Shown here: positions 1 through 64,000 of the stretch, piece after piece | How the letters are laid out: each line of letters opens with the position of its first letter | Numbering within the stretch: position 1 is the stretch's first letter | Assembly: GCA_951828515.1 (NCBI GenBank) | Contig: OX639992.1 | Span: forward strand, 992,001 to 1,056,000 | Direction of reading: 5' to 3' | Source of the DNA: an uncultured Poribacteria bacterium | Lineage (GTDB): Bacteria; Poribacteria; WGA-4E; WGA-3G | Length of the DNA stretch: 64,000 nucleotides | Notes under the pieces: model-generated | The model's input: only the letters and a program-made list of their open reading frames with translations | What the model was told of the DNA's origin: nothing | The model's database searches: none | Translations under genes and position numbers: made by a program

Positions 1-290
1 TCAAGTCCCGCAAGCGGTGTCAAATCCGACACTTCACTCCTACCGATATGCAAGAATTCAAGGTTAATGGCATGTTCGAGTCCTCTTAAACTCTCAACAC
101 CATATTCCATGACTAAATCATATAATCCTGTCATATCTGCCGGAAGCATCGGTATCTCATCAGGAATTCCGAGTTTTTCACGGATAGCCTGCTCTAAGTG
201 TGCATCCGGCATCCAATCCACTGCGTGGGACCACGAGCAGACGATGAAGAAAAATATCAGCCCCAAAAATACAAATCTATGAAGTTTCAT
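1..290 (-). CDS. LRR secreted protein, C-terminus cut by window edge
   Basis: Reading the complement from the ATG at 290 gives an open frame to the window edge (96 codons, no stop). Residues 1-23 form a signal peptide (MKLHRF, then a hydrophobic FVFLGLIFFFIVC core). The mature protein opens with WMPDAHLEQAI, the same N-cap found in the next two genes, and the first LRR unit (VSDLTPLAGL) starts near residue 86. It is the most distal of three tandem minus-strand LRR genes and probably a paralogue of them. Function is not known; secreted LRR domains usually mediate protein or glycan binding. The rest of the gene lies outside the window. Confidence 0.8.
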   Translation of the reverse strand, partial: MKLHRFVFLGLIFFFIVCSWSHAVDWMPDAHLEQAIREKLGIPDEIPMLPADMTGLYDLVMEYGVESLRGLEHAINLEFLHIGRSEVSDLTPLAGL

Positions 291-591
291 TTTCAACTTT
301 AACTCCTCAATATAGAAGCATTTGGATTTTGAATAAAAAAAGAAGAAGTCCCCTGATAAGGGCAGGAAATACCATACGGGGAATGCCATACGGCATTCAT
401 ACCGTTGATTCTTTAGTAAACGAACTCCACCACCGCTGGCGAGGTTTCTAACCTCGCCTCTTTCTGTAGGAGGGAACTCCGATTCCCGACCTCTTACGCC
501 TGATAAGGGAGCAGTGCTGTTGAGGTGCCTCCGTTCCAAAGGGTCTTCTTTACTGACCGCTGACGGAAACCGATTGCTGACGGCTCCATTA
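291..591. other. Intergenic region with hairpins and a dispersed repeat
   Basis: No gene is visible. It holds a perfect hairpin at 381-398 (GAATGCC-ATAC-GGCATTC), a second palindrome at 438-458 (GGCGAGGTT-TCT-AACCTCGCC), one copy of the dispersed repeat at 463-490, and tandem TGACTGCTGA-like words at about 550-585. The frames crossing it belong to the opposite strand of the LRR gene and look spurious. Confidence 0.6.
463..490 (+). repeat. Dispersed hairpin repeat, copy 1
   Basis: Sequence of the form TCTGTAGGAGGGAACTCC...TTCCCGAC. The inner part folds as GGGAA-CTCCGA-TTCCC. Near-identical copies occur at 12613, 21883, 32261 and 51575 in this window, always between genes. Confidence 0.75.
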
Positions 592-2583
592 TTAGAACGC
601 ATTCGCCACCAGTACCAAATCAAGAACATTCACCGTGCCATCACCGTTGACATCCGGTGCCGTATCCCCAAACGCATTTGCCACCAGTACCAAATCCAAG
701 ACATTCACCGTGCCATCAGCATTGACATCCGCTGTGGGGGCGGCTTTCGCCTTCAAATAGATTTCGCCATCCAGATCTGCCAACGCATGCCGGCGTTGAC
801 GCTCCACACCGCTGTTCCAGCCGGAAACCTCCTGTGGAAGTTCTATCTCTTGTGCCTTACCGGAGCGATTATACACCGCCCAGCCGTTGGTGAACTCCCG
901 GATAAATACGCTGTCGCGATCCTCATGAAGCTGCGCTTTGGTTTCATCACCCCCAACCGGTTGACCCAAAGGTGCCTCCCAGAACCGGTACCAGTACTTC
1001 GTGTTTTGGTGAGTGTGACGTTTACCCTGTGCATGAGCATCCGCATGACCCGGCCAAAATTCAAAGGCGTGGGGGGGATGGTCAAGGGCACCTCCCATAG
1101 TAAACATGACATAGCCATCTGAATGCGTCAAACTCATCGTCGTCCACAGACGCATCCATTGTAGATTTCTCGGAGAATCCAGCAGTTCGCTCCTAACGCC
1201 CCTGCCTGCCAAACAGTTGATTTGCGGTTCTCGGAGGTTTGCTTCACCCCACAACAGCGTGTTCTCGATGTCAGAGAGTCCTGCGTACGTATAACCGCCC
1301 TCATAATCTTCAGTCGTTTCCATGAAAAGCCCATTGATATATTCCGCATGCCTCGGAGGAATCGTGCGGTTGCTAGTCGTTACCAGTATCAGGAAATCAT
1401 CACCGACAGCATCACGAATGCCTTGTATGATACGATCCTTTGCCTCCCATGCCTCTTCATCGGTTATAGGTCCTATGCCCCCTTTACCCCAATGATCGAG
1501 TCCTGTGCCGTCAAAAATCCCGCATCTTGCAATTTCAGCAGCCTGTTGGATAATCATCTTTTGAACAGCAGGATGTGTGAAGTCTATTACATATTGATCC
1601 CACGCTTGAAATTTAAATCTCTTTCCCTCGGCATCTCTGACAAAATACGGCCAATCGTCTGGAAACTCGTCAAGACCGGCAACATAATACTCTATACTTG
1701 AAAGGAGAATGATATTTGGATTCCGAGTGCGTATCCGATCTGTTACTATCGGGGACTCCTCAGGGTCGCCTATTAATCTCCGTCCATCTGGTGTTGGTGT
1801 CCAAGCCCACCCGAATGTTTCACGGCAGAAAAACAGATCGTGATACGCTATCCCCTCCGCCCGCGAAAGTTCTGGCAGATTGATTATATCCCCACACGCT
1901 TGAAAAACTGATGGGTACGTTATGTTTTCAAGGCGAGAGTGTATAGGTGCTCTTGCTATTTCACAAACAACTGGCCCGTCTACCGGATTCAGTCTCTGCA
2001 GGACTTCTGAGTCTAAAGATATCCTTGATCTTGCCAGACCCAGACGTAATGTTTCTATGCCGGTAAGCCCATAAATCGGTGTAAAATCGACGATCTGATT
2101 TCCTGCTAAGTCCAACACTTTGAGGTTCACCAACCCTTTAAGCGGCGAAGTATCTGAAATCTGGTTATGTTGCAAGTTCAACTCTTGTAAGTGTATCAAA
2201 CCGGCGAGGGGTGTTATATCCGTAATCCTATTATAACCCAACCCTAAGCCGCGTAAATTTTCGAGTCCCGCAAGCGGTGTTAAATCCGACACTTTCGTAA
2301 AATTGATGGCTAAGAATTTAAGATTGATGGCGTATTCCAACCCTTTAAGACTCTGAATTTCTTTAAGATCAGCCTTGAATTTACCATCAGCCACAAAGTG
2401 ATCGAGGCGTTGCATATCCGCAATCGTCAGTGTTTCAATCCCCAACTTCTCGGAGATGGCCTGTCGCAAATTCGCATCCGGCATCCAATCTTCTTTGTCT
2501 TGGGCGTATGTGATGTTTCCGAGTGTGGTGATCAGTAGCAGTCCGGTCAACATAACTGTAGATATGAATCCATTAATTTTCAT
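592..2583 (-). CDS. Secreted LRR protein with TIM-barrel-like domain and dockerin repeats
   Basis: 663 residues. A signal peptide (1-27, ending ITYAQ) is followed by a WMPDANLRQAI cap and about five internalin-like LRR units (roughly 75-200, repeats of ITDITPLAGL type). Residues 230-600 resemble a TIM-barrel glycoside hydrolase: strand-like FTHPAVQKMII and a CGIFDGTGLDHW segment with plausible acidic residues. The last 47 residues hold two dockerin-type EF-hand repeats (DVNADGTVNVLDL and DVNGDGTVNVLDL). The ATG at 2583 has a GAAGGAG ribosome site. The C-terminal domain is shared with the 905-residue sigma fusion upstream. A surface carbohydrate-binding or -cleaving role is inferred; the enzyme class is not established. 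Confidence 0.85.
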   Translation of the reverse strand: MKINGFISTVMLTGLLLITTLGNITYAQDKEDWMPDANLRQAISEKLGIETLTIADMQRLDHFVADGKFKADLKEIQSLKGLEYAINLKFLAINFTKVSDLTPLAGLENLRGLGLGYNRITDITPLAGLIHLQELNLQHNQISDTSPLKGLVNLKVLDLAGNQIVDFTPIYGLTGIETLRLGLARSRISLDSEVLQRLNPVDGPVVCEIARAPIHSRLENITYPSVFQACGDIINLPELSRAEGIAYHDLFFCRETFGWAWTPTPDGRRLIGDPEESPIVTDRIRTRNPNIILLSSIEYYVAGLDEFPDDWPYFVRDAEGKRFKFQAWDQYVIDFTHPAVQKMIIQQAAEIARCGIFDGTGLDHWGKGGIGPITDEEAWEAKDRIIQGIRDAVGDDFLILVTTSNRTIPPRHAEYINGLFMETTEDYEGGYTYAGLSDIENTLLWGEANLREPQINCLAGRGVRSELLDSPRNLQWMRLWTTMSLTHSDGYVMFTMGGALDHPPHAFEFWPGHADAHAQGKRHTHQNTKYWYRFWEAPLGQPVGGDETKAQLHEDRDSVFIREFTNGWAVYNRSGKAQEIELPQEVSGWNSGVERQRRHALADLDGEIYLKAKAAPTADVNADGTVNVLDLVLVANAFGDTAPDVNGDGTVNVLDLVLVANAF

Positions 2584-2639
2584 AGGGCGTATTCTCCTTC
2601 TATTAGGTCGTAGAAATTGGTTTGTCTCTCTGGTGTTAG

Positions 2640-2708
2640 AACTATTTGCGATGGCAACGCGGTCAAAGATGTTGACGCTTGCATCGCTATTGACATCGGT
2701 AGGCGATG
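2640..2708 (-). pseudogene. Dockerin-repeat remnant after the sigma-LRR gene
   Basis: Just past the stop codon of the 905-residue gene, another reading frame encodes TSPTDVNSDASVNIFDRVA, a recognisable dockerin repeat. In the neighbouring LRR protein the same DLDGEI end runs straight into intact dockerin repeats. A stop plus a frameshift therefore appear to have removed a dockerin tail from the sigma fusion. The remnant frame now runs in phase into the next gene's start region. Confidence 0.65.
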
Positions 2709-2711
2709 TGC

Positions 2712-5429
2712 CTATTTTACAAAGATCTCGCCGTCTAAATCAGGGACGACATGTAATGTGCTGGTGATATTACTCGCGACACCGGTGGCTGGCATCGGCA
2801 ACTGAATCTGCTGTGCTTTCCCACTTCGATTATAGACCGCCCAGCCATTGGTGAACTCCCGGATAAATAGACCGTTGCGACCACGGTATACCTGCCCTTT
2901 GGTTTCGTCACCACCAACCGGTCGACCCAATTCGGCATCCCAAAAGTCGTACCAGATACCTTCTGGTTTTGGCATTGTCCCACTCATAAGGATATAGCCA
3001 TCGGAATGCGTAAGGCTTAAGGTTGTCAAGGCTCGCATTTGTCGTTGGGCAATGGCTGACATCGGGTCTCTATATGCCTTAACCTCGCCTCTTAAAAGCG
3101 TTATCTGTGGTTCTCTAAGATGTGCCTCGTACCACTGCAGCACTTCCTCATACGCCCTATATTCTTTATCTGTGTAAAACGCGCTGCCCTCCGTAGGTTG
3201 TGTATTCACATACACACCATTTATGTATTCTTTCCAGCGCGGAATTTTCTCCCACGTATTGACGGTAATTAGAAAATCTTCTGGTACAACTGCCCGTATT
3301 CCATGTAGAATCTTGTCACGCGCTGCCATTTCTATGTCTTCTGGAAAATAGTCTTCTAAATCCCTGTGCCAGCGAGCGAGTGAGATACCGTCATAAAGTC
3401 CACATTTCGCAACCGCAACGGCTTGGGCTATAATCATCTCTTGGACTTCTGGCTGTGTAAAGTCTACTAAAGACTCCGAGTATACTTTACCTTCAGCATC
3501 ACGAGCCCATTGACGCTGTGCAATTGTTCCATCCGAGTTCCGCAACCAATAGGGTGAATCTTCTGTGAATCCGAATCCCCTGCCGTCAAAATAGGCGATC
3601 TCTACAAGGAATATACGATTGGGATTTTCACGCAATACTGCTGCGTGCTGTTGTTTTGCGTTTGGAATATCCCCTATGCGTGCCACACCGAGAGCGGTCT
3701 CACCAAAATTTAAGTAAGCTAACGGTTCTAATGGGTTAATGTTGAAAGATAAATCCGTAAGCAATATCTGTTCGAGCGGTGCTAAATCCATTTTGTTTCT
3801 AAAAGTGAACGAATACCCCACAAAAACTGATGGATATTCACGATTCTCAATCCTCTCTTTTACGGGACGCACATATTGTGGACGTTCAAAGTCACCAATT
3901 GTAACTCGCAATGCCTCTATTATAGCAGGGTCTGCGGATACAAACTGACTTTCCCCCGAATCTAAATTATAGTGAATATCAAGAGATTCCAACTGCGTTA
4001 GATTCAATAAGGGCGTAAAGTCGAGAATCTGGTTTCCTCTGAGGCGCAACGTTTTGAGGTTCACCAACGCTTGTAGTGATGATGGATCTGTGAGAAGATT
4101 GTCTCCCAGATTAAGTTCCTGTAGTCTCACAAGTCCAGCGAGCGGTGAGATATCTGAAATCTGGTTGGCTTGCAATTGCAAGGTTTCCAAGTTTATCAAT
4201 CCTGCGAGGGGCGTTATATCCGAAATACGATTATTATACAACTTTAAGACCCGTAAGTTCTCAAGTCCCACAAGCGGTGTCAAATCCGAGATAGCACTGG
4301 GCGCCAGATGTAGAAACCTAAGATTGACAGCGTGCTCTAAGCCCACAATACTTTCTATGCCGTCCCCAATACTGAGCAGCGTCTCGAGTTGCTGGAGATG
4401 TACTATCTCGAGCGGAATATCACCGAGTTTGAGTTCAGATTTGATAGCCCGACGTAGATTTTCATCCGGCATCCATGTCTCGACATTTTCTGGATGCCTC
4501 GGTAACTCAGTTGTTGAGACAGTTTCAGATCCCTGTAAGCCAGTGCCAGTGCTTTTATCCAACGCGGTAGTCCGTCCCGCTTGATTCCGCAGGGCGGGTT
4601 TCGCGTCGCTCTCAAGAACGATAGGTGCGTCAATGATCGCAATGGTCGGTTCGGATTGTGCCTCGAAACTATAGGGTTTCTGAAAACGGGTGAGGTATTG
4701 ATTGCTCGTGCCAAAGAGTAATGCGAGCAGAAGGAAAGCAGTACCGAAAGCGATCCACGGGATAACGGGTTTTGGAGGTGTTTGCGGCAGTGGCTTCGTG
4801 TCAGCGACCCGCCTCATAATGTTTTGGCTGACACTCACCGGTATCTGCACGCCGCTGAGAACTTCTTGAACAAGGAGTTCTTCTTCCTCTTGTAACCGCT
4901 TTCGTGCCCGATACATCCGATTGTGAATTGCGCTTGCAGAAACCCCCAGAAACTTACTAATTTCTTTCACTGTCATTTCGCCAAGATAGAAAAGCGTCAT
5001 GACTGTCCGTTCACTCTCTGGAAGTTTTTCGAGAAGTTTTTTGACAATAGCACGGCGACGCTCGGTGTTTTCTGTCTGCTGTTGTTCCGATACGTGATGG
5101 GTATAAGAGGATTTCTCGACTTCTTCCATAGGTGTGTCCTCCAACGATTGTATCGTAAGATGTTTCTGCCGCATCCGATCAATACAAAGCCGATTTGCGA
5201 TGACATACAGCCACCCAGAAAATTTATAGGGGTCCTTGAGTGTTGGGAGTCTTTTGTATACCTGAAGGAACGTATCTTGTGTAATCTCCTCGGCATCGTG
5301 GAAATCACCGAGTTTCCGCCACGCAAGGGCGTGGACACTTTTCTGGTACCTTTGGACCAAGACATTAAACGCTGCTTCATCGCCTGATAATATTCTTTCA
5401 ATGAGTTGAACATCGCTTTCTTTTTCCAC
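2712..5429 (-). CDS. ECF sigma factor fused to membrane helix, LRR and TIM-barrel-like domain
   Basis: 905 residues, GTG start at 5429 behind AGGAGGA. Residues 1-185 are a full ECF sigma factor: region 2 (HDAEEITQDTFLQVYKRL, then FSGWLYVIANRLCID) and region 4 (LPESERTVMTLFYLGEM, helix-turn-helix ISKFLGVSASAIHNRM). One transmembrane helix lies at about 223-242. The 50 residues after it match the M16-like fusion next door closely. Then come a WMPDENLRRAI cap, five LRR units (365-490) and a TIM-barrel-like domain (about 520-890) matching the 663-residue protein. In the equivalent loop this copy has CGLYDGISLARW, lacking the aspartate, so it may bind rather than cleave. I infer a membrane-tethered sigma factor with an extracytoplasmic sensor in the same chain. 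How sigma would be released is not shown. Confidence 0.88.
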   Translation of the reverse strand: MEKESDVQLIERILSGDEAAFNVLVQRYQKSVHALAWRKLGDFHDAEEITQDTFLQVYKRLPTLKDPYKFSGWLYVIANRLCIDRMRQKHLTIQSLEDTPMEEVEKSSYTHHVSEQQQTENTERRRAIVKKLLEKLPESERTVMTLFYLGEMTVKEISKFLGVSASAIHNRMYRARKRLQEEEELLVQEVLSGVQIPVSVSQNIMRRVADTKPLPQTPPKPVIPWIAFGTAFLLLALLFGTSNQYLTRFQKPYSFEAQSEPTIAIIDAPIVLESDAKPALRNQAGRTTALDKSTGTGLQGSETVSTTELPRHPENVETWMPDENLRRAIKSELKLGDIPLEIVHLQQLETLLSIGDGIESIVGLEHAVNLRFLHLAPSAISDLTPLVGLENLRVLKLYNNRISDITPLAGLINLETLQLQANQISDISPLAGLVRLQELNLGDNLLTDPSSLQALVNLKTLRLRGNQILDFTPLLNLTQLESLDIHYNLDSGESQFVSADPAIIEALRVTIGDFERPQYVRPVKERIENREYPSVFVGYSFTFRNKMDLAPLEQILLTDLSFNINPLEPLAYLNFGETALGVARIGDIPNAKQQHAAVLRENPNRIFLVEIAYFDGRGFGFTEDSPYWLRNSDGTIAQRQWARDAEGKVYSESLVDFTQPEVQEMIIAQAVAVAKCGLYDGISLARWHRDLEDYFPEDIEMAARDKILHGIRAVVPEDFLITVNTWEKIPRWKEYINGVYVNTQPTEGSAFYTDKEYRAYEEVLQWYEAHLREPQITLLRGEVKAYRDPMSAIAQRQMRALTTLSLTHSDGYILMSGTMPKPEGIWYDFWDAELGRPVGGDETKGQVYRGRNGLFIREFTNGWAVYNRSGKAQQIQLPMPATGVASNITSTLHVVPDLDGEIFVK

Positions 5430-5839
5430 GAAGCGTCCTCCTAATGAACAGTTGGGGTGTGTCCGTATCCGCTAAAAGGCTGAATCAGATGCCGAATCTT
5501 TTTAAATTACGCAGGACGATACGGTTCATACCCTCTATTATTAAAGACGAAATTTTGGGTGGAAAATTCGCATAATTTTAAAAAAATAAAAGAAATCAAG
5601 GTTTTTTAGAAGTCATTCTGCGGATATCGGGTTCTGAACGCAGGATATACCCCGATTGCGGAGGGAAACACACGGTGGATGTCCATGAAAGGATTTTTCG
5701 AGAGACAGGAGTGGTTACAGGAATGCCTTGGAAAGATTTGGAGAAAACAAATTCGGATCTGGCGTCTGTGCCTATCGTGAATTCCAGCATTAATACGGTA
5801 AAGTTACGCTAACGACTGGAGTTCTCCCAACACTTCATA
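5430..5839. other. Intergenic region upstream of the sigma-LRR gene
   Basis: About 410 bases between the two sigma fusions. It carries the shared motif at 5542-5576 and A/T-rich sequence at 5570-5600. A 64-codon frame at 5596-5790 has no ribosome site or recognisable content, and I do not call it a gene. Confidence 0.5.
5542..5576 (-). promoter_or_regulatory. Shared 35-bp upstream motif, copy A
   Basis: On the minus strand: ATTATGC, then GAATTTTCCACCC, then AAAATTTCGTCTTTA. Very similar strings lie at 8826-8861 (minus, before the Gly/Ile repeat membrane protein) and 32380-32413 (plus, before the glycosyltransferase). CGTC is a common -10 core of ECF sigma promoters, so this may be an autoregulatory promoter or operator. 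That role is inference. Confidence 0.45.
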
Positions 5840-8032
5840 TCATTCCAACGCTCGGGGCGTGAGAACTAACGTCATTCGACGATCTTCAGTTAAGTATCGG
5901 TTAACGACGCTGGCGACATCAGCCGCAGAAACATCGGCGAATGCTCTTGCAAGTTTCGATAAATTATGACCATACTGGTATTCTATTGTTCCCCAACTCA
6001 CAGCGAACTGGAGGAGCACCAGACCCGCTGGCACATTCTCAGGTTTATATTGCATGAGCGTCTTCATGTCCGGCGGTGCACTGAGCTCCTTGGAAAGGGA
6101 TTCGGCAATCATTGGAACCTGCGTGTTGTTCTCCGGTTGTTTTAGCGGGGTCATCAACTGCCGTACCCGCTGCTTAACCTTTTCTATATCTGTATCCGGC
6201 TTGAGTGAGGCACTGACGTACAAATATACCTGTTCAGGTGTGACGAGATCAACACCACAGAAAACATGTCCTACCAATGCCTTCAATTGGGCGTCCTGCA
6301 TGCAAGCTAACCGCCAAAGCAGACTCGCGACATAAAGTGCTGGATAGTCTTTGTTTTCAGAGCGAGGAATCGGATAGGTTTCCATGTAATGTGTTACATT
6401 GACATCCCAAGTCGCGTTTTGGTCCTTTGCTATCTCGGGCGGTACTGGTGGACGGGGAAGTGTCTTCTCGGTTAAGCGGATAGTCCCGAGTTGTTTCTCC
6501 AGAGTCTCTTTCAGTGTTTCTGGGTCGATACTCCCAATGAGGCACAAAAGGACGCGACCTGCTTGGACCAAATGTAGATCGCGATATTCCTGGAGTTCAC
6601 CGAGTTGTGCCGATTGAATGCCCCGGCGCATCGCTATATCGGTTTCACCATACTGAAAGACTTGGTTCCACGCGGCATTTGCCAACTTATGCGTTGCCAG
6701 GTTTTTTTCAATATAATCGAATTGGGACAAGGCGTTTGGGATCGCTTCGGCTAAACTTTCTGCTGAAAAGGGGAGTCCGGAAAGCCATTTCGCGTGTCGT
6801 GCTAAACCCTGCATCCATGTATCCGTATTCCCCCGAAACTCCAAGCGCATGTTATCAGCCATTGTCTCTGCACTACTCGTTTTGTAATCGATCGGTCCTG
6901 CGGTTCGGACTGTCAGGTGATTAACGAGATGGCTCCAATATGCCCTTGCTTTCCTATCAGTGACGAGCCCAAGGGGCAAATAACTGAAAATACCGACATC
7001 TGTGGAATTCTCAACGTGAAGATTGACCACCCGGATACCGTTGCTCAGCGTAAAGCGTGTCACTTCAGGGGTGGTATTAGAAGTAAGAAGATTAGAAAAA
7101 TCCGCTGATGCATTAGGGGCGAAGACCTCCTCAGAAACCTGTGAGCCGGTACCGCTGCTTTTACCGGGGATAGTAGCCTGTCCGACTTGGTTCCGTATAT
7201 CCGGTCTTGTGTCGGTATTCAGAACGACAGCTGCTTCAATGATTTCAATAGTGGGTTCGGAGTGCGCCTCAAAACTATAAGGTCGCTGAAATCTCGCAAG
7301 ATATTGATTGCTCGCACCGAGCAGTAAGATCACTAAAACCGCAGCTGCACCAAAAGATACCCATGGAAGCAACGGTTTTCCAGTTGGCGGCGATACCGGT
7401 TTCATGTCAGCAACTTGCTTCATGATGTTTTCAAGGAGGTTACCGGACAATTGCAAACCACCAAGCGTTTCGTTAATCAAGAGTTCTTCTGATGCTTGTA
7501 AACGCTCTCGCGCCCGCCGGAGTCGACTCGTAATTGTGTTCACCGATACTCCCATGAACTTGCTAATTTCCTTCGTGGTCATTTCGCCGAGATAGTAGAG
7601 TGTCACCACGGTACGTTCGCTCTCTGGCAATTTTTCCAGAAGTTGCTTAACGATTTCACGACGCCGTTCAGTTGCTTCTGTCTCACGCTGTTCCAATACA
7701 TAACGTTCATAAGTTAACTTACCTATTGCTTTCACGGACGCGTCCCCCAGTGATTGCAGCATGGGTTTTTGCTTTCGCTGCCAATCTACGCAAAGTCGAT
7801 CAGCGATGACATAAAGCCACCCAGCAAATTGATTGGGATTCTTGAGTGTTGAGAGTTTCTTATACGCTTGAAGGAAGGTGTCTTGCGTAATTTCCTCGGC
7901 GTAGTGAAAATCACCGATCTTTCGCCATGCAAGGGCATGAACACTCTTTTGGTATTTTTGAACTAAGGTGCTGAACGCCTCATCGTTGCCAGATAAGGTA
8001 CTATGAATCAACTGAACATCGTCTTTGTCCAT
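5840..8032 (-). CDS. ECF sigma factor fused to membrane helix and M16-peptidase-like domain
   Basis: 730 residues, ATG at 8032 behind GGAGGA. Residues 1-185 form an ECF sigma factor (YAEEITQDTFLQAYKKL in region 2; LPESERTVVTLYYLGEM and a helix-turn-helix at 152-172 in region 4). A transmembrane helix lies at about 223-241, followed by a juxtamembrane segment close to that of the 905-residue fusion (PYSFEAHSEPTIEII). Residues 325-725 resemble the insulinase-type M16 fold, with a typical second half (IPRSENKDYPALYVASLL). The zinc motif HxxEH is present only as HLVNH (368-372), so the catalytic glutamate is missing and proteolysis is unlikely. I infer a binding or sensing domain outside the membrane coupled to a cytoplasmic sigma factor. 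Confidence 0.85.
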   Translation of the reverse strand: MDKDDVQLIHSTLSGNDEAFSTLVQKYQKSVHALAWRKIGDFHYAEEITQDTFLQAYKKLSTLKNPNQFAGWLYVIADRLCVDWQRKQKPMLQSLGDASVKAIGKLTYERYVLEQRETEATERRREIVKQLLEKLPESERTVVTLYYLGEMTTKEISKFMGVSVNTITSRLRRARERLQASEELLINETLGGLQLSGNLLENIMKQVADMKPVSPPTGKPLLPWVSFGAAAVLVILLLGASNQYLARFQRPYSFEAHSEPTIEIIEAAVVLNTDTRPDIRNQVGQATIPGKSSGTGSQVSEEVFAPNASADFSNLLTSNTTPEVTRFTLSNGIRVVNLHVENSTDVGIFSYLPLGLVTDRKARAYWSHLVNHLTVRTAGPIDYKTSSAETMADNMRLEFRGNTDTWMQGLARHAKWLSGLPFSAESLAEAIPNALSQFDYIEKNLATHKLANAAWNQVFQYGETDIAMRRGIQSAQLGELQEYRDLHLVQAGRVLLCLIGSIDPETLKETLEKQLGTIRLTEKTLPRPPVPPEIAKDQNATWDVNVTHYMETYPIPRSENKDYPALYVASLLWRLACMQDAQLKALVGHVFCGVDLVTPEQVYLYVSASLKPDTDIEKVKQRVRQLMTPLKQPENNTQVPMIAESLSKELSAPPDMKTLMQYKPENVPAGLVLLQFAVSWGTIEYQYGHNLSKLARAFADVSAADVASVVNRYLTEDRRMTLVLTPRALE

Positions 8033-8085
8033 TAGATCCTCCGTAATGCGTCAATACAAACAACTGTATCCCTGCTAATGCTTCA

Positions 8086-8162
8086 TATCACTATCTGCAT
8101 CCTGCTTGAGTGAAGCACTGACATGTAAGCATGCCTGTTCGGGGTGATCAGGTCAATATCAC
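8086..8162 (-). pseudogene. Relic of an M16-like coding segment
   Basis: This stretch matches the interior of the sigma-M16 gene at about 6188-6262: both read as a VDLVTPEQVY-like string followed by a SASLKPD-like string. Here the frame is broken and ends in a stop. It lies between the sigma-M16 start and the membrane protein, overlapping the latter's last codons. It looks like the residue of a second, lost M16 fusion. Confidence 0.55.
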
Positions 8163-8753
8163 AGACTTAAACTTTCGGAGGTAGTGGGTGAACAGGGCAA
8201 CAGCTTCTGTATCTTGGCGTTCAGGTGAAAACATATAAACACCATTGCCTTCTCTTTCATAGGAAAGCGCGTATAGTCCGCTTGTCTTCCGACCAATTGC
8301 TATAATCCCAGAAGCCTTGCCACCGACCCGCGGAGATATCCCAGTTGAACCTGTAGAAATGGCGATAAGTCCAACGGCAGCGTAATTTCCAAAAGCAAAA
8401 ACCCCCACAGATGTTACACCAATCGCGATGATCCCACAAGATACGCTGCCAATGGCAATGACACCAAAAGAAACCGCACCAATCGAAACAAGTCCGAAAG
8501 GTACGGCTCCGATAGAAACAATACCGGATGCGATTGCTCCAAAAGTTATGTTACCCAAGAGAGGTCCCCACGAATCCCAAAGGCGTAGAAATGGCGTAAT
8601 GTCGATTTTGAGGAGTTCCAAATATTTCGCTATGCCGTACGCCAAGGCAGGCAAAAAAGCCAGAATCCATAGGATTGCTACCAATATATGCCACTTTAGG
8701 ATATACGCGTCAAACGTTTTTTTGAAAGTTTCCGAGTTAAAGGTTTTTTTCAT
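8148..8753 (-). CDS. Membrane protein with hydrophobic Gly/Ile hexad repeats
   Basis: 201 residues, ATG at 8753 with GGAGGAG. A transmembrane helix (about 22-43) is followed by a long run of short repeats of the form G-[IV]-[IV]-[SA]-I-G-[AS]-V-x-[FS] (about 70-165: IVSIGAVPFG, LVSIGAVSFG, VIAIGSVSCG, IIAIGVTSVG). The regular six/ten-residue period suggests a left-handed beta-helix or a stacked membrane element. I do not recognise a named family. The gene sits just upstream of the sigma-M16 fusion in the same direction and carries the same upstream motif as the sigma-LRR gene, which suggests co-regulation. Confidence 0.7.
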   Translation of the reverse strand: MKKTFNSETFKKTFDAYILKWHILVAILWILAFLPALAYGIAKYLELLKIDITPFLRLWDSWGPLLGNITFGAIASGIVSIGAVPFGLVSIGAVSFGVIAIGSVSCGIIAIGVTSVGVFAFGNYAAVGLIAISTGSTGISPRVGGKASGIIAIGRKTSGLYALSYEREGNGVYMFSPERQDTEAVALFTHYLRKFKSVILT

Positions 8754-8825
8754 CTTTTTTCTCCTCCAAATGTTAGGTCGTCAGACATTAAACGAAACGA
8801 TTGTGTTCCCCTTTGATTGATTATC

Positions 8826-8861
8826 TAAAGACGTAATTTTGGTGCATAAAACGTGCATAAT
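8826..8861 (-). promoter_or_regulatory. Shared 35-bp upstream motif, copy B
   Basis: On the minus strand: ATTATGCACGTTTT, then ATGCACC, then AAAATTACGTCTTTA. It aligns with copies A (5542-5576) and C (32380-32413) over nearly its full length. A direct repeat GTGCATAA occurs twice within it on the plus strand, a possible activator or repressor site. Confidence 0.45.
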
Positions 8862-8956
8862 CTGAAAAAAAATGAAAAATTCCTATTTTTTACCAATTAT
8901 CTTGGGGGGATCGGGGTCCATGCACATGATAAACCACCGATTGTGTAAAGTGTGAG

Positions 8957-8999
8957 AGTGTAAGCACACAATTCTGTGACATTGTTGTGTGCTTACACT
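8957..8999 (-). terminator. Perfect 15-bp inverted repeat, possible terminator
   Basis: Arm AGTGTAAGCACACAA at 8957-8971, 13-base loop, exact reverse complement at 8985-8999. It lies about 135 bases past the stop of the minus-strand isomerase gene at 9136. There is no strong U-tract, so a protein-binding palindrome is equally possible. Confidence 0.4.
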
Positions 9000-9135
9000 T
9001 AAATGTTGAGGAATGGGGTCGGGAAGAAATACAGGACTGAAATCCTTAAGATAGAGCGTCAGTTGGTTTTCTCTGAAATCAATGCTACGCGTGAAGGCAC
9101 TATTAGGAATATTGAGCTTTTTGAGGTGTTCTGAA

Positions 9136-9894
9136 TTAAAAATAGGTTTCTAACTTCGCGCGTGCGTTTGCGACACCTTCAATAATCGGTTGCGCGGTTT
9201 CCGCCTGCAACCCTAAATAGATAAGCATAATCTCCTCAGTGTAGCCGACACGGTCTATCTCCTTACAGATCGACGAAAAATCCATCTCTGGTGCCCAGAA
9301 CGGCTCGCTTCCCGTCTTGGAATCCACTCCACAGTTGAAATAGACACTGAACAACCGCTCTGATAAGGTTTGCAAGGCGACAACTGGATCGTCTCCACCG
9401 CGATGAAAATGAAACGGACTGTAGTAAAAACCGAAGTTTTCGGAGGGGATCGCAGTGAGGATGTGTTGCGTGCGTTCAAGGTTGTAAGCCAGACTCCCTT
9501 CGTGCGCGTAGAGCATAAGGGTGAGATTGCGAGCTGCTGCTTCTTCGGTGACCGTTTTGAGATGATCAATGATCGTTTCAATCTCGCCAGCAGTGGCATC
9601 TTCATTCCCGCCACTCGCGATGCTGACTAATGGAATGGAAAGCCTTTGGGCAGTGTCGAGAATTTCGATTAACGCCTCAAGTCCGTCTGGCGCGTCAACC
9701 CGCACAGTACTCAACATAGATTTGAAATTGAGTCCGGTCTCTTCTCGGAGAGCGGCGATCGTTTCGGCTTCCACATCCGAAAAATGGGTTTGGGCGAGTT
9801 CGATAGCAGACACGCCGTTTTGGGATAACCCACCTACGAATTCCTTCAAATCGAACGGAGAGAACGGGAGCGTACTTGCACAATAGGTTCTCAT
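9136..9894 (-). CDS. Sugar phosphate isomerase/epimerase (TIM barrel)
   Basis: 252 residues of the xylose-isomerase-like TIM-barrel (AP endonuclease 2) superfamily. Visible features are the opening MRTYCASTLPFSP with FVGGLSQNGVSAIELA, the central LTLMLYAHEGS strand and the C-terminal VGYTEEIMLIYLG. It is slightly short for the family. It precedes other isomerases of the same fold on this strand, which fits a sugar or polyol breakdown locus. The substrate cannot be read from sequence. The metal ligands expected at strand ends (E/D/H/E) are only partly apparent. Confidence 0.75.
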   Translation of the reverse strand: MRTYCASTLPFSPFDLKEFVGGLSQNGVSAIELAQTHFSDVEAETIAALREETGLNFKSMLSTVRVDAPDGLEALIEILDTAQRLSIPLVSIASGGNEDATAGEIETIIDHLKTVTEEAAARNLTLMLYAHEGSLAYNLERTQHILTAIPSENFGFYYSPFHFHRGGDDPVVALQTLSERLFSVYFNCGVDSKTGSEPFWAPEMDFSSICKEIDRVGYTEEIMLIYLGLQAETAQPIIEGVANARAKLETYF

Positions 9895-10095
9895 AATTTA
9901 CCCCAACTATGGTAGATTTTAGAATTGCTTTGGACGCTGCCGGAAAGCGAGGATACAATCCTCACCAGCGGCGGTGAGAACATCGGGCGGAACCTTCAGC
10001 AGTCAGAAACCTACGGGTTGTGACGTGTAAAATATGCCTAACTGCCACAGGCTCCTCTTGCTGATCGCTGACTGCTGATGGCTGACCGCTAATTG

Positions 10096-10872
10096 CTATT
10101 TACCCATCCCCTTGAGTGCCTTTAGGCAGCGTTCGACAGCCTCAAGTGGCGGGAAGGCATCGCTTTCGTATTCAACGATATACCATTTCGTGCCACCGGT
10201 GGTTTCGCAGATATGGAAGATCTCATCCCACGGCACACTGTCCTCGCCGATAACAGGACGGAAACCGGCGTGTCTGTCTACCTCGCCCAATGATTCCGTG
10301 TAGGGTTTGAGATGGACGGTGCCAGCGCGCCCCGGGTATCTCGCCAGAATGCCGACGAGATCAGCACCACCAGATAACGCATTGCCCATATCCAGCTGCA
10401 TCACGACGCCTTCATTCGTGTTACCGAAGAAGGTGTCCCACGGTAGTTCGCCATCCAGCGGCGTAAACTCGACGTGATGGTTATGGTAGCCAGTCACCAT
10501 ACCGTGTGCGGCGAGTTTATCAGCGATTCCATTGAAAGTATCTGCTAACTTCAGCCAGTCCGCCCGCGATTGACGCAGCTCACCTGGAATGCCCGGAACG
10601 ATGACATAAGGGTTTTCCAATACCTTGTTGAATTCAATCGTTTCATCAAGGGTGTCTTCTTGGACGAGGTTGAAGGGGGTGTGCCAACCACAACAGATCA
10701 AACCGAACTCGTCAAGTAGGTCCTTCAACTCCTGCGCGGAATGTCGCGGTGGCCCCGCGAATTCAACGCCTTCATATCCCATCTCGGCAACCGCTTTTAT
10801 CGTGCCGCGGACATCCTCTGCTAATTCATTTCGGACGGAAAATAGCTCTAAACCAATTGGTACTCTTGACAT
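10096..10872 (-). CDS. Sugar phosphate isomerase/epimerase (IolE/YcjR-like TIM barrel)
   Basis: 258 residues. It shows the family opening (GLELFSVRNEL), MGYEGVEFAG, the HNHHVEF metal-site strand near 150, a MQLDMGNAL strand end, TVHLKPY and the terminal WYIVEYES. These match xylose-isomerase-like epimerases acting on inositol or keto-sugars. The ATG follows AAGAAAGGGAAA. Downstream (10020-10095) lie only short TGACTGCTGA-like repeats, then the neighbouring isomerase gene. Confidence 0.82.
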   Translation of the reverse strand: MSRVPIGLELFSVRNELAEDVRGTIKAVAEMGYEGVEFAGPPRHSAQELKDLLDEFGLICCGWHTPFNLVQEDTLDETIEFNKVLENPYVIVPGIPGELRQSRADWLKLADTFNGIADKLAAHGMVTGYHNHHVEFTPLDGELPWDTFFGNTNEGVVMQLDMGNALSGGADLVGILARYPGRAGTVHLKPYTESLGEVDRHAGFRPVIGEDSVPWDEIFHICETTGGTKWYIVEYESDAFPPLEAVERCLKALKGMGK

Positions 10873-10923
10873 GATTTCCCTTTCTTTTTTAGTGGAAATT
10901 TGTATATAGTAAAGCCTACAATT

Positions 10924-10948
10924 AAGGCATACTCCGTGTGCCTACTAC
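10924..10948 (-). repeat. REP-like palindrome
   Basis: A degenerate copy of the REP family around the RAYT gene at 34.3 kb. On the minus strand it reads GTAGTA followed by a GGCACACGGAGTATGCC-type palindrome. Next to it, at 10906-10917, TATAGTAAAGCC matches the end of the 44.8-kb MITE. Confidence 0.55.
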
Positions 10949-10994
10949 ACAACGGCTATCTGTAAGAAGTCTTGTATTCTTATCTGTGCAAACG

Positions 10995-11083
10995 TAAGCC
11001 CGTAACGAAGTGGAGGGCTGGCTCTACGTCGAGGAACGTCAATCGTGAAACCACGCTTACCGTCCCGCAAGGTAAATTAAAAA
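10995..11083 (+). repeat. Leader-type dispersed repeat, orphan copy
   Basis: Begins AGCCCGTAACGAAGTGGAGG and ends CCCGCAAGGTAAATTAAAA. This family usually abuts a start codon. Here it points at the 3' end of the convergent gene at 11085, so it has no gene to serve. Confidence 0.65.
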
Positions 11084-11084
11084 G

Positions 11085-12506
11085 CTATCGTGCGGTGTAA
11101 TTGGGTGCGAGTGGACATGTCCGAGAAAGTGCCAGCAGTGCGACGCGTGTCAACCCATGAATCAGGTACGCCGCTCCCATTTGCGACTCATACCAGTCAA
11201 TACCGGATGCGCCGAAGGGGAGTGCCTCTGGAAAATAGATGTCCAACACTGTTTCTGCCAATTCAATGCCGCCTTCCAACCACACCGATTCACCGGTGAT
11301 GTCGTAGAGATCAGCAAACAACTCAAGCGTGAGACCGGCATCGGATGCTGGAATCTTAAACCCTTCGGTGTGAACGCGATCGACCGGAAATTTCTCAGCA
11401 AGATAGGTGTTGCCGACCACGCGCGCCCATTCCATCAACTTCTCATTCTGCGTCAATCGCCATCCACCGAGACAAAGCACCGCCGTGCTACACACGGTTC
11501 CGGCACCGTAAACGCTCCCCCAAGCTGACATGCGCTCAAAAATCCGATTCGTCTCGCACTCGCAGAGACTGACGAATTCGCGGGTTTCAAGGTTGTGCGG
11601 TGCCGCGAGAAATCCGTCAATGTAAACCAAGCCGTATTGCCGCATCTGGTCTGCTAATTCCGGCAGGAATGATTCTATCAACGTTGCGGATTCGAGTAGA
11701 CTCACCCCTAACGAGGACGTCTGTGTGGGAGCGTTCTTCTCAAAAAACCGGTCAGCGTCTTTCGGTGAGCGGCTCTCAATACGCAAAAGTCCACGCGTAT
11801 CCCGTTTCTCCCACCAGTAATCGGTATATCTCTGAATCTGTTCCCGAATTTCAGGGCGTTGGTTTTGTGTATACGCGAACGCCAAATCGAAGATGTAAAA
11901 ACCTGAATGGCGTGGAAAATCGCATGCCCGAGCACCGCGAGCGAGATATGCTTTTATGTCAATGTTCGCATGCCGTATGTATTCAAGCCCGTCACCTTCT
12001 GTCCAATGATAATCCAACCCATCGGCAAAACTTTGGACACAGGCAGGGTTAAACGTATTCAGTTTCTGCCAGAGCCAGAGCGGGACTTTGCGGAGATGAT
12101 CGTGAATTGCCGCACCTCCTGTTGGGTTTCGCGAACATCCGACCCGTTCCTCAATGAGTTGCCAAAAGGAGTGTTCACCCCAAGCGAATAACCCTGTTGC
12201 TGTATTTGTGCAATTCTGGGCAAAGTGTTTCAGGTATCGATCGACAGCTTCAATGTATTCCGGCTTCGATTGGCTTTTAGCGAGTGCGTTCATCGTGGCA
12301 AGTAATGGTTCATCGTGAATCAAATTGGAGCCGAGATGTGCTCTATCGCCGTCCCGTTGCCCCGGAATCTTGGTCGGCTTCTCCATAAGCATATCGCCAG
12401 TTTGTGGATGCAGGATCGAGGGAAACAATCCGTTGTACGACTCGCTACTTTCGATAATCTGGTCGATAGCATTGCATATTTTAGTGATAATTGCTTCTGG
12501 GTTCAT
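11085..12506 (-). CDS. (alpha/alpha)6-barrel carbohydrate-active protein
   Basis: About 473 residues from the ATG at 12506; a GTG three codons upstream (12515) is an alternative, and GGAGGT precedes both. Alternating helical segments and aromatic strings (GLFAWGEHSFW, SGFYIFDLAFAY, SAWGSVYGAGTVC, DWYESQMGAAYLIHGL) fit the six-hairpin toroid of N-acylglucosamine-2-epimerase-like enzymes or pectate-lyase relatives. No signal peptide is seen, so it is probably cytoplasmic. Neighbouring sugar isomerases favour a role in uronate or sugar breakdown. The exact family is uncertain. Confidence 0.7.
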   Translation of the reverse strand: MNPEAIITKICNAIDQIIESSESYNGLFPSILHPQTGDMLMEKPTKIPGQRDGDRAHLGSNLIHDEPLLATMNALAKSQSKPEYIEAVDRYLKHFAQNCTNTATGLFAWGEHSFWQLIEERVGCSRNPTGGAAIHDHLRKVPLWLWQKLNTFNPACVQSFADGLDYHWTEGDGLEYIRHANIDIKAYLARGARACDFPRHSGFYIFDLAFAYTQNQRPEIREQIQRYTDYWWEKRDTRGLLRIESRSPKDADRFFEKNAPTQTSSLGVSLLESATLIESFLPELADQMRQYGLVYIDGFLAAPHNLETREFVSLCECETNRIFERMSAWGSVYGAGTVCSTAVLCLGGWRLTQNEKLMEWARVVGNTYLAEKFPVDRVHTEGFKIPASDAGLTLELFADLYDITGESVWLEGGIELAETVLDIYFPEALPFGASGIDWYESQMGAAYLIHGLTRVALLALSRTCPLAPNYTAR

Positions 12507-12612
12507 CGCAAACACGACCTCCGCCTCTGTTGAATGGGAAATATGGTATCATGAACGCGTTAATTGATCAAGTTCGGATAAGAACACGCGACAACCAGGG
12601 TCATTTGGCTCT

Positions 12613-12640
12613 TCTGTAGGAGGGAATTTCGATTCCCGAC
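12613..12640 (+). repeat. Dispersed hairpin repeat, copy 2
   Basis: TCTGTAGGAGGGAA...GATTCCCGAC, differing at two central bases from the copy at 463. Confidence 0.7.
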
Positions 12641-12664
12641 TCTTAACGACACACCATTTTTTTC

Positions 12665-12693
12665 TTGTCACCGGCTTGCTTGTGTTGTATAAT
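12665..12693 (+). promoter_or_regulatory. Sigma-70-type promoter for the isomerase at 12757
   Basis: TTGTCA at 12665-12670, a 17-base spacer, and a perfect TATAAT at 12688-12693. Transcription would start near 12700, about 57 bases before the ATG. Confidence 0.7.
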
Positions 12694-12756
12694 CACCATG
12701 TTTTTCTATCCTTCAAGTTGAACCTATGGCGAACCATTATTTAAGAGGAGAAACTT

Positions 12757-13560
12757 ATGCACGTTGGACTTATGGCAGGGACGATTCGACGGGAAACGCT
12801 CAGTGAAACTTTGGACGCTATTGTTGAACACGCTGTTCATCATTTACAATATCATGTGCCTGCAGGATTGTCGCTTGCGGAGGTTCGTAAGGAGATTGAC
12901 GACCGACAAATCACAATCTCGGCACTTGGGGGCACCTACAACATGATTGATCCCGATGTTGAGAAACGGCACGCCGGATTGCGGATGCTGCGTTCTGTTG
13001 CAGAGCAATGTGCTCCGATGGGGACATCCGTGATTACGATCTGTACCGGCTCGCGTGACCCAGACAGTATGTGGCGCGCGCACCCTGATAACAATACGCC
13101 AGAAGCGTGGCGCGATCTTGTTGAATCTCTGAAGCAAGCACTGGAGGTCGCCGAGGAATACGAGGTGACGCTCGCATTTGAACCCGAAGTCGCAAATGTG
13201 ATTGATTCGGCACAGAGGGCGCGTCGTCTGCTCGATGAGATGCAATCGCCGCACCTGAAGGTCTGTATGGACGGTGCGAATATCTTCCACAAAGGGGAAC
13301 TACCCAAGATGCGCGAAATCCTTGATGAGGCGTTCGCACTCCTTGGGAACGATATTGCATTGGCACATGCGAAAGACTTGGATCGCGACGGACAGGCTGG
13401 ACACCTCGCCGCTGGGACAGGATTGCTGGACTACGATCAATATATTGGTTTGTTAAAGGAAAGCGGTTATGACGGTGCGGTCGTGTTGCACGGGCTGTCG
13501 GAAGAACAAGTGCCTTTCTGTACGGATTTTTTGCGGGAGAAGATCGCTGCCTTAGAATAG
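12757..13560 (+). CDS. Sugar phosphate isomerase/epimerase (TIM barrel)
   Basis: 267 residues, ATG behind AAGAGGAGA. Family features: ITISALGGTYNMI, a VTLAFEPEV strand end with the conserved Glu, LKVCMDGANIFH (Asp-containing strand), IALAHAKDL with the His ligand, and the terminal GYDGAVVLHG. It is transcribed alone from its own promoter, divergently from the (alpha/alpha)6-barrel gene. The substrate is unknown. With the neighbouring isomerases it suggests parallel paths for different sugars. Confidence 0.82.
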   Translation: MHVGLMAGTIRRETLSETLDAIVEHAVHHLQYHVPAGLSLAEVRKEIDDRQITISALGGTYNMIDPDVEKRHAGLRMLRSVAEQCAPMGTSVITICTGSRDPDSMWRAHPDNNTPEAWRDLVESLKQALEVAEEYEVTLAFEPEVANVIDSAQRARRLLDEMQSPHLKVCMDGANIFHKGELPKMREILDEAFALLGNDIALAHAKDLDRDGQAGHLAAGTGLLDYDQYIGLLKESGYDGAVVLHGLSEEQVPFCTDFLREKIAALE

Positions 13561-13645
13561 CGTTCAGCGGTCAGAAGAATAGCAGTCAGCACGCTCCGTT
13601 TCGCTACGCTTTCAGGGACAGTCATCAGGAAGAGATGTTTTAAAC

Positions 13646-13687
13646 TATAACCTCTTTACTGATTGCTGATTGCTGACTACTGATTGC
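13646..13687 (+). repeat. Tandem CTGATTGCTGA-type simple repeat
   Basis: Runs of CTGATTGCTGATTGCTGAC. Similar word clusters occur at about 550-585, 10060-10096, 13565-13590, 26596-26630, 28290-28310 and 49371-49398, always between genes. Confidence 0.6.
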
Positions 13688-13694
13688 CGTTTTT

Positions 13695-15335
13695 TTAGAT
13701 TTTCCCTGACATCCGTTCTGCCAACCGAGCAAGTGCTGGTGACGTGTCCAATTTCTCAAGTTCCGCCTCAATCAAGGTAAAGTGTTGCGTCTCAGCAAGT
13801 GCCTCTCTGATGGCTGCGTCAAACTCACCTTCGGTTCGGACGTAAAAGCCACGTCCTGTGCCGAACAGTGTGGGTATGGCACTATAGTTCCAACACCCTA
13901 TGTCGTTAAAAGGACCATCGAGAAGATGCCGCTCCGTACCGTATCCATGATTATTTAAAACAAGCACAATCGGATTAAGTCCGTAGCGAGCGACTGTTGA
14001 GAGTTCAGTGCCTGTCATTTGGAAAGCACCATCTCCGACGATAACGAGACACCGCGTATCTGGCATGCTCAGTTGCGCACCAACGGATGCTGGCACTGCA
14101 AACCCCATTGAGGTGTAGTAGGCGGGACTGATAAAGTTGGTACGTTGATGGATCCGCAATTCCGCCGCCCCGAAAAGGCTGTCGCCGACATCAGCGATAA
14201 CCGTCAGTTCATCGTTTATGAATTTATTGAGATGTTGAAACAATCGGGAAGTTGTTAAGGGTTTTTCGGGTTCGACTTTAAACGGTTCCTTATCTGGCGA
14301 TGCCCATCCCAAATTTGGTTTCCGTCGTCTTCGGAGTTTAAGCGAGTTGATACCGTCGATAAAATCGTCAAACATGACCTCTTCGTAATTGTGATAACGG
14401 ACTGTAATTTTTTCCGAGGTGGCGTAGATTGAGCGTGCTTGATCGAGGTTTGCGGTGTAAATTCCAAGGTTCACATCCGTCATGAACGCACCGAGGATAA
14501 TTACGCAATCCGAGTCTTCAACAAACTGTCGGACCTCCTGTCTCCCCATCGCACCTTCATAAATACCCAAGTAGAGCGGATGTGATTCCGGCATCACCGA
14601 CTTTCCGAGAAGCGTTGCCACTACCGGAATACGCTTTTCTTCTACGAATCTCAGCAATTTGTTTTGATAACCGAATCTGTGGAGTTCTACACCCGCAAGA
14701 ATGACGGGTCTTTTACTGCGATTAATGAAATCAATTGCATCTTCAACGGCGGCATCCAATATTTCCGGTTCACTGAGGTGTCCTCCTGTTGAAGGACGCT
14801 GATAAAGCGTGCCGCGAACGTCGACCATATCGCGTGGGAGTTCAATATATCCCGGACGTTTGTAGCGATAGACGGCATCAAGCACCTTGTCGATTTCGTT
14901 GAAGGCAGTAAAGGGTTCGTCAAGCAGTGCCGTTGCGACGGTAATCTCGTCATAGATCCGTTGCTGTGTATGGAAATCCCTGACTTTATGGTGAAGGAGC
15001 GCGTCTTTCCCATGTTCTCTGATGCCGGGTGCACCACTAATAACAACGACGGGTGATTTCTCGGCGTAGGCACCTGCGACGGCGTTCACCATGGATAACC
15101 CACCGACACAATAGGTGACACACGCCGCACCCATGCCTTTTATCCGCGCATAAGCATCCGCTGCATAGCCTGCTGCGTCCTCACGGGTCATACCGATATG
15201 CTGAATTGGACTTTTCTCGATGAGGTCATAGAACCGCAGAACGTAATCGCCGGGAACGCCGAAGATGTGTTCAATGTCGTAGCTTTCCAGTTTTCTGAGT
15301 AGGTATTCGCCGATGGTTGGAGGTCTGTTGTACAT
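13695..15335 (-). CDS. Thiamine-pyrophosphate 2-keto acid decarboxylase (PDC/indolepyruvate type)
   Basis: 546 residues, the usual length for pyruvate/indolepyruvate decarboxylase. The N-terminal pyrimidine domain carries GVPGDYVLRF and the activating Glu in TRED (about 50), and the HH pair is in LLHHK (about 112). The central domain is present. The C-terminal diphosphate domain holds VGDG (about 433) with NN at the end of the Mg/ThDP motif (about 460) and GYGTERHLL with the catalytic Glu. Expected reaction: non-oxidative decarboxylation of a 2-keto acid to an aldehyde and CO2. The residues do not distinguish pyruvate from indolepyruvate. Convergent with the isomerase gene at 12757. Confidence 0.88.
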   Translation of the reverse strand: MYNRPPTIGEYLLRKLESYDIEHIFGVPGDYVLRFYDLIEKSPIQHIGMTREDAAGYAADAYARIKGMGAACVTYCVGGLSMVNAVAGAYAEKSPVVVISGAPGIREHGKDALLHHKVRDFHTQQRIYDEITVATALLDEPFTAFNEIDKVLDAVYRYKRPGYIELPRDMVDVRGTLYQRPSTGGHLSEPEILDAAVEDAIDFINRSKRPVILAGVELHRFGYQNKLLRFVEEKRIPVVATLLGKSVMPESHPLYLGIYEGAMGRQEVRQFVEDSDCVIILGAFMTDVNLGIYTANLDQARSIYATSEKITVRYHNYEEVMFDDFIDGINSLKLRRRRKPNLGWASPDKEPFKVEPEKPLTTSRLFQHLNKFINDELTVIADVGDSLFGAAELRIHQRTNFISPAYYTSMGFAVPASVGAQLSMPDTRCLVIVGDGAFQMTGTELSTVARYGLNPIVLVLNNHGYGTERHLLDGPFNDIGCWNYSAIPTLFGTGRGFYVRTEGEFDAAIREALAETQHFTLIEAELEKLDTSPALARLAERMSGKI

Positions 15336-15405
15336 GGTGGTACCTCGTTATGTATTTATTTTTTAACGCTTCATTGTATTACCTGTTATTAACATGTCTC
15401 GGCGT

Positions 15406-16194
15406 TTACGATTGCCTCAGTTTTTCGATTTCTATTTCTGGGATGCCTGTTGTTCTTGTGATAACTTCAGTACTTACCCCTTCGCTAATCAGGGCGCGGG
15501 CAATCGTCTTTTTTTCCTGTTCCCGCACATCTATAAGGGTATCTTCCCAAGCCTCTTCATCCTTAAGCACCCTGCGCTCCGCAGGCGAGATATTGTCCAG
15601 TTTAACTGCATCAATCACCCTCTCGAAAATTGGGGAGTCGTGGCGGCTTTCGTCCACCTCTCCATCCAGAGAATCTAATACGAGTTCTAACCACCCTTTG
15701 AGATCAGGTGGTGTCTTATCGTTGACCATACGGGGTACCACAAACACAAGTTGATGCGGATAGACGTTGACTTTGCGGCTAAATTCGTTGACCGGGTTGA
15801 AATCTGTGATAGCGACACTAAAGTCCATTTCGTTCTCGCTATACGGGCTTGTTAAGACAACAATCGTGTAGACCGCCCGATCGAACCGATATGCTTTGCT
15901 ATTTTTCACCTGTTCGACGAGATTGATGAGATGATAATAGAGGAAACGATCGTAGAAGTGTCGTTCTTTGACATGTTGTATCTCAACCACAATTCGAGAT
16001 TCTGGATCCTCAGCAAACAAATCGTATTCAATATCAACCTGCCCGATGGGTTCAAGGAATTTGTAGCCACGATGCACCTCATCGGTATGGAATTTGATAC
16101 CTAAAACGTCTTCGGCAAATTGACAGAAGATCTCGGGTTGACCGAACGCTTTCTTAAAAGCGGTGTCGTATCGTAAGGGAACAACTTGAGCCAT
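15406..16194 (-). CDS. Rpn/PD-(D/E)XK family nuclease (transposase-like)
   Basis: 262 residues, ATG behind AAAAGGAGTAG. It opens PLRYDTAFKKAFGQPE, then GQVDIEYDLFAEDP and IVVEIQHVKE: the spaced D...ExQ/K of the PD-(D/E)XK_2 fold found in Rpn recombination-promoting nucleases. YDRFLYYHLINL and YTIVVLTSPY are also typical. The C-terminal 60 residues are helical. Members are often mobile and occur in multicopy in such genomes. The downstream neighbour is the TPP enzyme; the upstream neighbour is the decayed restriction-modification locus. Confidence 0.78.
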   Translation of the reverse strand: MAQVVPLRYDTAFKKAFGQPEIFCQFAEDVLGIKFHTDEVHRGYKFLEPIGQVDIEYDLFAEDPESRIVVEIQHVKERHFYDRFLYYHLINLVEQVKNSKAYRFDRAVYTIVVLTSPYSENEMDFSVAITDFNPVNEFSRKVNVYPHQLVFVVPRMVNDKTPPDLKGWLELVLDSLDGEVDESRHDSPIFERVIDAVKLDNISPAERRVLKDEEAWEDTLIDVREQEKKTIARALISEGVSTEVITRTTGIPEIEIEKLRQS

Positions 16195-16231
16195 TTTCTA
16201 CTCCTTTTGATAAAATTAAACGCCATTCCGG

Positions 16232-16585
16232 TCAATACCCGATCAGAATAATACCTTTTAGAGGCAACACTAACCGGCTGCTAATATACAGCGTTTCCAA
16301 GAACGTGTAAACCTTTTGAAAGTCATCGCCGCCTCTGTAGTCGTTTCTCACAGCCAAGATTAGAAATTCAACACCGTGCATCATAGATGCCTGAAAAATA
16401 TCTTTAAGGAACGCAAAGTTGGCAGTTGCTCTACCAGCTTCAACTTCAAGGACTATTTTCCCATCATTGCTTACACCATCGGCGTTGAAAGATTGGTCAA
16501 CGGTATTATTCAAACCGAAAAGAACCGGTACAGGAATTTTCTGTCCTTTTGCCTTTCCTGTATTCTCTCTTGATTTCCCAAACAT
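16232..16585 (-). pseudogene. Restriction-endonuclease-like C-terminal fragment
   Basis: 117 codons whose start lies inside the methyltransferase frame (80-base overlap, different frame). KIPVPVLFGLNNTVDQSF, a VLEVEAGRA string and FLKDIFQASMM suggest a restriction-enzyme-like nuclease. The ExE arrangement after an Asp would fit a PD-(D/E)XK-type site. No N-terminal domain precedes it. I read it as the surviving 3' part of the endonuclease of a type II system, joined by deletion to the 5' part of its methylase gene. The family assignment is from pattern only. Confidence 0.5.
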
Positions 16586-17099
16586 CCTCTTTGTCCTTGT
16601 AATGTGCCGACCCGCCGTGCTCAGTCTTTGCGTCCTTACTAAATCGACGATAGGGATAAAATTTTCGTTTCTTATCGTTTTTGCACAAGAAAAGACAGTG
16701 GTAGTGAGAGGTTACGTATTTACGCTTAGTGACAACACCAAACTGATATTTCCAAATCAAATGATTGACTGTCGTAAGTTGGCACTGATCGATGGCTATT
16801 AAGAGGTCTTTTAGATGATTCCAACCCGAAAAAATGTACATGCTACCAGAATCTTTTAGGACTCTCGTTGCTGCTGAAAGCCAATCAAGCGTGAAAGCAA
16901 GATAGTCACTTCCTTCGATTTCGTTGTAACCTTGAAGGACTCGATTCTCTTTTCGATTGTAGTTATGACGAGTCGCTTTGAAGTCAATGGCGAAGGGCGG
17001 ATCCGTTATGATGAGGTCAACGCACGCCTCCGGCATTTCGGACATCAGCTCGATACAGTCTCCTTGTTTGATGGTGTTAATGTACTCAGGATGTTTCAT
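16506..17099 (-). pseudogene. Truncated beta-type DNA methyltransferase
   Basis: 197 codons starting two bases after the stop of the upstream mannonate-dehydratase-like gene. The N-terminal half is good: QGDCIELM, then motif IV as DLIITDPPFAIDF (about 27-39) and MYIFSGWNHL. The frame follows the family to VWEIKREYRKGK, then diverges and ends. The expected C-terminal half with the SAM-binding FxGxG motif is absent, so it should not methylate DNA. The break coincides with the start of the nuclease-like fragment. Confidence 0.72.
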
Positions 17100-17101
17100 T
17101 T

Positions 17102-18067
17102 TTACGTTGCCATTAAGATTTCAAGGAATGCTGTCATGTATCCGATGGCATACGCTCGACCTCGGTGTCCCCACTCGGTGTCGTCAACGACGTGCGGAAC
17201 ATGGTCAGTAATCATGAAGCCTGTAAAACCGACCTCTTTCAACGTGCGCATCACCTCAAACATATCACAATTACCGTTGTTAACGAAGGATTCAGCAAAT
17301 TTAGGGACATGTCCTTGGACATCTCGGAAATGGACGTAAAAAATCTTGTCACGTTCTCCAAAATAACGGATCGCATCCGTGACACCCGGTCCCATTTCCG
17401 ACCAGGAACCGACACAGAAATCGAGTCCATGTATTGGACTGTCAGCGATTTCCATCCCGCGTTTGAAACCCTCAAAGTTACGGAACAGGCGTGGCACCCC
17501 CGCAAGGGATTCGACAGGTGGATCATCTGGGTGGAGCGCGAGTTTAACGCCTTCCTCTTCTGCAATCGGCAGGATGGCGTTCATGTAGTACTCATAATTT
17601 TCCCATATTTCGTCTTCAGTGTAAACACGTCCGTGCGATAAAGGCGCGTCTTTAACCTGCTCCATATCGAAACTGGTAACGGCAGCACCGCCTCTCCCCA
17701 GTGTTGTTCGAGAGGTTCGCCAAACCTCGTTGGGCATCCAATGGTACCCGAAAATTTCAACGCCAGCCTTGCTGATGTTGCGAATCGTCGTCGCCATGTT
17801 CTCAATTTGTTCATCGCGTCCGGGCAAACCGAGCATCGCTTTGTCATAAAATGAGACAGGCACATTTTCAAGTGCCGCTAACCGTAGTCCGGCATTTTCT
17901 ACCTCTGTTCGGAGTTGAAGAATGTCCATAAATTCCCAGCGTTCCGTGCCGGGGAGTTGTGGCGTGTTGAGCAGCACATCTTCAACCCCAAGTTGCTTGA
18001 TGAATTTTAGTCGTTCTTCACTGAGTTCGCTGAACTGACCTAAACCGAGACGCATTTTCTGTTTCAT
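17102..18067 (-). CDS. Mannonate dehydratase-like TIM barrel (UxuA family)
   Basis: 321 residues, ATG behind GGAGTAGATAACC. UxuA-type signatures: VKLALHPDDPP, GLDFCVGSWSEM, KIFYVHFRDVQG and GFMITDHVPHV, which hold the His/Cys/Asp metal ligands of the family. It is shorter than E. coli UxuA (394), with reduced insertions. Expected reaction: dehydration of D-mannonate to 2-keto-3-deoxygluconate in hexuronate breakdown. That fits the surrounding sugar isomerases and the possible pectate-type (alpha/alpha)6 protein. Confidence 0.82.
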   Translation of the reverse strand: MKQKMRLGLGQFSELSEERLKFIKQLGVEDVLLNTPQLPGTERWEFMDILQLRTEVENAGLRLAALENVPVSFYDKAMLGLPGRDEQIENMATTIRNISKAGVEIFGYHWMPNEVWRTSRTTLGRGGAAVTSFDMEQVKDAPLSHGRVYTEDEIWENYEYYMNAILPIAEEEGVKLALHPDDPPVESLAGVPRLFRNFEGFKRGMEIADSPIHGLDFCVGSWSEMGPGVTDAIRYFGERDKIFYVHFRDVQGHVPKFAESFVNNGNCDMFEVMRTLKEVGFTGFMITDHVPHVVDDTEWGHRGRAYAIGYMTAFLEILMAT

Positions 18068-18159
18068 GGTTATCTACTCCATTTTATTTCGTGCCGGTTC
18101 TTGATGGATCCGTCTCTACAAAACACAAACTGATAGTCTATGCTACAAAAACGCAGCCT

Positions 18160-18263
18160 GCAACAACGGCGCAGGGTTTTTGCTTGGGCGTTTCCCCTAG
18201 ATATACGGAGAAACACATGCATGCACAAACCCACCTGACCGAATCGCAAGGAAAATTAAAATT
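18160..18263 (+). repeat. Leader-type dispersed repeat, orphan copy
   Basis: Contains GCGCAGGGTTTTTGCTTGGG and ends TCGCAAGGAAAATTAAAA, the standard 3' end of the family. It runs into the 3' end of dtd, so it has no gene downstream in its own direction. Confidence 0.6.
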
Positions 18264-18705
18264 GTTTGTCGCTATCCAGTAAAATGGTGACGGGACCGTC
18301 GTTGATGAGTTCGACATCCATCATTGCTTGAAAAGTGCCGCCTTGCGTCGGGACGTTTAGCTTTTCTAAAACAGTGATGAACTGTTCATAAAGCGCATTC
18401 GCGGCTTCAGGACGAGCGGCGTTGATAAAGCTCGGACGTCGTCCTTTGCGGCAATCCCCATAAAGGGTGAATTGTGAGACAACGAGTGCCGCCCCTCCCG
18501 TTTCAAGAAGCGAACAATTCATTTTACCCTCTGCGTCCTCAAAGATACGCAGGTTCGCGACCTTATTCGCGATATATTCTAATGCTGTTATTGTATCGTC
18601 ATGGGCGATGCCGAGGAAAATGAGTACGCCTGCTCCGATTTCAGAAACGAGTTCGCCATCTACCTTAACACTCGCTGATTTGACACGTTGAACAACTGCT
18701 CGCAT
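18256..18705 (-). CDS. dtd: D-aminoacyl-tRNA deacylase
   Basis: 149 residues, normal for Dtd. It starts [13 protein letters not shown], carries the SQFTLYGD motif (about 78-85) and ends with NDGPVT (about 137-142), the two signature elements of the active site. It hydrolyses D-amino acids from mischarged tRNAs in the cytoplasm. The ATG is preceded directly by a leader repeat ending CCGCAAGGAAAAATTAAAA, whose AAGG serves as ribosome site. Confidence 0.95.
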
Positions 18706-18812
18706 TTTTTAATTTTTCCTTGCGGGTTAAGTAGCGGGATTTCAGGCTTTGACGTTTTCTGTGTTCGAGCCGTCCTCCACTACGTTACGGACTACCGATT
18801 GGTTCACATCGG
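18706..18812 (-). repeat. Leader-type dispersed repeat supplying the dtd ribosome site
   Basis: On the minus strand it contains CCGTAACGTAGTGGAGGAC and ends CCGCAAGGAAAAATTAAAA immediately before the dtd ATG. Confidence 0.75.
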
Positions 18813-18835
18813 ACGGGGATGGATTCTGATTTATG

Positions 18836-19855
18836 CTAAAAGAGCAAATTCTCGGCATCAAGAGCCTGTGTCTCCTCACCGCCGAATGTCAAGTTGAACT
18901 GGAATCCGGGTTGACTGTTAAACCCGAGTTGGAATGCGAGCGTATTCGATATTTCATAGCGAAATCCGACCCCGATAAGGTTTGTCACGTGTATACCGGC
19001 ATACGAAAGTTCGCGTGAGAAGTCGGCTATCAACCACATGTTATCTGAGACAGCGATCTCGCCGCCTACTTGCCAATTGAGTGTAAAAAAGTCAGTCGTT
19101 TTGAGTGCTTTTGATGTCAAGAAAACTCCGACACCAGCGTGAAGTTTAAAGAGGCTACCGAATCTTTGTGTGCCAACGAGATAGGTATTGATTCCGACAA
19201 ACGGAAATCCATCAGCAGGGCTGTGGTCGAGGAATTCGTTGTCTGAATTGAGACGGTCGTCAGCAGTGAATCCGAATTGCGCGTCACCACCGACAGAAAT
19301 GCTGGGGAAATTATCATTCCGATCCGGTTTGATGTTATATTTGAGTCCAATGCTACCGTCAAATAGTGGTTGATCGTAGACACGGCTATTGATGTTTGGA
19401 TCGTCAGCTGTTTCAGTCGCAGTGTTGTAGAAATCGTGGACGATTTTCCGCACGCCGCCTGTCGAGAATGTGCCGCCGAGCACGAGGTCGAGTTCGTCGC
19501 TTAACCCGTAAGCGAATTTGACGGGAATCAGGAAGGTCTCGATCTCCATACTTACGCGATGGGATTCCTCGAATCCACCGATATCGACCCTCTGGCTGAA
19601 GTCCGGTAGTAGATCCACTTTGGGATATTGAAAGAATCCGAACGTGGTACTTGAGCCTCCCTTACCCACCGGTTCTGCAGTTTGGATGGTGCTGAGATGT
19701 GAAACGGGCGGTAATTGTGCCCACAGTGGTGTCACTATGCCTGTGAGAAGAAGTAAAGTACAAATAATGTAAATAAAGGCTTGCGTGTTGTGCTGTCTTT
19801 TTTTCGGAGCGGAACTGGTAAGCCCGAAATTTGCTTTGGAAAAGTTAGCGTGCAT
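18836..19855 (-). CDS. Outer-membrane beta-barrel protein
   Basis: 339 residues with an extended signal region (hydrophobic IYIICTLLLLTGIV, cleavage near LWAQ at about 47). The rest alternates short amphipathic strands (MEIETFLIPVKFAYGLSD, LDLVLGGTFS, GSIGLKYNI, LIGVGFRYEIS, LAFQLGFNSQPGFQFNLTF), typical of a small monomeric barrel. It is the last gene of a three-gene run with the FN3 lipoprotein and a small secreted protein. Role unknown; a surface scaffold or channel is likely. Confidence 0.75.
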   Translation of the reverse strand: MHANFSKANFGLTSSAPKKRQHNTQAFIYIICTLLLLTGIVTPLWAQLPPVSHLSTIQTAEPVGKGGSSTTFGFFQYPKVDLLPDFSQRVDIGGFEESHRVSMEIETFLIPVKFAYGLSDELDLVLGGTFSTGGVRKIVHDFYNTATETADDPNINSRVYDQPLFDGSIGLKYNIKPDRNDNFPSISVGGDAQFGFTADDRLNSDNEFLDHSPADGFPFVGINTYLVGTQRFGSLFKLHAGVGVFLTSKALKTTDFFTLNWQVGGEIAVSDNMWLIADFSRELSYAGIHVTNLIGVGFRYEISNTLAFQLGFNSQPGFQFNLTFGGEETQALDAENLLF

Positions 19856-19909
19856 GGATTTATCCTTTAGCGTTAGGTCGTCATTGAAGTTCTTTGTAGG
19901 AGACTATAG

Positions 19910-21034
19910 TTATCGCGATTTCGCCTCCACAAGCGCGCTTTCATCGCGTCGTCCGTCAGGTCCGGGTGTATCGTCAAAGGCGGTGATGTAGTACTTCTTG
20001 AATTCTAAGGATTGACCGACGAGAATCGGGTCTTCACCAGGGATAGTGAAAGTGCGCTCCTTGGGGCCGACTGCAGGACGAGGGAGAAGTTTCCCCGCGG
20101 CGTCTCTCGTATAGAGTTGATACCCAGCGAGATCGGGTTCGGTATTCGGTGTCCATGAAATAACCGCGTCGTATTTTGTATTAAAAAGGGAACGCGGCAG
20201 GTAACGAACCCGAACGTCTTTTGGAGACGCAGGCGGGAAATTTGGCACTGCTGCGGTGATCGTTGTAATTGCCTCTGCACCGAATTCATCAACGCCAGCG
20301 ACGCGATATACTTTTCGGGTGCCATCGACTTGGAACTCGTGGTCGAAATAGTAGAGTCGGTCTCGCTTCGGCTCGGCAATTAGCTCGAAACGTAGCGGTT
20401 TGTCATCTTGGGTGTCGAGTGCAGCGTAAACGCGGAAAATAGAAAAATCGTCAGGGAATTCATAACCGTCCCAAAAGAGTTTGATCGTGAGGTCGGTCGG
20501 ATCACCGAGTGTTACAGTTGGCGCAGGAGGTGGGACGCTTGGGGTCGCCAAAGCCGTTTTCCAGATACGGCGCGGGTCTTCATTCTCAGCAGGTGGATTT
20601 GCTGGGTCCGGCGTTTCAACACCATTGGCGTCAACATAACTGATGCGATATTCGTAGGCGAGCAGCCGTCCAGACGCATCAAGTCGATCGTTTTCAAGAT
20701 TTTGGGCGTCAATAAATTCGTTTGCGGGAGCATCAACGGATCCGACTTGCTGAAATTCCGTGTCTGTGCCACCTGTAGAACGTCTGTAAATATGGTATGC
20801 TTTAATGCCCTCCTGTCCTGTATCGTCCCATGTGACCCGCACCTGCTTATCGCCTGCAAAAAGTATGAGACCATCAGGCGCGCCGGATGTCCGCAGATTT
20901 TCGGGGTCAAGTGGATTCGCAAAGTCTTCGTCACTTGTACAAGCATTAAAGAAAACGAACGCGAATAATATAGGAAGGCTTAACGCAAGAAGAATCTTAT
21001 AATTATTGGCAAATAGTCTGCTAAATAAATACAT
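19910..21034 (-). CDS. Fibronectin type III lipoprotein
   Basis: 374 residues. A hydrophobic segment (KILLALSLPILFAFVFF) ends in a probable lipobox Cys (NAC, about 32). Two or three fibronectin-III-like repeats follow: VRVTWDDTGQEGIKAYHIYR, TIKLFWDGYEFP...FRVYA and AVISWTPNTEPDLAGYQLY, each with a YRV-type edge strand. Such modules bind partners at the cell surface. It lies between the 180-residue secreted protein and the beta-barrel gene on the same strand with short gaps, so one transcript is likely. A leader repeat (21035-21113) sits upstream. Confidence 0.75.
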   Translation of the reverse strand: MYLFSRLFANNYKILLALSLPILFAFVFFNACTSDEDFANPLDPENLRTSGAPDGLILFAGDKQVRVTWDDTGQEGIKAYHIYRRSTGGTDTEFQQVGSVDAPANEFIDAQNLENDRLDASGRLLAYEYRISYVDANGVETPDPANPPAENEDPRRIWKTALATPSVPPPAPTVTLGDPTDLTIKLFWDGYEFPDDFSIFRVYAALDTQDDKPLRFELIAEPKRDRLYYFDHEFQVDGTRKVYRVAGVDEFGAEAITTITAAVPNFPPASPKDVRVRYLPRSLFNTKYDAVISWTPNTEPDLAGYQLYTRDAAGKLLPRPAVGPKERTFTIPGEDPILVGQSLEFKKYYITAFDDTPGPDGRRDESALVEAKSR

Positions 21035-21114
21035 AACTTTTCCTTTTTTTAATTTCTCTTGCGGTTTGATGAAGTGGATTCGGGTATTCCCGTGCCTTTC
21101 CGTCCTGTGACCTT

Positions 21115-21657
21115 CTAAAAAACGTGCAAAAGACTTAAACTCGCTCGCCGAGTCTGGAAATCGTAGTGCGGATGCAGTTGGAACGGGGTTCTTGGAAGTA
21201 GCAGACTCGTGTTTTCGGGGAGGCGATTTGTGTAACCTCTGAGGCGAGTTAACGGGATTTCAATATCCGTATTCCAGTTTTCCGTTGTAGATGTTGAGTC
21301 TTCTGCAGGTTCCGGCGTATCAAGTTGACTATAGATTGAGAAAAGCACAGCAAGCCCCACGAATCCGAGACCCACTCCGGACATGATAGTACTGGCATTC
21401 CGCCTGGAAAGGAAAGCGTCTTTGTGTGTTTGGATGTCTGCTTGAACTGCCGCGTTGAGGTAGGTATCGTAATGGTTCTGAGAAGAGGCTTTTAGGAAGC
21501 TGCTTCCGAACTGGAGACTCATGCCTGAAGCGAAAAGCGCAAGTGGTAGAACGCGGGAGCGACGCGCCGCATCCGCGTGTTGAGTTGTTAAAATAAAAAT
21601 GAAGACACAACCGAACGCAAATGCAATGTATTTCTGAGGGGTGTTCTGGCGTTTCAT
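21115..21657 (-). CDS. Small secreted/membrane protein of unknown function
   Basis: 180 residues, ATG at 21657 behind AAAAAAGGAAAA. It has a signal peptide (about 8-30, ending HADAA), a second hydrophobic segment at about 90-110 (ASTIMSGVGLGFVGLAVLFS) and a polar C-terminus. I recognise no family. It is first in the apparent operon with the FN3 lipoprotein and the beta-barrel, so an envelope role is likely. Confidence 0.65.
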   Translation of the reverse strand: MKRQNTPQKYIAFAFGCVFIFILTTQHADAARRSRVLPLALFASGMSLQFGSSFLKASSQNHYDTYLNAAVQADIQTHKDAFLSRRNASTIMSGVGLGFVGLAVLFSIYSQLDTPEPAEDSTSTTENWNTDIEIPLTRLRGYTNRLPENTSLLLPRTPFQLHPHYDFQTRRASLSLLHVF

Positions 21658-21882
21658 GTCAAATTTTTCCTTTTTTGGGAAATCTGTTACTATGAAGTTT
21701 ACCCTTTTTTTTGTCGAAAGTCAATGCTTTTTGTCATGATACAGGGGTAACGATTTGCGGGTCGCTTTGCTGGAATGATAGCGCATTGAGTTCTCGGTTC
21801 TCAGTAACGAGAAATCTCTTTTTTCAGTTTACGTTAGAATGAAATTGAATACCCTTACGGAATGATAGAGACATTCAGCTCT

Positions 21883-21945
21883 TCTGTAGGAGGGAACTCC
21901 GATTCCCGACTTCCCTTTGCAGGAGCGACCTCCAGGTCGCGATAC
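21883..21945 (+). repeat. Dispersed hairpin repeat, two-block copy
   Basis: Block 1 (TCTGTAGGAGGGAA...TTCCCGAC, 21883-21910) is followed by block 2 (GGAGCGACCTCCAGGTCGCG, about 21922-21941), which folds as CGACCT-CC-AGGTCG. Block 2 recurs at 51666-51705 and, inverted, at 56470-56500. Confidence 0.7.
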
Positions 21946-22074
21946 TCCATCTAAAACGGACAGAAAATCGAAAAGTGAAGGGTTCTCACAGGAGTAACGA
22001 ATTCTATTGACATGTGCCAAAATGCATAGTAAAATTATAAAGAACCTTTTGAAATCGAGATTGTCTTAATAAAA

Positions 22075-23480
22075 CTAAAGTTTGGACAATTTTAAGAATT
22101 AAGATGTTTGAAAGCAGAAAAGCAGGTATCCTTTCATAAACATTCCACTATTTTGAAAGGAAGGCAAAAAATGCCCCTGCTTCTCCACTTAGAAGGTATT
22201 CTATCGGATTTTCGACATTTGTTCAACTCCCAAAACTTCGCACTTTTCCAAGCGTTTCTCTTCGGATTCATCGCCACAAGCGGGCGTGGAACGCTGACGG
22301 AACTTTATCAATCGAGTGCTTCGCAGACGCGGTATTGGTCGTTTCCGAAGTTTCTTTCTCGGGGAAACTGGGATCCCGATGCCATCGCCATCTGCCTCCT
22401 CAAAAGGATCCAAGACGTGTTTTCTAACTGGGTTTACGTCTATGATACCACCAAAGCCCTGAAGACGGGTAAAACCCAATGGGGTTTACATTTTTTCCGC
22501 AACTTCAGTTATCAAGGGCATCGCGTGAATCAATCAAAGTTTCACTTCGGACACGAGTTTGGGGCCCTGGGTTTACTGTGTGCGACCCCCAGGGAGTGGC
22601 TCCTTTTTCCCGTCTGGGTAAAACTCATCGTGCCTCAGACGGTTCGAGATAAAGGGGATGCGGTGTTGAAACGTATCTGTTCAAAGATCCCCCGGGGCTT
22701 GATCCTCTTTGATAGGGGGTTCGCCCGCCGCAGCGTCTTTGAAATGCTCTTGGGACTCGGACATGATATCTTGTGTCGTGCCAAGTCAAATGCGGTGTTC
22801 TATCGTTTACCGAAACGTCCGAAGCGGCCGGGGCGCGGGCGTCCGAAGAAATATGGCGACCGTCTGCAGATCCACCGCTTACGGTATAAAGAACTTTCGA
22901 TCCTCGAGAAACCCTATCAGGTCGCCTCAGAGGTCGTGCGGACGAAAATGTGTCCGGCAGATGTCCGACTCGTCGTGATACGCACGCGACCCAAACGCTC
23001 GAAACCGTATCGGTATTTCTGTGTCTTTACAACAGACGTGGCACTCGAGATACCCAAGATCGTTGAATACTATCGACAGAGATGGCAGATCGAAACTGCC
23101 TTCCGAGATGTCAAGCAGCATTTCGGGTTTGATGCCTATCGGGTGAAATCCCGCAAAAGCATCAATCGGTTCGTGCAGTTGAGTTTCGTTGCGGCTTCGC
23201 TGACGAAGCTAATCTTCTCGATACCCGCTCCACACGCCTCGGATCAGAGACCCAGCGTCAAGGAGGTCTGCGAGCATCTCGGTATTCATTGGTATCATCC
23301 GAGGCACCTCACGCAAGGGTTACGGGTCGCTTATTTACAATCGCACCTCAGAGCGTTGGAATATTCTGCGAGTTGCCAAGAAAAGACTAACTCACAGAAT
23401 ATTCAGCCTATATCTCAACACGATACCACGCTGCCTTTCGACAAAGCAGCTTGAAACTTACAATATTGTCCAAACTTTAG
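22075..23480 (+). mobile_element. IS4-like insertion sequence with 8-bp target duplication
   Basis: Terminal inverted repeats start CTAAAGTTTGGACAAT at 22075 and end with the exact complement at 23480, flanked on both sides by TAATAAAA (22067-22074 and 23481-23488). The element is about 1.4 kb with a single transposase gene. Perfect ends, an open transposase and an intact duplication indicate a recent insertion into an intergenic spot. Confidence 0.9.
22171..23454 (+). CDS. DDE transposase, IS4-type
   Basis: About 427 residues from the ATG at 22171, which has GGAAGG upstream; a TTG 63 bases earlier would add 21 weakly supported residues. Catalytic residues are visible: first Asp in VYVYDTTKALKTG, second Asp in GLILFDRGFARRS, and the IS4 signature Y-x2-R-x3-E-x6-K in YRQRWQIETAFRDVK. 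A basic RPKRPGRGRPKK patch probably contacts DNA. It performs cut-and-paste movement of the surrounding element. The gene looks intact. Confidence 0.9.
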   Translation: MPLLLHLEGILSDFRHLFNSQNFALFQAFLFGFIATSGRGTLTELYQSSASQTRYWSFPKFLSRGNWDPDAIAICLLKRIQDVFSNWVYVYDTTKALKTGKTQWGLHFFRNFSYQGHRVNQSKFHFGHEFGALGLLCATPREWLLFPVWVKLIVPQTVRDKGDAVLKRICSKIPRGLILFDRGFARRSVFEMLLGLGHDILCRAKSNAVFYRLPKRPKRPGRGRPKKYGDRLQIHRLRYKELSILEKPYQVASEVVRTKMCPADVRLVVIRTRPKRSKPYRYFCVFTTDVALEIPKIVEYYRQRWQIETAFRDVKQHFGFDAYRVKSRKSINRFVQLSFVAASLTKLIFSIPAPHASDQRPSVKEVCEHLGIHWYHPRHLTQGLRVAYLQSHLRALEYSASCQEKTNSQNIQPISQHDTTLPFDKAA

Positions 23481-23554
23481 TAATAAAAAATAAAAGACTA
23501 TGAATTATCAGGTATGTATGCACGGTTTCTGAGCGCACAATGGGAGTACATAAA

Positions 23555-24403
23555 ATGAAATCGATAATCGCTAACAATCAAAGAAACATCACTGCGAAGT
23601 TGGGGATCGGTTGTATCGTATGTCTACTCTTCGGGTTTGGAGTATTCCTTTACGCGCAGGACAAAATGAAGGTGGAGTTCATTGCTACAAAGCCGGAGAT
23701 AAACCCGGACAAAAAAGTAGAAATGGACTCAGCTAAAACGCAAGCAATGATGAAAATGAAAGAGCAAGCCGTAGCGCGAACCGATAGGTCCCGTGGGCAT
23801 CAAAATCGAGGGAGCATTGACTTCGGAGAAAATGCGGCGTTCTATAAAGTGATTATTGACAATAACTTGTTCCGACCCCTTGGATGGACACCTCCGAATA
23901 ACGAGCCTGCTTATAGTTTAATCGGTACTGCCGTTGGTGTAAACGGTGCCGTGTCGCAGGCAACGCTGCTCGAAAGAAGATCTAATCGGTATCACTTTGT
24001 GACCATAGGGACAAAACTCGGCGATGTAACAATAAAGGACATTCAAGCCAAACAGGTACTCTTAGACAAAGCCGGAAAACCGATGACACTGAGAGCAGGA
24101 GAATTACAGTTCCTGACAACCAGCCGAGGACGCGAGAACGGCAGAGATGGACAGAGCGGCGAAGGTCAGTCTGAAAAAGATGGAAATAATCAGGCGAAAA
24201 ACCAAGCCAATGCTGAAATGGACGCTGAAAAGCGTAGACAGATGGAAATGAAAAGGCAGGCCGCAGCTTGGGGGATGAAAGCAAATGAATTAGCAGAGAA
24301 ACTCAGAGATGCGTCACCAGAGGAACGGCGAGAAATAATGCAGAAAATGCGAGCAGAACGGGCCGAACGGGGTGGTAGGAGAGGGCGAAATCGCAGTCGG
24401 TAG
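23555..24403 (+). CDS. GspC/PilP-like periplasmic protein with basic C-terminal tail
   Basis: About 282 residues. GGGAG lies eight bases before the ATG at 23555; an in-frame ATG at 23540 is possible. The N-terminal cytoplasmic segment and a transmembrane helix (IGCIVCLLFGFGVFLYA, about 17-34) precede a domain resembling the HR/PilP fold of type II secretion GspC (NNLFRPLGWTPP, YSLIGTAVG, TIGTKLGDVTIKDIQ, residues about 100-185). The remaining 100 residues are charged, coiled and end in Arg/Gly runs (RAERGGRRGRNRSR). No other secretion or pilus gene is nearby, so its partner is unknown. A terminator follows. Confidence 0.65.
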   Translation: MKSIIANNQRNITAKLGIGCIVCLLFGFGVFLYAQDKMKVEFIATKPEINPDKKVEMDSAKTQAMMKMKEQAVARTDRSRGHQNRGSIDFGENAAFYKVIIDNNLFRPLGWTPPNNEPAYSLIGTAVGVNGAVSQATLLERRSNRYHFVTIGTKLGDVTIKDIQAKQVLLDKAGKPMTLRAGELQFLTTSRGRENGRDGQSGEGQSEKDGNNQAKNQANAEMDAEKRRQMEMKRQAAAWGMKANELAEKLRDASPEERREIMQKMRAERAERGGRRGRNRSR

Positions 24404-24435
24404 TCTATCACTTATCTATATTAATCTTCTTTCAA

Positions 24436-24463
24436 GGCGCGGTTGCAAACCGCGCCTTTCTTT
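24436..24463 (+). terminator. Rho-independent terminator
   Basis: GGCGCGGTT-GCA-AACCGCGCC, a perfect 9-bp stem, followed by TTTCTTTATT. It ends the GspC/PilP-like gene and, being symmetric, may also serve the convergent PhyH gene. Confidence 0.85.
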
Positions 24464-24473
24464 ATTCGGATAA

Positions 24474-25292
24474 CTATGCCGCTTCTTCGGCGTTCTCTGG
24501 CATGTTTTCGAGTCGAGAGAGCCAGTAGCCGATATCAAACGAGTCGTCGCCAATGAGGAAACGCCATTGCTTGATACGATTGACGATCTCAAGCCGCACA
24601 TCGTTCCCATACCATTTGTGATTCCTGCCTAAAGCACCGTGGATCCCCGGTGTTTCAATATCGTCTGTGTTCCAGAGTTGACACTGGCGTACCGTTGGGT
24701 TGAGGCGCAGTTTGAACATATAGCGCGTCTGATCCGTCAGATTCGGTTGCGCGCAGTGCCACATCCCGTGATGCACCACGAAGAGTGTGCCCGCATTACA
24801 GGCGATAGGCAGCTGACCGAGGAAGTTTTGATAACGCGCGATGTCCGTTTCACAGACACGGCGATAATGGCTTCCCGGTAAAATCATCGTCCCCCCCATT
24901 TCGCGCGGCGTGTCATGTGAGAAATAGAAAAATTGGATGTCAAAATGCATCCGTAGGTCGATGATCGCATCGGCATGCCAAATTTGACCTATATCATTTT
25001 GAGGGCGGACGATATGAACAGCATGGTGATCGTAGAGCGGATTCTCACCCACCAGACTGTGGATAATGCCCTGCACTTCTGGAAGTCGGAAGACTTTACC
25101 AACCGCAGATTCATCATCCCAGACTTCGTCTAAAACCGTGCCGCCGCGCCCACGCACGATAATACCTTCTTCCATTTCGGCATGTGCGGCTTCATTTAAT
25201 TCTTGAGGAATTAAGTCGTCGAAGCGAAGGTAACCGTCCGCTACGAAGTTCGCCATCTGTTCCGTATTGAGCAAATACTTTTTGTCACGCAT
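24474..25292 (-). CDS. Phytanoyl-CoA dioxygenase family protein (PhyH)
   Basis: 272 residues, ATG behind GGAGG. Fe(II)/2-oxoglutarate oxygenase features: HxD in QIWHADAIID, GGTMILPGSHYRR, and the distal His in GMWHCAQPN followed by the Arg that binds 2-oxoglutarate (TRYMFKLRL). It should hydroxylate a small molecule with O2 and 2-oxoglutarate in the cytoplasm; the substrate is unknown. It is followed by a secreted DUF1080-like gene on the opposite side of a short gap. Confidence 0.88.
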   Translation of the reverse strand: MRDKKYLLNTEQMANFVADGYLRFDDLIPQELNEAAHAEMEEGIIVRGRGGTVLDEVWDDESAVGKVFRLPEVQGIIHSLVGENPLYDHHAVHIVRPQNDIGQIWHADAIIDLRMHFDIQFFYFSHDTPREMGGTMILPGSHYRRVCETDIARYQNFLGQLPIACNAGTLFVVHHGMWHCAQPNLTDQTRYMFKLRLNPTVRQCQLWNTDDIETPGIHGALGRNHKWYGNDVRLEIVNRIKQWRFLIGDDSFDIGYWLSRLENMPENAEEAA

Positions 25293-25379
25293 GAGTTTCC
25301 TGCCTCCAATTTTTTGTCTAAAATTCTAAGATTCCGACAGGGTGTAGAGTCAATCGTTTCCTGCCATAATCAACGAGTG

Positions 25380-26126
25380 TTAAAATCGTTTCAAGTTTCC
25401 CCAAGTCGTCGTGAGTTTTGCTTGAGAGGATACTGATAGTTGTCCTTGATTTGGGACACCATCACCCGTAATCACAATATTATCGAAGCGCGCTGTGTAA
25501 TTTGAAAGACCGAAACCCACGCCGCCAGTCGGGAAATCAAGAAGTTCGCCTGCCTTTCCCTTAATCTCTTGAACACCAGCCATTTTAAAAACAAAGGGCT
25601 CTCCCGTTTCCATAATCTTCTGATCATTTATCCAGAGAATATAGGTTCCATCTTTAACGGCCAATTTCAGTGTAGACCACTCGCCTAACGGTAAAGGTGG
25701 ATGAGATTTGATATGGAAAAGTATCGTTCGATTTTCGTGAAAATTACCGCCACGACAGATTGCGCTTGACTCAAGAAAAAGCCAGTCTCCGATCGTCCAG
25801 GACACTAACTGGGTTTTCTTGATTCGCGCAGCAATAGCGATATTCCCTCGCCCGTGTTCTTCGAGCGGCTTGACATCAAATTCGATCGTATAATCTCGCC
25901 ACTTTTTATCACCAATTGTGAGTAGACGCATCCACCCATCTGGACTTGTCGCATGCAGTTCGTTATCAACGATTTCCCAAGAACCGGGTGCCTCATCATT
26001 CTGGACAAGTTCCTGCCACGCCTTCAGATTCGCGCCATTGAAAGTTTCAATAAACGTCCCTGCCGAAGCGGAGAAAGTTAAGAGAGACATGATTAGTAAA
26101 GCGATTACTAATTTCATGATTTTCAT
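25380..26126 (-). CDS. Secreted LamG/DUF1080-like protein
   Basis: 248 residues. Signal peptide 1-22 (LVIALLIMSLLTFSASAG). The body is a concanavalin-A-like jelly roll as in DUF1080: FIETFNGANLKAWQ, SWEIVDNELHA, WRDYTIEFDVKP, EWSTLKLAVKDG, YILWINDQKIMETGEP, GGVGFGLSNYTARFDNIVI. Such domains bind or cleave glycans outside the cytoplasm. The C-terminus ends AKLTTTWGNLKRF, a tag also found at the end of the small frame at 26658. Confidence 0.78.
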   Translation of the reverse strand: MKIMKLVIALLIMSLLTFSASAGTFIETFNGANLKAWQELVQNDEAPGSWEIVDNELHATSPDGWMRLLTIGDKKWRDYTIEFDVKPLEEHGRGNIAIAARIKKTQLVSWTIGDWLFLESSAICRGGNFHENRTILFHIKSHPPLPLGEWSTLKLAVKDGTYILWINDQKIMETGEPFVFKMAGVQEIKGKAGELLDFPTGGVGFGLSNYTARFDNIVITGDGVPNQGQLSVSSQAKLTTTWGNLKRF

Positions 26127-26168
26127 AATGTTGCTCCGTTAGTTGATTTTTCCCGATCCAAACAGGTT

Positions 26169-26453
26169 CTAAGGTTCGGTTAACTTCACGAGTTTTTCGA
26201 GAATATATTCAAACCTGAGATATGAGGTATGATATTCCATACCGGGGTAGGCAGGAAATTGTTGTGGAAACTGAATTACTCGCCAGCCATCTTGCATAGC
26301 CTCAACAACCGAATTATAGGGCGGTGTCTCGCTGTCCCCTGTGGTATGGCGTTTTTGACCGGTACCGTCGTACAGTGCCCAAGCAACAACGCCACTGTTC
26401 AAGTCGGGCGTATGCAGATGCAGCACGAGGAGTTGTTGTCTCAATTCAGACAT
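26169..26453 (-). CDS. Small conserved-looking protein of unknown function
   Basis: 94 residues, ATG behind CGCAAGGAAG. It has no signal or membrane segment. The sequence looks like a compact single domain with aromatic-rich strands (VVAWALYDGTGQ, DGWRVIQFPQ, YPGMEYHTSYLRFEYILEKL). I do not recognise the family. Leader-repeat sequence (26461-26600) lies directly upstream, supporting a real start. Confidence 0.6.
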   Translation of the reverse strand: MSELRQQLLVLHLHTPDLNSGVVAWALYDGTGQKRHTTGDSETPPYNSVVEAMQDGWRVIQFPQQFPAYPGMEYHTSYLRFEYILEKLVKLTEP

Positions 26454-26460
26454 ATTTTAC

Positions 26461-26600
26461 TTCTTCCTTGCGAATTTTTAATTTTCCCTTGTGGAGTCAC
26501 AACGGCCGTTTCGACTATCACGGACGTTCCTTAAACCTGAAGAAACACCCAAGCAAAAACCCCGCGCCGATGTTGCAGGCTATCGATTTGGTTTTGACGA
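26461..26600 (-). repeat. Leader-type dispersed repeat
   Basis: On the minus strand it includes GCGCGGGGTTTTTGCTTGGG and a CCACAAGGGAAAATTAAAA end, followed by a second CGCAAGGAAG just before the 94-residue gene. Confidence 0.6.
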
Positions 26601-26657
26601 TTGCTGACGGCTAATCGCTAATTACTGACTGCCATCAAAAACCTTATCTCTTGGAAT

Positions 26658-26786
26658 CTACCGGGTTTCCGCTCGCGCTTTAATTTGACTCCAAGTTGTC
26701 ACCAGTTTCCCACCGGGTTGAACGTCTAACGTAACAACCATCCCATCTTCGATTAATTCGCTGATTTCCTTGATTGTGAAATTCAA
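26658..26786 (-). CDS. Possible 42-residue frame with KLVTTWSQIK tail
   Basis: A TTG-started frame begins 12 bases after the glgC stop and in the same phase. It ends DVQPGGKLVTTWSQIKARA plus four residues. The tail matches the end of the 248-residue secreted protein (KLTTTWGNLK). It could be a detached protein end carried as a fragment, or a short downstream gene. There is no clear ribosome site. Confidence 0.3.
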   Translation of the reverse strand: MNFTIKEISELIEDGMVVTLDVQPGGKLVTTWSQIKARAETR

Positions 26787-26795
26787 GGTTATAGA

Positions 26796-28088
26796 TTAGA
26801 CGATGGTTTCAGGAGGTATCGTTGCGTCCTTTGGAACAATCACGATCCCATCTCGAATGTAGTAATCTTTACCGTCCAGATTGTCGACCCCATCTCGGTT
26901 GACGAGTACAGAATTATCGCCGATACGCGCATTTTTGTCAATGATTGCATTCTGAATAAGACAATTTTGCCCAATCCCGATGTTCGGGATACCTGCTTGT
27001 GCGTTTTCCATCCGTATTTCATCGGACTCGTAATAGTCTGCTCCCATTAGGACAGACTGGTAAATCCGACTGCGGTTACAGATGATACTCCGTATCCCGA
27101 CAATTGTTCTATCGATTTCAGAATCATCAATAATAGAGCCTTCCGCGAGGATTGAGGATCGGACGCTACTGCTGTTGACCTTGGTGCTCGGCAGATGACG
27201 GCGGTTGGTGTAGACCGGTGCCTGCTCATCGTAGAAATTGAATGCCGGTGCTGTGTCAGTAAGCGCAATATTTGCCGAATAGAAAGAACGAATGGTACCT
27301 ATATCCTCCCAATAGCCATCGAAAAAGTAAGCAGAAACCGGAAGCGTCTGAATGCTTTGCGGAATAATATCCCTACCGAAGTCGACATTTGAGTCGTCCT
27401 GAAGCACTTCTTGCAAGACCGCTCTGTTGAAAATATAGATTCCCATTGAGGCGATGTATTCTCTATCGTGAGTTTTAATGCCTCGAGATGTAAAGACTTC
27501 GGGTTGAACACGTAGGCGGCTTAGTTCCTCTTCAGTTTGGGGTTTCTCGACGAAATCAACGATGCGTCCGTTCGCGTCCGCTTGGAGGATACCAAGCCCG
27601 CTCGTGTCCTCTTTTTTTACCGGAATTACAGCCACAGTGATGGCGGCATTAGATTCAGTGTGAACTTTAAGCATTTTGCGATAATCCATCCGATAGAGGT
27701 GGTCACCGGCGAGAATGAGAACGTAATCGTCTGCGAAACGTGGATTGAGAATATAAGGTTGGTTGTGTTTGATGGCATCTGCTGTTCCTTGATACCACTC
27801 TTCGCCCATCAGTGTTTGTTGTGCGGCAAGGATTTGGACGAACCCGCGACGATATGTATCAAAGCGGTATGTCTGCGCAATATGCCGATTCAAGGAGACA
27901 GAGTTAAACTGGGTCAGGACATAGATGCGTTCCAAGCCAGAATGGAAGCAATTGCTAATGGGTATATCCACGAGTCGAAATTTGCCCGCGATTGGGACGC
28001 TTGGTTTCGCTCTGTCGCGTGTCAGCGGAAACAGACGTGTGCCGCGACCGCCTCCAAGAATAACTGCAATGACGTTCCCGTTACTCAT
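26796..28088 (-). CDS. glgC: Glucose-1-phosphate adenylyltransferase
   Basis: 430 residues, the usual GlgC length; ATG behind AAAGGAGAA. Nucleotidyltransferase core: ILGGGRGTRLFPLTRDRAKP with the Gly-rich loop, LVDIPISNCFHSG, YQGTADAIKHN, VLILAGDHLYRMDY, GVEKP-like DFVEKP and YIASMGIYIF. The C-terminal part is a left-handed beta-helix (RTIVGIRSIIC, NCLIQNAIIDKNARIG). It makes ADP-glucose from glucose-1-phosphate and ATP, the committed step of glycogen synthesis. glgP, a glycogen-synthase-like gene and glgB lie within 12 kb. Confidence 0.95.
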   Translation of the reverse strand: MSNGNVIAVILGGGRGTRLFPLTRDRAKPSVPIAGKFRLVDIPISNCFHSGLERIYVLTQFNSVSLNRHIAQTYRFDTYRRGFVQILAAQQTLMGEEWYQGTADAIKHNQPYILNPRFADDYVLILAGDHLYRMDYRKMLKVHTESNAAITVAVIPVKKEDTSGLGILQADANGRIVDFVEKPQTEEELSRLRVQPEVFTSRGIKTHDREYIASMGIYIFNRAVLQEVLQDDSNVDFGRDIIPQSIQTLPVSAYFFDGYWEDIGTIRSFYSANIALTDTAPAFNFYDEQAPVYTNRRHLPSTKVNSSSVRSSILAEGSIIDDSEIDRTIVGIRSIICNRSRIYQSVLMGADYYESDEIRMENAQAGIPNIGIGQNCLIQNAIIDKNARIGDNSVLVNRDGVDNLDGKDYYIRDGIVIVPKDATIPPETIV

Positions 28089-28332
28089 AAGGGTTCTCCT
28101 TTGTCCCTACTTGTGGGTTTAGGCACGGTAGGTATTTCACTTGGGTGTTTTCCCAGGTTGCGTTGCAAATGTTCAAGAGTTAGTTTTTTATACGGAGAAT
28201 CCCGATATTCGAGACCATTTTGTGTGGATACATCTAACCGAACCCAGCAAGCCAATCCGTGTAGCGGTAAAAATGTGTTGGGTTTCATCGCGCTGACCGC
28301 TAATAACTGACAGTCCTTACAAAGCGTTGAAA

Positions 28333-28920
28333 CTATAGGCTTCCCTTGGTAGATAGAACACCCGTAATACGTTCATCAAGACGTGTAGCAACATGCAAAG
28401 CTTTCGCAACTGCCTTAAAGATGGCTTCAATGATATGGTGCTGATTTGTGCCGTAGGGGACGTTGATATGCAGGGTTGTCCCGCTGTGGTTCACAAACCC
28501 ATGGAAAAATTCTTCAGTGAGTTCAATATCAAAATCACCGACTTTCCCGGAGACGAGCGGGGTCTCATAATAGAGATAGGGGCGTCCGCAAACATCCAAA
28601 TCTACTTTGGCGAGGGATTCGTACATAGGGACGGTGAAGCTGCCGAAACGTTGCATTCCAGTTTTGTCCAGTACTGCTTTTTGGAGGGCTTGCCCTAAAC
28701 AGATACCGACATCTTCGGTCGTGTGGTGTGCATCCACGTGTAAATCACCTTTTGCTTGGATTTCCAGATCGAAGAAACCGTGTTTGGCAAAAAGTTCCAA
28801 CATGTGATCCAGGAATCCGACGCCGGTGTTAATATCGGACACGCCTGTTCCGTCAAGGTCAAGTCGGAGTTGGATACGCGTTTCTGCTGTTTCGCGAGCA
28901 ATTTCTGCTGTTCTGTCCAT
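28333..28920 (-). CDS. hisB: Imidazoleglycerol-phosphate dehydratase
   Basis: 195 residues from the ATG at 28920, matching the monofunctional family length. A longer frame to 28950 exists, but the leader repeat (CCGCAAGGAACAATTAGAAAA) fixes the start at 28920. Diagnostic metal motifs: GVGFLDHMLELFAKHG, DLHVDAHHTTEDVGI, EEFFHGFVNHSG and YGTNQHHIIEAIFKA. It dehydrates imidazole glycerol phosphate in histidine synthesis. No other his gene is nearby. Confidence 0.95.
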   Translation of the reverse strand: MDRTAEIARETAETRIQLRLDLDGTGVSDINTGVGFLDHMLELFAKHGFFDLEIQAKGDLHVDAHHTTEDVGICLGQALQKAVLDKTGMQRFGSFTVPMYESLAKVDLDVCGRPYLYYETPLVSGKVGDFDIELTEEFFHGFVNHSGTTLHINVPYGTNQHHIIEAIFKAVAKALHVATRLDERITGVLSTKGSL

Positions 28921-29040
28921 TTTTCTAATTGTTCCTTGCGGTTCGGTCAAGTAGGGGGCTTAGGGTGTTCCTCAATTTCTGCAATTTCCCCAAGGAATTT
29001 CACGTTCCTGTCCGTATATCCGCTTTCCGCTTCGTTTCAA
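28921..29040 (-). repeat. Leader-type dispersed repeat supplying the hisB ribosome site
   Basis: Minus-strand 3' end ACCGCAAGGAACAATTAGAA abuts the hisB ATG. The upstream part has the family's GAAGCGGAAAGCGGATATAC variant. Confidence 0.65.
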
Positions 29041-29124
29041 GCTACCTACTTTTATTATACGCTTAAAAAAGGCTTTGAGCAACGCGAAATCTACCGTTCA
29101 TCCATGGAACGGGCGGTTTTGCTT

Positions 29125-31722
29125 TTAAGCCCATGTTATAAGCCCGAGCGCATGCGGAGATTGCAAGTCCTCATGGTAAGGTAAGGCACGGACGGTGTAA
29201 CCGTGTAATCCCGTCTGTTTCAAGGTGAGTGTCCCTTCAAAGAGATACATGCCACCACCGAGATCGGTTTGATACGCCATCGGACTAACATTTCCACTGT
29301 GAATTTCGCCCGTTTCGTCTAACACGCCGTGGTAAATTTCGACAGCGAGTTCGTGTGGAAACAGCACGTCGGTGTGGACAACCGCCTGCACCGTTGTAGA
29401 TTCACCGACACCCAACTCAGGATTTTGAACCACAGAAGTCGTCGCATCGGTATGTCTCTCCTCAATCCGTAGGTCGCCCCAATGATCTTGGATATGTGCT
29501 TTCCAACGGGTTAAGGCGATGCTGCGCTTCCCACCTGCTTCATTGAGATACTGCCATCGGCGATGCGCCGGGAAGTACAACTGCTCTGCGTACTCCGCTA
29601 CCATGCGCTTTGTATTGAAAATAGGAGCAAGGTTCTGCATCGCAGTCTTCATCCGGGCAACCCATTCGTAAGGTACATCGTCAACAGGGTTACGCTGGTA
29701 GAAGAGAGGCACGATCTCTTTTTCGAGAAGCTCATAGATAGCGTTGGCGTGTGCTTTGTCGGTGGATTTTGTGTCCTCAAGTGTAGCACCGGCATTGATT
29801 GTCCAGCCGCCACCCAAATGATTTGCCTCTGCCCACCATCCATCCGCAATACTGAGATTGAGGACACCGTTCGCTGCTGCTTTCATGCCGCTTGTACCGC
29901 TCGCTTCGTTAGGACGTAACGGGTTGTTGAGCCAAATGTCAACGCCTTCAACGAGATAGCGTCCGACACAGATATCGTAGTTCTCAATGAAAACGATTTT
30001 ATGATAAAAGCGTGGTTCTGATGCGATACGGGAGATGCGCTGAATGAGCAATTTCCCCTCATAATCGTGTGGATGTGCCTTGCCCGCAAAAATGAGTTGA
30101 ACAGGACGTTCCGGATGATTGAGTATCTTGTCGAGACGGTCGACATCTTGGAAGAGTAAGGTCGCACGTTTATAAGTTGCGAACCGGCGTGCAAACCCGA
30201 TCGTTAATGCCGCCGAATTGAGAATTTTAGTCGCGACACTCTCGCTTTCCTGAGAACGCTTGGAAGCGACGCTCCCGAGAGCGTGTTTCTGCTCTTGTCG
30301 CTGGCGAGCGAATGTAATAAGACGTTCGCGTCGGCGTTCATGGGTTCGCCACAACTCAGGATCCGGAATCTGTGAGATCTGTGTCCAGACTGCTTGATTT
30401 GTCAGTTCAACGATCCAACGCGGACCCAGGTACCTGTCAAAGAGACTCTGCATATCACCGGAGACCCAAGAACGGGTATGGATCCCGTTTGTTATCGCAC
30501 TAATAGGGACTTCATGCACGGGGGTCCCGTGCCAGAGATCTTTCCACATCTCACGGGAGACCTGACCATGTAATTGGCTCACGCCGTTGCACAGTGCTGA
30601 AAGTCGGAGCGCAAGGAGTGCTGGACTGAATTCACTATGTGTATTGGCCGGATTTGTTCTGCCAAGACCGAGGAAAGTATCGGCAGAGACCCCGAGTTCC
30701 CCATAGTAACCACTAAAGTAGTGATTAACCAGTTCAGGTGGGAACCAGTCAATACCAGCAGGAACAGGTGTGTGCGTTGTGAAAATGTTTCCTGATTTCG
30801 TGGCTTCACAGGCTTCTTCAAAACGGATCCCTGTCTCCAGCATGAGTTGTCGGATACGTTCAATTGTGAGGAACGCCGCGTGACCTTCGTTCATGTGGCA
30901 GACGGTCGGTTGTATACCAAGCGCAGTCAAAGCGCGGTATCCACCGATACCTAACAGAATTTCCTGTTTGATGCGGAGGCGTTCGTCGCCGCCGTACAGG
31001 TAATCTGTTATGTTTCGCAATTCCTCATTCTGATTTTCTGGGATATTCGTGTCGAGGAGATATAACGGGACGCGTCCGACTTGTGCACACCAGACTTTAG
31101 CAAATGCTTTACCCTCTGGATACATGACTTCCACGAAAAGTGGGGTGCCATCAGCGCACTTTGCCGGTTGAATGGGCATATTGTAAAAGTCATTCGTTGG
31201 ATAATCAGCCATCTGCCAGCCATCTGCCGTGAGCGTCTGACGGAAATAGCCGTGCTGATAGAGCAGTCCGACTGCGACAAAGGGTAGACCTAAGTAACTT
31301 GTAGACTTCAAATGGTCACCCGCTAAGATCCCTAAGCCGCCGGAGTAGAGCGGCATACACTCAGTCAATCCGTATTCCATTGAAAAATAGGCAATGTTTA
31401 GGGTGTTGAGCGTCTCGTCGTTATGATTTGTTTCAAACCATGACGCAGTCGTATGGTATTCTTTAAACTTTTTGTGGATGACTTCAAGGCGGGCGAGGAA
31501 TACGCTGTCGTTTGCAGCGGCATCTAATTGTTCTTGGGAGATTTGACCGAGCATCGCAACCGGATTGTGATACGTCTTTTCCCATAGTTCGGTATCAAGG
31601 TGTCGAAATAAACCCAACGCTTCACGATCCCAGGTCCACCACAGGTTTAAGGCGAGTTCACGCAGGGACTCAAGATTCGGCGGTAACGTCGGCACCACTG
31701 TTAACTGGCGAAGTGGCTTCAT
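29125..31722 (-). CDS. glgP: Alpha-glucan (glycogen) phosphorylase
   Basis: 865 residues, ATG behind GGAAGGAGAA. The N-terminal DUF3417-like start (ALNLWWTWDREALGLF) marks the short phosphorylase class. IAYFSMEYGLTECMPLYSGG, the HMNEGHAAFL loop, and the PLP-lysine segment EASGTSGMKAAANG (Lys at about 612) are present. The last ~130 residues form a separate beta-rich tail. It releases glucose-1-phosphate from glycogen. Its substrate pool is made by glgC, the glycosyltransferase and glgB in this region. The small winged-helix gene lies immediately upstream on the same strand. Confidence 0.95.
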   Translation of the reverse strand: MKPLRQLTVVPTLPPNLESLRELALNLWWTWDREALGLFRHLDTELWEKTYHNPVAMLGQISQEQLDAAANDSVFLARLEVIHKKFKEYHTTASWFETNHNDETLNTLNIAYFSMEYGLTECMPLYSGGLGILAGDHLKSTSYLGLPFVAVGLLYQHGYFRQTLTADGWQMADYPTNDFYNMPIQPAKCADGTPLFVEVMYPEGKAFAKVWCAQVGRVPLYLLDTNIPENQNEELRNITDYLYGGDERLRIKQEILLGIGGYRALTALGIQPTVCHMNEGHAAFLTIERIRQLMLETGIRFEEACEATKSGNIFTTHTPVPAGIDWFPPELVNHYFSGYYGELGVSADTFLGLGRTNPANTHSEFSPALLALRLSALCNGVSQLHGQVSREMWKDLWHGTPVHEVPISAITNGIHTRSWVSGDMQSLFDRYLGPRWIVELTNQAVWTQISQIPDPELWRTHERRRERLITFARQRQEQKHALGSVASKRSQESESVATKILNSAALTIGFARRFATYKRATLLFQDVDRLDKILNHPERPVQLIFAGKAHPHDYEGKLLIQRISRIASEPRFYHKIVFIENYDICVGRYLVEGVDIWLNNPLRPNEASGTSGMKAAANGVLNLSIADGWWAEANHLGGGWTINAGATLEDTKSTDKAHANAIYELLEKEIVPLFYQRNPVDDVPYEWVARMKTAMQNLAPIFNTKRMVAEYAEQLYFPAHRRWQYLNEAGGKRSIALTRWKAHIQDHWGDLRIEERHTDATTSVVQNPELGVGESTTVQAVVHTDVLFPHELAVEIYHGVLDETGEIHSGNVSPMAYQTDLGGGMYLFEGTLTLKQTGLHGYTVRALPYHEDLQSPHALGLITWA

Positions 31723-31745
31723 CTAATCCGTTCTCCTTCCGAAAT

Positions 31746-31970
31746 CTATACGACTTCTGCTTTGGGTTGTTGTGTTTTCAAGGTGATGTAGGTACCCTGT
31801 TTCCGTTGTTCAAAATCTAATTTTCCTTCGCGGGCGAGCCAACCGACACCCATTAAAACTGTCCGTTCATTTACACCGATTTCGCGTGTTAATTTTGTAA
31901 TAGTGGCTTCGTTGTTATTTTCGAGATAGTGCCATATAGCACCCGCTACACTTCCAATACTTTCTAACAT
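31746..31970 (-). CDS. Small winged-helix protein
   Basis: 74 residues from the ATG at 31970, chosen because GGAGG sits five bases upstream; the longer frame to 32066 runs through a leader repeat. The sequence (IGSVAGAIWHYLENN, ITKLTREIGVNERTVLMGVG, WLAREGKLDFEQ) matches the short winged helix-turn-helix family PF10771. It lies 23 bases upstream of glgP and probably shares its transcript, so a local regulatory role is plausible but unproven. Confidence 0.75.
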   Translation of the reverse strand: MLESIGSVAGAIWHYLENNNEATITKLTREIGVNERTVLMGVGWLAREGKLDFEQRKQGTYITLKTQQPKAEVV

Positions 31971-31984
31971 TTCTACCTCCGTAA

Positions 31985-32100
31985 ATGATTTCAATTTTAC
32001 CTTACGGTTAAACGATATGAGGTAAGACTTCGATGCTCTTTTCTCAGGAGTTGAAGAAACATCCAAGCAAAACCCTCCATTTCGTTACGGGTTTAGTTTT
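31985..32100 (-). repeat. Leader-type dispersed repeat, near full length
   Basis: Minus strand: CCGTAACGAAATGGAGGG, then TTTTGCTTGGATGTTTCTTC, ending ACCGTAAGGTAAAATTGAAA. The winged-helix gene starts shortly after with its own GGAGG. Confidence 0.7.
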
Positions 32101-32260
32101 CGCCTCTAACGTTGAACACACCTGAACCAATGCCTGGTGCGACTTGTGCCGAAATCGCTCAAGAAAACGAGGCGTTGACGCATAAGCCTTCGTATATATT
32201 ATAGTTGCTTTTGGTGAGGTTGTCAAGAACTAAGATTTGAGAACAAAGGCGTTTCGTTCG

Positions 32261-32287
32261 CTTGTAGGAGGGAACTCCGATTCCCGA
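32261..32287 (+). repeat. Dispersed hairpin repeat, copy 4
   Basis: CTTGTAGGAGGGAACTCC...TTCCCGAC, followed by a degenerate second block to about 32340. It lies upstream of the glycosyltransferase promoter. Confidence 0.7.
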
Positions 32288-32363
32288 CTCTTCTGTAGAG
32301 GTGATCTTCTGATTGAGACCCCGGACAAAACCGGTAGAAAACCGAAAACTCAATACACGGAAT

Positions 32364-32413
32364 TTGACTCCCTCCTGATATTATGCTATAATTTTCCAAA
32401 AAATACGTCTTTA
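32364..32413 (+). promoter_or_regulatory. Promoter and shared motif (copy C) for the glycosyltransferase
   Basis: TTGACT at 32364-32369, 17-base spacer, TATAAT at 32387-32392 with an extended TGC in front. The shared motif overlaps it: ATTATGC at 32380-32386 and CGTCTTTA at 32406-32413, as in copies A and B. Transcription would start near 32399, so the CGTCTTTA part lies in the early transcript. Confidence 0.65.
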
Positions 32414-32479
32414 CAATTTTTTCATCCTTTTGGGCTTTGCTTGCAAGCCCTTATAAAAGACATTAGGCGAGGTAAAAAT

Positions 32480-34228
32480 TTGAGTATTGTTGTTCATGTG
32501 ACACACGAAGCCATCCAAAAAATGGGCGGCATCGGGGCAGTTTTAGAAGGATTGCTGACAACCCGAAGTTACAACGAAGCGATTGAACGCACTTTTCTCG
32601 TCGGACCCCTCTTTTCTGGTGCCGACTTGGGAGAATTGGATACCGTGCTGTATCGCGCAAGTGAAGGGATAGCAGACACGCCCCATGCAAGGGACCTTAG
32701 TGAGATTGAGCAGATCTATCACGTAGAAATCGTTTACGGACAGCGGAAATTTGTAGATAAAAATAAGAACGTTACAACCCTCACCGACGTAATCTTGGTG
32801 AATGTATCAAATAGCAACGAAGATCGGACGAGTGAGTTTAAATGGTGTCTCTATGAGCATTTTGCTATTGAATCAAGTCGGTACGAGAGTGAATGGGAAT
32901 ACGAAGAGTATGTCCGACTTGCCGAACCCGCGTATGATGCCTTACAGGTCCTTATCGGTGGAAAGGCGAGGACGCCAGTGTTCATCATCTCGCACGAGTT
33001 TATGGGAATGCCGTTTGCGTTCAAAACACTGATTGAACGCAAGAACAACGAAGACGCTGCGAACATGCGCACCGTCTTTTATGCGCATGAAGTCGCAACG
33101 ATACGTCCCATTGTTGAGGGACACCCCGGACATGATATACGCTTTTACAATGTGTTGGAGCAGGCGAAAGCACACGGACAATCGATCCGTGAGGTGTTCG
33201 ACGATCCGTTTTGGTATTTCAAGCACGCCTTGATCGATAAAGCACACCTCTGTGATACGATCTTCGCAGTTGGGGATCTCGTTGTGGATGAGTTACGATT
33301 CTTGGCAAAGCCGTTCGAGGAGTTCCCAATTAACCTCGTTTACAACGGCATCCCGGCGTTTGAGGTGAGCCTACAAGAAAAATTAACGTCAAAGGCACTG
33401 CTCCAAAAATACGCAAAGACACTTCTGGATTACCGTCCGGATTACGTCTTCACACATGTAACGCGGCTCGTCAAAAGTAAGGGATTGTGGCGTGATTTAC
33501 AGGTGCTCATGCACTTGGACGACCTACTCGCTTCTAATGATAGAACAGCCGTGTTGTTTATTCTCTCCACAGAAATCGCGACAGGTCGTCCGCATGAAAG
33601 TATTCATGAGATGGAGGAATCCTATGGCTGGCCCGTGTACCACAAGATCGGGTATCCTGACCTCGTTGGTGCGGAAATTGAACTGAATAACGGCGTTTCT
33701 GCCTTCAATCTACAGTCTAAGGCGGTTAAGGTCGTTTTCGTCAATCAGTTCGGGTGGAGTCAAGTCGCTTGCGGGAAACGGATGCCGATAGAAATGGAAT
33801 TTATGGACATCCGTAAAGGGAGTGATGCGGAATTTGGGCAGTCCATTTACGAACCTTTCGGGATTGCGCAAGTGGAGCCTCTGAGTTTCGGCGCGATTTG
33901 CGTCGTTAGCAATGTATGTGGGTGTTGTGGTTTCATTCAGCGTGCTACCGATAACCGTGATGTCCCGAATATCGTTATTGCCGACTATACGCAGTTGAAT
34001 ATCCCTCCGAAGTCGTTAGAAGATGTAATTCATATCGGGTTGGCGGAACGGAATGCAATTGAAATGGAGAATAGCAGAGATATTGCAGCGAAACTCTTAG
34101 GACGCTTGCCTCGCAAATCTCGTGATGTAGAAGATATGCTTCGAGAAGGTTACGATATTGCTTCCCGCATGAGTTGGGAAGTCGTTGTTAAGGATTATTT
34201 CCTGCCTGGATTGGAAAGGGCACTTTAA
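32480..34228 (+). CDS. Glycogen-synthase-like glycosyltransferase
   Basis: 582 residues from a TTG at 32480 preceded by GGCGAGG. The open frame extends to 32237, but that part crosses a repeat and the promoter, so it is not coding. N-terminal donor motif: VVHVTHEAIQKMGGIGAVLEG, as KxGGL/GGIG in starch/glycogen synthases. The Rossmann C-terminal half has VTRLVKSKGLWRDL and the nucleotide-sugar loop GQSIYEPFGIAQVEPLSFGA. It should extend alpha-1,4-glucan from ADP- or UDP-glucose. Position between glgP and glgB, with glgC nearby, supports glycogen synthesis. Confidence 0.8.
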   Translation: MSIVVHVTHEAIQKMGGIGAVLEGLLTTRSYNEAIERTFLVGPLFSGADLGELDTVLYRASEGIADTPHARDLSEIEQIYHVEIVYGQRKFVDKNKNVTTLTDVILVNVSNSNEDRTSEFKWCLYEHFAIESSRYESEWEYEEYVRLAEPAYDALQVLIGGKARTPVFIISHEFMGMPFAFKTLIERKNNEDAANMRTVFYAHEVATIRPIVEGHPGHDIRFYNVLEQAKAHGQSIREVFDDPFWYFKHALIDKAHLCDTIFAVGDLVVDELRFLAKPFEEFPINLVYNGIPAFEVSLQEKLTSKALLQKYAKTLLDYRPDYVFTHVTRLVKSKGLWRDLQVLMHLDDLLASNDRTAVLFILSTEIATGRPHESIHEMEESYGWPVYHKIGYPDLVGAEIELNNGVSAFNLQSKAVKVVFVNQFGWSQVACGKRMPIEMEFMDIRKGSDAEFGQSIYEPFGIAQVEPLSFGAICVVSNVCGCCGFIQRATDNRDVPNIVIADYTQLNIPPKSLEDVIHIGLAERNAIEMENSRDIAAKLLGRLPRKSRDVEDMLREGYDIASRMSWEVVVKDYFLPGLERAL

Positions 34229-34230
34229 AA

Positions 34231-34286
34231 GTAGTAGGCATACGCCGTATGCCGTCACAGTAGTAGGCACGCTCCGCGTGCCGTAA
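34231..34286 (+). repeat. Pair of REP palindromes upstream of RAYT
   Basis: Two units: GTAGTA + GGCATACGCCGTATGCC (34231-34255) and GTAGTA + GGCACGCTCCGCGTGCC (34260-34286). Both form short hairpins behind a conserved GTAGTA head. Confidence 0.8.
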
Positions 34287-34310
34287 GCCTATTAGCACAT
34301 CGTAACGACT

Positions 34311-34952
34311 ATGTTTAACCTCTTTGATCCTAACAGTGACTTCCAAATTACAATGGGTTCAAACCTACCACACTGGTTTCAACCGCAAGCAACTTACTTT
34401 ATCACGTTCCGTACTGCGGACTCACTTCCTTCACACATCGTTCGACGATGGCACGCCGAACGATCAACATGGCTTGCGCAACACGGTATCGCTACTTCGA
34501 TGCCAGACTGGAAAGACAAACTGGCGGGACTTCCAGAAAAATTCCGTAAACAATTTCACGAAAACTTCTCACAGCAGTACATGGAATACCTTGACAAAGG
34601 AATTGGTGCATGTGTTCTGAGAAAACCCAAACTATCAAAGATCGTAGCAGACGCTTTATTATATTTTCATGGCAATCGCTACCATATAGGCGATTTTGTG
34701 ATTATGCCGAACCATGTTCACTTGTTGGTCTGCTTGTTGGGTAACACAGATATTCTGAAACAATGTCGCTCATGGAAAAGGTTTAGTGCTGGTAAAATTA
34801 ACAAAGTGCTTGGTAAAACTGGACGGTTTTGGCAGGAAGAGAGCTTCGATCATCTCGTACGCTCGCTTGAACAGTTCTATGCGATCCAGCAATATATACG
34901 AAACAATCCAAGCCATCTTCAAAGTAGTGATTACTTTCTGTATCAGATTTAA
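34311..34952 (+). CDS. REP-associated tyrosine transposase (RAYT, Y1 family)
   Basis: 213 residues. The Y1 transposase motifs are clear: FITFRTADSLP near the N-terminus, the HUH metal motif as MPNHVHLLV (about 138-146), and the helix with the nucleophilic Tyr in QFYAIQQYIRNNP. RAYTs nick and move single-stranded REP palindromes. Two REP units lie just before the gene and three just after it, the arrangement expected of an active RAYT-REP locus. More distant units occur at 10924, 50625 and 58571. Confidence 0.9.
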   Translation: MFNLFDPNSDFQITMGSNLPHWFQPQATYFITFRTADSLPSHIVRRWHAERSTWLAQHGIATSMPDWKDKLAGLPEKFRKQFHENFSQQYMEYLDKGIGACVLRKPKLSKIVADALLYFHGNRYHIGDFVIMPNHVHLLVCLLGNTDILKQCRSWKRFSAGKINKVLGKTGRFWQEESFDHLVRSLEQFYAIQQYIRNNPSHLQSSDYFLYQI

Positions 34953-34953
34953 A

Positions 34954-35097
34954 GTAGTAGGCACGCTCCGCGTGCCGTAAACCCAATTTAGTGAACGGCA
35001 CGACGGAGCGTGCCACGTGCGTTAACATGGAAGCGTACCTGCTATCCTAAACATAAATTACCTTTTAGTGGACGGCACGACGGAGCGTGCCTACTAC
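34954..35097 (+). repeat. REP palindrome cluster downstream of RAYT
   Basis: One direct unit (GTAGTA + GGCACGCTCCGCGTGCC, 34954-34980) and two inverted units (GGCACGACGGAGCGTGCC at about 34997-35014 and 35074-35091, the second ending CTACTAC). Opposed units could pair into a larger hairpin. Confidence 0.8.
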
Positions 35098-35127
35098 CTT
35101 TAAGACCTTTTTTAGGAGGGAAAATCA

Positions 35128-35967
35128 ATGTCAAATCAAACCTCAACAGATGCACCGGTGCTGATGACGCCTGAACAAAAATTTTTCTTCGATCTCCGCG
35201 GTTGGATTTTATTGCCATCGGTATTATCTGAGCCGGAAATCGAAGAGATGAAGGCGGAAGTCTATGACGGCGCGAGACAGAGTTATCATGGTGCACTTCA
35301 GACGCTGCTTGACCATCCAGCAGTCGTGGGGATCCTGAACGAAATTCTGTCCGAAGATCCGTTTGTGCACGACGATTCCTATGGGTTTCGATGTGAAGGG
35401 TCATTCACAACTGTGAGACCTTCGGGTTGGAATGTGTCGGAACGTGGTGATAATGGTCTACCACACGTCGTGCGTCCACCACAGCAGGCAAATGCGATGC
35501 GGTATCAGGTTGCTGGGGGAAAGATCTTCGCAGGGCTGACGCGTGTCGTCTGGGAACTTGAGGAGGTCAAGTCAGGACAAGGTGCTACCTCTTTTCTCAG
35601 CGGTTCACACAAAGCGCACTTCAATTACGGAGGTCCCGACCCATATCGTCCGAATATCGGTGAGTCACCGTGGGAAGCGAATATGCGCGAGATGATGGAC
35701 GACTACAGTTGCCCACCCGGTTCTGTTGTCATCTTCACCGAAAGTCTCGTCCATGCAGCGAACGATTGGACGAATCCATCGAACCCTCGGTGCGCGGTCT
35801 TCAACTGTTACAACTCCATCTGGGCACAATGGCATCGACTCAACCTGAGTCATGAAATCATTGAAACGATGCCACTGAGGCGGCAATCGTTATTCCGAGG
35901 CACATGGGCGATCGGCGGCGGTCCTGGCGGAAACCGTGAGTATGCGTTGGATAATAATACCACGTGA
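35128..35967 (+). CDS. Phytanoyl-CoA dioxygenase family protein (PhyH), second copy
   Basis: 279 residues, ATG behind TTAGGAGGGA. Double-stranded beta-helix features: FFDLRGWILLPSVLS, KIFAGLTRVVWELEEV, GATSFLSGSHKAHF and the distal SLVHAANDW with Arg in NPRCAVFNC. The proximal His/Asp pair is not obvious: LPHVVRPP stands where HxD is expected, so iron binding may be altered. Otherwise a 2-oxoglutarate oxygenase of unknown substrate. REP units lie immediately upstream. Confidence 0.8.
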   Translation: MSNQTSTDAPVLMTPEQKFFFDLRGWILLPSVLSEPEIEEMKAEVYDGARQSYHGALQTLLDHPAVVGILNEILSEDPFVHDDSYGFRCEGSFTTVRPSGWNVSERGDNGLPHVVRPPQQANAMRYQVAGGKIFAGLTRVVWELEEVKSGQGATSFLSGSHKAHFNYGGPDPYRPNIGESPWEANMREMMDDYSCPPGSVVIFTESLVHAANDWTNPSNPRCAVFNCYNSIWAQWHRLNLSHEIIETMPLRRQSLFRGTWAIGGGPGGNREYALDNNTT

Positions 35968-36157
35968 TGACAAACGAACTCAAGAGGCGCGGTTTGTAAC
36001 CTCGCCTAAAGTTAGAGTGTCTGGCTCTAACAATCCAACATAGACATACAGTAGCGGCAGAGGTCACGGTTGGCTGTCCCTAGTTTTCCAAGGAGGAAAA
36101 CACCGTCCATACGGCACGTATTCGGGCAAAGATATCACTAAGCGGTAGTGCTACATC

Positions 36158-36394
36158 TTAATCTGCGGCTTCACCGCGCTCCGATTTTGTGGACACAGGC
36201 TTCTGAGCAGGCGGTTCTGAATCGGCGAATTTGTACTTACCGGACTTACGCATTTCTTTTTCTACTTTTTGGTAGTAAGCGAGTAATCGGTTTAGGTCGT
36301 GTCCACATTTTTCTGAGATTTTGTAGCGCATTTCCCGAACTTCCTTAACGACTTCATTCATTTCTGGATTTAGAAGATCTTTGTTCTGTACCAT
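36158..36394 (-). CDS. Putative antitoxin partner of the PIN protein
   Basis: 78 residues, ATG just past the PIN gene stop, with GGAGG inside the PIN gene's last codons. The helical core EVVKEVREMRYKISEKCGHD, then LNRLLAYYQKVEKEM, resembles the short helical proteins paired with PIN toxins; the charged tail is disordered. It probably binds and neutralises the upstream PIN nuclease. Confidence 0.62.
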   Translation of the reverse strand: MVQNKDLLNPEMNEVVKEVREMRYKISEKCGHDLNRLLAYYQKVEKEMRKSGKYKFADSEPPAQKPVSTKSERGEAAD

Positions 36395-36395
36395 T

Positions 36396-36872
36396 TTATG
36401 CAGTGCCTCCTAAATAATCAAGGGGTGTTGTCAATTCTGGTGTCATTAAGCCTAATTCTCGGTTAATCCGTGCAATAAGATTAAACTTGTTAGGATTGGC
36501 AAGATGTGTACAATTCCACGTGAGCATCGCGTCAACTTGGTGAAATGAAGCAAGTGCCAAATGAAGGGCATCCCCTTGAGGACCTTTCGGCATTATTGAC
36601 CTATCAATATAAATTTGTGTAATTTGCAAGATTTCAATGGTAGGAACGTAAATTTCAACACCCGCAAGCAATGCAAGTCTATCTTGTGTTGTTTTTCCCG
36701 TCCCTAGTCTAAGTTCAGTTTCAACAGCGGTGCTTGAAGTTAGAATAAAAAGATTCGCATATTCATCCCACCATTGACGAGTCAATTTCTGTCTGGCGAG
36801 TGACACATCATCGGTTCGCAACGTATAGTAAGAACTAGGAATTGTAGTTTCAATGTAGATGCGTTTCTGCAT
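36396..36872 (-). CDS. PIN-domain ribonuclease (VapC-like toxin)
   Basis: 158 residues. The PIN fold is recognised by the N-terminal IYIETTIPSSYY (E/D-T near the first acidic site), the central Glu in TAVETELRLG, GPQGDALHLALASFH with the conserved Asp, and a last acidic-site equivalent DAMLTWNCTHLAN. Expected to cleave RNA. The toxin precedes its putative antitoxin, the reverse of classical vapBC order, and translation appears coupled. Confidence 0.72.
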   Translation of the reverse strand: MQKRIYIETTIPSSYYTLRTDDVSLARQKLTRQWWDEYANLFILTSSTAVETELRLGTGKTTQDRLALLAGVEIYVPTIEILQITQIYIDRSIMPKGPQGDALHLALASFHQVDAMLTWNCTHLANPNKFNLIARINRELGLMTPELTTPLDYLGGTA

Positions 36873-36949
36873 TGTTTATAACTTATGGTTATTATATCAC
36901 GTAAAGATCTAATTGTCAAAACAAATACTACTTATGAATGTGACTTTTT

Positions 36950-38995
36950 TCACACTAATACTTGAGCACTTCGGGCAGGGACATACAGTTGAATGGATTG
37001 GGTATGTCCCTCCATGCCTACATCTTGCCACGGATAATGTCTGCCCTCTACGGCACCGTAGCCACCGTAAGCCGTGTCGTCGGTATTGAGAATGAGGCGA
37101 TAATCCTTTTGCTGCGGCACGGGGACGCGCCAATCTGTGACTGATGCAGTCGGGTGGAAATTGAAGGCGAAGATGAGTCCGCCCCGTTCATAGACGATCT
37201 GTTTCGCGTCCTCATGAATAAGTAAGAGATGCGTATTTTCATCAGCGAGCAGACGATACATTGCGTCGAGATGTTGCATGGCGCGATCAAAAGTGTTGAG
37301 ATGTTTATAGCGGAGGGTGTCATCATCGACGAGATGCCACTGTCTGCGTGCATACCAGTAGGAGTTATTGTTCCCTGCGCGCGGAAAGTCGATCCACTCA
37401 GGGTGTCCAAATTCATTCCCCATGAAGTTGAGGTACCCGTCGCCACCTAAACTAAAGGTCAGCAGTCGGATGAGTTTGTGGATCGCAATGCCACGAGCGA
37501 TGTAATGGCTTGTTGTGGAGACGCTCATGTTCGTGTAAAGTTCGGTCTCCATGAGTTGCATGGCAAGCGTTTTATCCCCGACGATCGCTTGGTCGTGACT
37601 CTCGACATAAGCAATGTGTTTCTCGCCGCTCCGACGATTGCACAACATGCCGTAAATCTCGCCGATATGCCAGTCTTCATCCTGTTTCTCTTTCAATAAC
37701 TGGATCCAATAATCCGGGATACCCATTGCGAGCCGATAATCGAAGCCAAGTCCACCTTCCTCGATCGGACGCGCGAGACCGGGCATTCCACTCATATCTT
37801 CAGCAATTGAAATTGCGGTAGGATTGACTGCGTGAACAACCTCGTTTGCCAGCATTAGGTAGGCAATAGCGTCGAGTTCGACTTCTGTCCCGAAGTAATC
37901 CGCGTAGCCATCGAATTCCCGCTCTAACCCATGGTCGCTATAGAGCATACTTGTGATACCGTCAAATCTGAATCCATCAAACCGATAGGTCTCCAGCCAA
38001 TAACGGATGTTGCTAAGGAGAAAGCGTTGCACTTCGTATTTGCTGTAATCAAAACAGCGCGAATCCCATGCGATATGCTCCCCTTTCTCACCTGAGTGGA
38101 AGTAGTGGTGTGCCGTGCCGTCAAAACGATTCAGCCCTTCATTCAGGTTTTTAACAGCATGGCTGTGTACCATATCCATGATAACCAGTAAACCCATACC
38201 GTGTGCGGCATCAATCAGTACTTTGAGTTCTTCCGGTGTCCCGAAACGGCTTGAAACGGCGAAGAAATTGCTTACATGGTACCCGAAACTCGCATAATAG
38301 GGATGTTCCATTACCGCCATCAATTGCACGGCGTTATAGCCCAAATCTGCAATTCGGGGTAGCACGTTTTGTGTGAACTCATCGAATGTTCCGACCTTTT
38401 CCGCTTCCTGCGCCATACCAACGTGTGCTTCATAGATCCGCAAACCTTCGGTACGGAGATCAAAACGAGGGACGCGATGTTCCCACTGATACGGGGATGG
38501 GGATTCCCAATATTGCCCAGTGAAATCGGCATCCCCTTCCTGAACAACACGCTGGATATATGCTGGAATGCGGTCGAGTTCACCGAGCTCTGATACAACG
38601 TGTACCTTGACTCGGCTTTCGTGTGTAAGTCGATCAGCGTAGTCTCTATCGGGTAGAAAGAGATGCCATACACCGCGATCATCAACGGACATCGGATGCG
38701 CGCCGCGATCCCAACCGTTAAAGTCACCGATAAGGGTAAGGGTGTGTGCCCCCGGTGCCCATTCGCGATACCAGATCCCGCTCTCACCGTCATTTTCCCC
38801 GCGATTGAAGCCGAAATATTGGTGCCCTTGGCTTATTTCCCCTAAGATGCCCCCGGTTTTCTCAATCTCTGTTTTAAAACGTTGATAGTGGGCAAACCGC
38901 TCACGCAGCTGCGCTCGATATGGCTTTAGTAAAGGTTCTGTCTCGATGAGGGTAGTGCCGTCGACCGTTTTTGACGTGAAATGTTGGTTTTCCAT
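36950..38995 (-). CDS. glgB: 1,4-alpha-glucan branching enzyme, eukaryotic-type (GH13_8)
   Basis: 681 residues. CBM48-like N-terminus (GIWYREWAPGAHTLTLIGDF), then the GH13 barrel: IYEAHVGMAQE, YHVSNFFAVSSRFGTPEEL, MDMVHSHAV, nucleophile Asp in GFRFDGITSM (about 344), acid Glu in SIAEDMSG (about 398), and VESHDQ (about 465). YNAVQLMAVMEHPYYASFGY and FMGNEFGHPEWIDFPR are typical of the GH13_8 class shared with eukaryotes. It makes alpha-1,6 branches in glycogen. The ATG is set by a leader repeat ending CCGCAAGGTATAATTAAAG. Confidence 0.94.
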   Translation of the reverse strand: MENQHFTSKTVDGTTLIETEPLLKPYRAQLRERFAHYQRFKTEIEKTGGILGEISQGHQYFGFNRGENDGESGIWYREWAPGAHTLTLIGDFNGWDRGAHPMSVDDRGVWHLFLPDRDYADRLTHESRVKVHVVSELGELDRIPAYIQRVVQEGDADFTGQYWESPSPYQWEHRVPRFDLRTEGLRIYEAHVGMAQEAEKVGTFDEFTQNVLPRIADLGYNAVQLMAVMEHPYYASFGYHVSNFFAVSSRFGTPEELKVLIDAAHGMGLLVIMDMVHSHAVKNLNEGLNRFDGTAHHYFHSGEKGEHIAWDSRCFDYSKYEVQRFLLSNIRYWLETYRFDGFRFDGITSMLYSDHGLEREFDGYADYFGTEVELDAIAYLMLANEVVHAVNPTAISIAEDMSGMPGLARPIEEGGLGFDYRLAMGIPDYWIQLLKEKQDEDWHIGEIYGMLCNRRSGEKHIAYVESHDQAIVGDKTLAMQLMETELYTNMSVSTTSHYIARGIAIHKLIRLLTFSLGGDGYLNFMGNEFGHPEWIDFPRAGNNNSYWYARRQWHLVDDDTLRYKHLNTFDRAMQHLDAMYRLLADENTHLLLIHEDAKQIVYERGGLIFAFNFHPTASVTDWRVPVPQQKDYRLILNTDDTAYGGYGAVEGRHYPWQDVGMEGHTQSIQLYVPARSAQVLV

Positions 38996-39438
38996 TCTTT
39001 AATTATACCTTGCGGAGGAGTGACGTGTTTTGAAACTTAGAGGTTTCCGCGTTCGAGCTGAAGAAGCTCCCAAGCAAAAACGCCTCCGCTTCGTTTTGGA
39101 CTAAGTTTTCGGTGCTATTTTAAAATCAGGATTTACGCAATTTTAACGGTAGCATGCTCTGTTAGATAGGGTTCTCGAAAAAACACAGATGGTCTGCTGA
39201 CACAAACTAAAAATCAGATGCTCGAAAGAATATCGTGCGTAAGTCCTATATTCCTTTAACTGCAAGGGACAATAAGAGTATTCTTCTTTTTTATAACCGC
39301 AGCCTGCAACACCGGCGCAGGCGACTCCTAAGGAGCACAGGTCAAATTCCAAATCCGCGTCCTTTAACCGCAAGGAACAATTAAAAGATAGCACAAGACG
39401 GCTTGAAATGCAAATCCGATGTATGCTACCATGTGAGC
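38996..39438. other. Divergent intergenic region with two leader repeats
   Basis: One leader-type repeat points to glgB (38996 to about 39105, minus) and one points right (about 39300-39385, plus, ending CCGCAAGGAACAATTAAAA) toward the secreted protein at 39439. No gene is seen between them. Confidence 0.6.
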
Positions 39439-40503
39439 ATGCGAACCCCCTTCCGTCTAACAACGATATGTTTCATGTTGATAGCATTGATGATGTGGCA
39501 CCCTTCAGACGTCGCGGCGGTTGAAGACCTGTTTGAAATTCGGGTATTTGACGGTCAAGTAGAAGTGACGCAACCCTATAGGCTGATTTCTGGGAAGCAC
39601 TACCGACTTCAAGCGGTCTCCACGGATAATAACGTGCTTGCAGCACAGTGGTTTCTTGCTGGGAATTTAGGTAGAATTACGACAATTAATCAGCCAATGC
39701 TAACGGCTGTTTTCGTAGGGGAGGGAGATCTTATTTGCCGTGTGAACGGCGTGGAACGGCGCGTAAGGTTAAGCGTCGTTCCAGCAACGGGCATCATCGG
39801 AAGCCGTGGTGGAATACTCAAAAGCCCAGCAGGCGTGAAAATCACACTGCCCACAGGTGCACTCACGATCGAGCGACAAATTGGGATAGAAATCGTGGCA
39901 TCACCGGGGTTACCGCCAACAGCCCGGCAGTTTGTCCGTGTCGTTCAAATCTCACCAGCGCGGCTTGTCTTGAAACGACCGACGCAACTGGCATTTCTCT
40001 TTGGAAGTGATGAGTTTCCAGATGCAAAGCCACAACTCTATTTTTGGGAGGCGTTTGGGAAAAAATGGGTACCGTTGCAAAGTCGCGTGGACACTACTCA
40101 CGGGAGTGTGACCGTTTCTATTAACCACTTCGGTATTTATACATTGATGGTGCTTCCACCTACAGATTCGGCACGCACTGATCGACTACAAATCCAGAAC
40201 GTCAAACTTTCGCCGCGTGTGTTTTTCGCACCCGATAGGAATCGGCTGACGATGGTGTATCAACTCAATGCACCGGATGTGGCGCAAGCGTTTGTAACAA
40301 TGGATATCTTCGATCTTCGGGGCAGACGGGTTCGGCGACTTTTTGAGGACGCGCCTCACTACGTCGGTCCTAACGTTGCACAGTGGGATGGATTGACAGA
40401 TGACGGGAGGCTTGTCCGCAATGGACGCTACTTCCTTGTGATTCGCGCACGGATGGGTTCACAGCGCACGGCACACCGGAAGTTAATCGTGGTCTTTAAA
40501 TGA
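39439..40503 (+). CDS. Secreted protein with ZU5-like and FlgD-like domains
   Basis: 354 residues from the ATG at 39439, which gives a clean signal peptide (RTPFRLTTICFMLIALMM, cleavage near DVAA). The frame also opens at a TTG 36 bases earlier. An N-terminal Ig-like domain is followed by a ZU5-like segment (SRGGILKSPAGVKITLPTGA, about 110-200) and a C-terminal FlgD/T9SS-type Ig fold (MDIFDLRGRRVRRL, WDGLTDDGRLVRNGRYF). Probably a surface or secreted structural protein. Secretion route and partner are unknown. Confidence 0.7.
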   Translation: MRTPFRLTTICFMLIALMMWHPSDVAAVEDLFEIRVFDGQVEVTQPYRLISGKHYRLQAVSTDNNVLAAQWFLAGNLGRITTINQPMLTAVFVGEGDLICRVNGVERRVRLSVVPATGIIGSRGGILKSPAGVKITLPTGALTIERQIGIEIVASPGLPPTARQFVRVVQISPARLVLKRPTQLAFLFGSDEFPDAKPQLYFWEAFGKKWVPLQSRVDTTHGSVTVSINHFGIYTLMVLPPTDSARTDRLQIQNVKLSPRVFFAPDRNRLTMVYQLNAPDVAQAFVTMDIFDLRGRRVRRLFEDAPHYVGPNVAQWDGLTDDGRLVRNGRYFLVIRARMGSQRTAHRKLIVVFK

Positions 40504-40538
40504 GGATAGACAGACGCTTAATCACAAACCGTAAGTGC

Positions 40539-41384
40539 CTATTCTGATTGGAACAACTTTTGGATCGTTGCGGAGTGTTCAGCCTTGTCCAACGTTGGAA
40601 GCCTTCGGAGTTCTGCAGCGGTAAGTCGCTCGAAGACCCAATCGATTTCTGCGTACAATTCGGTTGTGCTTTCTGTTATACTGGTGTCTGTAGGGGTATC
40701 AAGGTCAACCGTATACTCATTTCCATAGGTATCAGTGATATGAACGATACCTCGTCTTGCACCTTCTGGAAATACCAATGAACCATCCGCTTCCAAAACC
40801 CATTGATCTCTCCCTCTTGTCCCAGCAGACGCGATTCCAAAGCGCATCGTTGGAAGTTCTTGTCTCGGACGAAAAGGAAGGTTTTTGACTTCCTGAATAT
40901 ACATTTCAACGCTGTTTTTCGTCAAACGTTTTCCGAGGGTTTCGAGGTGAGATATTATCGATTTTCTACTGTTAGCAGGCAAATCCGCCAACTTTGTTTT
41001 AGCGATCAGTGCCAGGATACTAAAGTGTCGTATATATGGATCAACATCGGTGTCGGCGGGGAGAGAACCGTGCCCTATGAACAGCAGTTCAGGATTGTTC
41101 CGGTGTAACGTCATGCTGTGTACTTCCAACTGAAGCCGCTCGCGCTTGGGAAGCGCGTATTTTCGCGCCACGGAAGGCTCAACCTCTCCCATAATCGAAT
41201 CGGTGAATTCGGAAAAGCGTTTTTGCTCTTCTGCCGTCAATCTTCCCGAATATTCGTAAATAGGCGCGAAGAGTTCTCGTGTTTTTGCGTAGTTGGCTTG
41301 GCGTTGGGTGTGCCAGTAGAAGAACACCGCGCACAGAGCCGCTAAACCAAGTATAACTACCGAAAAAATCCGTTTTTTGTTCAT
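40539..41384 (-). CDS. Membrane-anchored protein of unknown function
   Basis: 281 residues. A single N-terminal transmembrane helix (IFSVVILGLAALCAVFFYW, about 6-24), then a helical periplasmic region and a small beta-rich part (GTRGRDQWVLEADGSLVFP, GIVHITDTYGNEYTVDL). No recognised family. Convergent with the ZU5-like gene. Confidence 0.6.
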   Translation of the reverse strand: MNKKRIFSVVILGLAALCAVFFYWHTQRQANYAKTRELFAPIYEYSGRLTAEEQKRFSEFTDSIMGEVEPSVARKYALPKRERLQLEVHSMTLHRNNPELLFIGHGSLPADTDVDPYIRHFSILALIAKTKLADLPANSRKSIISHLETLGKRLTKNSVEMYIQEVKNLPFRPRQELPTMRFGIASAGTRGRDQWVLEADGSLVFPEGARRGIVHITDTYGNEYTVDLDTPTDTSITESTTELYAEIDWVFERLTAAELRRLPTLDKAEHSATIQKLFQSE

Positions 41385-41721
41385 ACGTCCGTATATCCTG
41401 AATAGATTTTTGTTACCGAACTCATATTATATAGTAAAACCCAAAAATAAGTTGACACTTTTGCGAATAACACGCCCTTCCTTGGCTGGCGGGGTTTGAT
41501 GAGGATTCAGAATCTTTTGCCTTGGTTGTAGCAAAAAAGAGAACTCCCTTCGGTGGAGGTTCTGAATACCTCATTATACCACAGAGAATTCTCTTTTGGT
41601 TTCCACAGTGTTTTATTTTATACCGGATTCATCTTAATGTATTATGTGCTAAAGACCGGACGTATATTCGACACGCTAACATTTCTGTTTAAAAACGCTG
41701 TATCCGTTTTCTGAGAGTACA
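41385..41721. other. Structured intergenic region, MITE end
   Basis: TATAGTAAAACCC at 41431-41443 matches the end of the 44.8-kb MITE, but no partner end is visible. Inverted segments follow: GAGGATTCAGAA near 41500 against TTCTGAATACCTC near 41560, and AGAGAACTC near 41540 against GAGAATTCTCTT near 41585. I see no gene. Confidence 0.45.
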
Positions 41722-42825
41722 TCAGCTGTCTGACTCTTCCAATCGTGCATATCTCTGAAGCGTTCGGATGTCAATATCTAACGATTCAGCTGCCTCACGG
41801 AGCGAGGCGTACTGCTCTACACGTTTTCGGGCAACCGCGCTTAGAATCTGATTCTGGTTCATATCTCTTATGTTAAGAAATTCCGCTTTTCCACTCATCC
41901 CGAACATCTGTGAAATTTGCAAACCACGCCAAGATGTTGAAGACTGCATCGAGATCTCATGCATCATTGTGTGTTGTGTCTCGGGCTGAAGTGTTTCCCA
42001 TATTGCGTTTTGTGTCTCCGCGGGAAGGGTCTGCCATATAGAGATAAGAGTTTCGATGAACTCTGGATAGATATCCGGGAAATCTTTGGGTTCAAGTCTG
42101 TCAGTTGTTGCGAGTGCGACAGCCGCTTGGATGCTGCTTCTCAACTGACGGATGTTCCCGGGCCACGCCGCCTGCTCAAGACGAATGAGTGCCTCTGGCG
42201 TAATCCCAGTAATATTTTTCCTATATTCGGCACTAAACTCATGAATAAAAGCGGCGACTAAAGGCGCGATGTCCTCTGGACGCTCCCGTAGCGGTGGGAT
42301 GTGGAACATCATCCCCTTGAGACGATAGTAGAGATCCTCTCTGAATTCCTTTTCCGTGACAGCTTTTTCAATGTCTCGGTTCGTTGCGGCGATGATGTGG
42401 ACATCCACCGTTAACTGTTCATTGCCACCGAGGCGTGTGAATGTCGCTGTATCCAAGACGCGGAGTAGCATTTTCTGTGCGTCTAAAGACATTTCGGGGA
42501 CTTCATCGAGAAAGAGGATACCCCCATTTGCCATTTCAAACGCGCCTTGTCGCTGTCGGATTGCGCTGGTGAAGGCTCCTGCTTCGTGTCCAAAGAGTTC
42601 GCTTTGCAAGAGTTCAGCGGAGAATCGTCCACAATTGATGGCAATGAAAGGTTTATCGCGTCGCGGACTGGTTTCGTGAATGTATTTTGCGATGCCTTCC
42701 TTACCGACACCGGTTTCGCCAGTAATGAAGAATGGAATATTTGATTTTACTATCTCTTGAGTTGTTTTATAAATTGTCTGCATCGATACCGATGGCAGTT
42801 GTATGAATGCTGACTGCCGATTCAT
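41722..42825 (-). CDS. Sigma-54-dependent activator (AAA+ and Fis-type HTH), copy 1
   Basis: 367 residues, ATG behind TTAAGGAGCAC. The AAA+ core starts almost at the N-terminus: Walker A GETGVGKEG (36-44), FGHEAGAFTSA (loop 1), Walker B GGILFLDEVP, and the R-finger region RLEQAAWPGNIRQL. No receiver or GAF sensor domain is present. A linker with repeated TLPAETQNAIWETL-like helices precedes the HTH (SLREAAESLDIDIRTLQRYA, about 340-360). It should open sigma-54 promoters. Loop 1 reads GAFTSA rather than GAFTGA in both copies. The 5' two-thirds of the gene is almost identical to copy 2. Confidence 0.88.
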   Translation of the reverse strand: MNRQSAFIQLPSVSMQTIYKTTQEIVKSNIPFFITGETGVGKEGIAKYIHETSPRRDKPFIAINCGRFSAELLQSELFGHEAGAFTSAIRQRQGAFEMANGGILFLDEVPEMSLDAQKMLLRVLDTATFTRLGGNEQLTVDVHIIAATNRDIEKAVTEKEFREDLYYRLKGMMFHIPPLRERPEDIAPLVAAFIHEFSAEYRKNITGITPEALIRLEQAAWPGNIRQLRSSIQAAVALATTDRLEPKDFPDIYPEFIETLISIWQTLPAETQNAIWETLQPETQHTMMHEISMQSSTSWRGLQISQMFGMSGKAEFLNIRDMNQNQILSAVARKRVEQYASLREAAESLDIDIRTLQRYARLEESDS

Positions 42826-43367
42826 AATGTGCTCCTTAAGTATATTTTAAATTAGGACGAAGAATATATTTAAGTTTGGGCAATTTTAGTCCCTAAAAGC
42901 GAATCGCAGCATAGTGCGTCATTACCATGTGCAATCCTTATTTGGCTCATAGGAAGAATAACTGCACGGTCCAAAACCGGTGTTCCATAGCACATTGTGG
43001 TTTTTTTTCAGTTAACGTCAGGTTCAATTTTTAGTTTACCTAATATCCGTGCTTTCGTAGGAAATAGGAACACCAAGTGTTTTGGGCGCGCGTATATTGT
43101 CTGTATTCAAAGAAAATTTGTGTTGTTCTTGAACGGGTCCCAGTTAATTTATACCATTTCTAAATAAATGCCTCTCATTAACGAAAAACCCGTTCGTAGT
43201 AGCGCAATTCATTGCGCTCTTACATGCGGATACCTTATAGAGTTCCAAAATCTCTATAATACGACTTTATTTTTCAGATTTGGTATTATGATGTGCTGTA
43301 TGCTCAACATGCTTTTGGTGTTTCGGACTTTTTTTTCAAAACATGTCCGCTGTTTTTCAAGTTCAAT
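42826..43367. other. Intergenic region between the activator copies
   Basis: About 540 bases with the weak sigma-54-like site and a GTAGT-headed hairpin at 43196-43222 (AGCGCAA-TTCA-TTGCGCT), a REP variant. The plus frame at 43168-43371 runs through this hairpin and is not convincing. Confidence 0.5.
42880..42895 (-). promoter_or_regulatory. Weak sigma-54-like promoter before activator copy 1
   Basis: Minus strand TAGGGACTAAAATTGC: GG and GC separated by ten bases as required for -24/-12, but with several mismatches to TTGGCACGNNNNTTGC. About 55 bases before the start codon. Confidence 0.35.
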
Positions 43368-44462
43368 TTAGTCGTTTGAATCCTTCCATTGTGCGTGTCT
43401 CTGTAGCGTTCGGATGTCAATATCTAACGATTTCGCCGCCTCGCGTAGAGAAGGATATTCTCTAATGCGCCTCAGGGCGACTGCGTGTAGGATTTGGTCC
43501 TGGTTCATATCCCTTATATTGAGAAATTCTCCTTCTTCAGCCATGTTTGGAATATGCAAATTACGCCCAGGTTCTGTCATGTGCTTTGAGAATTCATGCC
43601 CAATTGTATGTTGTATCTCTAAAGGAAGTGTTTCCCATATTGCTTGCCGCGTCTCCAACGGGAGTGCTTGCCATATAGAAATGAGGGTTTGGGAAAGTTC
43701 TAAATGAGGATCAGAAAAATCTTTAGGTTCAAGTTTGTCGGTTGTTGCGAGTGCGACAGCCGCTTGGATGCTGCTTCTCAACTGACGGATGTTCCCGGGC
43801 CACGCCGCCTGCTCAAGACGAATGAGTGCCTCTGGCATAATCCCAGTAATATTCTTTTCGTATTCAGCACTGAATTCACTAATAAAGGTTGCGACTAAAG
43901 GCGCGATGTCCTCTGGACGCTCCCGTAGCGGTGGGATGTGGAACATCATCCCCTTGAGACGATAGTAGAGATCCTCTCTGAATTCCTTTTCCGTGACAGC
44001 TTTTTCAATGTCTCGGTTCGTTGCGGCGATGATGTGGACATCCACCGTTAACTGTTCATTGCCACCGAGGCGTGTGAATGTTGCTGTATCCAAGACGCGG
44101 AGTAGCATTTTCTGTGCGTCTAAAGACATTTCGGGGACTTCATCGAGAAAGAGGATACCCCCATTTGCCATTTCAAACGCGCCTTGTCGCTGTCGGATTG
44201 CGCTGGTGAAGGCTCCTGCTTCGTGTCCAAAGAGTTCACTTTGCAAGAGTTCAGCGGAGAATCGTCCACAGTTGATGGCAATGAAAGGTTTATCGCGTCG
44301 CGAACTGGTTTCGTGAATGTATTTTGCGATGCCTTCCTTACCGACACCGGTTTCGCCAGTAATGAAGAATGGAATATTTGATTTTACGACTTGCTGAATT
44401 GTTTTATAAATTGTCTGCATCGGTGCCGATGGCAATTGGATGAATACTGGTTGTTGTTGCAT
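43368..44462 (-). CDS. Sigma-54-dependent activator (AAA+ and Fis-type HTH), copy 2
   Basis: 364 residues from the ATG at 44462 with AAAGGA upstream. The frame continues to 44516, but that stretch is the sigma-54 promoter. Domain plan equals copy 1: Walker A GETGVGKEG, GAFTSA loop, LFLDEVP, PGNIRQL, C-terminal HTH (SLREAAKSLDIDIRTLQRHA). DNA of about 44.0-44.4 kb is nearly base-identical to 42.3-42.8 kb, while the C-terminal third differs, so the two probably bind different sites. No sensor domain; activity may be set by expression or a partner. Confidence 0.88.
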   Translation of the reverse strand: MQQQPVFIQLPSAPMQTIYKTIQQVVKSNIPFFITGETGVGKEGIAKYIHETSSRRDKPFIAINCGRFSAELLQSELFGHEAGAFTSAIRQRQGAFEMANGGILFLDEVPEMSLDAQKMLLRVLDTATFTRLGGNEQLTVDVHIIAATNRDIEKAVTEKEFREDLYYRLKGMMFHIPPLRERPEDIAPLVATFISEFSAEYEKNITGIMPEALIRLEQAAWPGNIRQLRSSIQAAVALATTDKLEPKDFSDPHLELSQTLISIWQALPLETRQAIWETLPLEIQHTIGHEFSKHMTEPGRNLHIPNMAEEGEFLNIRDMNQDQILHAVALRRIREYPSLREAAKSLDIDIRTLQRHAQWKDSND

Positions 44463-44500
44463 AGTGGTTCCTTTAAGATCGAAGCGGTTGTTCTGATTAA

Positions 44501-44516
44501 GCAAATTTCGTGCCAA
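44501..44516 (-). promoter_or_regulatory. Sigma-54 (-24/-12) promoter for activator copy 2
   Basis: Minus strand TTGGCACGAAATTTGC, a full match to TTGGCACG-N4-TTGC. The start of transcription would fall near 44490, leaving a short leader with the AAAGGA ribosome site. Confidence 0.85.
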
Positions 44517-44818
44517 TTCTTTTGCTAAAATGTGGTATGCTATGCTAAGATTCCAAGCATATTATTCATCAGAATACCTCTATAAACACAGGTGGTTCTT
44601 GGGTTTGTCAAAGGAAATAGAATCGCCTCATTTTTTCTCAAAAAACTATGTAGTTGAGTGGATATGAGTCATTTAAGAGCCTTCTTTCATTATCGGAGTG
44701 CAAAAATTGTCAGATTCGACACAGAAATTGTTTAGTCCTCGATTTTCTTCAAAAGATGTCATGTTATTATTGAAGTGAGATTAACAAATTTTCGGTCAAA
44801 ACCTTACCTAATTGGCAC

Positions 44819-44956
44819 TTATAGTAAAGCCCGAAAATACTTGCACGCTCTTGAAAACACAAAACCCACATTGCTGGCGAGGTGTTTTTGATAGGGCGTT
44901 TCCCCCTAACCTCGCCGCATTACAGAGTGTAAACTTAATTATGGGTTTTACTATAA
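44819..44956. mobile_element. MITE-like element, about 138 bp
   Basis: Starts TTATAGTAAAGCCC and ends GGGTTTTACTATAA, imperfect inverted ends continuing for about 30 bases (AAATACTTGCACGCTC versus GAGTGTAAACTTAATTAT). A TA at each outer end fits insertion at TA, as for IS630/mariner-type elements. Related half-ends occur at 10906 and 41431. Confidence 0.65.
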
Positions 44957-45261
44957 TCAAAGTAACACGGATTGTGTTTTCTAATATAGTCTATAAACTG
45001 TCAGTGTCTCAGTGTGAGTTAATAGCAATACAGCGAGAAATGAATCAAGATAAGGGCAATTTCATCCAGCCGAGCGCAGCGGCTTTTGCAGAACATGACG
45101 CATTTTGTGCATTGAAAAATACTATTTTTGTGTATTAATGATAGAAAGTAGCATGCAAACGGATTTCGTTTCTTCAATTGAAACGGTATTTTAGAAATAG
45201 TAACGGAACGTTACACACAACTTGGTAAATCTGTGTCTTCATTATAACGGGGTGGTTATAA

Positions 45262-45900
45262 ATGCGTACGGCAGATCAGCGGATGTCTCAAAACGAGTTC
45301 GCAGCCTACATCGCTCAGAGAATCAGGACGGGTCATCCTCAATCTCGTGCCCCACGATTGATTGCACTGAGCGGGCCCGATTGTGCGGGGAAGTCGACGC
45401 TCGCTGTTCATGTTCAGGAGCAGTTGAATCGTTTTGGTTTGGATATAACCTTACTCTCAATAGATGCGTTTCTGATTCCACGCGCGCTGAGGACATCGAA
45501 TGCGCCTGAACCTATTGCGTACTTTGAGAATGCTTTTGATTACGCCGCGCTTGCGCAGACCCTTGAAACCGCCAAGAATAGGTCATCTTCAGTTTCTTTG
45601 AACTCGCGGGACATCGTTCTTGTTGAAGGGGTCTTCCTACTACGAAGTGAACTTTGTCATTGGTGGGATCTTACGGTCTGGATAGAGGTAGACCCTACTG
45701 TGATTATGGATCGAGCACTTAAGCGTGATAAGGAGTACTTTGGTGATGAGAGTACTGTGCGGCATGTTTACGAGAATCGGTGTCTACCAGCACAGGATTA
45801 CCATATACATCGAGATTCACCGAAGCAGAACGCGGACATCACCGCTGCGTTCAAGAAGGGGGTGTGGACAGTGTGCGCATCGATAGGAGGAGCGGATTGA
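45262..45900 (+). CDS. Uridine-kinase-like P-loop kinase
   Basis: 212 residues. Walker A ALSGPDCAGKSTLA (about 36-49), LLSIDAFLIPR (base-binding Asp region), FDYAALAQTLE, and Walker B-like DIVLVEGVFLL. A lid with Arg/Lys (MDRALKRDKEYFG) follows. It fits the uridine/panthothenate kinase-like fold; the substrate is not fixed. Convergent with the porin-like gene, five bases apart. Confidence 0.75.
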   Translation: MRTADQRMSQNEFAAYIAQRIRTGHPQSRAPRLIALSGPDCAGKSTLAVHVQEQLNRFGLDITLLSIDAFLIPRALRTSNAPEPIAYFENAFDYAALAQTLETAKNRSSSVSLNSRDIVLVEGVFLLRSELCHWWDLTVWIEVDPTVIMDRALKRDKEYFGDESTVRHVYENRCLPAQDYHIHRDSPKQNADITAAFKKGVWTVCASIGGAD

Positions 45901-45905
45901 GGCAA

Positions 45906-47126
45906 TCAGAAATAGACACGAAATGAAGAGAAGAAAAGATTTGGATAGCTCCCAAATTCAGATTGAAATTGAGTAGAATCGCCGTTCTTAGGTCGTTTCC
46001 CGACGCTGATGAAACCGCCGATAGAGAGATGAATATCCTCTGCGACGTTATAGGCAATCTGTGGAGCGATCCAGGTTGATGGGTCAGATAGGTTGAACAA
46101 TATTTGACCACTAAAACTAATGAGCGGGGTTAATTGATGGGTGAATCCGGGCGCGAGATAGTGGACACCCAGCAAGTAAACACCACCACGCGTGTACGCC
46201 GGTTGCGCTAAGTTGGTAAGAAAATTTTCAGGTTTCTGTGCGCCTGCTCCGTTGAAATGATATTCGATGAATGCGTAAGTCTCTCCACCGAAACTATAGT
46301 CGAAACCGACAGAGGTGCGTAAGTAGTTATTCACGGTATCGGAGTCGTCGTTGAACGGTTCAGCGAATACATAAGCCGTTTCCAACCAAAATCCTGCACC
46401 GCCGATACCGCGTGCTATATCAAAACCGACGAGCAGATCTCTTTGAAATTCTAATAATAGAATTGAGAAGTCTGTTTCTACGGCATTCAATTGCGTTCGG
46501 AGAAAGACAGCACTTTTATCAAAATTAAATTTGTTGCCGAAAATGTATCCGGTATCTATCTCTCCCATGGCACCTATTGGGATACGGACCCGAATTGTAT
46601 CTACACCAACGCGGTCTTCAGTATCGAGTTGATCGTAGGTGTAAGGCGCGATGATGTCGGTTGGATTTATGATCCGTGCACTACCCCATGCTATTGCGTC
46701 TCGACCGATGGAGAAATCCGCGAAATCTGTGCTGAACTGAACAGAGGCACGATCAAGGTTATGATAGATGCCGACACTACCGATTGGCTCATCCTTTCTG
46801 GGGTAGATCGGTGAGTCAAGATCAGCAACGCGGTAGCGGGACGAAGCGAGACCAACGGCAAACGGGGACTGCGAAAAAAGCAAAGGGTCTTGAACCCGCG
46901 GCGTAAAGTCGTAGGCGAAGTCAAATGAAAGTGAGTCTGTGGCGGCGTAAGAGAGATTGAGACGTAATCGGTTGACCACGACTCCCATCATCGATGCATC
47001 TGGAAGTGGTGAATTGAATACGGTAGAAAAGTTTTTGTAGTAACCACTGGCTTGAAATTCTGCATTAACGACGCCTACAAATGGCGTTGTCATCAAATAG
47101 ATGATGAACACAAGAACTTTTCTCAT
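45906..47126 (-). CDS. Porin-like outer-membrane protein
   Basis: 406 residues from the ATG at 47126, which starts a good signal peptide (KVLVFIIYLMTTPFVGVVNA). The longer frame to 47195 runs over simple-repeat DNA. The body is beta-strand rich (LRLNLSYAATDSLSFDFAYD, IGAMGEIDTGYIFGNKF, FIEYHFNGAG) and ends FFSSFRVYF, with the terminal Phe typical of outer-membrane insertion. Last gene of the export operon with the ATPase, two permeases and LolA-like protein. Confidence 0.75.
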   Translation of the reverse strand: MRKVLVFIIYLMTTPFVGVVNAEFQASGYYKNFSTVFNSPLPDASMMGVVVNRLRLNLSYAATDSLSFDFAYDFTPRVQDPLLFSQSPFAVGLASSRYRVADLDSPIYPRKDEPIGSVGIYHNLDRASVQFSTDFADFSIGRDAIAWGSARIINPTDIIAPYTYDQLDTEDRVGVDTIRVRIPIGAMGEIDTGYIFGNKFNFDKSAVFLRTQLNAVETDFSILLLEFQRDLLVGFDIARGIGGAGFWLETAYVFAEPFNDDSDTVNNYLRTSVGFDYSFGGETYAFIEYHFNGAGAQKPENFLTNLAQPAYTRGGVYLLGVHYLAPGFTHQLTPLISFSGQILFNLSDPSTWIAPQIAYNVAEDIHLSIGGFISVGKRPKNGDSTQFQSEFGSYPNLFFSSFRVYF

Positions 47127-47178
47127 CAGGAATCTCTTAACTGACAACTGACAACCGAGAACCGAGAACTGACAACCA

Positions 47179-47880
47179 TTATCTCGTCTCATCACTGTCT
47201 ATTTGTCCGTCGCGAAGCGTAATCAGGCGTTGGGCACTCTCCATCACCATTGGATCATGGGTTGAAAAGATGAACGTCATACCGGTTTCCGCGTTAAGAC
47301 GGTGCATCATCTCAAGTAAATCGGCACCTGTTTTCGAGTCAAGGTTTGCAGTCGGTTCGTCAGCGAGGATGATCATAGGTTCAGAAACCATAGCACGCGC
47401 AATAGCGACACGCTGCTGCTGCCCACCTGAGAGTTGGGTGGGTTGTCGGTCCGCTACACCCTCTAACCCGACTGACTTGAGCATTGCTATAACGCGCTCG
47501 TGACGCTCCGCTTTCGGGACACCCGCCAAGAGCATGATGTACTCAACATTTTCTTCGACGGATAGCACGGGAATCAGGTTGTAAGCCTGAAAGATGAACC
47601 CGATATTATCCCGTCGAAAGTCAGAGAGTTCATTGCCACTCATTTCCGATAGCACTTTGCCAGCAAGCCACACTTTTCCTTCCGTAGGACTATCCAACCC
47701 AGAGATGATGTTGAGAAAGGTTGTTTTGCCCGAACCAGAAGGACCCACCAGTGCCGTAAATTCTCCCGATTGGATCGTTAAATCGATCCCGTTAAGAGCG
47801 TTGACGGGGATTCCATCTGCTGCATAAACCTTTGTCACACCTTCCGTGACGATAACATCTGATTTCTGATTCTGTTCCAT
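47179..47880 (-). CDS. ABC transporter ATP-binding protein (LolD/MacB type)
   Basis: 233 residues. Walker A GPSGSGKTT (about 46-54), Q-loop FIFQAYNLIPVLS, signature LSGGQQQRVAIARAMV, Walker B MIILADEPTANLDS, and H-loop STHDP. The sequence class matches LolD/MacB ATPases that drive FtsX-type permeases. It should power the two permeases immediately upstream. Confidence 0.92.
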   Translation of the reverse strand: MEQNQKSDVIVTEGVTKVYAADGIPVNALNGIDLTIQSGEFTALVGPSGSGKTTFLNIISGLDSPTEGKVWLAGKVLSEMSGNELSDFRRDNIGFIFQAYNLIPVLSVEENVEYIMLLAGVPKAERHERVIAMLKSVGLEGVADRQPTQLSGGQQQRVAIARAMVSEPMIILADEPTANLDSKTGADLLEMMHRLNAETGMTFIFSTHDPMVMESAQRLITLRDGQIDSDETR

Positions 47881-48015
47881 TGTAAGTACCTTCAGATTTG
47901 GGACGGTTAGAAAATTGGGCCTACCGGTCCGTCACAATTACGCCGAGTGGTTGATTGTGTCAGAAACTACCGCGGAATGAAATGGATCGGGGTCCAGATT
48001 TGATAATTACAAAAT

Positions 48016-49245
48016 TTAAAAACTTCGGCGCATTGCGTCTGCGGGAGCCATTTTCGAGACATACCGAGCAGGATACAGTCCCGCAATGATGGTGAAAACG
48101 AAAACTGCTATAGGATAAATGATGAACTGTTGAACCTCCAGAACCGGATAGATGAACTCCTGCATCGTCACACCCATCATTTCAATGCCGGTATAGTCGA
48201 TACCGATATATGCAAGTACTGCCGTCAGAACGAAACCGAGTATTGCTCCCAGCCCAATACTCACGAGCGCTAAGGCACCCGCCTCAAATAAGATGACACG
48301 CGCCATCCCGAAAGGACGGGTTCCAACGGCGCGTAACACGCCAAACTCAAACATTCGCTCATACAACGACATAAATAGTGTGTTGATAATACCAAAGACA
48401 ACCACTCCAAATAGGATGGCTCCCATGATATACTTGCTGTATTTTGTCATTTCCAATATCACTCTCAATTGCGACATAAGTTCCGTCCAACTTAATGCTT
48501 CGTTGCCGTGTCTGGAATACGCTTCCCAAAACGGTAGTGTCGGATCCTGTGCATAGGCAAGAGAAGTAAATTTAATCGCTATTTCATGGACCCCGTTCCC
48601 GAGAGCAAGCATCTCTTGCGCTTTTTCGATCCGAACGAACGCCATTCCGCTGTTCATTTCTTCACCCGCGAAGCGATAAATACCGGAAACTCGGAACATC
48701 TCTTGGGAAAGATCACCGCTTTCGACTTGCGCCACCGTCACGATCACCCGGTCCCCAAGTTCGATTTCTAAGGTTTCAGCGAGTTTCGCACCGATGACGA
48801 TATCACGGTTATTATCGTCTTCAAAATAGGCACCTTCGGTTATCGCATCATCAATTTGGGATAGAAATTTCTCTGTTGGTGGATGAACGCCGACGAGGTT
48901 AATCGCACTCACGCTTGCTGGAGACGTAATCATCCCAAAGGCGAGTGTCCTTTGTGTGAAATGCTCAACGATGTCTTCTTTAGCGAGACTCTCGGTCACT
49001 TCATCACGTGCCTGAATCGTTAATGAAACCTCTTGTGTGTCTCGAAAACCTTCCCGATGGATCTGTGCGTCGCCAAGGAAGGAGGCGGTAGCCGTCCGAA
49101 TCAAATTCTCCGCCATCCCGATCGTTAACGCATCAAAAAAAATCAGAGCAGCCAGACCGATACCGATCGCAACTGAGGCGATAAAGGTGCGGCGTTTATT
49201 CCGAAAGATATTTCTCCAGGCAAGTTTTACTAAAATCAACCACAT
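48016..49245 (-). CDS. ABC transporter permease (FtsX/MacB-like) 2
   Basis: 409 residues from the ATG at 49245. The frame runs to 49518, but a CCGCAAGGAAAATTAGGAAA leader sits just before 49245, and the protein then begins MWLILVKLAWRNIFRNKRRT, matching its partner. One N-terminal helix, a large periplasmic domain (about 45-270) and three C-terminal helices (YIMGAILFGVVVFGIINTLF, LVSIGLGAILGFVLTAVLAY, FIIYPIAVFVFTIIAGLYPA) are the FtsX layout. Paired with the other permease, it likely moves lipoproteins or lipids across the periplasm. Confidence 0.9.
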   Translation of the reverse strand: MWLILVKLAWRNIFRNKRRTFIASVAIGIGLAALIFFDALTIGMAENLIRTATASFLGDAQIHREGFRDTQEVSLTIQARDEVTESLAKEDIVEHFTQRTLAFGMITSPASVSAINLVGVHPPTEKFLSQIDDAITEGAYFEDDNNRDIVIGAKLAETLEIELGDRVIVTVAQVESGDLSQEMFRVSGIYRFAGEEMNSGMAFVRIEKAQEMLALGNGVHEIAIKFTSLAYAQDPTLPFWEAYSRHGNEALSWTELMSQLRVILEMTKYSKYIMGAILFGVVVFGIINTLFMSLYERMFEFGVLRAVGTRPFGMARVILFEAGALALVSIGLGAILGFVLTAVLAYIGIDYTGIEMMGVTMQEFIYPVLEVQQFIIYPIAVFVFTIIAGLYPARYVSKMAPADAMRRSF

Positions 49246-49406
49246 TTTCCTAATTTTCCTTGCGGTTCGGTTATAGTGGCTATCGGCTATCGGAACTTGG
49301 TTGGAAGAAAGGAAGGACGAGTGCCTCCCAATCTTCCACCCTCCCAACCGAGTTCTTCCATTCCAGTCTTTTGCTGACTGCCGATTGCTGACTGCTGAAA
49401 GCCATA

Positions 49407-50621
49407 CTAATGTGTCCGCATCGCCTTCGCAGGCACGATTCGGGCGGCTTTTATCGCAGGGAACAGACTCACGATCGTCGCCGATACCATGACGGTGATA
49501 GCCGGAATAATCAGACATCGGACGTTGACTTCAGCGTATAACGTCGTGAATTTCATGCCGCCGTAGGTAATTGCCTCGGGATATGTGATGCCGGATATAG
49601 ATAGCAGATAATTGGCTAAAACCCCAAGGGGCACACCAACGCAGATGCTACCGATAGTGACAATAATTACTTCGCAGACGACCAACCAGAAAATTTGTGT
49701 CGGTTTCGTCCCGATTGCCTTCAGCACACCGTATTCACGCGTCCGTTCCAGCACTGACATGAGCACCGTATTCAGCACACCGATCGCCACAATGAACATA
49801 ATCACCCAGCGACTAATGGCATCTCCTTGTTGATCGGTTTTCATGGCACGGTAAAAGGATTTGGCGACCACTTGCCACGGGGAGACCTCCAGCGTAGAAT
49901 TATTCAAGCGCGCTTCGAGTGCGTCTGTAATTTTACTCACGTGATTGATGTTTGAAACAATCACAACAATTTCGTGGATCCGTCCGTCAAGCACAAACAG
50001 TTCCTGAGCATCTTCAATGTGTAAATAACATGCCACTCGGTCTGTCGCGTCATCACCACTCTCTGCGATTCCAACGATTTTATACACGTCATTTGCGATG
50101 GAACCGTCAGCACCTTGCGAAAAGATCACAATTTCACTACCCACCGTCCCTGAAATAATTTTCGCCAGACCTTTCCCAATAACTGCTTCATGCGAAGCGG
50201 TTTCCGCTAATACGCTGCCTTCAATCACTTTTTTGTCGAATCGGGTTGCTTGCGTCTCTCGTGCGACATCAATACCAATGACTTGTACAGCCGTGCTCTT
50301 TTCACCAACCGAACCAAGTCCAGCTGCGTATACTCGTGGTGTCCACGCCTCAACTCCCGCAGTTCCCTGAATCGTCTCACCAATAGCAGCATAGCCATCA
50401 ATTGTCTCGTAGAGCGACGGCTTATCAAGGTACCCTGCGCGATGGACCTGAATATGACCGGTACGATTTCGTGTGAACATTTCAATAATTCCACCATACG
50501 CACCATCAGACAAGCCGATGGTTATCGACAAGAGCGTAAAACCGACAATCATTGCGAGCGCGGTGAGGATTGTCCGCCGCTTTTGGCGGAAGGTATTACG
50601 AAACGCGATTTTGAGTATCAT
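49407..50621 (-). CDS. ABC transporter permease (FtsX/MacB-like) 1
   Basis: 404 residues beginning MILKIAFRNTFRQKRRTILT. FtsX plan: helix 1 (ALAMIVGFTLLSITIGL), periplasmic domain (about 45-270), then three helices (WVIMFIVAIGVLNTVLMSVL, VCEVIIVTIGSICVGVPLGV, LIIPAITVMVSATIVSLFPA). It is homologous to the second permease and separated from it by a leader repeat and simple-repeat DNA. A complete REP unit (50625-50651) fills the gap to the upstream LolA-like gene. Confidence 0.9.
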   Translation of the reverse strand: MILKIAFRNTFRQKRRTILTALAMIVGFTLLSITIGLSDGAYGGIIEMFTRNRTGHIQVHRAGYLDKPSLYETIDGYAAIGETIQGTAGVEAWTPRVYAAGLGSVGEKSTAVQVIGIDVARETQATRFDKKVIEGSVLAETASHEAVIGKGLAKIISGTVGSEIVIFSQGADGSIANDVYKIVGIAESGDDATDRVACYLHIEDAQELFVLDGRIHEIVVIVSNINHVSKITDALEARLNNSTLEVSPWQVVAKSFYRAMKTDQQGDAISRWVIMFIVAIGVLNTVLMSVLERTREYGVLKAIGTKPTQIFWLVVCEVIIVTIGSICVGVPLGVLANYLLSISGITYPEAITYGGMKFTTLYAEVNVRCLIIPAITVMVSATIVSLFPAIKAARIVPAKAMRTH

Positions 50622-50624
50622 AAA

Positions 50625-50651
50625 GTAGTAGGCACACTCCGTGTGCCGTAA
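50625..50651 (+). repeat. REP palindrome within the export operon
   Basis: GTAGTA + GGCACACTCCGTGTGCC + GTAA, filling most of the 44-base gap between the LolA-like and permease genes. It may form a hairpin in the operon mRNA. Confidence 0.8.
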
Positions 50652-50665
50652 CCCTTGTGCCGTCC

Positions 50666-51460
50666 CTATCTTCTTTTCTGAAGGTTTCGGCGCGTGAAAA
50701 TTTTATCGTCTATGTCGGAATCGAATGTAGCGTTCACCCATCGAACAACCGTTTTGTGCCCTTCCTTGTTTTGCGGGAGTATCTCCATCAGAGAAGGAAC
50801 GGTTTTGTCACCAAAGGTTTTAATTTCCTTGAAATTCATAACCCGCATCAGGCTCCCTTTTTCGTCATAGAACCGCTGCCACACCGGCGTATAATCGCTC
50901 GATTGTACGGCTGCAACAATCTTGCCCCAAACGATTGGAGAATCCTCTTTCGGCACGAGTTGAACGTAGAGATGGTCGGGAGATGCGTCTTCAGGTGTAA
51001 CAAGTTGGTAGGTATAATCATCGAGCATTGATGACTCCCTGACTAAGTCGTCATTCGTGAAATCGGAACCCATCCACGATCCCATCATCATTGATGGCGG
51101 AATCTTCATGACTTTGTTAGTTTTCGGCAGATAGTTCCACATCTCGTTCCCGATACGCAGTGTTGCGACCCCTTGTTCCTTCTTCGGTGCCGTAATCCGG
51201 ATGAAAGTTTTGTCCATTCCCTTGCTCCAAACCGTCATTGCCAAGGTGCGTTCCCAATGCGGCGTGACGATGTGCATCTCCATCTCGGCATGACTGGTGT
51301 CGCTACGATAGAGTTGATCGAGTTGTTTGATGATAGTTTCGACATCGGGAGCAGGTTCTTGGGCTGCTGCGAGAACGCAAAGGAGGAGCGTCGAGAGGAG
51401 AAAGGCGTATGTCATCAAGTTGCGTGTTGCTACCTGTATCCCATTTTGAGATTGTGCCAT
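50666..51460 (-). CDS. Outer-membrane lipoprotein-sorting (LolA-like) protein
   Basis: 264 residues. Signal peptide ending LAAAQE (about 15-36). The LolA/LolB-like beta-sandwich is suggested by EMEMHIVTPHWERTLAMTVW, KTFIRITAPKKEQGVATLRI, EMWNYLPKTNKVMKIPPSMM and PVWQRFYDEKGSLMRVM, which match the periplasmic outer-membrane lipoprotein-sorting family (PF17131). It probably carries a lipid or lipoprotein between the permease pair and the porin-like protein. First gene of the operon. Confidence 0.85.
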   Translation of the reverse strand: MAQSQNGIQVATRNLMTYAFLLSTLLLCVLAAAQEPAPDVETIIKQLDQLYRSDTSHAEMEMHIVTPHWERTLAMTVWSKGMDKTFIRITAPKKEQGVATLRIGNEMWNYLPKTNKVMKIPPSMMMGSWMGSDFTNDDLVRESSMLDDYTYQLVTPEDASPDHLYVQLVPKEDSPIVWGKIVAAVQSSDYTPVWQRFYDEKGSLMRVMNFKEIKTFGDKTVPSLMEILPQNKEGHKTVVRWVNATFDSDIDDKIFTRRNLQKRR

Positions 51461-51541
51461 TTTTCCGTTATCCTTTCTACTTTCACCTTATGTTTTTATT
51501 ATAGAACAAAACGTCTTAAAGCGCAACGTTTTTCAAATTTA

Positions 51542-51602
51542 CTGTGGGAAGGATTTCCGAATCCCGACCCCTCTTCTGTAGGAGGGAACTCCGATTCCCG
51601 AC
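51542..51602 (+). repeat. Tandem copies of the dispersed hairpin repeat
   Basis: A degenerate unit (51542-51568, ACTGTGGGAAGG...ATCCCGAC) is followed by a perfect unit (51575-51602). Confidence 0.7.
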
Positions 51603-51928
51603 TCTTCTTCCCCGTGATAAGGGGAGTTAGGTACGGAACTGGGAAACTGAAAGGGTGGGCAGCTGACGACTATTCCGTAGGAACAACCTCCTGGTCGTGA
51701 TACCTCACATAAAATCAACAGAATCGGGAACCATATGTCTCTCGCTTCCATTCAAGGCTGTTTAGTTCTTCGTTTTTTTACGCGTTTTTGATCCGCCAGC
51801 CCGGTAGGTGCGGTTTCCCAACCAGGGTTCCCACCCGTTACTGGGAAGGGACACCGGATCGCCCAAAAAAGGCGTGAAATCTGATAATTTCCTAAAACTA
51901 AATGCCTCCAACTTCTACTAAAATTCGG

Positions 51929-51958
51929 TTGACATCTGTTCACCTTGCATGGTATCAT
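51929..51958 (+). promoter_or_regulatory. Sigma-70 promoter of the TPR-recognition cassette
   Basis: TTGACA at 51929-51934, an 18-base spacer, TATCAT at 51953-51958. Transcription would start near 51965, about 30 bases before the ATG at 51995, which has GGAGGA. This rules out the upstream ATG at 51902. Confidence 0.78.
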
Positions 51959-51994
51959 TACCCCCAAGTAAATTGTATTGCGGAGGAACAGGTA

Positions 51995-54439
51995 ATGCTA
52001 GGATTGAACCAAACGCTTGCTAATCCTTTTTATAGTTATAGTTTTGCTTATGGAAACGAGGATAAAGAAGCCGAGGGATATAATAACAGCGGCATTGCTT
52101 ACATCAAAAGAAATGAACTTGAGCAAGCAATCGCATCCTTTAGCAAGGCAATGGAATTGGATCCAAGGTACGCTGATGCCTATTGTAATCGTGGTGTTGT
52201 TTACTACTTCAAAGGCGAGTATGAAAAAGCAATTATGGACTATAACGAGGCGATTGAATTGGATCCGCGCCATGTCGTTACCTACAACAACCGAGGGGTC
52301 GCTTACAGCAATGAAGGTGAACAAGAAAAGGCTATTGGAGATTTTACAAGAGCGATAGAGATTAAATCTGATTATGCTGATGCCTATAATAATCGCGGTA
52401 ATGCTTATGGCAATAAGGGCGAATATGACAGAGCAATTACAGATTATACGAAAGCAATAGAACTCAAAGTTAACTATGCTGAAGCTTATCACAACCGCGG
52501 TAACGCCTATGGTAATAAGTCCGAATATGAAAAAGCGATTGCAAACTATACGAAAGCAATAGAACTCAATACTAAGTTTGCTGATGCTTATCACAATCGC
52601 GCGGTAGCTTACTACAATAGAATGGATTTTGGCAGTGCTATCAAAAATTATACCAAAGCAATAGAACTCAAACCGGATGATGCTAGTGCCTATTATAACC
52701 GTAGCATTGTCTACACGGAAAAGGATAACTTTGATCTTGCTATCCAAGATTCTGCCAGAGCAATAGAACTAAATCCAAATTTTGCCGAAGCCTATCACAA
52801 TCGAGGTGTGGCATACGCGAAAAAGGGCAATTATGATTTTGCCATCAAAGACTATACGAAAGCAATTGAACTCAAACCTGAGTTTACCATCTATTACGAT
52901 CGTGGTCATGCCTATAACAATAAAGGCGATTATGACTGCGCCATCAAAGACTATACCAAAGCAGTAGAACTAAATCCAAATTTCGCCAGTGCCTATATCA
53001 ATCGCGGCAATATTTATAGCGATATAAGTGATTATGAGCGTGCCATTGAGGACTATACGAAAGCAATTAAACTAAACCTCAATCCCGCTGATGCCTACAA
53101 TAACCGTGGGGTAGTTTACGTCAAAAGAGATGACGTTACCCGTGCCTTGGAAGATTATACTAAGGCGATAGAACTAAATCCCAATCGCGATATACCCTAT
53201 TACAATCGCGGTGTGGTGTGGCTACACTTGCAGAAATGGGAGAAAGCTAAAACTGACCTGACCGCTGCTAAGAAAAAGGGTATGGATATCATCGCATCAT
53301 TCCGTGACGGTTACAAAAATGTTGAGGCTTATGAGAAACGATATCGCGTCAAGTTACCGGAAGACATCGCTCTCATGCTAACGCAACGCCGGCGGGATCG
53401 CTATCCGAAGTTACAAAAAGTGTTGGATGCCGATGGCAATCCTATTGAATCACCAAATGTGGTGAATTTACGCGCTCAGCTTCGCAATGCTGGCACGCCT
53501 TTAGGTGAGTACATCAAAACGAAACCGTCTTTCGGTATCAACACCGCACCAATCGAAGCGTTCATCGTAGACAAAGCGACGCGGGACAAACTCATTGCGG
53601 CGCATCCTTCATCCGCCGATATTTTGAAACCGTTTTTGCACGGGCAAGATCTAAGGCGTTGGCATGTTGACACGCCACTGCAGTGGCTTATCTTTGTCCA
53701 CCGCGGTATAGCGATAAATGACTATCCAGCAATCCTGAAGCACTTGGAAAAATACCGAGAATCTCTAAGCAAGCGAAAAGGCAAGCAGGAGTGGTATGAG
53801 CTGCCAGTATCTCTCAGAGATGCAGAGCGTTTTGCACAACCGAAACTGGTCTGCCCGGACACCTATAACCATCAGACTTTCGCTGTTGATACTGCCGGTT
53901 ATTATTACGGCAAAACCGCCTACCTTATCCCAACTGAGGAAACGTGGCTCTGTGGTCTCCTCAATTCCCGCACTGTGGAGTGGTTTTATTCGCAGGTGTC
54001 GAACCAATTGACGATTGATCCGCTTCGGGCACGTAGCGGTCATATACAACAGATTCCGATTCCCGACCTCACGTCAGCACAGAAGGCATTGATCGCCAAA
54101 CTCGTTGATTACCTAATCTATCTCCAGCAGCAGCCAACAACAGACAGCAAAGACTTAAAACATGCTCGTGATGCTATAATGCTCGGATATTTTGAACGGA
54201 TCATTGATGGCTTAATTTATGAGGCATATTTGCCTGAAGACCTGCACAAAGGAGATAAGCACTTCTTTCAACCGTTGCTGGAGGAACAATTGCCTTCATA
54301 TGCGGAAATTCAGGACGATAAAATGACCGTGTTACGAGACCTCTTTGAGCTACTATATGAAAGAACACATCTTGTTCGGCGCAACCTTTACTATCTGGAT
54401 AGTGTCAAAGTTGTCCGCATCATTCAGGATAGACTGTGA
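51995..54439 (+). CDS. TPR array fused to a type IIG restriction specificity domain
   Basis: 814 residues. Residues about 26-432 are twelve near-perfect 34-residue TPR units (AYNNRGNAYGNKGEYDRAI, then DYTKAIEL patterns). After a linker, about 480-700 match the TaqI_C/type IIG target-recognition region: AFIVDKATRDKLI, SADILKPFLHGQDLRRW, FAQPKLVCPD, then ETWLCGLLNSRTVEWFYSQV and HIQQIPIPDL. The last 110 residues have the FERIIDGLIYEAYLPE helical end of such enzymes. No methyltransferase motif (NPPY/F or FxGxG) and no nuclease motif is visible. The stop overlaps the next gene's GTG by four bases (GTGA). I infer a DNA-binding sensor built on TPRs. Confidence 0.8.
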   Translation: MLGLNQTLANPFYSYSFAYGNEDKEAEGYNNSGIAYIKRNELEQAIASFSKAMELDPRYADAYCNRGVVYYFKGEYEKAIMDYNEAIELDPRHVVTYNNRGVAYSNEGEQEKAIGDFTRAIEIKSDYADAYNNRGNAYGNKGEYDRAITDYTKAIELKVNYAEAYHNRGNAYGNKSEYEKAIANYTKAIELNTKFADAYHNRAVAYYNRMDFGSAIKNYTKAIELKPDDASAYYNRSIVYTEKDNFDLAIQDSARAIELNPNFAEAYHNRGVAYAKKGNYDFAIKDYTKAIELKPEFTIYYDRGHAYNNKGDYDCAIKDYTKAVELNPNFASAYINRGNIYSDISDYERAIEDYTKAIKLNLNPADAYNNRGVVYVKRDDVTRALEDYTKAIELNPNRDIPYYNRGVVWLHLQKWEKAKTDLTAAKKKGMDIIASFRDGYKNVEAYEKRYRVKLPEDIALMLTQRRRDRYPKLQKVLDADGNPIESPNVVNLRAQLRNAGTPLGEYIKTKPSFGINTAPIEAFIVDKATRDKLIAAHPSSADILKPFLHGQDLRRWHVDTPLQWLIFVHRGIAINDYPAILKHLEKYRESLSKRKGKQEWYELPVSLRDAERFAQPKLVCPDTYNHQTFAVDTAGYYYGKTAYLIPTEETWLCGLLNSRTVEWFYSQVSNQLTIDPLRARSGHIQQIPIPDLTSAQKALIAKLVDYLIYLQQQPTTDSKDLKHARDAIMLGYFERIIDGLIYEAYLPEDLHKGDKHFFQPLLEEQLPSYAEIQDDKMTVLRDLFELLYERTHLVRRNLYYLDSVKVVRIIQDRL

Positions 54440-55890
54440 AAATAACCGATATTGAAATCAAAAACTTCAGAGCTTTTCCGAAACTCTATCATATCAACTT
54501 ACATAATGCAGGGAAGAACTTATTAATCTACGGTGAAAATGGAAGCGGCAAATCATCGCTGTATCTCGCTTTAAAGTATTTTCTCGAATCCAACGTAAAT
54601 GAAGGCGAAAAGGAAAACAAAAACAGTGAGTTTGAAAACCATCAGAATATCTTTACCAAGGATCCTGGTTATGTCAAACTTCGTTTCCGTTCAGAGCAAC
54701 CACGAAAACAAAGGACCTACGAATGGCCAGAGAGCATTAAAGAGACGAATAACGATCTAATTGTTGAAATATCAAAGGCAAGTGGATTTCTTGACTATAA
54801 AGATCTTCTGGGGGTGCACTATCTCCAACCGGATGGCGAATCCGTGAATGTGTTCAATTTGTTGGTTGGGACGCTTTTAGCAGATACGATTAACCCAGTG
54901 ACAGATAGAACTCTTGCTGAGGCGTGGGATGACATTCAGGAACCCTATCCCCGCAGGAGCGCGAAACATCAAATTGCTTCCCTTAAACAACGCGTAGAAG
55001 TTTTTAACGATGAGTTAGTAAATAGATTAGCAGATCTGCGTCCAAAGGTGCGCGAGATTCTTGGCAAATTTAGATACAACGTTGACCTTAACTTAGATTT
55101 TAAAGGGGTTACATACGATCAAAAGAACAAAACTCTTGAGAACCAGCAGATTTTATTAAACGTCAAGTTCTTTGATAAAGATATTTCTGAACGTTATCTT
55201 TTACTGAACGAAGCGAAGTTGTCAGCAATTGCTATTGCCATCTATCTTTCATCAATCCTACTTCTACCAGACCCAAAAAGCGGACTAAGAATTCTTGCTC
55301 TGGATGATATCTTAATCGGTTTGGATATGTCAAACCGCCTGCCGGTACTTGATATTCTTCTGGACAAGGAGTATTTCTTAAACTACCAAATCTTTTTGAC
55401 AACTTACGATAAGGCATGGTACGAGATTGTCAAACAACGCACATCCCATATTGGAAAGTGGAAATCTGTTGAATTCTATTTCTCGGAAACCGATGAGTAC
55501 GAAATGCCGGTATACAAGGAAGATGCGCCATACTTGAAAAAAGCAAAAGAATATTTTGATGCCAGCGACTATAAAGCCTGTGCAGTCTATCTTCGGACCG
55601 CTTTTGAAGCAATAATCAAGAGATTTTGTGATAAAAGGAATCTCCGGGTCAGGTACTGTGAAAATCCCAAGCAGTTGACGAGTAAAGATTTCTGGGATCC
55701 TATAAAAACTGGAATCAGAAGGAATGGTACTTCTTTTTTACAAGCGACACTCATTAGGGAAATTGAATTGTATCGTAGTATTATCCTAAATCCCCTCAAC
55801 CACGCCGCCATCGCAAATATCCCCAGAAGAGAAATTGAGGAAGCTATTAATGCGGTAGAGGAGCTTGAAACTGCATTAGCAAAGGCTTAA
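54436..55890 (+). CDS. RecF/SMC-like ATPase with helical C-terminal domain
   Basis: 484 residues, GTG start overlapping the TPR gene stop. MKITDIEIKNFRAFPKLY and Walker A YGENGSGKSS (about 32-41) mark the RecF/SMC class. A signature-like LLLNEAKLSAIAIAIYLSS (about 256-274) and Walker B LRILALDDILIGLD (about 287-300) complete the head; there is almost no coiled coil between them. Residues about 370-484 form a separate helical domain (YLKKAKEYFDASDYKACAVY, FEAIIKRFCDKRN, REIEEAINAVEEL), possibly HEPN-related, but without a clear Rx4-6H motif. Tight coupling implies it acts with the TPR-recognition protein. Confidence 0.85.
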   Translation: MKITDIEIKNFRAFPKLYHINLHNAGKNLLIYGENGSGKSSLYLALKYFLESNVNEGEKENKNSEFENHQNIFTKDPGYVKLRFRSEQPRKQRTYEWPESIKETNNDLIVEISKASGFLDYKDLLGVHYLQPDGESVNVFNLLVGTLLADTINPVTDRTLAEAWDDIQEPYPRRSAKHQIASLKQRVEVFNDELVNRLADLRPKVREILGKFRYNVDLNLDFKGVTYDQKNKTLENQQILLNVKFFDKDISERYLLLNEAKLSAIAIAIYLSSILLLPDPKSGLRILALDDILIGLDMSNRLPVLDILLDKEYFLNYQIFLTTYDKAWYEIVKQRTSHIGKWKSVEFYFSETDEYEMPVYKEDAPYLKKAKEYFDASDYKACAVYLRTAFEAIIKRFCDKRNLRVRYCENPKQLTSKDFWDPIKTGIRRNGTSFLQATLIREIELYRSIILNPLNHAAIANIPRREIEEAINAVEELETALAKA

Positions 55891-55930
55891 ACTATTGAAA
55901 AGATACAGATTATAGAGAAAAAAGAGAAAA

Positions 55931-56338
55931 ATGACAAAAGAACTCAATCAAGAGTGTGCCGAGACATATTACAATCGCGGGTTGGCTCATAGCAAAAAGG
56001 GCGCAGTTGAACTTGCTATTGAAGACTTTAACAAAGCGATAGCACTGAATCCAAATTTTGCCGAGGCGCATTACCAACGAGGTATTGCCTATCGCATAAA
56101 AGGCGATTATAAACTTGCCATCACAGACTATACCAAAGCGATAGAAATTGAACCCAATAATGCTGATGCCTATTACAGACGTAGCAGGGCTTGGTTACAC
56201 CTCGGAGAAGAGGAAAAAGCAAAATCTGATATGACAATCGCCAGCAGTATCGGGATAAACAGTAAAACAGCCTTAGACGAGATACTACGCGACTACGATC
56301 GCGCATGGAAAACCCTCGGCAACATTTCAGACATTTGA
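55931..56338 (+). CDS. Small TPR protein
   Basis: 135 residues with three TPR units (AETYYNRGLAHSKKGAVELA, AEAHYQRGIAYRIKGDYKLA, ADAYYRRSRAWLHLGEEEKA) and a short helical tail. ATG 40 bases after the ATPase stop, with AGAGAA upstream. The units resemble those of the 814-residue protein, including its last WLHL..WEKAK unit, so duplication is likely. It may compete with or bridge the larger TPR protein. Confidence 0.75.
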   Translation: MTKELNQECAETYYNRGLAHSKKGAVELAIEDFNKAIALNPNFAEAHYQRGIAYRIKGDYKLAITDYTKAIEIEPNNADAYYRRSRAWLHLGEEEKAKSDMTIASSIGINSKTALDEILRDYDRAWKTLGNISDI

Positions 56339-56818
56339 CAATTGAAGATATTTCTGCATCACCAAGGATCCCGCTGCTGATTATCAATAGTGGAACTGAC
56401 TCCAAATCTATCCTTCCAAACCCCTCTATGATTATTTAGTTTTTCACTTTCTAAACCGTTTTGGTTGGAGAGTCGCGACCCGGAGGTCGTTCCTACAGAA
56501 GAACTAAGTGACCCTAAAATTATCAATATTGACTTGACAAAATTTTATGTAAAATGATAAACTGACTTCAAACACGGGAAACCCGGAATTTATCCCCTTA
56601 GTTCTTAAAGTTCAGTAACTCTACGCTAAAGCGTGGAGATTGTAGAATATCCGCAGCTAAGCGGGGACCCTGCAACGTGAGACGCTGAATAGAGTAATAT
56701 ATCGTAAATCTTGTGGTGGCACACAACAAGATGTTTCGGATGCTCCCCAAGTCTGATTCCTCTCTGATTTGCGATCTCGATGGGGCAACACACACCCTGT
56801 AAAGGAGAATACAAACTT
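56339..56818. other. Intergenic region with inverted repeat block and omega-RNA-like leader
   Basis: An inverted copy of repeat block 2 (GTCGCGACCCGGAGGTCG, about 56473-56490) is followed by a TTGACA at 56534-56539 with a poor -10 (GATAAA) and then by the structured leader described separately. Confidence 0.5.
56580..56815 (+). ncRNA. Omega-RNA-like structured leader of the IscB relic
   Basis: The 240 bases before the IscB-like start form repeated hairpins: CTCTACGC-TAAA-GCGTGGAG (about 56619-56638), CCGC-AGCTAA-GCGG (about 56651-56664), TTGTGGTGGCACACAACAAG (about 56709-56728) and GATGCTCCCC paired with GATGGGGC. Guide RNAs of IscB elements are encoded directly upstream of the protein and have this type of leader. 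Boundaries and function are inferred; the protein is broken, so the RNA may be a fossil or act in trans. Confidence 0.55.
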
Positions 56819-57327
56819 ATGTTTGTGCCTGTAGAAACGAAAGATGGTCAACGGTTGATGCCAATGCATGCTGCACGCGCAAGGAAACTTGTCGAGCGTG
56901 GAGAGGCAACACCTTATTTTAACAATGGTATATTTTGTATTAGACTCAACAAAGAACCTTCAGATAGAGAAACCCAAGATATTGCTGTTGGTGTGGATCC
57001 TGGTAGTAAGAAGGAAGGTTTTACGGTAAAGTCGGAGAAACATACCTATTTGAATGTGCAGGCGGATGCTCACGATAAAGAAGGAACTTACACAGAGAAG
57101 TTGCCAAGAAAGGTGGTAAACGTCCACGATATGGCGGAACAAGATGTCTGGGTCGGACGAAAGGGACATTGGTTAGAAGTGTCCGGTGGGGATTATGTTG
57201 GATTAGTGGTCATCAAAAGGGTAAGATTAATCTTACACAGATGGAAACTGGTAAACAGAGACCTACACAAAAACCTGAGACTTTTCATTTACTGAAACGA
57301 CTCAATTTTAGGTACAAATCCGCCTAA
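56819..57327 (+). pseudogene. IscB-family RNA-guided nuclease, internally deleted
   Basis: N-terminal 90 residues read MFVPVETKDGQRLMPMHAAR, RKLVERGEATPYF, FCIRLN and AVGVDPGSKKEGFTVKS: the PLMP domain and first RuvC segment of IscB/IsrB proteins. After about 57070 the frame changes. In the new frame, residues ending at the stop at 57327 read KGGKRPRYGGTRC, KGTLVRSVRWGLCWISG and KGKINLTQMETGKQR, like the family's C-terminal target-interaction end. The bridge helix, RuvC-II/III and HNH parts are missing. Not a working nuclease. Confidence 0.7.
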
Positions 57328-57386
57328 ACAATCTCAAGTAGAACACAACAATATTACTTTACAATTAACATTACAATTCTAAAGAA

Positions 57387-57434
57387 GCAGAGGAAACCAC
57401 ATCTCCAAGCTAAAACATGGAGTTTTGCCTCTGC
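57387..57434 (+). other. Hairpin at the right end of the IscB-like element
   Basis: GCAGAGGAAAC (57387-57397) pairs with GTTTTGCCTCTGC (57422-57434), with an inner CTCCA/TGGAG stem. It lies 27 bases before the start of the isomerase-like gene, so the element sits in that gene's control region. Confidence 0.6.
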
Positions 57435-57460
57435 AGAGAATGATAAAGAAAGGAAGCAAT

Positions 57461-58567
57461 ATGGCATCACAAAGTGAACTAAAGTCAATGCTAAACGCAC
57501 CTGTCGCCTTAGCACCGAACACCTACCTGCATTTCTACAATGGTGGGAAACTCCGTGCTGAGTTTATGGGTGAACCCGATCCGAAAGATGATTATTACTC
57601 CGAAGAATGGATCTTCTCGACAAACCGGGCAATCACCCCCGGCAGAGAAAATCCACCCGACAAAGGACTCAGTCGTATCCAACTTCCCAGTGGTGAGGTC
57701 GTCCTCTTGAAAGCACTGCTGGACGCATTTCCAGAAGATACACTCGGTAGCGCACACATCGACAAATACGGTACTGAATTAGGTGTACTTCTCAAAATTT
57801 TTGATGTCGGCGAAGGCGCGCATATCCCTATCCATTGGCATCCAAACCCCGATTTCTCGCAAAAACACCTCAATTCACCCTTCGGCAAGAATGAAGCGTG
57901 GATCCTCATCGGTACACGTCCGGGCGCGAAGGCATGGATAGGGTGGAAAGAAGCAATAGACAAGGCAGAATTCCGTCGCCTGATGGAAGCACAAGATGTG
58001 CCGACACTACGCAGCCTTATGCACGTTGTTGAACCGAAGGTTGGCGAAGTCTATTTTTTACGCACCCCGATTGTCCATTCACTCGGTACAGGACTCTGTG
58101 TGCTCGAACCACAAGAACCTACCGACTGGAATATCCTCGCGGAATGGGAAGGTTTTCCGTTTGAAAGAGATGATGGTCACCTCGGACTCGGATGGGATCT
58201 CGCTGTAGATGCCGCTGAGTTTGATAAATTGGAGCTGGACTATCTTAACAACTACATCCGACGCACGCCAGAACTCGTCCGGGCGGAAGGCGATAACCGA
58301 GAAGATCGAATCGTGCCAGAGGAAGCCTCGAAATTCTTTGGATGCTCACGTCTAACAGTGGATTCTACGCTGAGTATGCCAGCAGACAAGGGGTTTTATG
58401 CGCTCGTGACTCTGGGCGGCGAAGGTGTACTGCGTGGGGATTTTGAAGATGTTCCGCTCAAACGCGGCAAATCTGTCTTTATCCCGCGATGCTTGTCCAG
58501 TTACGTCATCGTTAGCACTGGCGATACACCCATGGAGATCATCTGTTGTTATCCCCCGAGTCTTTAA
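57461..58567 (+). CDS. Phosphomannose-isomerase-like cupin (type I)
   Basis: 368 residues from the ATG at 57461 behind AAAGGAAG; the longer frame from 57425 runs through the IscB-element hairpin. Metal-site features of ManA: HIPIHWHPNPDF (paired His), FGKNEAWILIGTRPGA (Glu) and RTPIVHSLGTGLCVLEPQ (His). The C-terminal cupin (GKSVFIPRCLSSYVI) is complete. Expected reaction: mannose-6-phosphate/fructose-6-phosphate or related sugar isomerisation with Zn. Confidence 0.85.
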   Translation: MASQSELKSMLNAPVALAPNTYLHFYNGGKLRAEFMGEPDPKDDYYSEEWIFSTNRAITPGRENPPDKGLSRIQLPSGEVVLLKALLDAFPEDTLGSAHIDKYGTELGVLLKIFDVGEGAHIPIHWHPNPDFSQKHLNSPFGKNEAWILIGTRPGAKAWIGWKEAIDKAEFRRLMEAQDVPTLRSLMHVVEPKVGEVYFLRTPIVHSLGTGLCVLEPQEPTDWNILAEWEGFPFERDDGHLGLGWDLAVDAAEFDKLELDYLNNYIRRTPELVRAEGDNREDRIVPEEASKFFGCSRLTVDSTLSMPADKGFYALVTLGGEGVLRGDFEDVPLKRGKSVFIPRCLSSYVIVSTGDTPMEIICCYPPSL

Positions 58568-58607
58568 GTTATTAGGTACGCCCCGTGTGCCGTAACAGTA
58601 GCACGCA

Positions 58608-59825
58608 ATGTTAGATTTTAAACCCCCCAAGCCGAATACGGCTCTCATTCAGGTTGCGAAAGGACTCGTCCCGTTTATCAACCGCTTGTTTTTGAAGGGG
58701 TTAACGCTGGATGTAGATGCAGAGTCCATTGCTCGTCTAAAAAAAGTAGATGGACATCCGACTGTATTAGCCCCGAATCACGCGGCGCGCGCCGATCCTG
58801 CTGTTATGTTCTGCTTGTCCAAACGGCTCTCTCAGCAGTACTACTATATGAGTGCACGCGAGAGCTATGGCAAAGGAAAATTCGATGGCTTACGCGGTTT
58901 TCTGATGCAACGGTTCGGGGCGTATTCCATCGTGCGTGGCACCGCCGACCGGAACGCATTCCGCACAACGCGGGAACTCCTGTCAAAAGGCAACTCGTCC
59001 CTTGTTATCTTCGCTGAAGGCGAAATCTCACGGCAGAATGATACTGTCATGCGCTTTGAAAGGGGTATTGTTCAGCTCTGCTTCTGGGCTGTGGACGATA
59101 TGGCGAAGGCGAGTGTTGATAAACCGCTGTATGTGGTTCCGATCGGGATCAAATACCATTATCCACAGGACATGTGGGGCGACATTGATGCCGCCCTCAC
59201 GGAATTGGAGCGGAACATTCTCCCATCTGCGGATCGAACGCCGATTGAACGTTACGAGCGGTTACGGCGTATCGGTGTCGCGATCTTCAAAACGCTTGCA
59301 ACTGAATATCAGTATAAAGTGGACGAGACCCTGCCACTTGATGTGCACATCCAGAAGCTGAAAGAGCAAATCTTGTCCCATGCTGAACAGATCATGGGTA
59401 TCCACTCTGAAGCGGATGTTCTCACGAGGGTGCGGGCGTTGAAAAATTTAGTCGATGCTGAAGTCTATAAAGACATTGAGCAGATGACGGAGTACGAACG
59501 GAAGATACATGAAGAACTGCTCCAGAAATTCCAACGATTCTATCCTGACCTGGAGCGGTTAATTAATTTTATAGCGATTTCAGATGGATATGTCGCAGAA
59601 GAACGCTCACCAGAGCGGTTTCTTGAAGTGATTGTGCGTCTGGAGAGAGAAGTCTTTGGTACGTCAAAAATTCGGGGACCGCGGGTCGCATCCGTCCGTG
59701 TTGGTGAACCCAAAAATCTCCGAGAATGTTACGATACCTACAAGGCACAGAAAAGAGAAACGGTGGAGCAGGTAACCCTTGAACTTGAAACAACCGTTCG
59801 GAGGTTAGTCACGGGTGCATCGTAA
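58608..59825 (+). CDS. PlsC-type acyltransferase
   Basis: 405 residues. Acyltransferase blocks: NHAARADPAVMF (the NHx4D catalytic pair, about 57-68), RGTADRNAFRTT (block II), VIFAEGEISRQND (FxEG block III, about 133-145) and VVPIGIKYHYP (block IV). A long helical C-terminal extension (about 220-405) is unusual for 1-acylglycerol-3-phosphate acyltransferases and may be a membrane-binding or partner domain. A degenerate REP-like string lies just upstream (58571-58596). Confidence 0.82.
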   Translation: MLDFKPPKPNTALIQVAKGLVPFINRLFLKGLTLDVDAESIARLKKVDGHPTVLAPNHAARADPAVMFCLSKRLSQQYYYMSARESYGKGKFDGLRGFLMQRFGAYSIVRGTADRNAFRTTRELLSKGNSSLVIFAEGEISRQNDTVMRFERGIVQLCFWAVDDMAKASVDKPLYVVPIGIKYHYPQDMWGDIDAALTELERNILPSADRTPIERYERLRRIGVAIFKTLATEYQYKVDETLPLDVHIQKLKEQILSHAEQIMGIHSEADVLTRVRALKNLVDAEVYKDIEQMTEYERKIHEELLQKFQRFYPDLERLINFIAISDGYVAEERSPERFLEVIVRLEREVFGTSKIRGPRVASVRVGEPKNLRECYDTYKAQKRETVEQVTLELETTVRRLVTGAS

Positions 59826-59844
59826 TTACGTTATAACACGAAAC

Positions 59845-59937
59845 CCGTAGCCCGTAATGAAATGGAGGGCGACTCTATAGAGTAGGATGTCAAAGTTCTC
59901 ACCTGCGTCGTTCCTCCGCAAGGTAAAATTAAAAGGG
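59845..59937 (+). repeat. Leader-type dispersed repeat before the isomerase at 59946
   Basis: Begins CCCGTAGCCCGTAATGAAAT and ends CCGCAAGGTAAAATTAAAA, followed by GGGAGAAAAAC and the ATG. Confidence 0.75.
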
Positions 59938-59945
59938 AGAAAAAC

Positions 59946-60860
59946 ATGGCAAAAAAATTGTCGATTGGAAGTTGGGCGTATGCCTTTGGTCCCTATGAAG
60001 AGAATCCTATTCCGTTTGATACCGTCGTCAAGACGCTCAGCGAACTTGAATTCGATGGTATTGAAATCGGGGCGTTTAAACCGCATATCGACATTAACGA
60101 TTATCCGATGAAAAGCGACCGAGATGCCGTTAGAGGTTTGATTTCCTATTACGGCTTGGAAGTCTCTGGATTAGCCGCTGACTTCTGGTCGCACCCGGGT
60201 CCCGCTACGGATGAGGGGCAAGAAGACGATAGATACTACAAATTGTTCAAAGAGAGTCTCCAACTCGCCCTTGACCTCGGATCGCCTGCGATTCGTGTGG
60301 ATACAGTGGATGATCCCGAAAAAGGGATTCCTGGCGTTGAGCCTGAGAAAGCCTGGGATCGGATCGTCTCCGTCTGGAGACGCTGTGCACAAGTCGCCGA
60401 AGATCACGGTGTGTTGATGCTCTGGGAATTTGAACCCGGATTTATGTTCAACAAACCCAGCGACATTGTCAATATGCCACAGGCAGTGGGTCATCCCAAT
60501 TTCCAGGTGATGTTTGATACCTGTCATGCACAAATGTGTGCAGTTGTCGGTGCCCGGCAGCCCGGAGAGCAGGAGATCCTCGGCGATAATGGGGTCATTG
60601 ACCTGGCACGTCAGTTAAAAGGACAGATCGGTCACTTCCACCTCATTGATTCCGACAACACGCTCCATGGCGACGAAACAAGCACCCACGCACCTTTCGG
60701 AGACGGTGTGCTTGATTTTGACGCGATTATTCCGGTCATCATGGATGAGACTGGGTACGACGGTGATTGGTTCTCTATTGATCTCTGTTTCTGGCCCAAC
60801 GCGTGGGATGTCACGGAAGACGCAAAGAAATTCCTGACCCCCTATTTGGAACGGTATTAA
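59946..60860 (+). CDS. Sugar phosphate isomerase/epimerase (TIM barrel)
   Basis: 304 residues. Opening KLSIGSWAYAFG and SELEFDGIEIGAF; then GVLMLWEFEPGFMFN with the Glu ligand, VMFDTCHAQMCAVVG with Asp and His, QIGHFHLIDSDNTLHG with His, and GYDGDWFSIDLCFW with the last Glu/Asp site. All four metal ligands are present, so it is probably active. Closest in type to hydroxypyruvate-isomerase/inosose epimerase relatives. The leader repeat supplies part of its translation start. Confidence 0.85.
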   Translation: MAKKLSIGSWAYAFGPYEENPIPFDTVVKTLSELEFDGIEIGAFKPHIDINDYPMKSDRDAVRGLISYYGLEVSGLAADFWSHPGPATDEGQEDDRYYKLFKESLQLALDLGSPAIRVDTVDDPEKGIPGVEPEKAWDRIVSVWRRCAQVAEDHGVLMLWEFEPGFMFNKPSDIVNMPQAVGHPNFQVMFDTCHAQMCAVVGARQPGEQEILGDNGVIDLARQLKGQIGHFHLIDSDNTLHGDETSTHAPFGDGVLDFDAIIPVIMDETGYDGDWFSIDLCFWPNAWDVTEDAKKFLTPYLERY

Positions 60861-60994
60861 GGCTTTTCCTTTCTGGACACTGGGTCTGTGTGCCATCACA
60901 TTACGCGCAGGTTCTGGGTTAAATCGCCAGGGCTTGTCGTATAATTTGTATAGGGTCGAGATCCCTCGCCCCTATATGTAGGTTTAACGAAACC

Positions 60995-61083
60995 ATAGCC
61001 CGTAAGCGTAGCGGAGGGCGGATCTACGGAGAGGATCGTTGGTCATGCTACTTACCTGACCGACCCGCAAGGTATAATTAAAA
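60995..61083 (+). repeat. Leader-type dispersed repeat abutting nadC
   Basis: GCCCGTAAGCGTAGCGGAGG through CCCGCAAGGTATAATTAAAA directly to the nadC ATG at 61084. Confidence 0.78.
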
Positions 61084-61929
61084 ATGCTCAATCTGCGTTC
61101 ATTAGATCCCCTAATTGACTTGGCCTTTGAAGAAGATATCGGCATCGGTGATATAACGACAGAAGCAACAGTGCCACCTACACAGGAGAGTATAGGAACC
61201 CTACTTGCCAAAAGTGACGGCATTGTCGCAGGATTGCCGGTCGCCGAACGAGTCTTCGCAAAATTAGATGAGACATTGTTGTTTCGTGCGCTCGTCACGG
61301 ATGGGGACGCAGTGAAGGCGGATACACCGATTGCTGAGGTCCAAGGGAGTGCCAAAACCATTCTGATGGGTGAACGGACTGCTCTTAATTTCCTGCAACG
61401 GCTCTCCGGTATAGCGACACTCACCGCACAATTTGTTGCGACAGTCGCCGACTATGATACCAAAATAGTAGATACTCGGAAGACTGCCGCCGGATGGCGG
61501 GCGGTTCAGAAATATGCTGTGCATGTCGGTGGCGCGCAAAATCATCGCTTTGGACTTTATGACGGTGTGTTGATTAAGGATAACCACATCGTCGCTGCTG
61601 GGGGTATTGGCAACGCCGTGCGGCGAGCACGGCAGGTTGTCCCACACACAGCAAAGATTGAGGTTGAAGTTGAAACCGTCGAACAGGTCAACGAAGCACT
61701 AAAAGCAGGAGCGGACATCTTACTCCTTGACAACATGCCTCCGAACATTATGGAGCGTGTTGTGCATGAAGTGGGAGACCGCGCAGTGACGGAAGCCTCC
61801 GGTGGTATTACACTTGAGCAAGTGAAAACCGTGGCGGCAACCGGCGTAAATCTCATCTCTGTCGGGGCATTGACGCATTCAGCGATGCCGATGGATATTA
61901 GTCTGACGCTGACGCTCATTGCTGGATAA
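61084..61929 (+). CDS. nadC: Nicotinate-nucleotide pyrophosphorylase (carboxylating)
   Basis: 281 residues, the typical length. EEDIGIGDITTEATVP, then AERTALNFLQRLSGIAT-like ERTALNFLQRLSGIA, DTRKTAAGWRAVQKYAVHVG, NHRFGLYDGVLIKDNHI, IEVEVETVEQ, LLLDNMPP and TEASGGIT contain the quinolinate and PRPP-binding Arg/Lys/Glu/Asp set. The DTRKT string reads TAAGWRA where TPGLRA is commonest, a mild variant. Makes nicotinate mononucleotide in NAD synthesis; no nadA/nadB nearby. Confidence 0.95.
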   Translation: MLNLRSLDPLIDLAFEEDIGIGDITTEATVPPTQESIGTLLAKSDGIVAGLPVAERVFAKLDETLLFRALVTDGDAVKADTPIAEVQGSAKTILMGERTALNFLQRLSGIATLTAQFVATVADYDTKIVDTRKTAAGWRAVQKYAVHVGGAQNHRFGLYDGVLIKDNHIVAAGGIGNAVRRARQVVPHTAKIEVEVETVEQVNEALKAGADILLLDNMPPNIMERVVHEVGDRAVTEASGGITLEQVKTVAATGVNLISVGALTHSAMPMDISLTLTLIAG

Positions 61930-61966
61930 GGAATATCAATTCCTAACAAAGGAGATTTCGCTGGTA

Positions 61967-63001
61967 ATGCAGGAATTCTTGAGCCGCGAGAACGCGGCTC
62001 GTGGCACGCTTTTTTTTCTGTTGTGCACATTCGCTGGGTTATTCCTAAGTTTTTTGTGGGGTGGTACTCAAGATATAAAGCAAGTTTTTCGCGAGATGCA
62101 GGTTGAGATGCTGCTGGGCGCGTGTCTGTGTATGTTCGTGGATTGGGTGTTCGGCGCACTCCGATTCCATATTTTTATTCGAAAAGTCAAACCGGACATT
62201 AGGTTCTGGGACAGTCTTCGTGCAAACTTAGCGACACTCTGTGTTTCCTGTATTACACCGTTCCAGACGGGCGGAGTGGGACATCTCTATATCTACAGCC
62301 GGGCAGGCGTGCCGCTGTCAGCGGCAATAACATCAGGTATCATCTGTTTTCTCGCCACTCTAACTGCGCTCATGTTCTTCGCGAGTAGTATTGCCTGGTT
62401 AGATCCTCCTTTTTTACCGAAAGGAGCTACCTGGGTGAGCCTGTTCAGTTGTGTGACGTTCGGCTTGGCATTTACGGGATTTTTGTTACTGCTTTTCAAG
62501 CCGGAGCTTGTGTTCCGTTTTTTTCATTGGCTCAGTAATGTTGCACAGCGAAGGTTCACTCGCCTCGCCCCTATCCTCGAACGTGCTACTTTGAAAGTCG
62601 AAGAACTTGTTAGTGAACATAAATCCTTTGCGGTAATGTTCTTGCGGGACCATAAATGGACGTGTGCATTCAGCGTGCTTTTAACCTGCGGTTTCTTCGG
62701 AGCACGAATCATTGGGAGTTACATAGTCATGAAAGCACTCAACGGGGATGCGACCCTATGGGAACTCGGTGTTGTTGGGTTGCTCCTAAATTTCGTTGTG
62801 CTCTTCGCGCCAAGCCCTGGTGCAAGTGGGGTCGCAGAGGTTCTAACCGTCGGGTTGATGGAGAATCTGATTCTCAAAGAATTGATACCTCTCTACGTGT
62901 TGTTGACGCGATTTTTTGCTATTTATTGTGCTGTTGTCGTTGGCGGTGTTGTCATTAGTTCACAATTAGCAAAGGATTTTAGAAAGCGCAAAAAGACATA
63001 A
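61967..63001 (+). CDS. YbhN/LPG-synthase-type membrane protein
   Basis: 344 residues from the ATG at 61967 with AAGGAG upstream; the frame opens earlier at 61919, overlapping nadC. Eight or nine hydrophobic helices (TLFFLLCTFAGLFLSFLWGG, LLGACLCMFVDWVFGAL, ITSGIICFLATLTALMFFAS, LFSCVTFGLAFTGFLLLLF, and others) and the family strings CITPFQTGGVGH and FAPSPGASGVAE match PF03706. These proteins flip or modify membrane lipids. Close behind nadC and likely co-transcribed. Confidence 0.85.
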   Translation: MQEFLSRENAARGTLFFLLCTFAGLFLSFLWGGTQDIKQVFREMQVEMLLGACLCMFVDWVFGALRFHIFIRKVKPDIRFWDSLRANLATLCVSCITPFQTGGVGHLYIYSRAGVPLSAAITSGIICFLATLTALMFFASSIAWLDPPFLPKGATWVSLFSCVTFGLAFTGFLLLLFKPELVFRFFHWLSNVAQRRFTRLAPILERATLKVEELVSEHKSFAVMFLRDHKWTCAFSVLLTCGFFGARIIGSYIVMKALNGDATLWELGVVGLLLNFVVLFAPSPGASGVAEVLTVGLMENLILKELIPLYVLLTRFFAIYCAVVVGGVVISSQLAKDFRKRKKT

Positions 63002-63203
63002 CGAAAAACATTGGAAGAGTCTTCAGCCATGCGGTTTCCGATAGTCAATTGTGCCTGTCTTTATTTTCGTCAAGGTTCGTCAGACACTATTGTGGAACGA
63101 TGCGCAAAAATCCGATTATTAGAAAAAAGTTCAAAGGAGTGTCCGTTGTCTATTCCTTAACGGGACTTTAAGCCTTTTATCATCTCTTTTTACGGATTGG
63201 AAA

Positions 63204-63223
63204 CCCCCGAATTCATTCGGGGG
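63204..63223 (+). other. Perfect hairpin near tnpB (element end or guide scaffold)
   Basis: CCCCCGAA-TTCA-TTCGGGGG, preceded by GGATTGGAAA and followed by AGGA. The 3' end of tnpB guide scaffolds often has such a GAAACCCCC...GGGGGAGG hairpin. It could be the right end of a neighbouring, lost element. Confidence 0.5.
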
Positions 63224-63320
63224 AGGAAAATCTGCCCTCGTATGTGAGGCCACAGCGTTTTTTTTTTGAAAAAACACTTGACACTCTCAGCAAAATGTGT
63301 TTTAATATATGTATCACGTT

Positions 63321-63361
63321 GGCAGACATTATCAGCGTTACCGCTTGGTAACGTGTCTGCC
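63321..63361 (+). other. Two-part hairpin, likely left-end recognition site
   Basis: Outer stem GGCAGACA/TGTCTGCC and inner stem CGTTACC-GCTT-GGTAACG with a 7-base bulge. Imperfect subterminal hairpins of this type are the recognition sites of IS200/IS605 elements. It lies 43 bases before tnpB. Confidence 0.55.
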
Positions 63362-63403
63362 TACCCACTGATAAGGGGTTAAAGGCGTGATACGTGAAAA
63401 ATC

Positions 63404-64000
63404 ATGAAAATGACATTCAAGTTCCGTGGGAAGCCTACGAAAACAGAGGAACGTTGGCTTTTTTCGGAGTTCCGCCATCAGAAGCAGTTGCAGAACTACA
63501 TGCTCCAAATGCGGCATCAGATGTGGGACTATGGTCGTAAGTCTGTGTCGATGTATGACCAGATTAACCATCTCAAGGACCTTCGTGCGGCGACCTCGCA
63601 CTATTCGGAACATCCGCAGGATATGCAGGTGTCTACCATCAAACGCGTCAACGCGGCACATGAACATTTTCAACGCCGCTGTCGCGAAGGTGCAGAGAAA
63701 AAAGGGTATCCGCGTTACAAGTCTTCTGTTCGTTCTCTGTCTTGGAGTCTGCGCAAACACAAAGTTAAGGATAAAGCGACAGGCACATTTAGACGAGTCC
63801 GTCAGCACCCTATCCGTGAAACAGGCACACGGTACAACCGATTGAAAGTGCCGAAACTCGGTGAAATCAAAATCAGAATGCACCGTCGGCTCATCGGAGA
63901 CCCGAAAGAGGTCACGTTGAAAAAGACGGCACGCGGCTGGTATGTCTTTATCGTTTGCGAGGTGCCGGATACGGTCCCTTGTGTTCCCAAATCTGCTTGT
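63404..64000 (+). CDS. tnpB: TnpB-family RNA-guided nuclease, N-terminal part
   Basis: 199 codons from the ATG at 63404, open at the window edge. It begins MKMTFKFRGKPTKTEERWLF and QKQLQNYMLQMRHQMWDYG, then VSTIKRVNAAHEHFQRR, GYPRYKSS, RLKVPKLGEIKIRMHR and a WYVFIVCEV strand: the wedge and REC-like N-terminal portion of IS200/IS605 OrfB. RuvC and zinc-finger parts lie outside the window. Whether a tnpA is linked cannot be seen. Confidence 0.85.
   Translation, partial: MKMTFKFRGKPTKTEERWLFSEFRHQKQLQNYMLQMRHQMWDYGRKSVSMYDQINHLKDLRAATSHYSEHPQDMQVSTIKRVNAAHEHFQRRCREGAEKKGYPRYKSSVRSLSWSLRKHKVKDKATGTFRRVRQHPIRETGTRYNRLKVPKLGEIKIRMHRRLIGDPKEVTLKKTARGWYVFIVCEVPDTVPCVPKSAC

Follow-up and report, generated by a model that had tools for sequence, protein, structure and literature searches.

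A dispersed repeat that ends at start codons in Candidatus Poribacteria: a probable mobile element with a putative portable translation-initiation region

The source genome (G000) belongs to Candidatus Poribacteria, uncultured symbionts of sponges, and comprises 5.85 Mb in one contig. The window analyzed is the 64-kb stretch at positions 992001-1056000 of this contig. Copies of a dispersed repeat lie along it, several of them directly against the start codons of genes such as dtd, hisB and nadC. A sequence-only reading had placed the repeat at about a dozen positions, and the family was found at all 12 of these; ten copies have both body and tail, and the two at 21046 and 49243 are 5'-truncated. 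Searching the window with the pattern CCGCAAGGTAAAATTAAAA, with up to 3 mismatches, gave 9 matches where 0.03 are expected by chance.

The tail ends 0-2 nt before the ATG at dtd, hisB, a small ORF at 26453, a glgB-type gene and nadC. At dtd (Pfam Tyr_Deacylase) a full element on the minus strand, 18707..18800, ends in its tail, followed by a single A and the ATG (18705). The minus-strand element 28923..29055 has its tail 2 nt from the ATG (28920) of hisB (Pfam IGPD), and that at 38997..39118(-) has its tail 1 nt from ATG 38995 of a glgB-type alpha-amylase with CBM48, a site that is empty in the relatives G018 and G041. The tail of a full element at 60987..61083(+) lies directly against the nadC ATG (61084). 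The element at 26455..26597(-) has an insert in its hairpin and a pair of tails spaced by 21 nt, the second of them 1 nt from ATG 26453; a 5'-truncated element (AACCGAACCGCAAGGAAAATTAGGAAA), 49243..49272(-), adjoins ATG 49246. Three more copies stop short of an ATG by 11-18 nt, and a native-looking SD occupies the gap. The first, 21046..21103(-), matches HMM positions 52-108 only and lies 11 nt upstream of ATG 21034, the gene's own AAGG intervening. The second, 31989..32106(-), lies 18 nt upstream of ATG 31970 of a DUF2582 ORF that retains its native GGAGG. The third is a full element, 59834..59934(+), 11 nt upstream of ATG 59946 of a TIM-barrel ORF. The AAGG end before an ATG, as described by the sequence-only reading, thus holds for dtd, hisB, the glgB-type gene and nadC, but the gene after 21046 is not evidently the permease it was taken for; it has no Pfam match and looks like a lipoprotein.

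The remaining three copies in the window (10995, 18160 and 39370) face no start. The full element at 10975..11083(+), identified by HMM match and alignment, has no start codon behind it and its tail adjoins the 3' end of the convergent ORF 11085-12515(-); it is present also in G042 and missing in G023. The full element at 18146..18262(+) is inverted relative to dtd and sits on its stop codon, the end of the tail providing the TAA; in relatives that lack this element dtd stops with TGA. Both had been correctly called orphans. The third, a full element at 39284..39386(+), has no start codon within 40 nt and is missing in G042. Other repeats also occur in the window. A second dispersed repeat, with ends GGACTTACGCA / TGCGTAAGTCC, lies at 36242(+), 39129(+), 39236(-) and 46272(-), and in G008 a copy of it has inserted into the dtd leader, immediately 5' of the AAGG. 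Intergenic CAGTCAGCAATC repeats occur at 572, 10063, 13668, 26599, 42805 and 49383, all on the minus strand and some just 5' of the element. A 102-bp tandem repeat with a TPR-like consensus occupies 52373-52601 within ORF 51902-54439.

Alignment of copies showed a unit of about 105 nt, consisting of a weak AAAACC lead, a GTAG-like foot with a covarying hairpin, a linker of about 45 nt and the tail GCAAGGTAAAATTAAAA. The linker is of two types, with ends CACCTGACCGAACC or ACGTCGTTTCTCC. The hairpin occurs as GCCTGC..GCAGGC, as GCCCG..GGGC and in further variants; the GTAACGAAGTGGAGG-like body, by which the family had initially been described, is present but is merely one of these variants, and GCCTGCAACAACGGCGCAGGC is at least equally common. 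Truncation at the 5' end is frequent, and a second tail, 21 nt from the first, is present in some copies. In the four outer stem pairs of 41 copies, 35 cells had both partners changed and none just one, a signal that was lost when the partner columns were slid or shuffled. The GTAG foot, present in 21 of the 41 copies, contributes its last G to the stem as the first paired base; the outer GTAG/CTAC helix is formed in part only (61% of cells). The four outer pairs have no G-U intermediates, so a hairpin that matters as DNA fits at least as well as one that matters as RNA; the inner 14-25 pair, however, is U-G in one subfamily. A nested small unit, TTTTTGCTTGGGTGTTTC(TGCGTATTTCTGCGGATT), is found in or beside the hairpin in either orientation, in the window at 18182(+), 26542(-) and 32056(-) and also in two further stretches.

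Genome-wide, the tail motif with up to 2 mismatches has 430 matches (201 on the plus and 229 on the minus strand), compared with a single match for the reversed control, and 66 of 84 bodies lie outside ORFs of at least 100 aa. Homology upstream mostly ends about 80-110 nt before the tail, which gives no sign of a longer parent element. No terminal inverted repeats were seen in the alignments inspected, as the 5' AAAACCGTAGCC and the 3' GGTAAAATTAAAA do not match. The Rfam covariance models gave no gathering-level match in the window, and none at E <=1 for the two copies at 59820-61100. The family was found by covariance model in all 38 genomes of the genus that were searched, two basal genomes having just 1 and 8 copies; model counts were read as presence or absence only. 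Outside the genus four of 32 genomes, all of the same family, were positive, with at least 18 matches in all, few of them strong. Tail counts range from 2 to 450, and a two-gene tree groups the genomes that have 280-450 copies in a single clade. Apart from the few outside matches in the same family, the repeat is restricted to one genus and is most abundant in that clade. Two genomes of the sister genus g11, G069 and G076, have 4 and 1 strong model matches and most other g11 genomes have none; these matches may come from horizontal transfer or from mis-binned contigs.

Placement relative to genes was determined with a body-only model, because the tail resembles a leader and a tail-only search could be circular. 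Positional statistics cover 1.04 Mb from G000 and a 243-kb stretch (0.24 Mb) from G042, with gene starts taken from ORFs. In G000, 64 copies so detected extend to the end of the body, and 27 of them have an ATG 17-19 nt past the body that opens an ORF of at least 60 codons. The offset is sharp: 18 nt in 22 copies, 17 in three, 19 in two and 20-24 in none. Similarly, 14 of 34 copies in G042 have a start at 17-19 nt, ten of them at 18. A comparable ATG is found at 1.0% of random noncoding positions and on the 5' side of 1 of 75 bodies. The sequence-only reading had named two outcomes that would count against it, a lack of enrichment at start codons and leaders shared with relatives by descent, and neither check overturned it. 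The enrichment observed is extreme (binomial probability about 1e-36) and independent of any search with the RBS-like tail. With a single exception, the ATGs found at these offsets begin a long ORF, showing that the trinucleotide itself is not the target. About two copies in five are adjacent to a start codon, at a fixed distance.

The tail has features expected of a ribosome-binding site. Native leaders in this genome have AAGGAG about 6-8 nt from the ATG, and the AAGG of the tail, which is followed by an A-rich spacer, lies 11-13 nt before the ATG, a distance among the longest in the native spacing range. The 16S 3' end, ...GGATCACCTCCTTTCT, is canonical with the anti-SD CCTCCTT, so AAGG can pair with it; the pairing is about -4 to -5 kcal/mol, weaker than that of the native AAGGAG. 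The tail thus combines SD-anti-SD pairing with a usable spacing before start codons, and its position, spacing and pairing suggest that ribosomes may use its AAGG. The AAGG is kept in 60 of the 64 body-detected copies, including those that face no gene, and the tail therefore belongs to the element. That it is simply the ordinary leader of this genome was rejected: 34 of 664 genes of at least 150 aa have the tail adjoining the start, and just 13 of the 612 others have anything similar.

Relatives at about 87% identity contain orthologous loci in which the element is present, absent or partly deleted, the comparison of one locus with and without a copy that the sequence-only reading had called for. 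(Coordinates above 64000 refer to the joined stretches G000:792001-1056000 or G042:C26.) The site at the DUF2582 ORF, which lies upstream of an 865-aa ORF, is filled in G000 and G008, has a remnant in G023 and is empty in G042, G016 and G041. G000 and G042 were compared over 230 kb of synteny, where several start codons have an element in just one of the two genomes; filled and empty pairs were found for starts 56991 and 56009 of G000 and 97754, 147160, 159344, 172430 and 236234 of G042. At 56009 of the G000 stretch, the native GGAGGCATGATGACGATG that G042 still has is missing, and the tail is followed by a TTG. At 159344 in G042 the native AAAGGAG is replaced by the element, and at 236234 the filled allele encodes a protein starting MQKTD compared with MEQNQKSD. 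At filled starts, then, native leaders are displaced or replaced and N-termini are altered by a few codons. At G042:C26 158562-158660, one flank of an inserted copy contains a 10-mer that recurs inverted in the other (ATCAGCAACG / CGTTGCTGAT), a single case.

Some of the leaders (those of the glgB-type gene and dtd, and the orphan at 10995) are common to relatives by descent, as the earlier reading had considered, but many orthologous starts are empty in close relatives or occupied by unrelated copies. Both G000 and G042 have an element at 20 sites. Six of these passed a strict same-copy test by body similarity, a few more look orthologous by eye, and at least five have clearly different copies, among them hisB, 61224 and 128748; different copies also occupy one start at 237719. 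At hisB, G016 has two elements in tandem, one of each type with the newer type beside the ATG, and G042 has an apparent fusion of the two types. Three states of dtd, lacking the element, with the tail only or with body plus tail, recur in different parts of the tree, and in G042 the old leader with GATGCRAGCAGT persists upstream of the inserted body with the gene intact. In the same genome GATGCRAGCAGT from the dtd start thereby flanks the element on either side, and no other clear target duplication was seen. Because the same dtd body spans deep branches, some start-codon copies are old and were inherited or exchanged. The family consists of hundreds of dispersed copies, gained and lost between related species. 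The filled and empty alleles, and the different copies at the same starts, support the earlier idea of a mobile leader in front of unrelated genes. That it installs translation signals there is suggested by position, spacing and the loss of native leaders.

Together, these features make it probable that the repeat is a non-autonomous mobile element of about 105 nt whose 3' end carries a portable translation-initiation region. The hairpin would be a handle recognized by a mobilizing factor and the tail would be the payload. Landing beside a start would sever the gene from its SD, and the element would supply a substitute at a workable spacing; at such sites the AAGG of the tail would act as the SD, taking over from the native one. 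Fresh copies would tend to land or survive right at the start codon, even on top of older copies. That copies landed more than once at the same starts, with one sharp offset, hints at both aim and selection. Against this explanation stand several observations: neither a transposase nor a parent element for the repeat was found, insertion boundaries are ragged on the 5' side with dtd in G042 as the one clear target duplication, the AAGG pairs more weakly than native sites and at a long spacing, and some copies at dtd are old. A stronger version, a self-domesticating transposable leader that prefers to insert at start codons, brings its own RBS, so enters a gene at its most vulnerable point without silencing it and rewires the translation of hundreds of genes, is put forward tentatively, as a somewhat doubtful extension.

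A reading that overlaps with this best explanation, and whose chance is a little short of even, has no targeting at all. Insertion would occur in any intergenic DNA and the start-codon class would be retained by selection, since only at such sites would an insertion that separates SD from ATG be rescued by the RBS-like tail. About 60% of copies do lie elsewhere, including at the 3' ends of genes and upstream of intact native SDs, and non-start ATGs are not chosen, which points to function rather than a sequence target. However, an offset of 18 nt in 22 of 64 copies with none at 20-24 is narrower than the spread of native SD spacing, and different copies recur at the same start across species.

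Movement of a REP-type element by a Y1 (RAYT/IS200-IS605) transposase is unlikely. The GTAG foot in 21 of 41 copies, the interchangeable stem pairs, the high copy number and the lack of general target duplication would all agree with it; tests of 81-98 copies at three window sizes gave no excess of target duplications over shuffled flanks and no excess of inverted flank copies. But none of six Y1 loci has an element within 1.5 kb, and Y1 gene number does not correlate with copy number (G012 has no genes and 280 copies, G021 five genes and 2 copies). ORF 34311-34952 in the window has a weak Y1 transposase match (PF01797, 28 bits) and itself has a match in the syntenic stretches of G042 and G016.

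It is quite improbable that the tail is a native RBS and that the hairpin body alone moves, joining existing AAGG-A-rich leaders. Empty dtd alleles (G016, G023, G001, G005, G010, G002) already have approximately AAGGAAAATTAAAA-ATG, and 124900 in G000 is tail-tail with the second body missing. Retention of the full tail by geneless copies largely contradicts this reading, and the empty alleles at 56991, 56009, 64752, 97754, 147160, 159344 and 236234 have no tail. An ancient, non-mobile regulatory leader of a regulon, common by descent, would explain why several species have the glgB-type and dtd leaders and why the hairpin covaries; the filled and empty pairs refute it as the sole explanation, and the inverted orphans, the lack of relation among the genes, the birth of the family at genus level, the unrelated copies that occupy orthologous sites and the lack of an Rfam match leave it highly improbable. 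A SINE-like retroelement, 5'-truncated by target-primed reverse transcription, is strongly disfavored and least probable of all, because the genome has no reverse transcriptase (PF00078, RVT_1, 0 matches) and target duplications are not general, despite the variable 5' truncation, the conserved A-rich 3' tail and one long target duplication.

For a mobile repeat of the kind proposed here, one that supplies an RBS or portable translation start, no earlier account was found in the open literature searched, nor was one found for the Poribacteria repeat itself. If true, a repeat that brings a translation start, at a fixed distance before the ATG in about 5% of sampled genes, would represent a new route by which selfish DNA avoids harm, and protein output would be retuned with species differences at many genes. 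The filled and empty pairs make aimed insertion versus selection directly testable.

Three groups of known repeats are comparable. The TAACTGA direct repeats of marine Beggiatoaceae, for which a translational role was proposed, are likewise dispersed, and their largest class ends 1 nt before start codons, in the place of the SD (MacGregor 2015, PMC4679880). They are tandem heptamers with little SD character (PMC4679880), whereas the Poribacteria repeat is a unit of about 105 nt with a hairpin, an AAGG and filled and empty alleles. REP/GTAG palindromes have the same GTAG-like foot, a short hairpin with exchangeable stem bases and hundreds of intergenic copies (PMC3733652, PMC2817692, PMC8266576). 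The Poribacteria repeat shares the copy number above 100 and the mostly extragenic location (430 tails; 66 of 84 bodies) and differs in its length of about 105 nt, its conserved RBS-like 3' part and its exact start-codon placement. In REP elements the GTAG or a close variant is unpaired beside the palindrome and RAYT genes are flanked by repeats, whereas here about half of the copies have the GTAG, its last G is paired and no such flanking is seen. MITEs and other small mobile sequences (Correia, ERIC, YPAL/RU-2, BOX/RUP) are likewise small and non-autonomous, some with filled and empty sites and altered expression of neighbors; they typically have terminal inverted repeats and act via promoters, RNA stability or new ORFs (PMC2229807, PMC3049150). 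In contrast, the Poribacteria repeat has no evident terminal inverted repeat or target duplication, and its payload would be a translation start. The repeat is thus placed outside the TAACTGA, REP and MITE families, and it is classed as a small mobile repeat in the broad sense only, with filled and empty alleles at orthologous sites.

Follow-up and report, generated by a model that had tools for sequence, protein, structure and literature searches.

Here, we report a gene pair from an uncultured Poribacteria bacterium, P1 and P2, which is probably the conserved two-gene core of a modular Poribacteria defense system; its sensing, effector action and anti-phage role we infer. P1 joins a TPR array to a target-recognition domain (TRD) of the type IIG restriction enzyme kind, and P2 is an ATPase whose start overlaps the end of P1 by 4 nt (GTGA). 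The window, i.e., the whole stretch of 64,000 nt that was analyzed (G000:C1:992001-1056000), lies within a 5.85-Mb single-contig genome, and the core pair occupies 51995-55890 of its plus strand. The features are the following.

50666-51460, minus strand: LolA-like gene bordering the hotspot on the left
51921-51987, plus strand: promoter and leader, a conserved 66-nt block
51995-54439, plus strand: P1, 814 aa, with a short leader, 12 TPRs, TRD and tail; an effector-less family member
52082-53390, plus strand: TPR array and its C-terminal cap (...LPEDIALMLT), matched by Pfam TPR_1 in 12 stretches
53618-54433, plus strand: type IIG-derived part of P1, a TaqI_C/BseCI-type TRD with C-terminal tail (Pfam TRD at 53627-54061)
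54436-55890, plus strand: P2, 484 aa, ATPase with RecF/SMC head, GTG start
54532-54558, plus strand: Walker A of P2, GENGSGKSS
55303-55308, plus strand: Walker B of P2, DD290-291
about 55528-55887, plus strand: C-terminal helical domain of P2, weakly DUF4145-like
55931-56338, plus strand: P3, 135 aa, three TPRs, tail ..RDYDRAWKTLGN; usual resident of the hotspot, outside the core pair
56611-57438, plus strand: stretch of ~828 bp specific to this genome, with a truncated IscB-type ORF (56780-57295) in it; outside the cassette
57425-58567, plus strand: cupin gene bordering the hotspot on the right

The longest open reading frame of P1 runs from 51902 to 54439; the true start is most likely the ATG at 51995 (814 aa), because 51902-51994 carries the conserved promoter and leader. 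The promoter is sigma-70-like, with TTGACA at 51929-51934, an 18-nt spacer and TATCAT at 51953-51958, and GGAGG follows at about 51982; the strong promoter claimed by the first-pass annotation is indeed the strongest promoter-like site of the region. Pfam assigns to P1 12 TPR_1 units (2.7e-110) and TaqI_C (3.7e-15), and the TRD profile matches the DNA methyltransferase M.BseCI over the C-terminal region of M.BseCI (8.7e-17). The motif scan of P1 returned neither [NDS]PP[YFW] nor the motif-I methylase signature and Pfam gave no MTase match, so that both agree with the earlier description of a 12-unit TPR array fused to a methylase-free, TaqI_C-like TRD. For a nuclease in P1 there is no Pfam match, and the motif scan yields weak regex hits only; P1 contains no TIR, FRG or HNH domain and no effector gene adjoins it. 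The cap LPEDIALMLT also terminates FRG-TPR proteins that have no TRD. The predicted TRD structure is of low confidence (pLDDT 61) and too weak for a firm fold assignment, its best fold matches being PglX, including Ocr-bound PglX (weak, E 0.03-0.06).

P2 had been described as a GTGA-coupled ATPase with a RecF-like head and a C-terminal helical domain, and this is confirmed by the GTG start at 54436 and by the Pfam families of the head (AAA_23/AAA_15/SMC_N). PADLOC and NCBIfam models match mainly the N-terminal head of P2, and DUF4145 is a weak match in two of 39 ATPase members. The structural model of P2 (pLDDT 77) has its best fold matches in cohesin SMC1A, Rad50 and SMC heads (E to 1e-11, TM about 0.4-0.6). 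Walker A, an invariant NEA.L.A segment, the Walker B DD and the C-terminal N452/H456 are kept in the ATPase family, also in the relatives from Nostoc, Prevotella and Thiospirochaeta.

Within the phylum, a close TRD relative (E below 1e-60) is found in about 40 of 85 Poribacteria genomes, and an ATPase match in 44 of 85. We chose 49 TRD copies by similarity to the window TRD, including both copies of this genome. Every one of the 49 is methylase-free and TPR-fused (or a fragment of such a gene), with [NDS]PP[YFW] absent by motif scan from all of them, and NPPY is present in 11/11 neighboring type IIG enzymes tested. The methylase-less form is therefore the rule and not the chimera that the first-pass annotation had reckoned with; a one-off chimera or an assembly artefact is excluded by the 49 copies, which come from independent assemblies including single-contig genomes. 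Intact TRD-ATPase pairs overlap in 39 of 39 loci, by 4 nt (28 loci) or 7 nt (11 loci); the remaining ten loci are cut by contig ends, or their ATPase is broken or missing. At 4.80 Mb this genome has another such pair (L007, here called PARA), in which an FRG-TPR-TRD protein of 1658 aa overlaps the ATPase and which stands behind a full type IIG enzyme. Most of the more distant TRD matches (25-40% identity) fall in open frames about as long as type IIG enzymes, ~1000-1300 aa. Between related copies dN/dS is 0.08-0.19 for TRD and ATPase genes alike; both genes are therefore under purifying selection. The TRDs form a few clades, with about 75-80% identity inside a clade and about 55% between clades, a pattern that a small number of fixed specificities would be expected to give. 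TRD identities correlate with those of the ATPase, though imperfectly (Mantel r 0.47, with 0 of 2000 permutations as high).

Other phyla were sampled via plasmids, phages, viral contigs and one genome-contig scan. The ATPase matches in that scan reached Poribacteria only, and no ATPase relative was found among the phage records searched. In viral contigs, the ATPase profile recovered relatives of the IIG + ATPase kind and the TRD profile had no matches. Three plasmid ATPases that were inspected, from Rhizobium, Roseibium and Sphingomonas, were set aside as different, longer and without an annotated TRD neighbor.

The relatives outside the 49 copies point to where the TRD came from. L121, a contig of a viral collection, encodes a full Eco57I-type enzyme (Eco57I 6e-34, plus TaqI_C) coupled through a GTGA overlap to an ATPase that shares 44% identity with P2, and the C-terminus of this enzyme can be aligned with residues 542-813 of P1 as far as the last residues (29%, 7e-34). 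In a Prevotella record, a full enzyme is accompanied by a more distant ATPase. On a Nostoc conjugative plasmid, a 338-aa TRD-only gene, 33% identical to the C-terminus of the L121 enzyme, overlaps the gene of an ATPase with 46% identity to P2; in Thiospirochaeta, a distant TRD-like gene occurs with an ATPase. To judge from these alignments, the TRD and tail of P1 derive from a type IIG enzyme whose natural neighbor was this ATPase, and the TPR array evidently took the place of the methylase half in the P1 family. The simplest reading, with its direction deduced, would be a passage from IIG + ATPase to TRD + ATPase and then to effector-TPR-TRD + ATPase.

A module stands before the TPR array in 31 of the 49 TRD copies, i.e., TIR in 23, FRG in five and HNH in three; the other 18, the window copy included, have no module, and please note that one of these is a fragment and one has a masked start. 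The TIR motif NCNKELA retains the conserved Glu, which corresponds to the catalytic Glu of TIR NADases, and the TIR of L043 matches ThsB (1.7e-19). For the FRG of PARA there is a match to PDC-S15, a PADLOC candidate, and RGE and QHFGGKTNLIDFT, the motifs of FRG, are retained; FRG has been assigned to the ADP-ribosyltransferase superfamily and proposed to be an NADase (PMC9503650). Mapped on the TRD tree, the modules require at least 16 changes, against a possible minimum of 3 and a mean of 21 after shuffling, and one and the same module turns up in different TRD clades. A separate TIR-TPR or FRG-TPR gene precedes six module-less TRD genes (L097, L100, L103, L107, L109 and L110), and effectors may therefore also act in trans. 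TPR arrays are joined to yet another partner in these genomes, UPF0175, and may be generic.

The 66-nt promoter block (75-92% identity) precedes copies with TIR, with FRG or with no module, and it occurs three times in this genome: in the window, at the FRG-TPR-TRD pair, and at a TPR-UPF0175 + DUF3368 pair at 943.6 kb. Because the block is common to such differing contexts, module exchange seems to take place between a promoter and a core that both stay constant, and the partner on the C-terminal side of the TPR hub seems exchangeable as well.

We put at about even odds a model in which the methylase-freed TRD and the SMC-type ATPase form the DNA-sequence trigger of an abortive-infection receptor, with interchangeable NADase or nuclease effectors attached via the TPR hub in cis or, in the window, in trans. 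The TRD would recognize a fixed sequence on incoming DNA, or the modification state of that sequence; the ATPase, of SMC/RecF type and probably both dimeric and docked on the TRD tail, would license the bound state; the TPR array would assemble the complex and relay the signal to the effector, which would deplete NAD (TIR, FRG) or cut DNA (HNH) and thereby halt the infected cell. Lacking an effector in cis, the window copy would need to recruit a separate TPR-bearing effector in trans, as the gene order in the six relatives suggests, or it may be disarmed. The first-pass annotation had proposed a repurposed DNA-recognition sensor, plausibly anti-phage. The TIR, FRG and HNH fusions and the module swapping give this proposal good indirect support, and so does the context, a hotspot with type IIG enzymes and toxin-antitoxin-like cargo; its function we infer.

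That the window copy has lost its effector within a family devoted to defense, and now either is an inert remnant or serves other copies, such as PARA, as a regulator or decoy, is unlikely in our judgment. It would agree with the absence of TIR, FRG and HNH from P1 and its neighbors, with the full FRG copy beside a type IIG enzyme at 4.8 Mb in the same genome, with the promoter block that the window copy has in common with module-bearing copies, and with the type IIG and ATPase remnants at the same site in G069. However, both open reading frames are intact with dN/dS of 0.08-0.19, TPR-only TRDs elsewhere adjoin separate effector-TPR genes, and the effector-less form appears to be stable, because the similar leader (M..LN...YSY.FAYG) recurs in the effector-less copies L069 and L070. 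The TRD could also be a bait for phage anti-restriction proteins (Ocr-like) instead of a DNA reader; conserved, not hypervariable, TRD clades and a best fold match to PglX, also with its phage inhibitor Ocr, would suit such a guard, but this match is weak and an SMC/Rad50-type ATPase partner points to DNA as the ligand, so we hold it to be quite improbable.

The type IIG enzymes near the family invite yet another explanation, i.e., that the sensor reports on the adjoining type IIG system, its TRD reading the same site and detecting unmodified DNA. Of the 49 loci, 11 have a full-length type IIG gene immediately upstream and a few others a fragmentary or cut one, and effector, sensor and IIG stand in one gene row in L007, L093 and L095. 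The neighboring IIG enzymes swap their TRDs, with 17-93% identity in the TRD and 60-97% in the methylase halves, but the sensor does not track them: PARA and L093 are 85% identical in the sensor TRD and 21% in the IIG TRD, and PARA and L074 58% and 86%, respectively. Since the two sets of identities diverge, the sensor is not simply reading its neighbor's site, and a specificity matched to the adjoining IIG is disfavored; most copies, including the window copy, have no IIG neighbor at all, which makes this explanation very improbable. Scarcely credible, finally, is a pair without any role in defense, such as an SMC-like DNA-organizing or transcription-related one whose TPRs spread as promiscuous domains. 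The ATPase does resemble chromosome-handling ATPases, and UPF0175 is elsewhere joined to TPR arrays that have the same promoter; the patchy presence (about 40 of 85 genomes), the hotspot, the swapping of TIR, FRG and HNH and the type IIG neighbors, however, are marks of conflict systems.

We consider the defense core further in comparison with known systems. Type IIG (Eco57I-like) enzymes have a TRD and C-terminal tail homologous to and collinear with those of P1, and the Eco57I + RecF-type ATPase pair of L121 has the same ATPase family with an overlapping start. In contrast to type IIG enzymes, the P1 family is without methylase motifs and has a TPR array as its N-terminal half, to which TIR, FRG or HNH is added in some members. 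Lamassu, in which the effector LmuA accompanies the SMC-like ATPase LmuB, combines an SMC-type ATPase with interchangeable effectors and is the nearest precedent for this arrangement. However, LmuB matches only the head of P2 (3.4e-9, residues 1-96), P2 has no long coiled coil, and the effectors of the P1 family are fused to TPR-TRD; no LmuA model is among the P1-P3 matches listed. For the sensor logic of P1 and P2 the nearest precedent is the DndD-DndE dyad, in which, as with the CxC ABC ATPase, a DNA-recognition protein is paired with an SMC-type ABC ATPase and effectors are recruited (PMC10853773). The recognition part of P1 is a restriction-enzyme TRD and not the ribbon-helix-helix DndE, and with Dnd/Pbe there is no sequence family in common beyond the ATPase head, DndD models matching the head of P2 only. 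The PtuA match of Septu is likewise limited to P2 residues 1-104 (1.6e-9), and the downstream gene here is a TPR protein, not the HNH protein PtuB.

The N-terminal TIR of most relatives is ThsB-like (1.7e-19 for L043) as in Thoeris; in contrast to Thoeris, P1-P3 have no TIR, the TIR of the relatives is fused to TPR-TRD and its partner is the ATPase, and no ThsA-type partner was seen beside TIR-bearing relatives. BREX defense reportedly needs target-site binding by PglX (PMC11842806), the nearest precedent for such binding by a methylase as a step of defense, and the TRD region has a weak fold match to PglX; PglX retains its methylase, however, and further BREX genes were not found in the cassette. 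A constant sensor/ATPase core with interchangeable effectors, by which modular defense systems are recognized, is what the P1/P2 family has. No description of this combination was found in PMC full text or PADLOC, a coverage outside which most subscription papers and preprints lie, and a text search of two eLife surveys of NTP-dependent conflict systems returned neither Poribacteria nor TaqI. The TRD-TPR-effector family with its ATPase looks like a new modular anti-virus alarm. If so, it would join the sequence-specific DNA recognition of restriction enzymes with NAD-depleting immune receptors of the TIR kind, and would offer a route from restriction enzyme to immune receptor with living examples of each stage. 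It would also be a two-gene system open to testing and a possible sequence-triggered cell-death switch.

The chromosomal site is a hotspot, which, now mapped, is a place to find more defense genes in uncultured sponge symbionts. Of the 38 genomes of the genus, 36 have the LolA-like flank and 36 the cupin flank. Between them lies TPR-TRD + ATPase in this genome and G084, IIG + TIR-TPR-TRD + ATPase in G076, IIG + TPR-TRD + ATPase in G080, IIG + TPR-UPF0175 + DUF3368 + P3 in G057, TIR-TPR in G082, and IIG and ATPase remnants in G069; in G048, G060, G074 and G083 the two flanks were not seen together on one stretch (contig ends or rearrangement). Six genomes (G062, G067, G068, G081, G063 and G066) have an interval of only about 1.2-1.7 kb with a P3-like TPR sequence, and in some of them the promoter block is present as well. 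It is therefore P3 that normally resides here, and P1 and P2 are the variable cargo.

The small second TPR protein of the first-pass annotation is real, the TPRs of P3 being confirmed by Pfam, and P3 has relatives in L069, L071 and L072. The three-gene cassette, in contrast, keeps P1 and P2 as its conserved core but loses P3; a three-gene unit is ruled out by P3 remaining where the cassette is absent. The expected co-occurrence elsewhere holds in the same way for the ATPase with the TRD gene (39 of 39 intact pairs) but not for a tie of P3 to the unit, and the suggested neighborhood survey finds P1 and P2 traveling together with defense-like cargo near and P3 independent. The repeats that had been noted on the left did not appear in 51460-51995, and an Rfam search gave nothing credible. 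On the right, 56611-57438 is missing at the same site in the relatives compared, and the decayed IscB element reported there does exist, as a truncated IscB-type ORF (RRXRR, 2e-16).

Besides the TRD, UPF0175 is a second type of C-terminal partner on the TPR hub, and it was found twice with the same downstream gene, in the genome that holds the window (G000) and in a second genome (G057), the extracted loci being:

L009 5705-9080 (G000:C1:943704-947080), TPR-UPF0175 protein followed by a DUF3368 gene
L127 2944-6410 (G057), TPR-UPF0175 protein followed by a DUF3368 gene

The G000 copy shares the promoter block of P1, and the G057 copy occupies the hotspot of the P1-P2 cassette. The UPF0175 and DUF3368 partners are antitoxin/toxin-like. 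In G000 itself, the hotspot contains a private stretch, in which no RNA family was found by Rfam:

Window 56611-57438, stretch with a truncated IscB-type (RRXRR) ORF

The TRD and the ATPase also occur in other arrangements, in some of which the ATPase follows a type IIG enzyme:

L064 4742-7338, on a plasmid of Thiospirochaeta, ATPase gene that overlaps with a distantly TRD-like gene
L115 7969-10317 (G014), single TRD-ATPase ORF
L121 4-8621 and L120, viral-collection contigs, C-terminal part of a helicase, complete Eco57I enzyme, ATPase coupled by GTGA, and 418-aa gene
L065 7874-8746, Prevotella, 290-aa gene directly 3' of an IIG and ATPase pair

The Thiospirochaeta ATPase has an additional N-terminal domain of 135 aa without a Pfam match. 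In the L115 ORF, which is either a natural fusion or a deletion, a shortened TRD is joined without a break to the C-terminal portion of the ATPase. The IIG and SMC-type ATPase gene row of the viral-collection contigs is undescribed, and its 418-aa gene has no match in Pfam or PADLOC; the 290-aa Prevotella gene looks, by eye, like HNH.

G000 has an expanded FRG repertoire of seven loci, most of which lie in open frames of 390-1660 aa. One gene row looks like a separate defence island within this genome:

L008 2882-17242 (G000:C1:5.53-5.55 Mb), PLD-SNF2 helicase (PADLOC match, HKD+Snf2), type IIG enzyme, FRG-TPR, TIR protein and second FRG-TPR

The seven FRG loci of G000 are candidate trans effectors.
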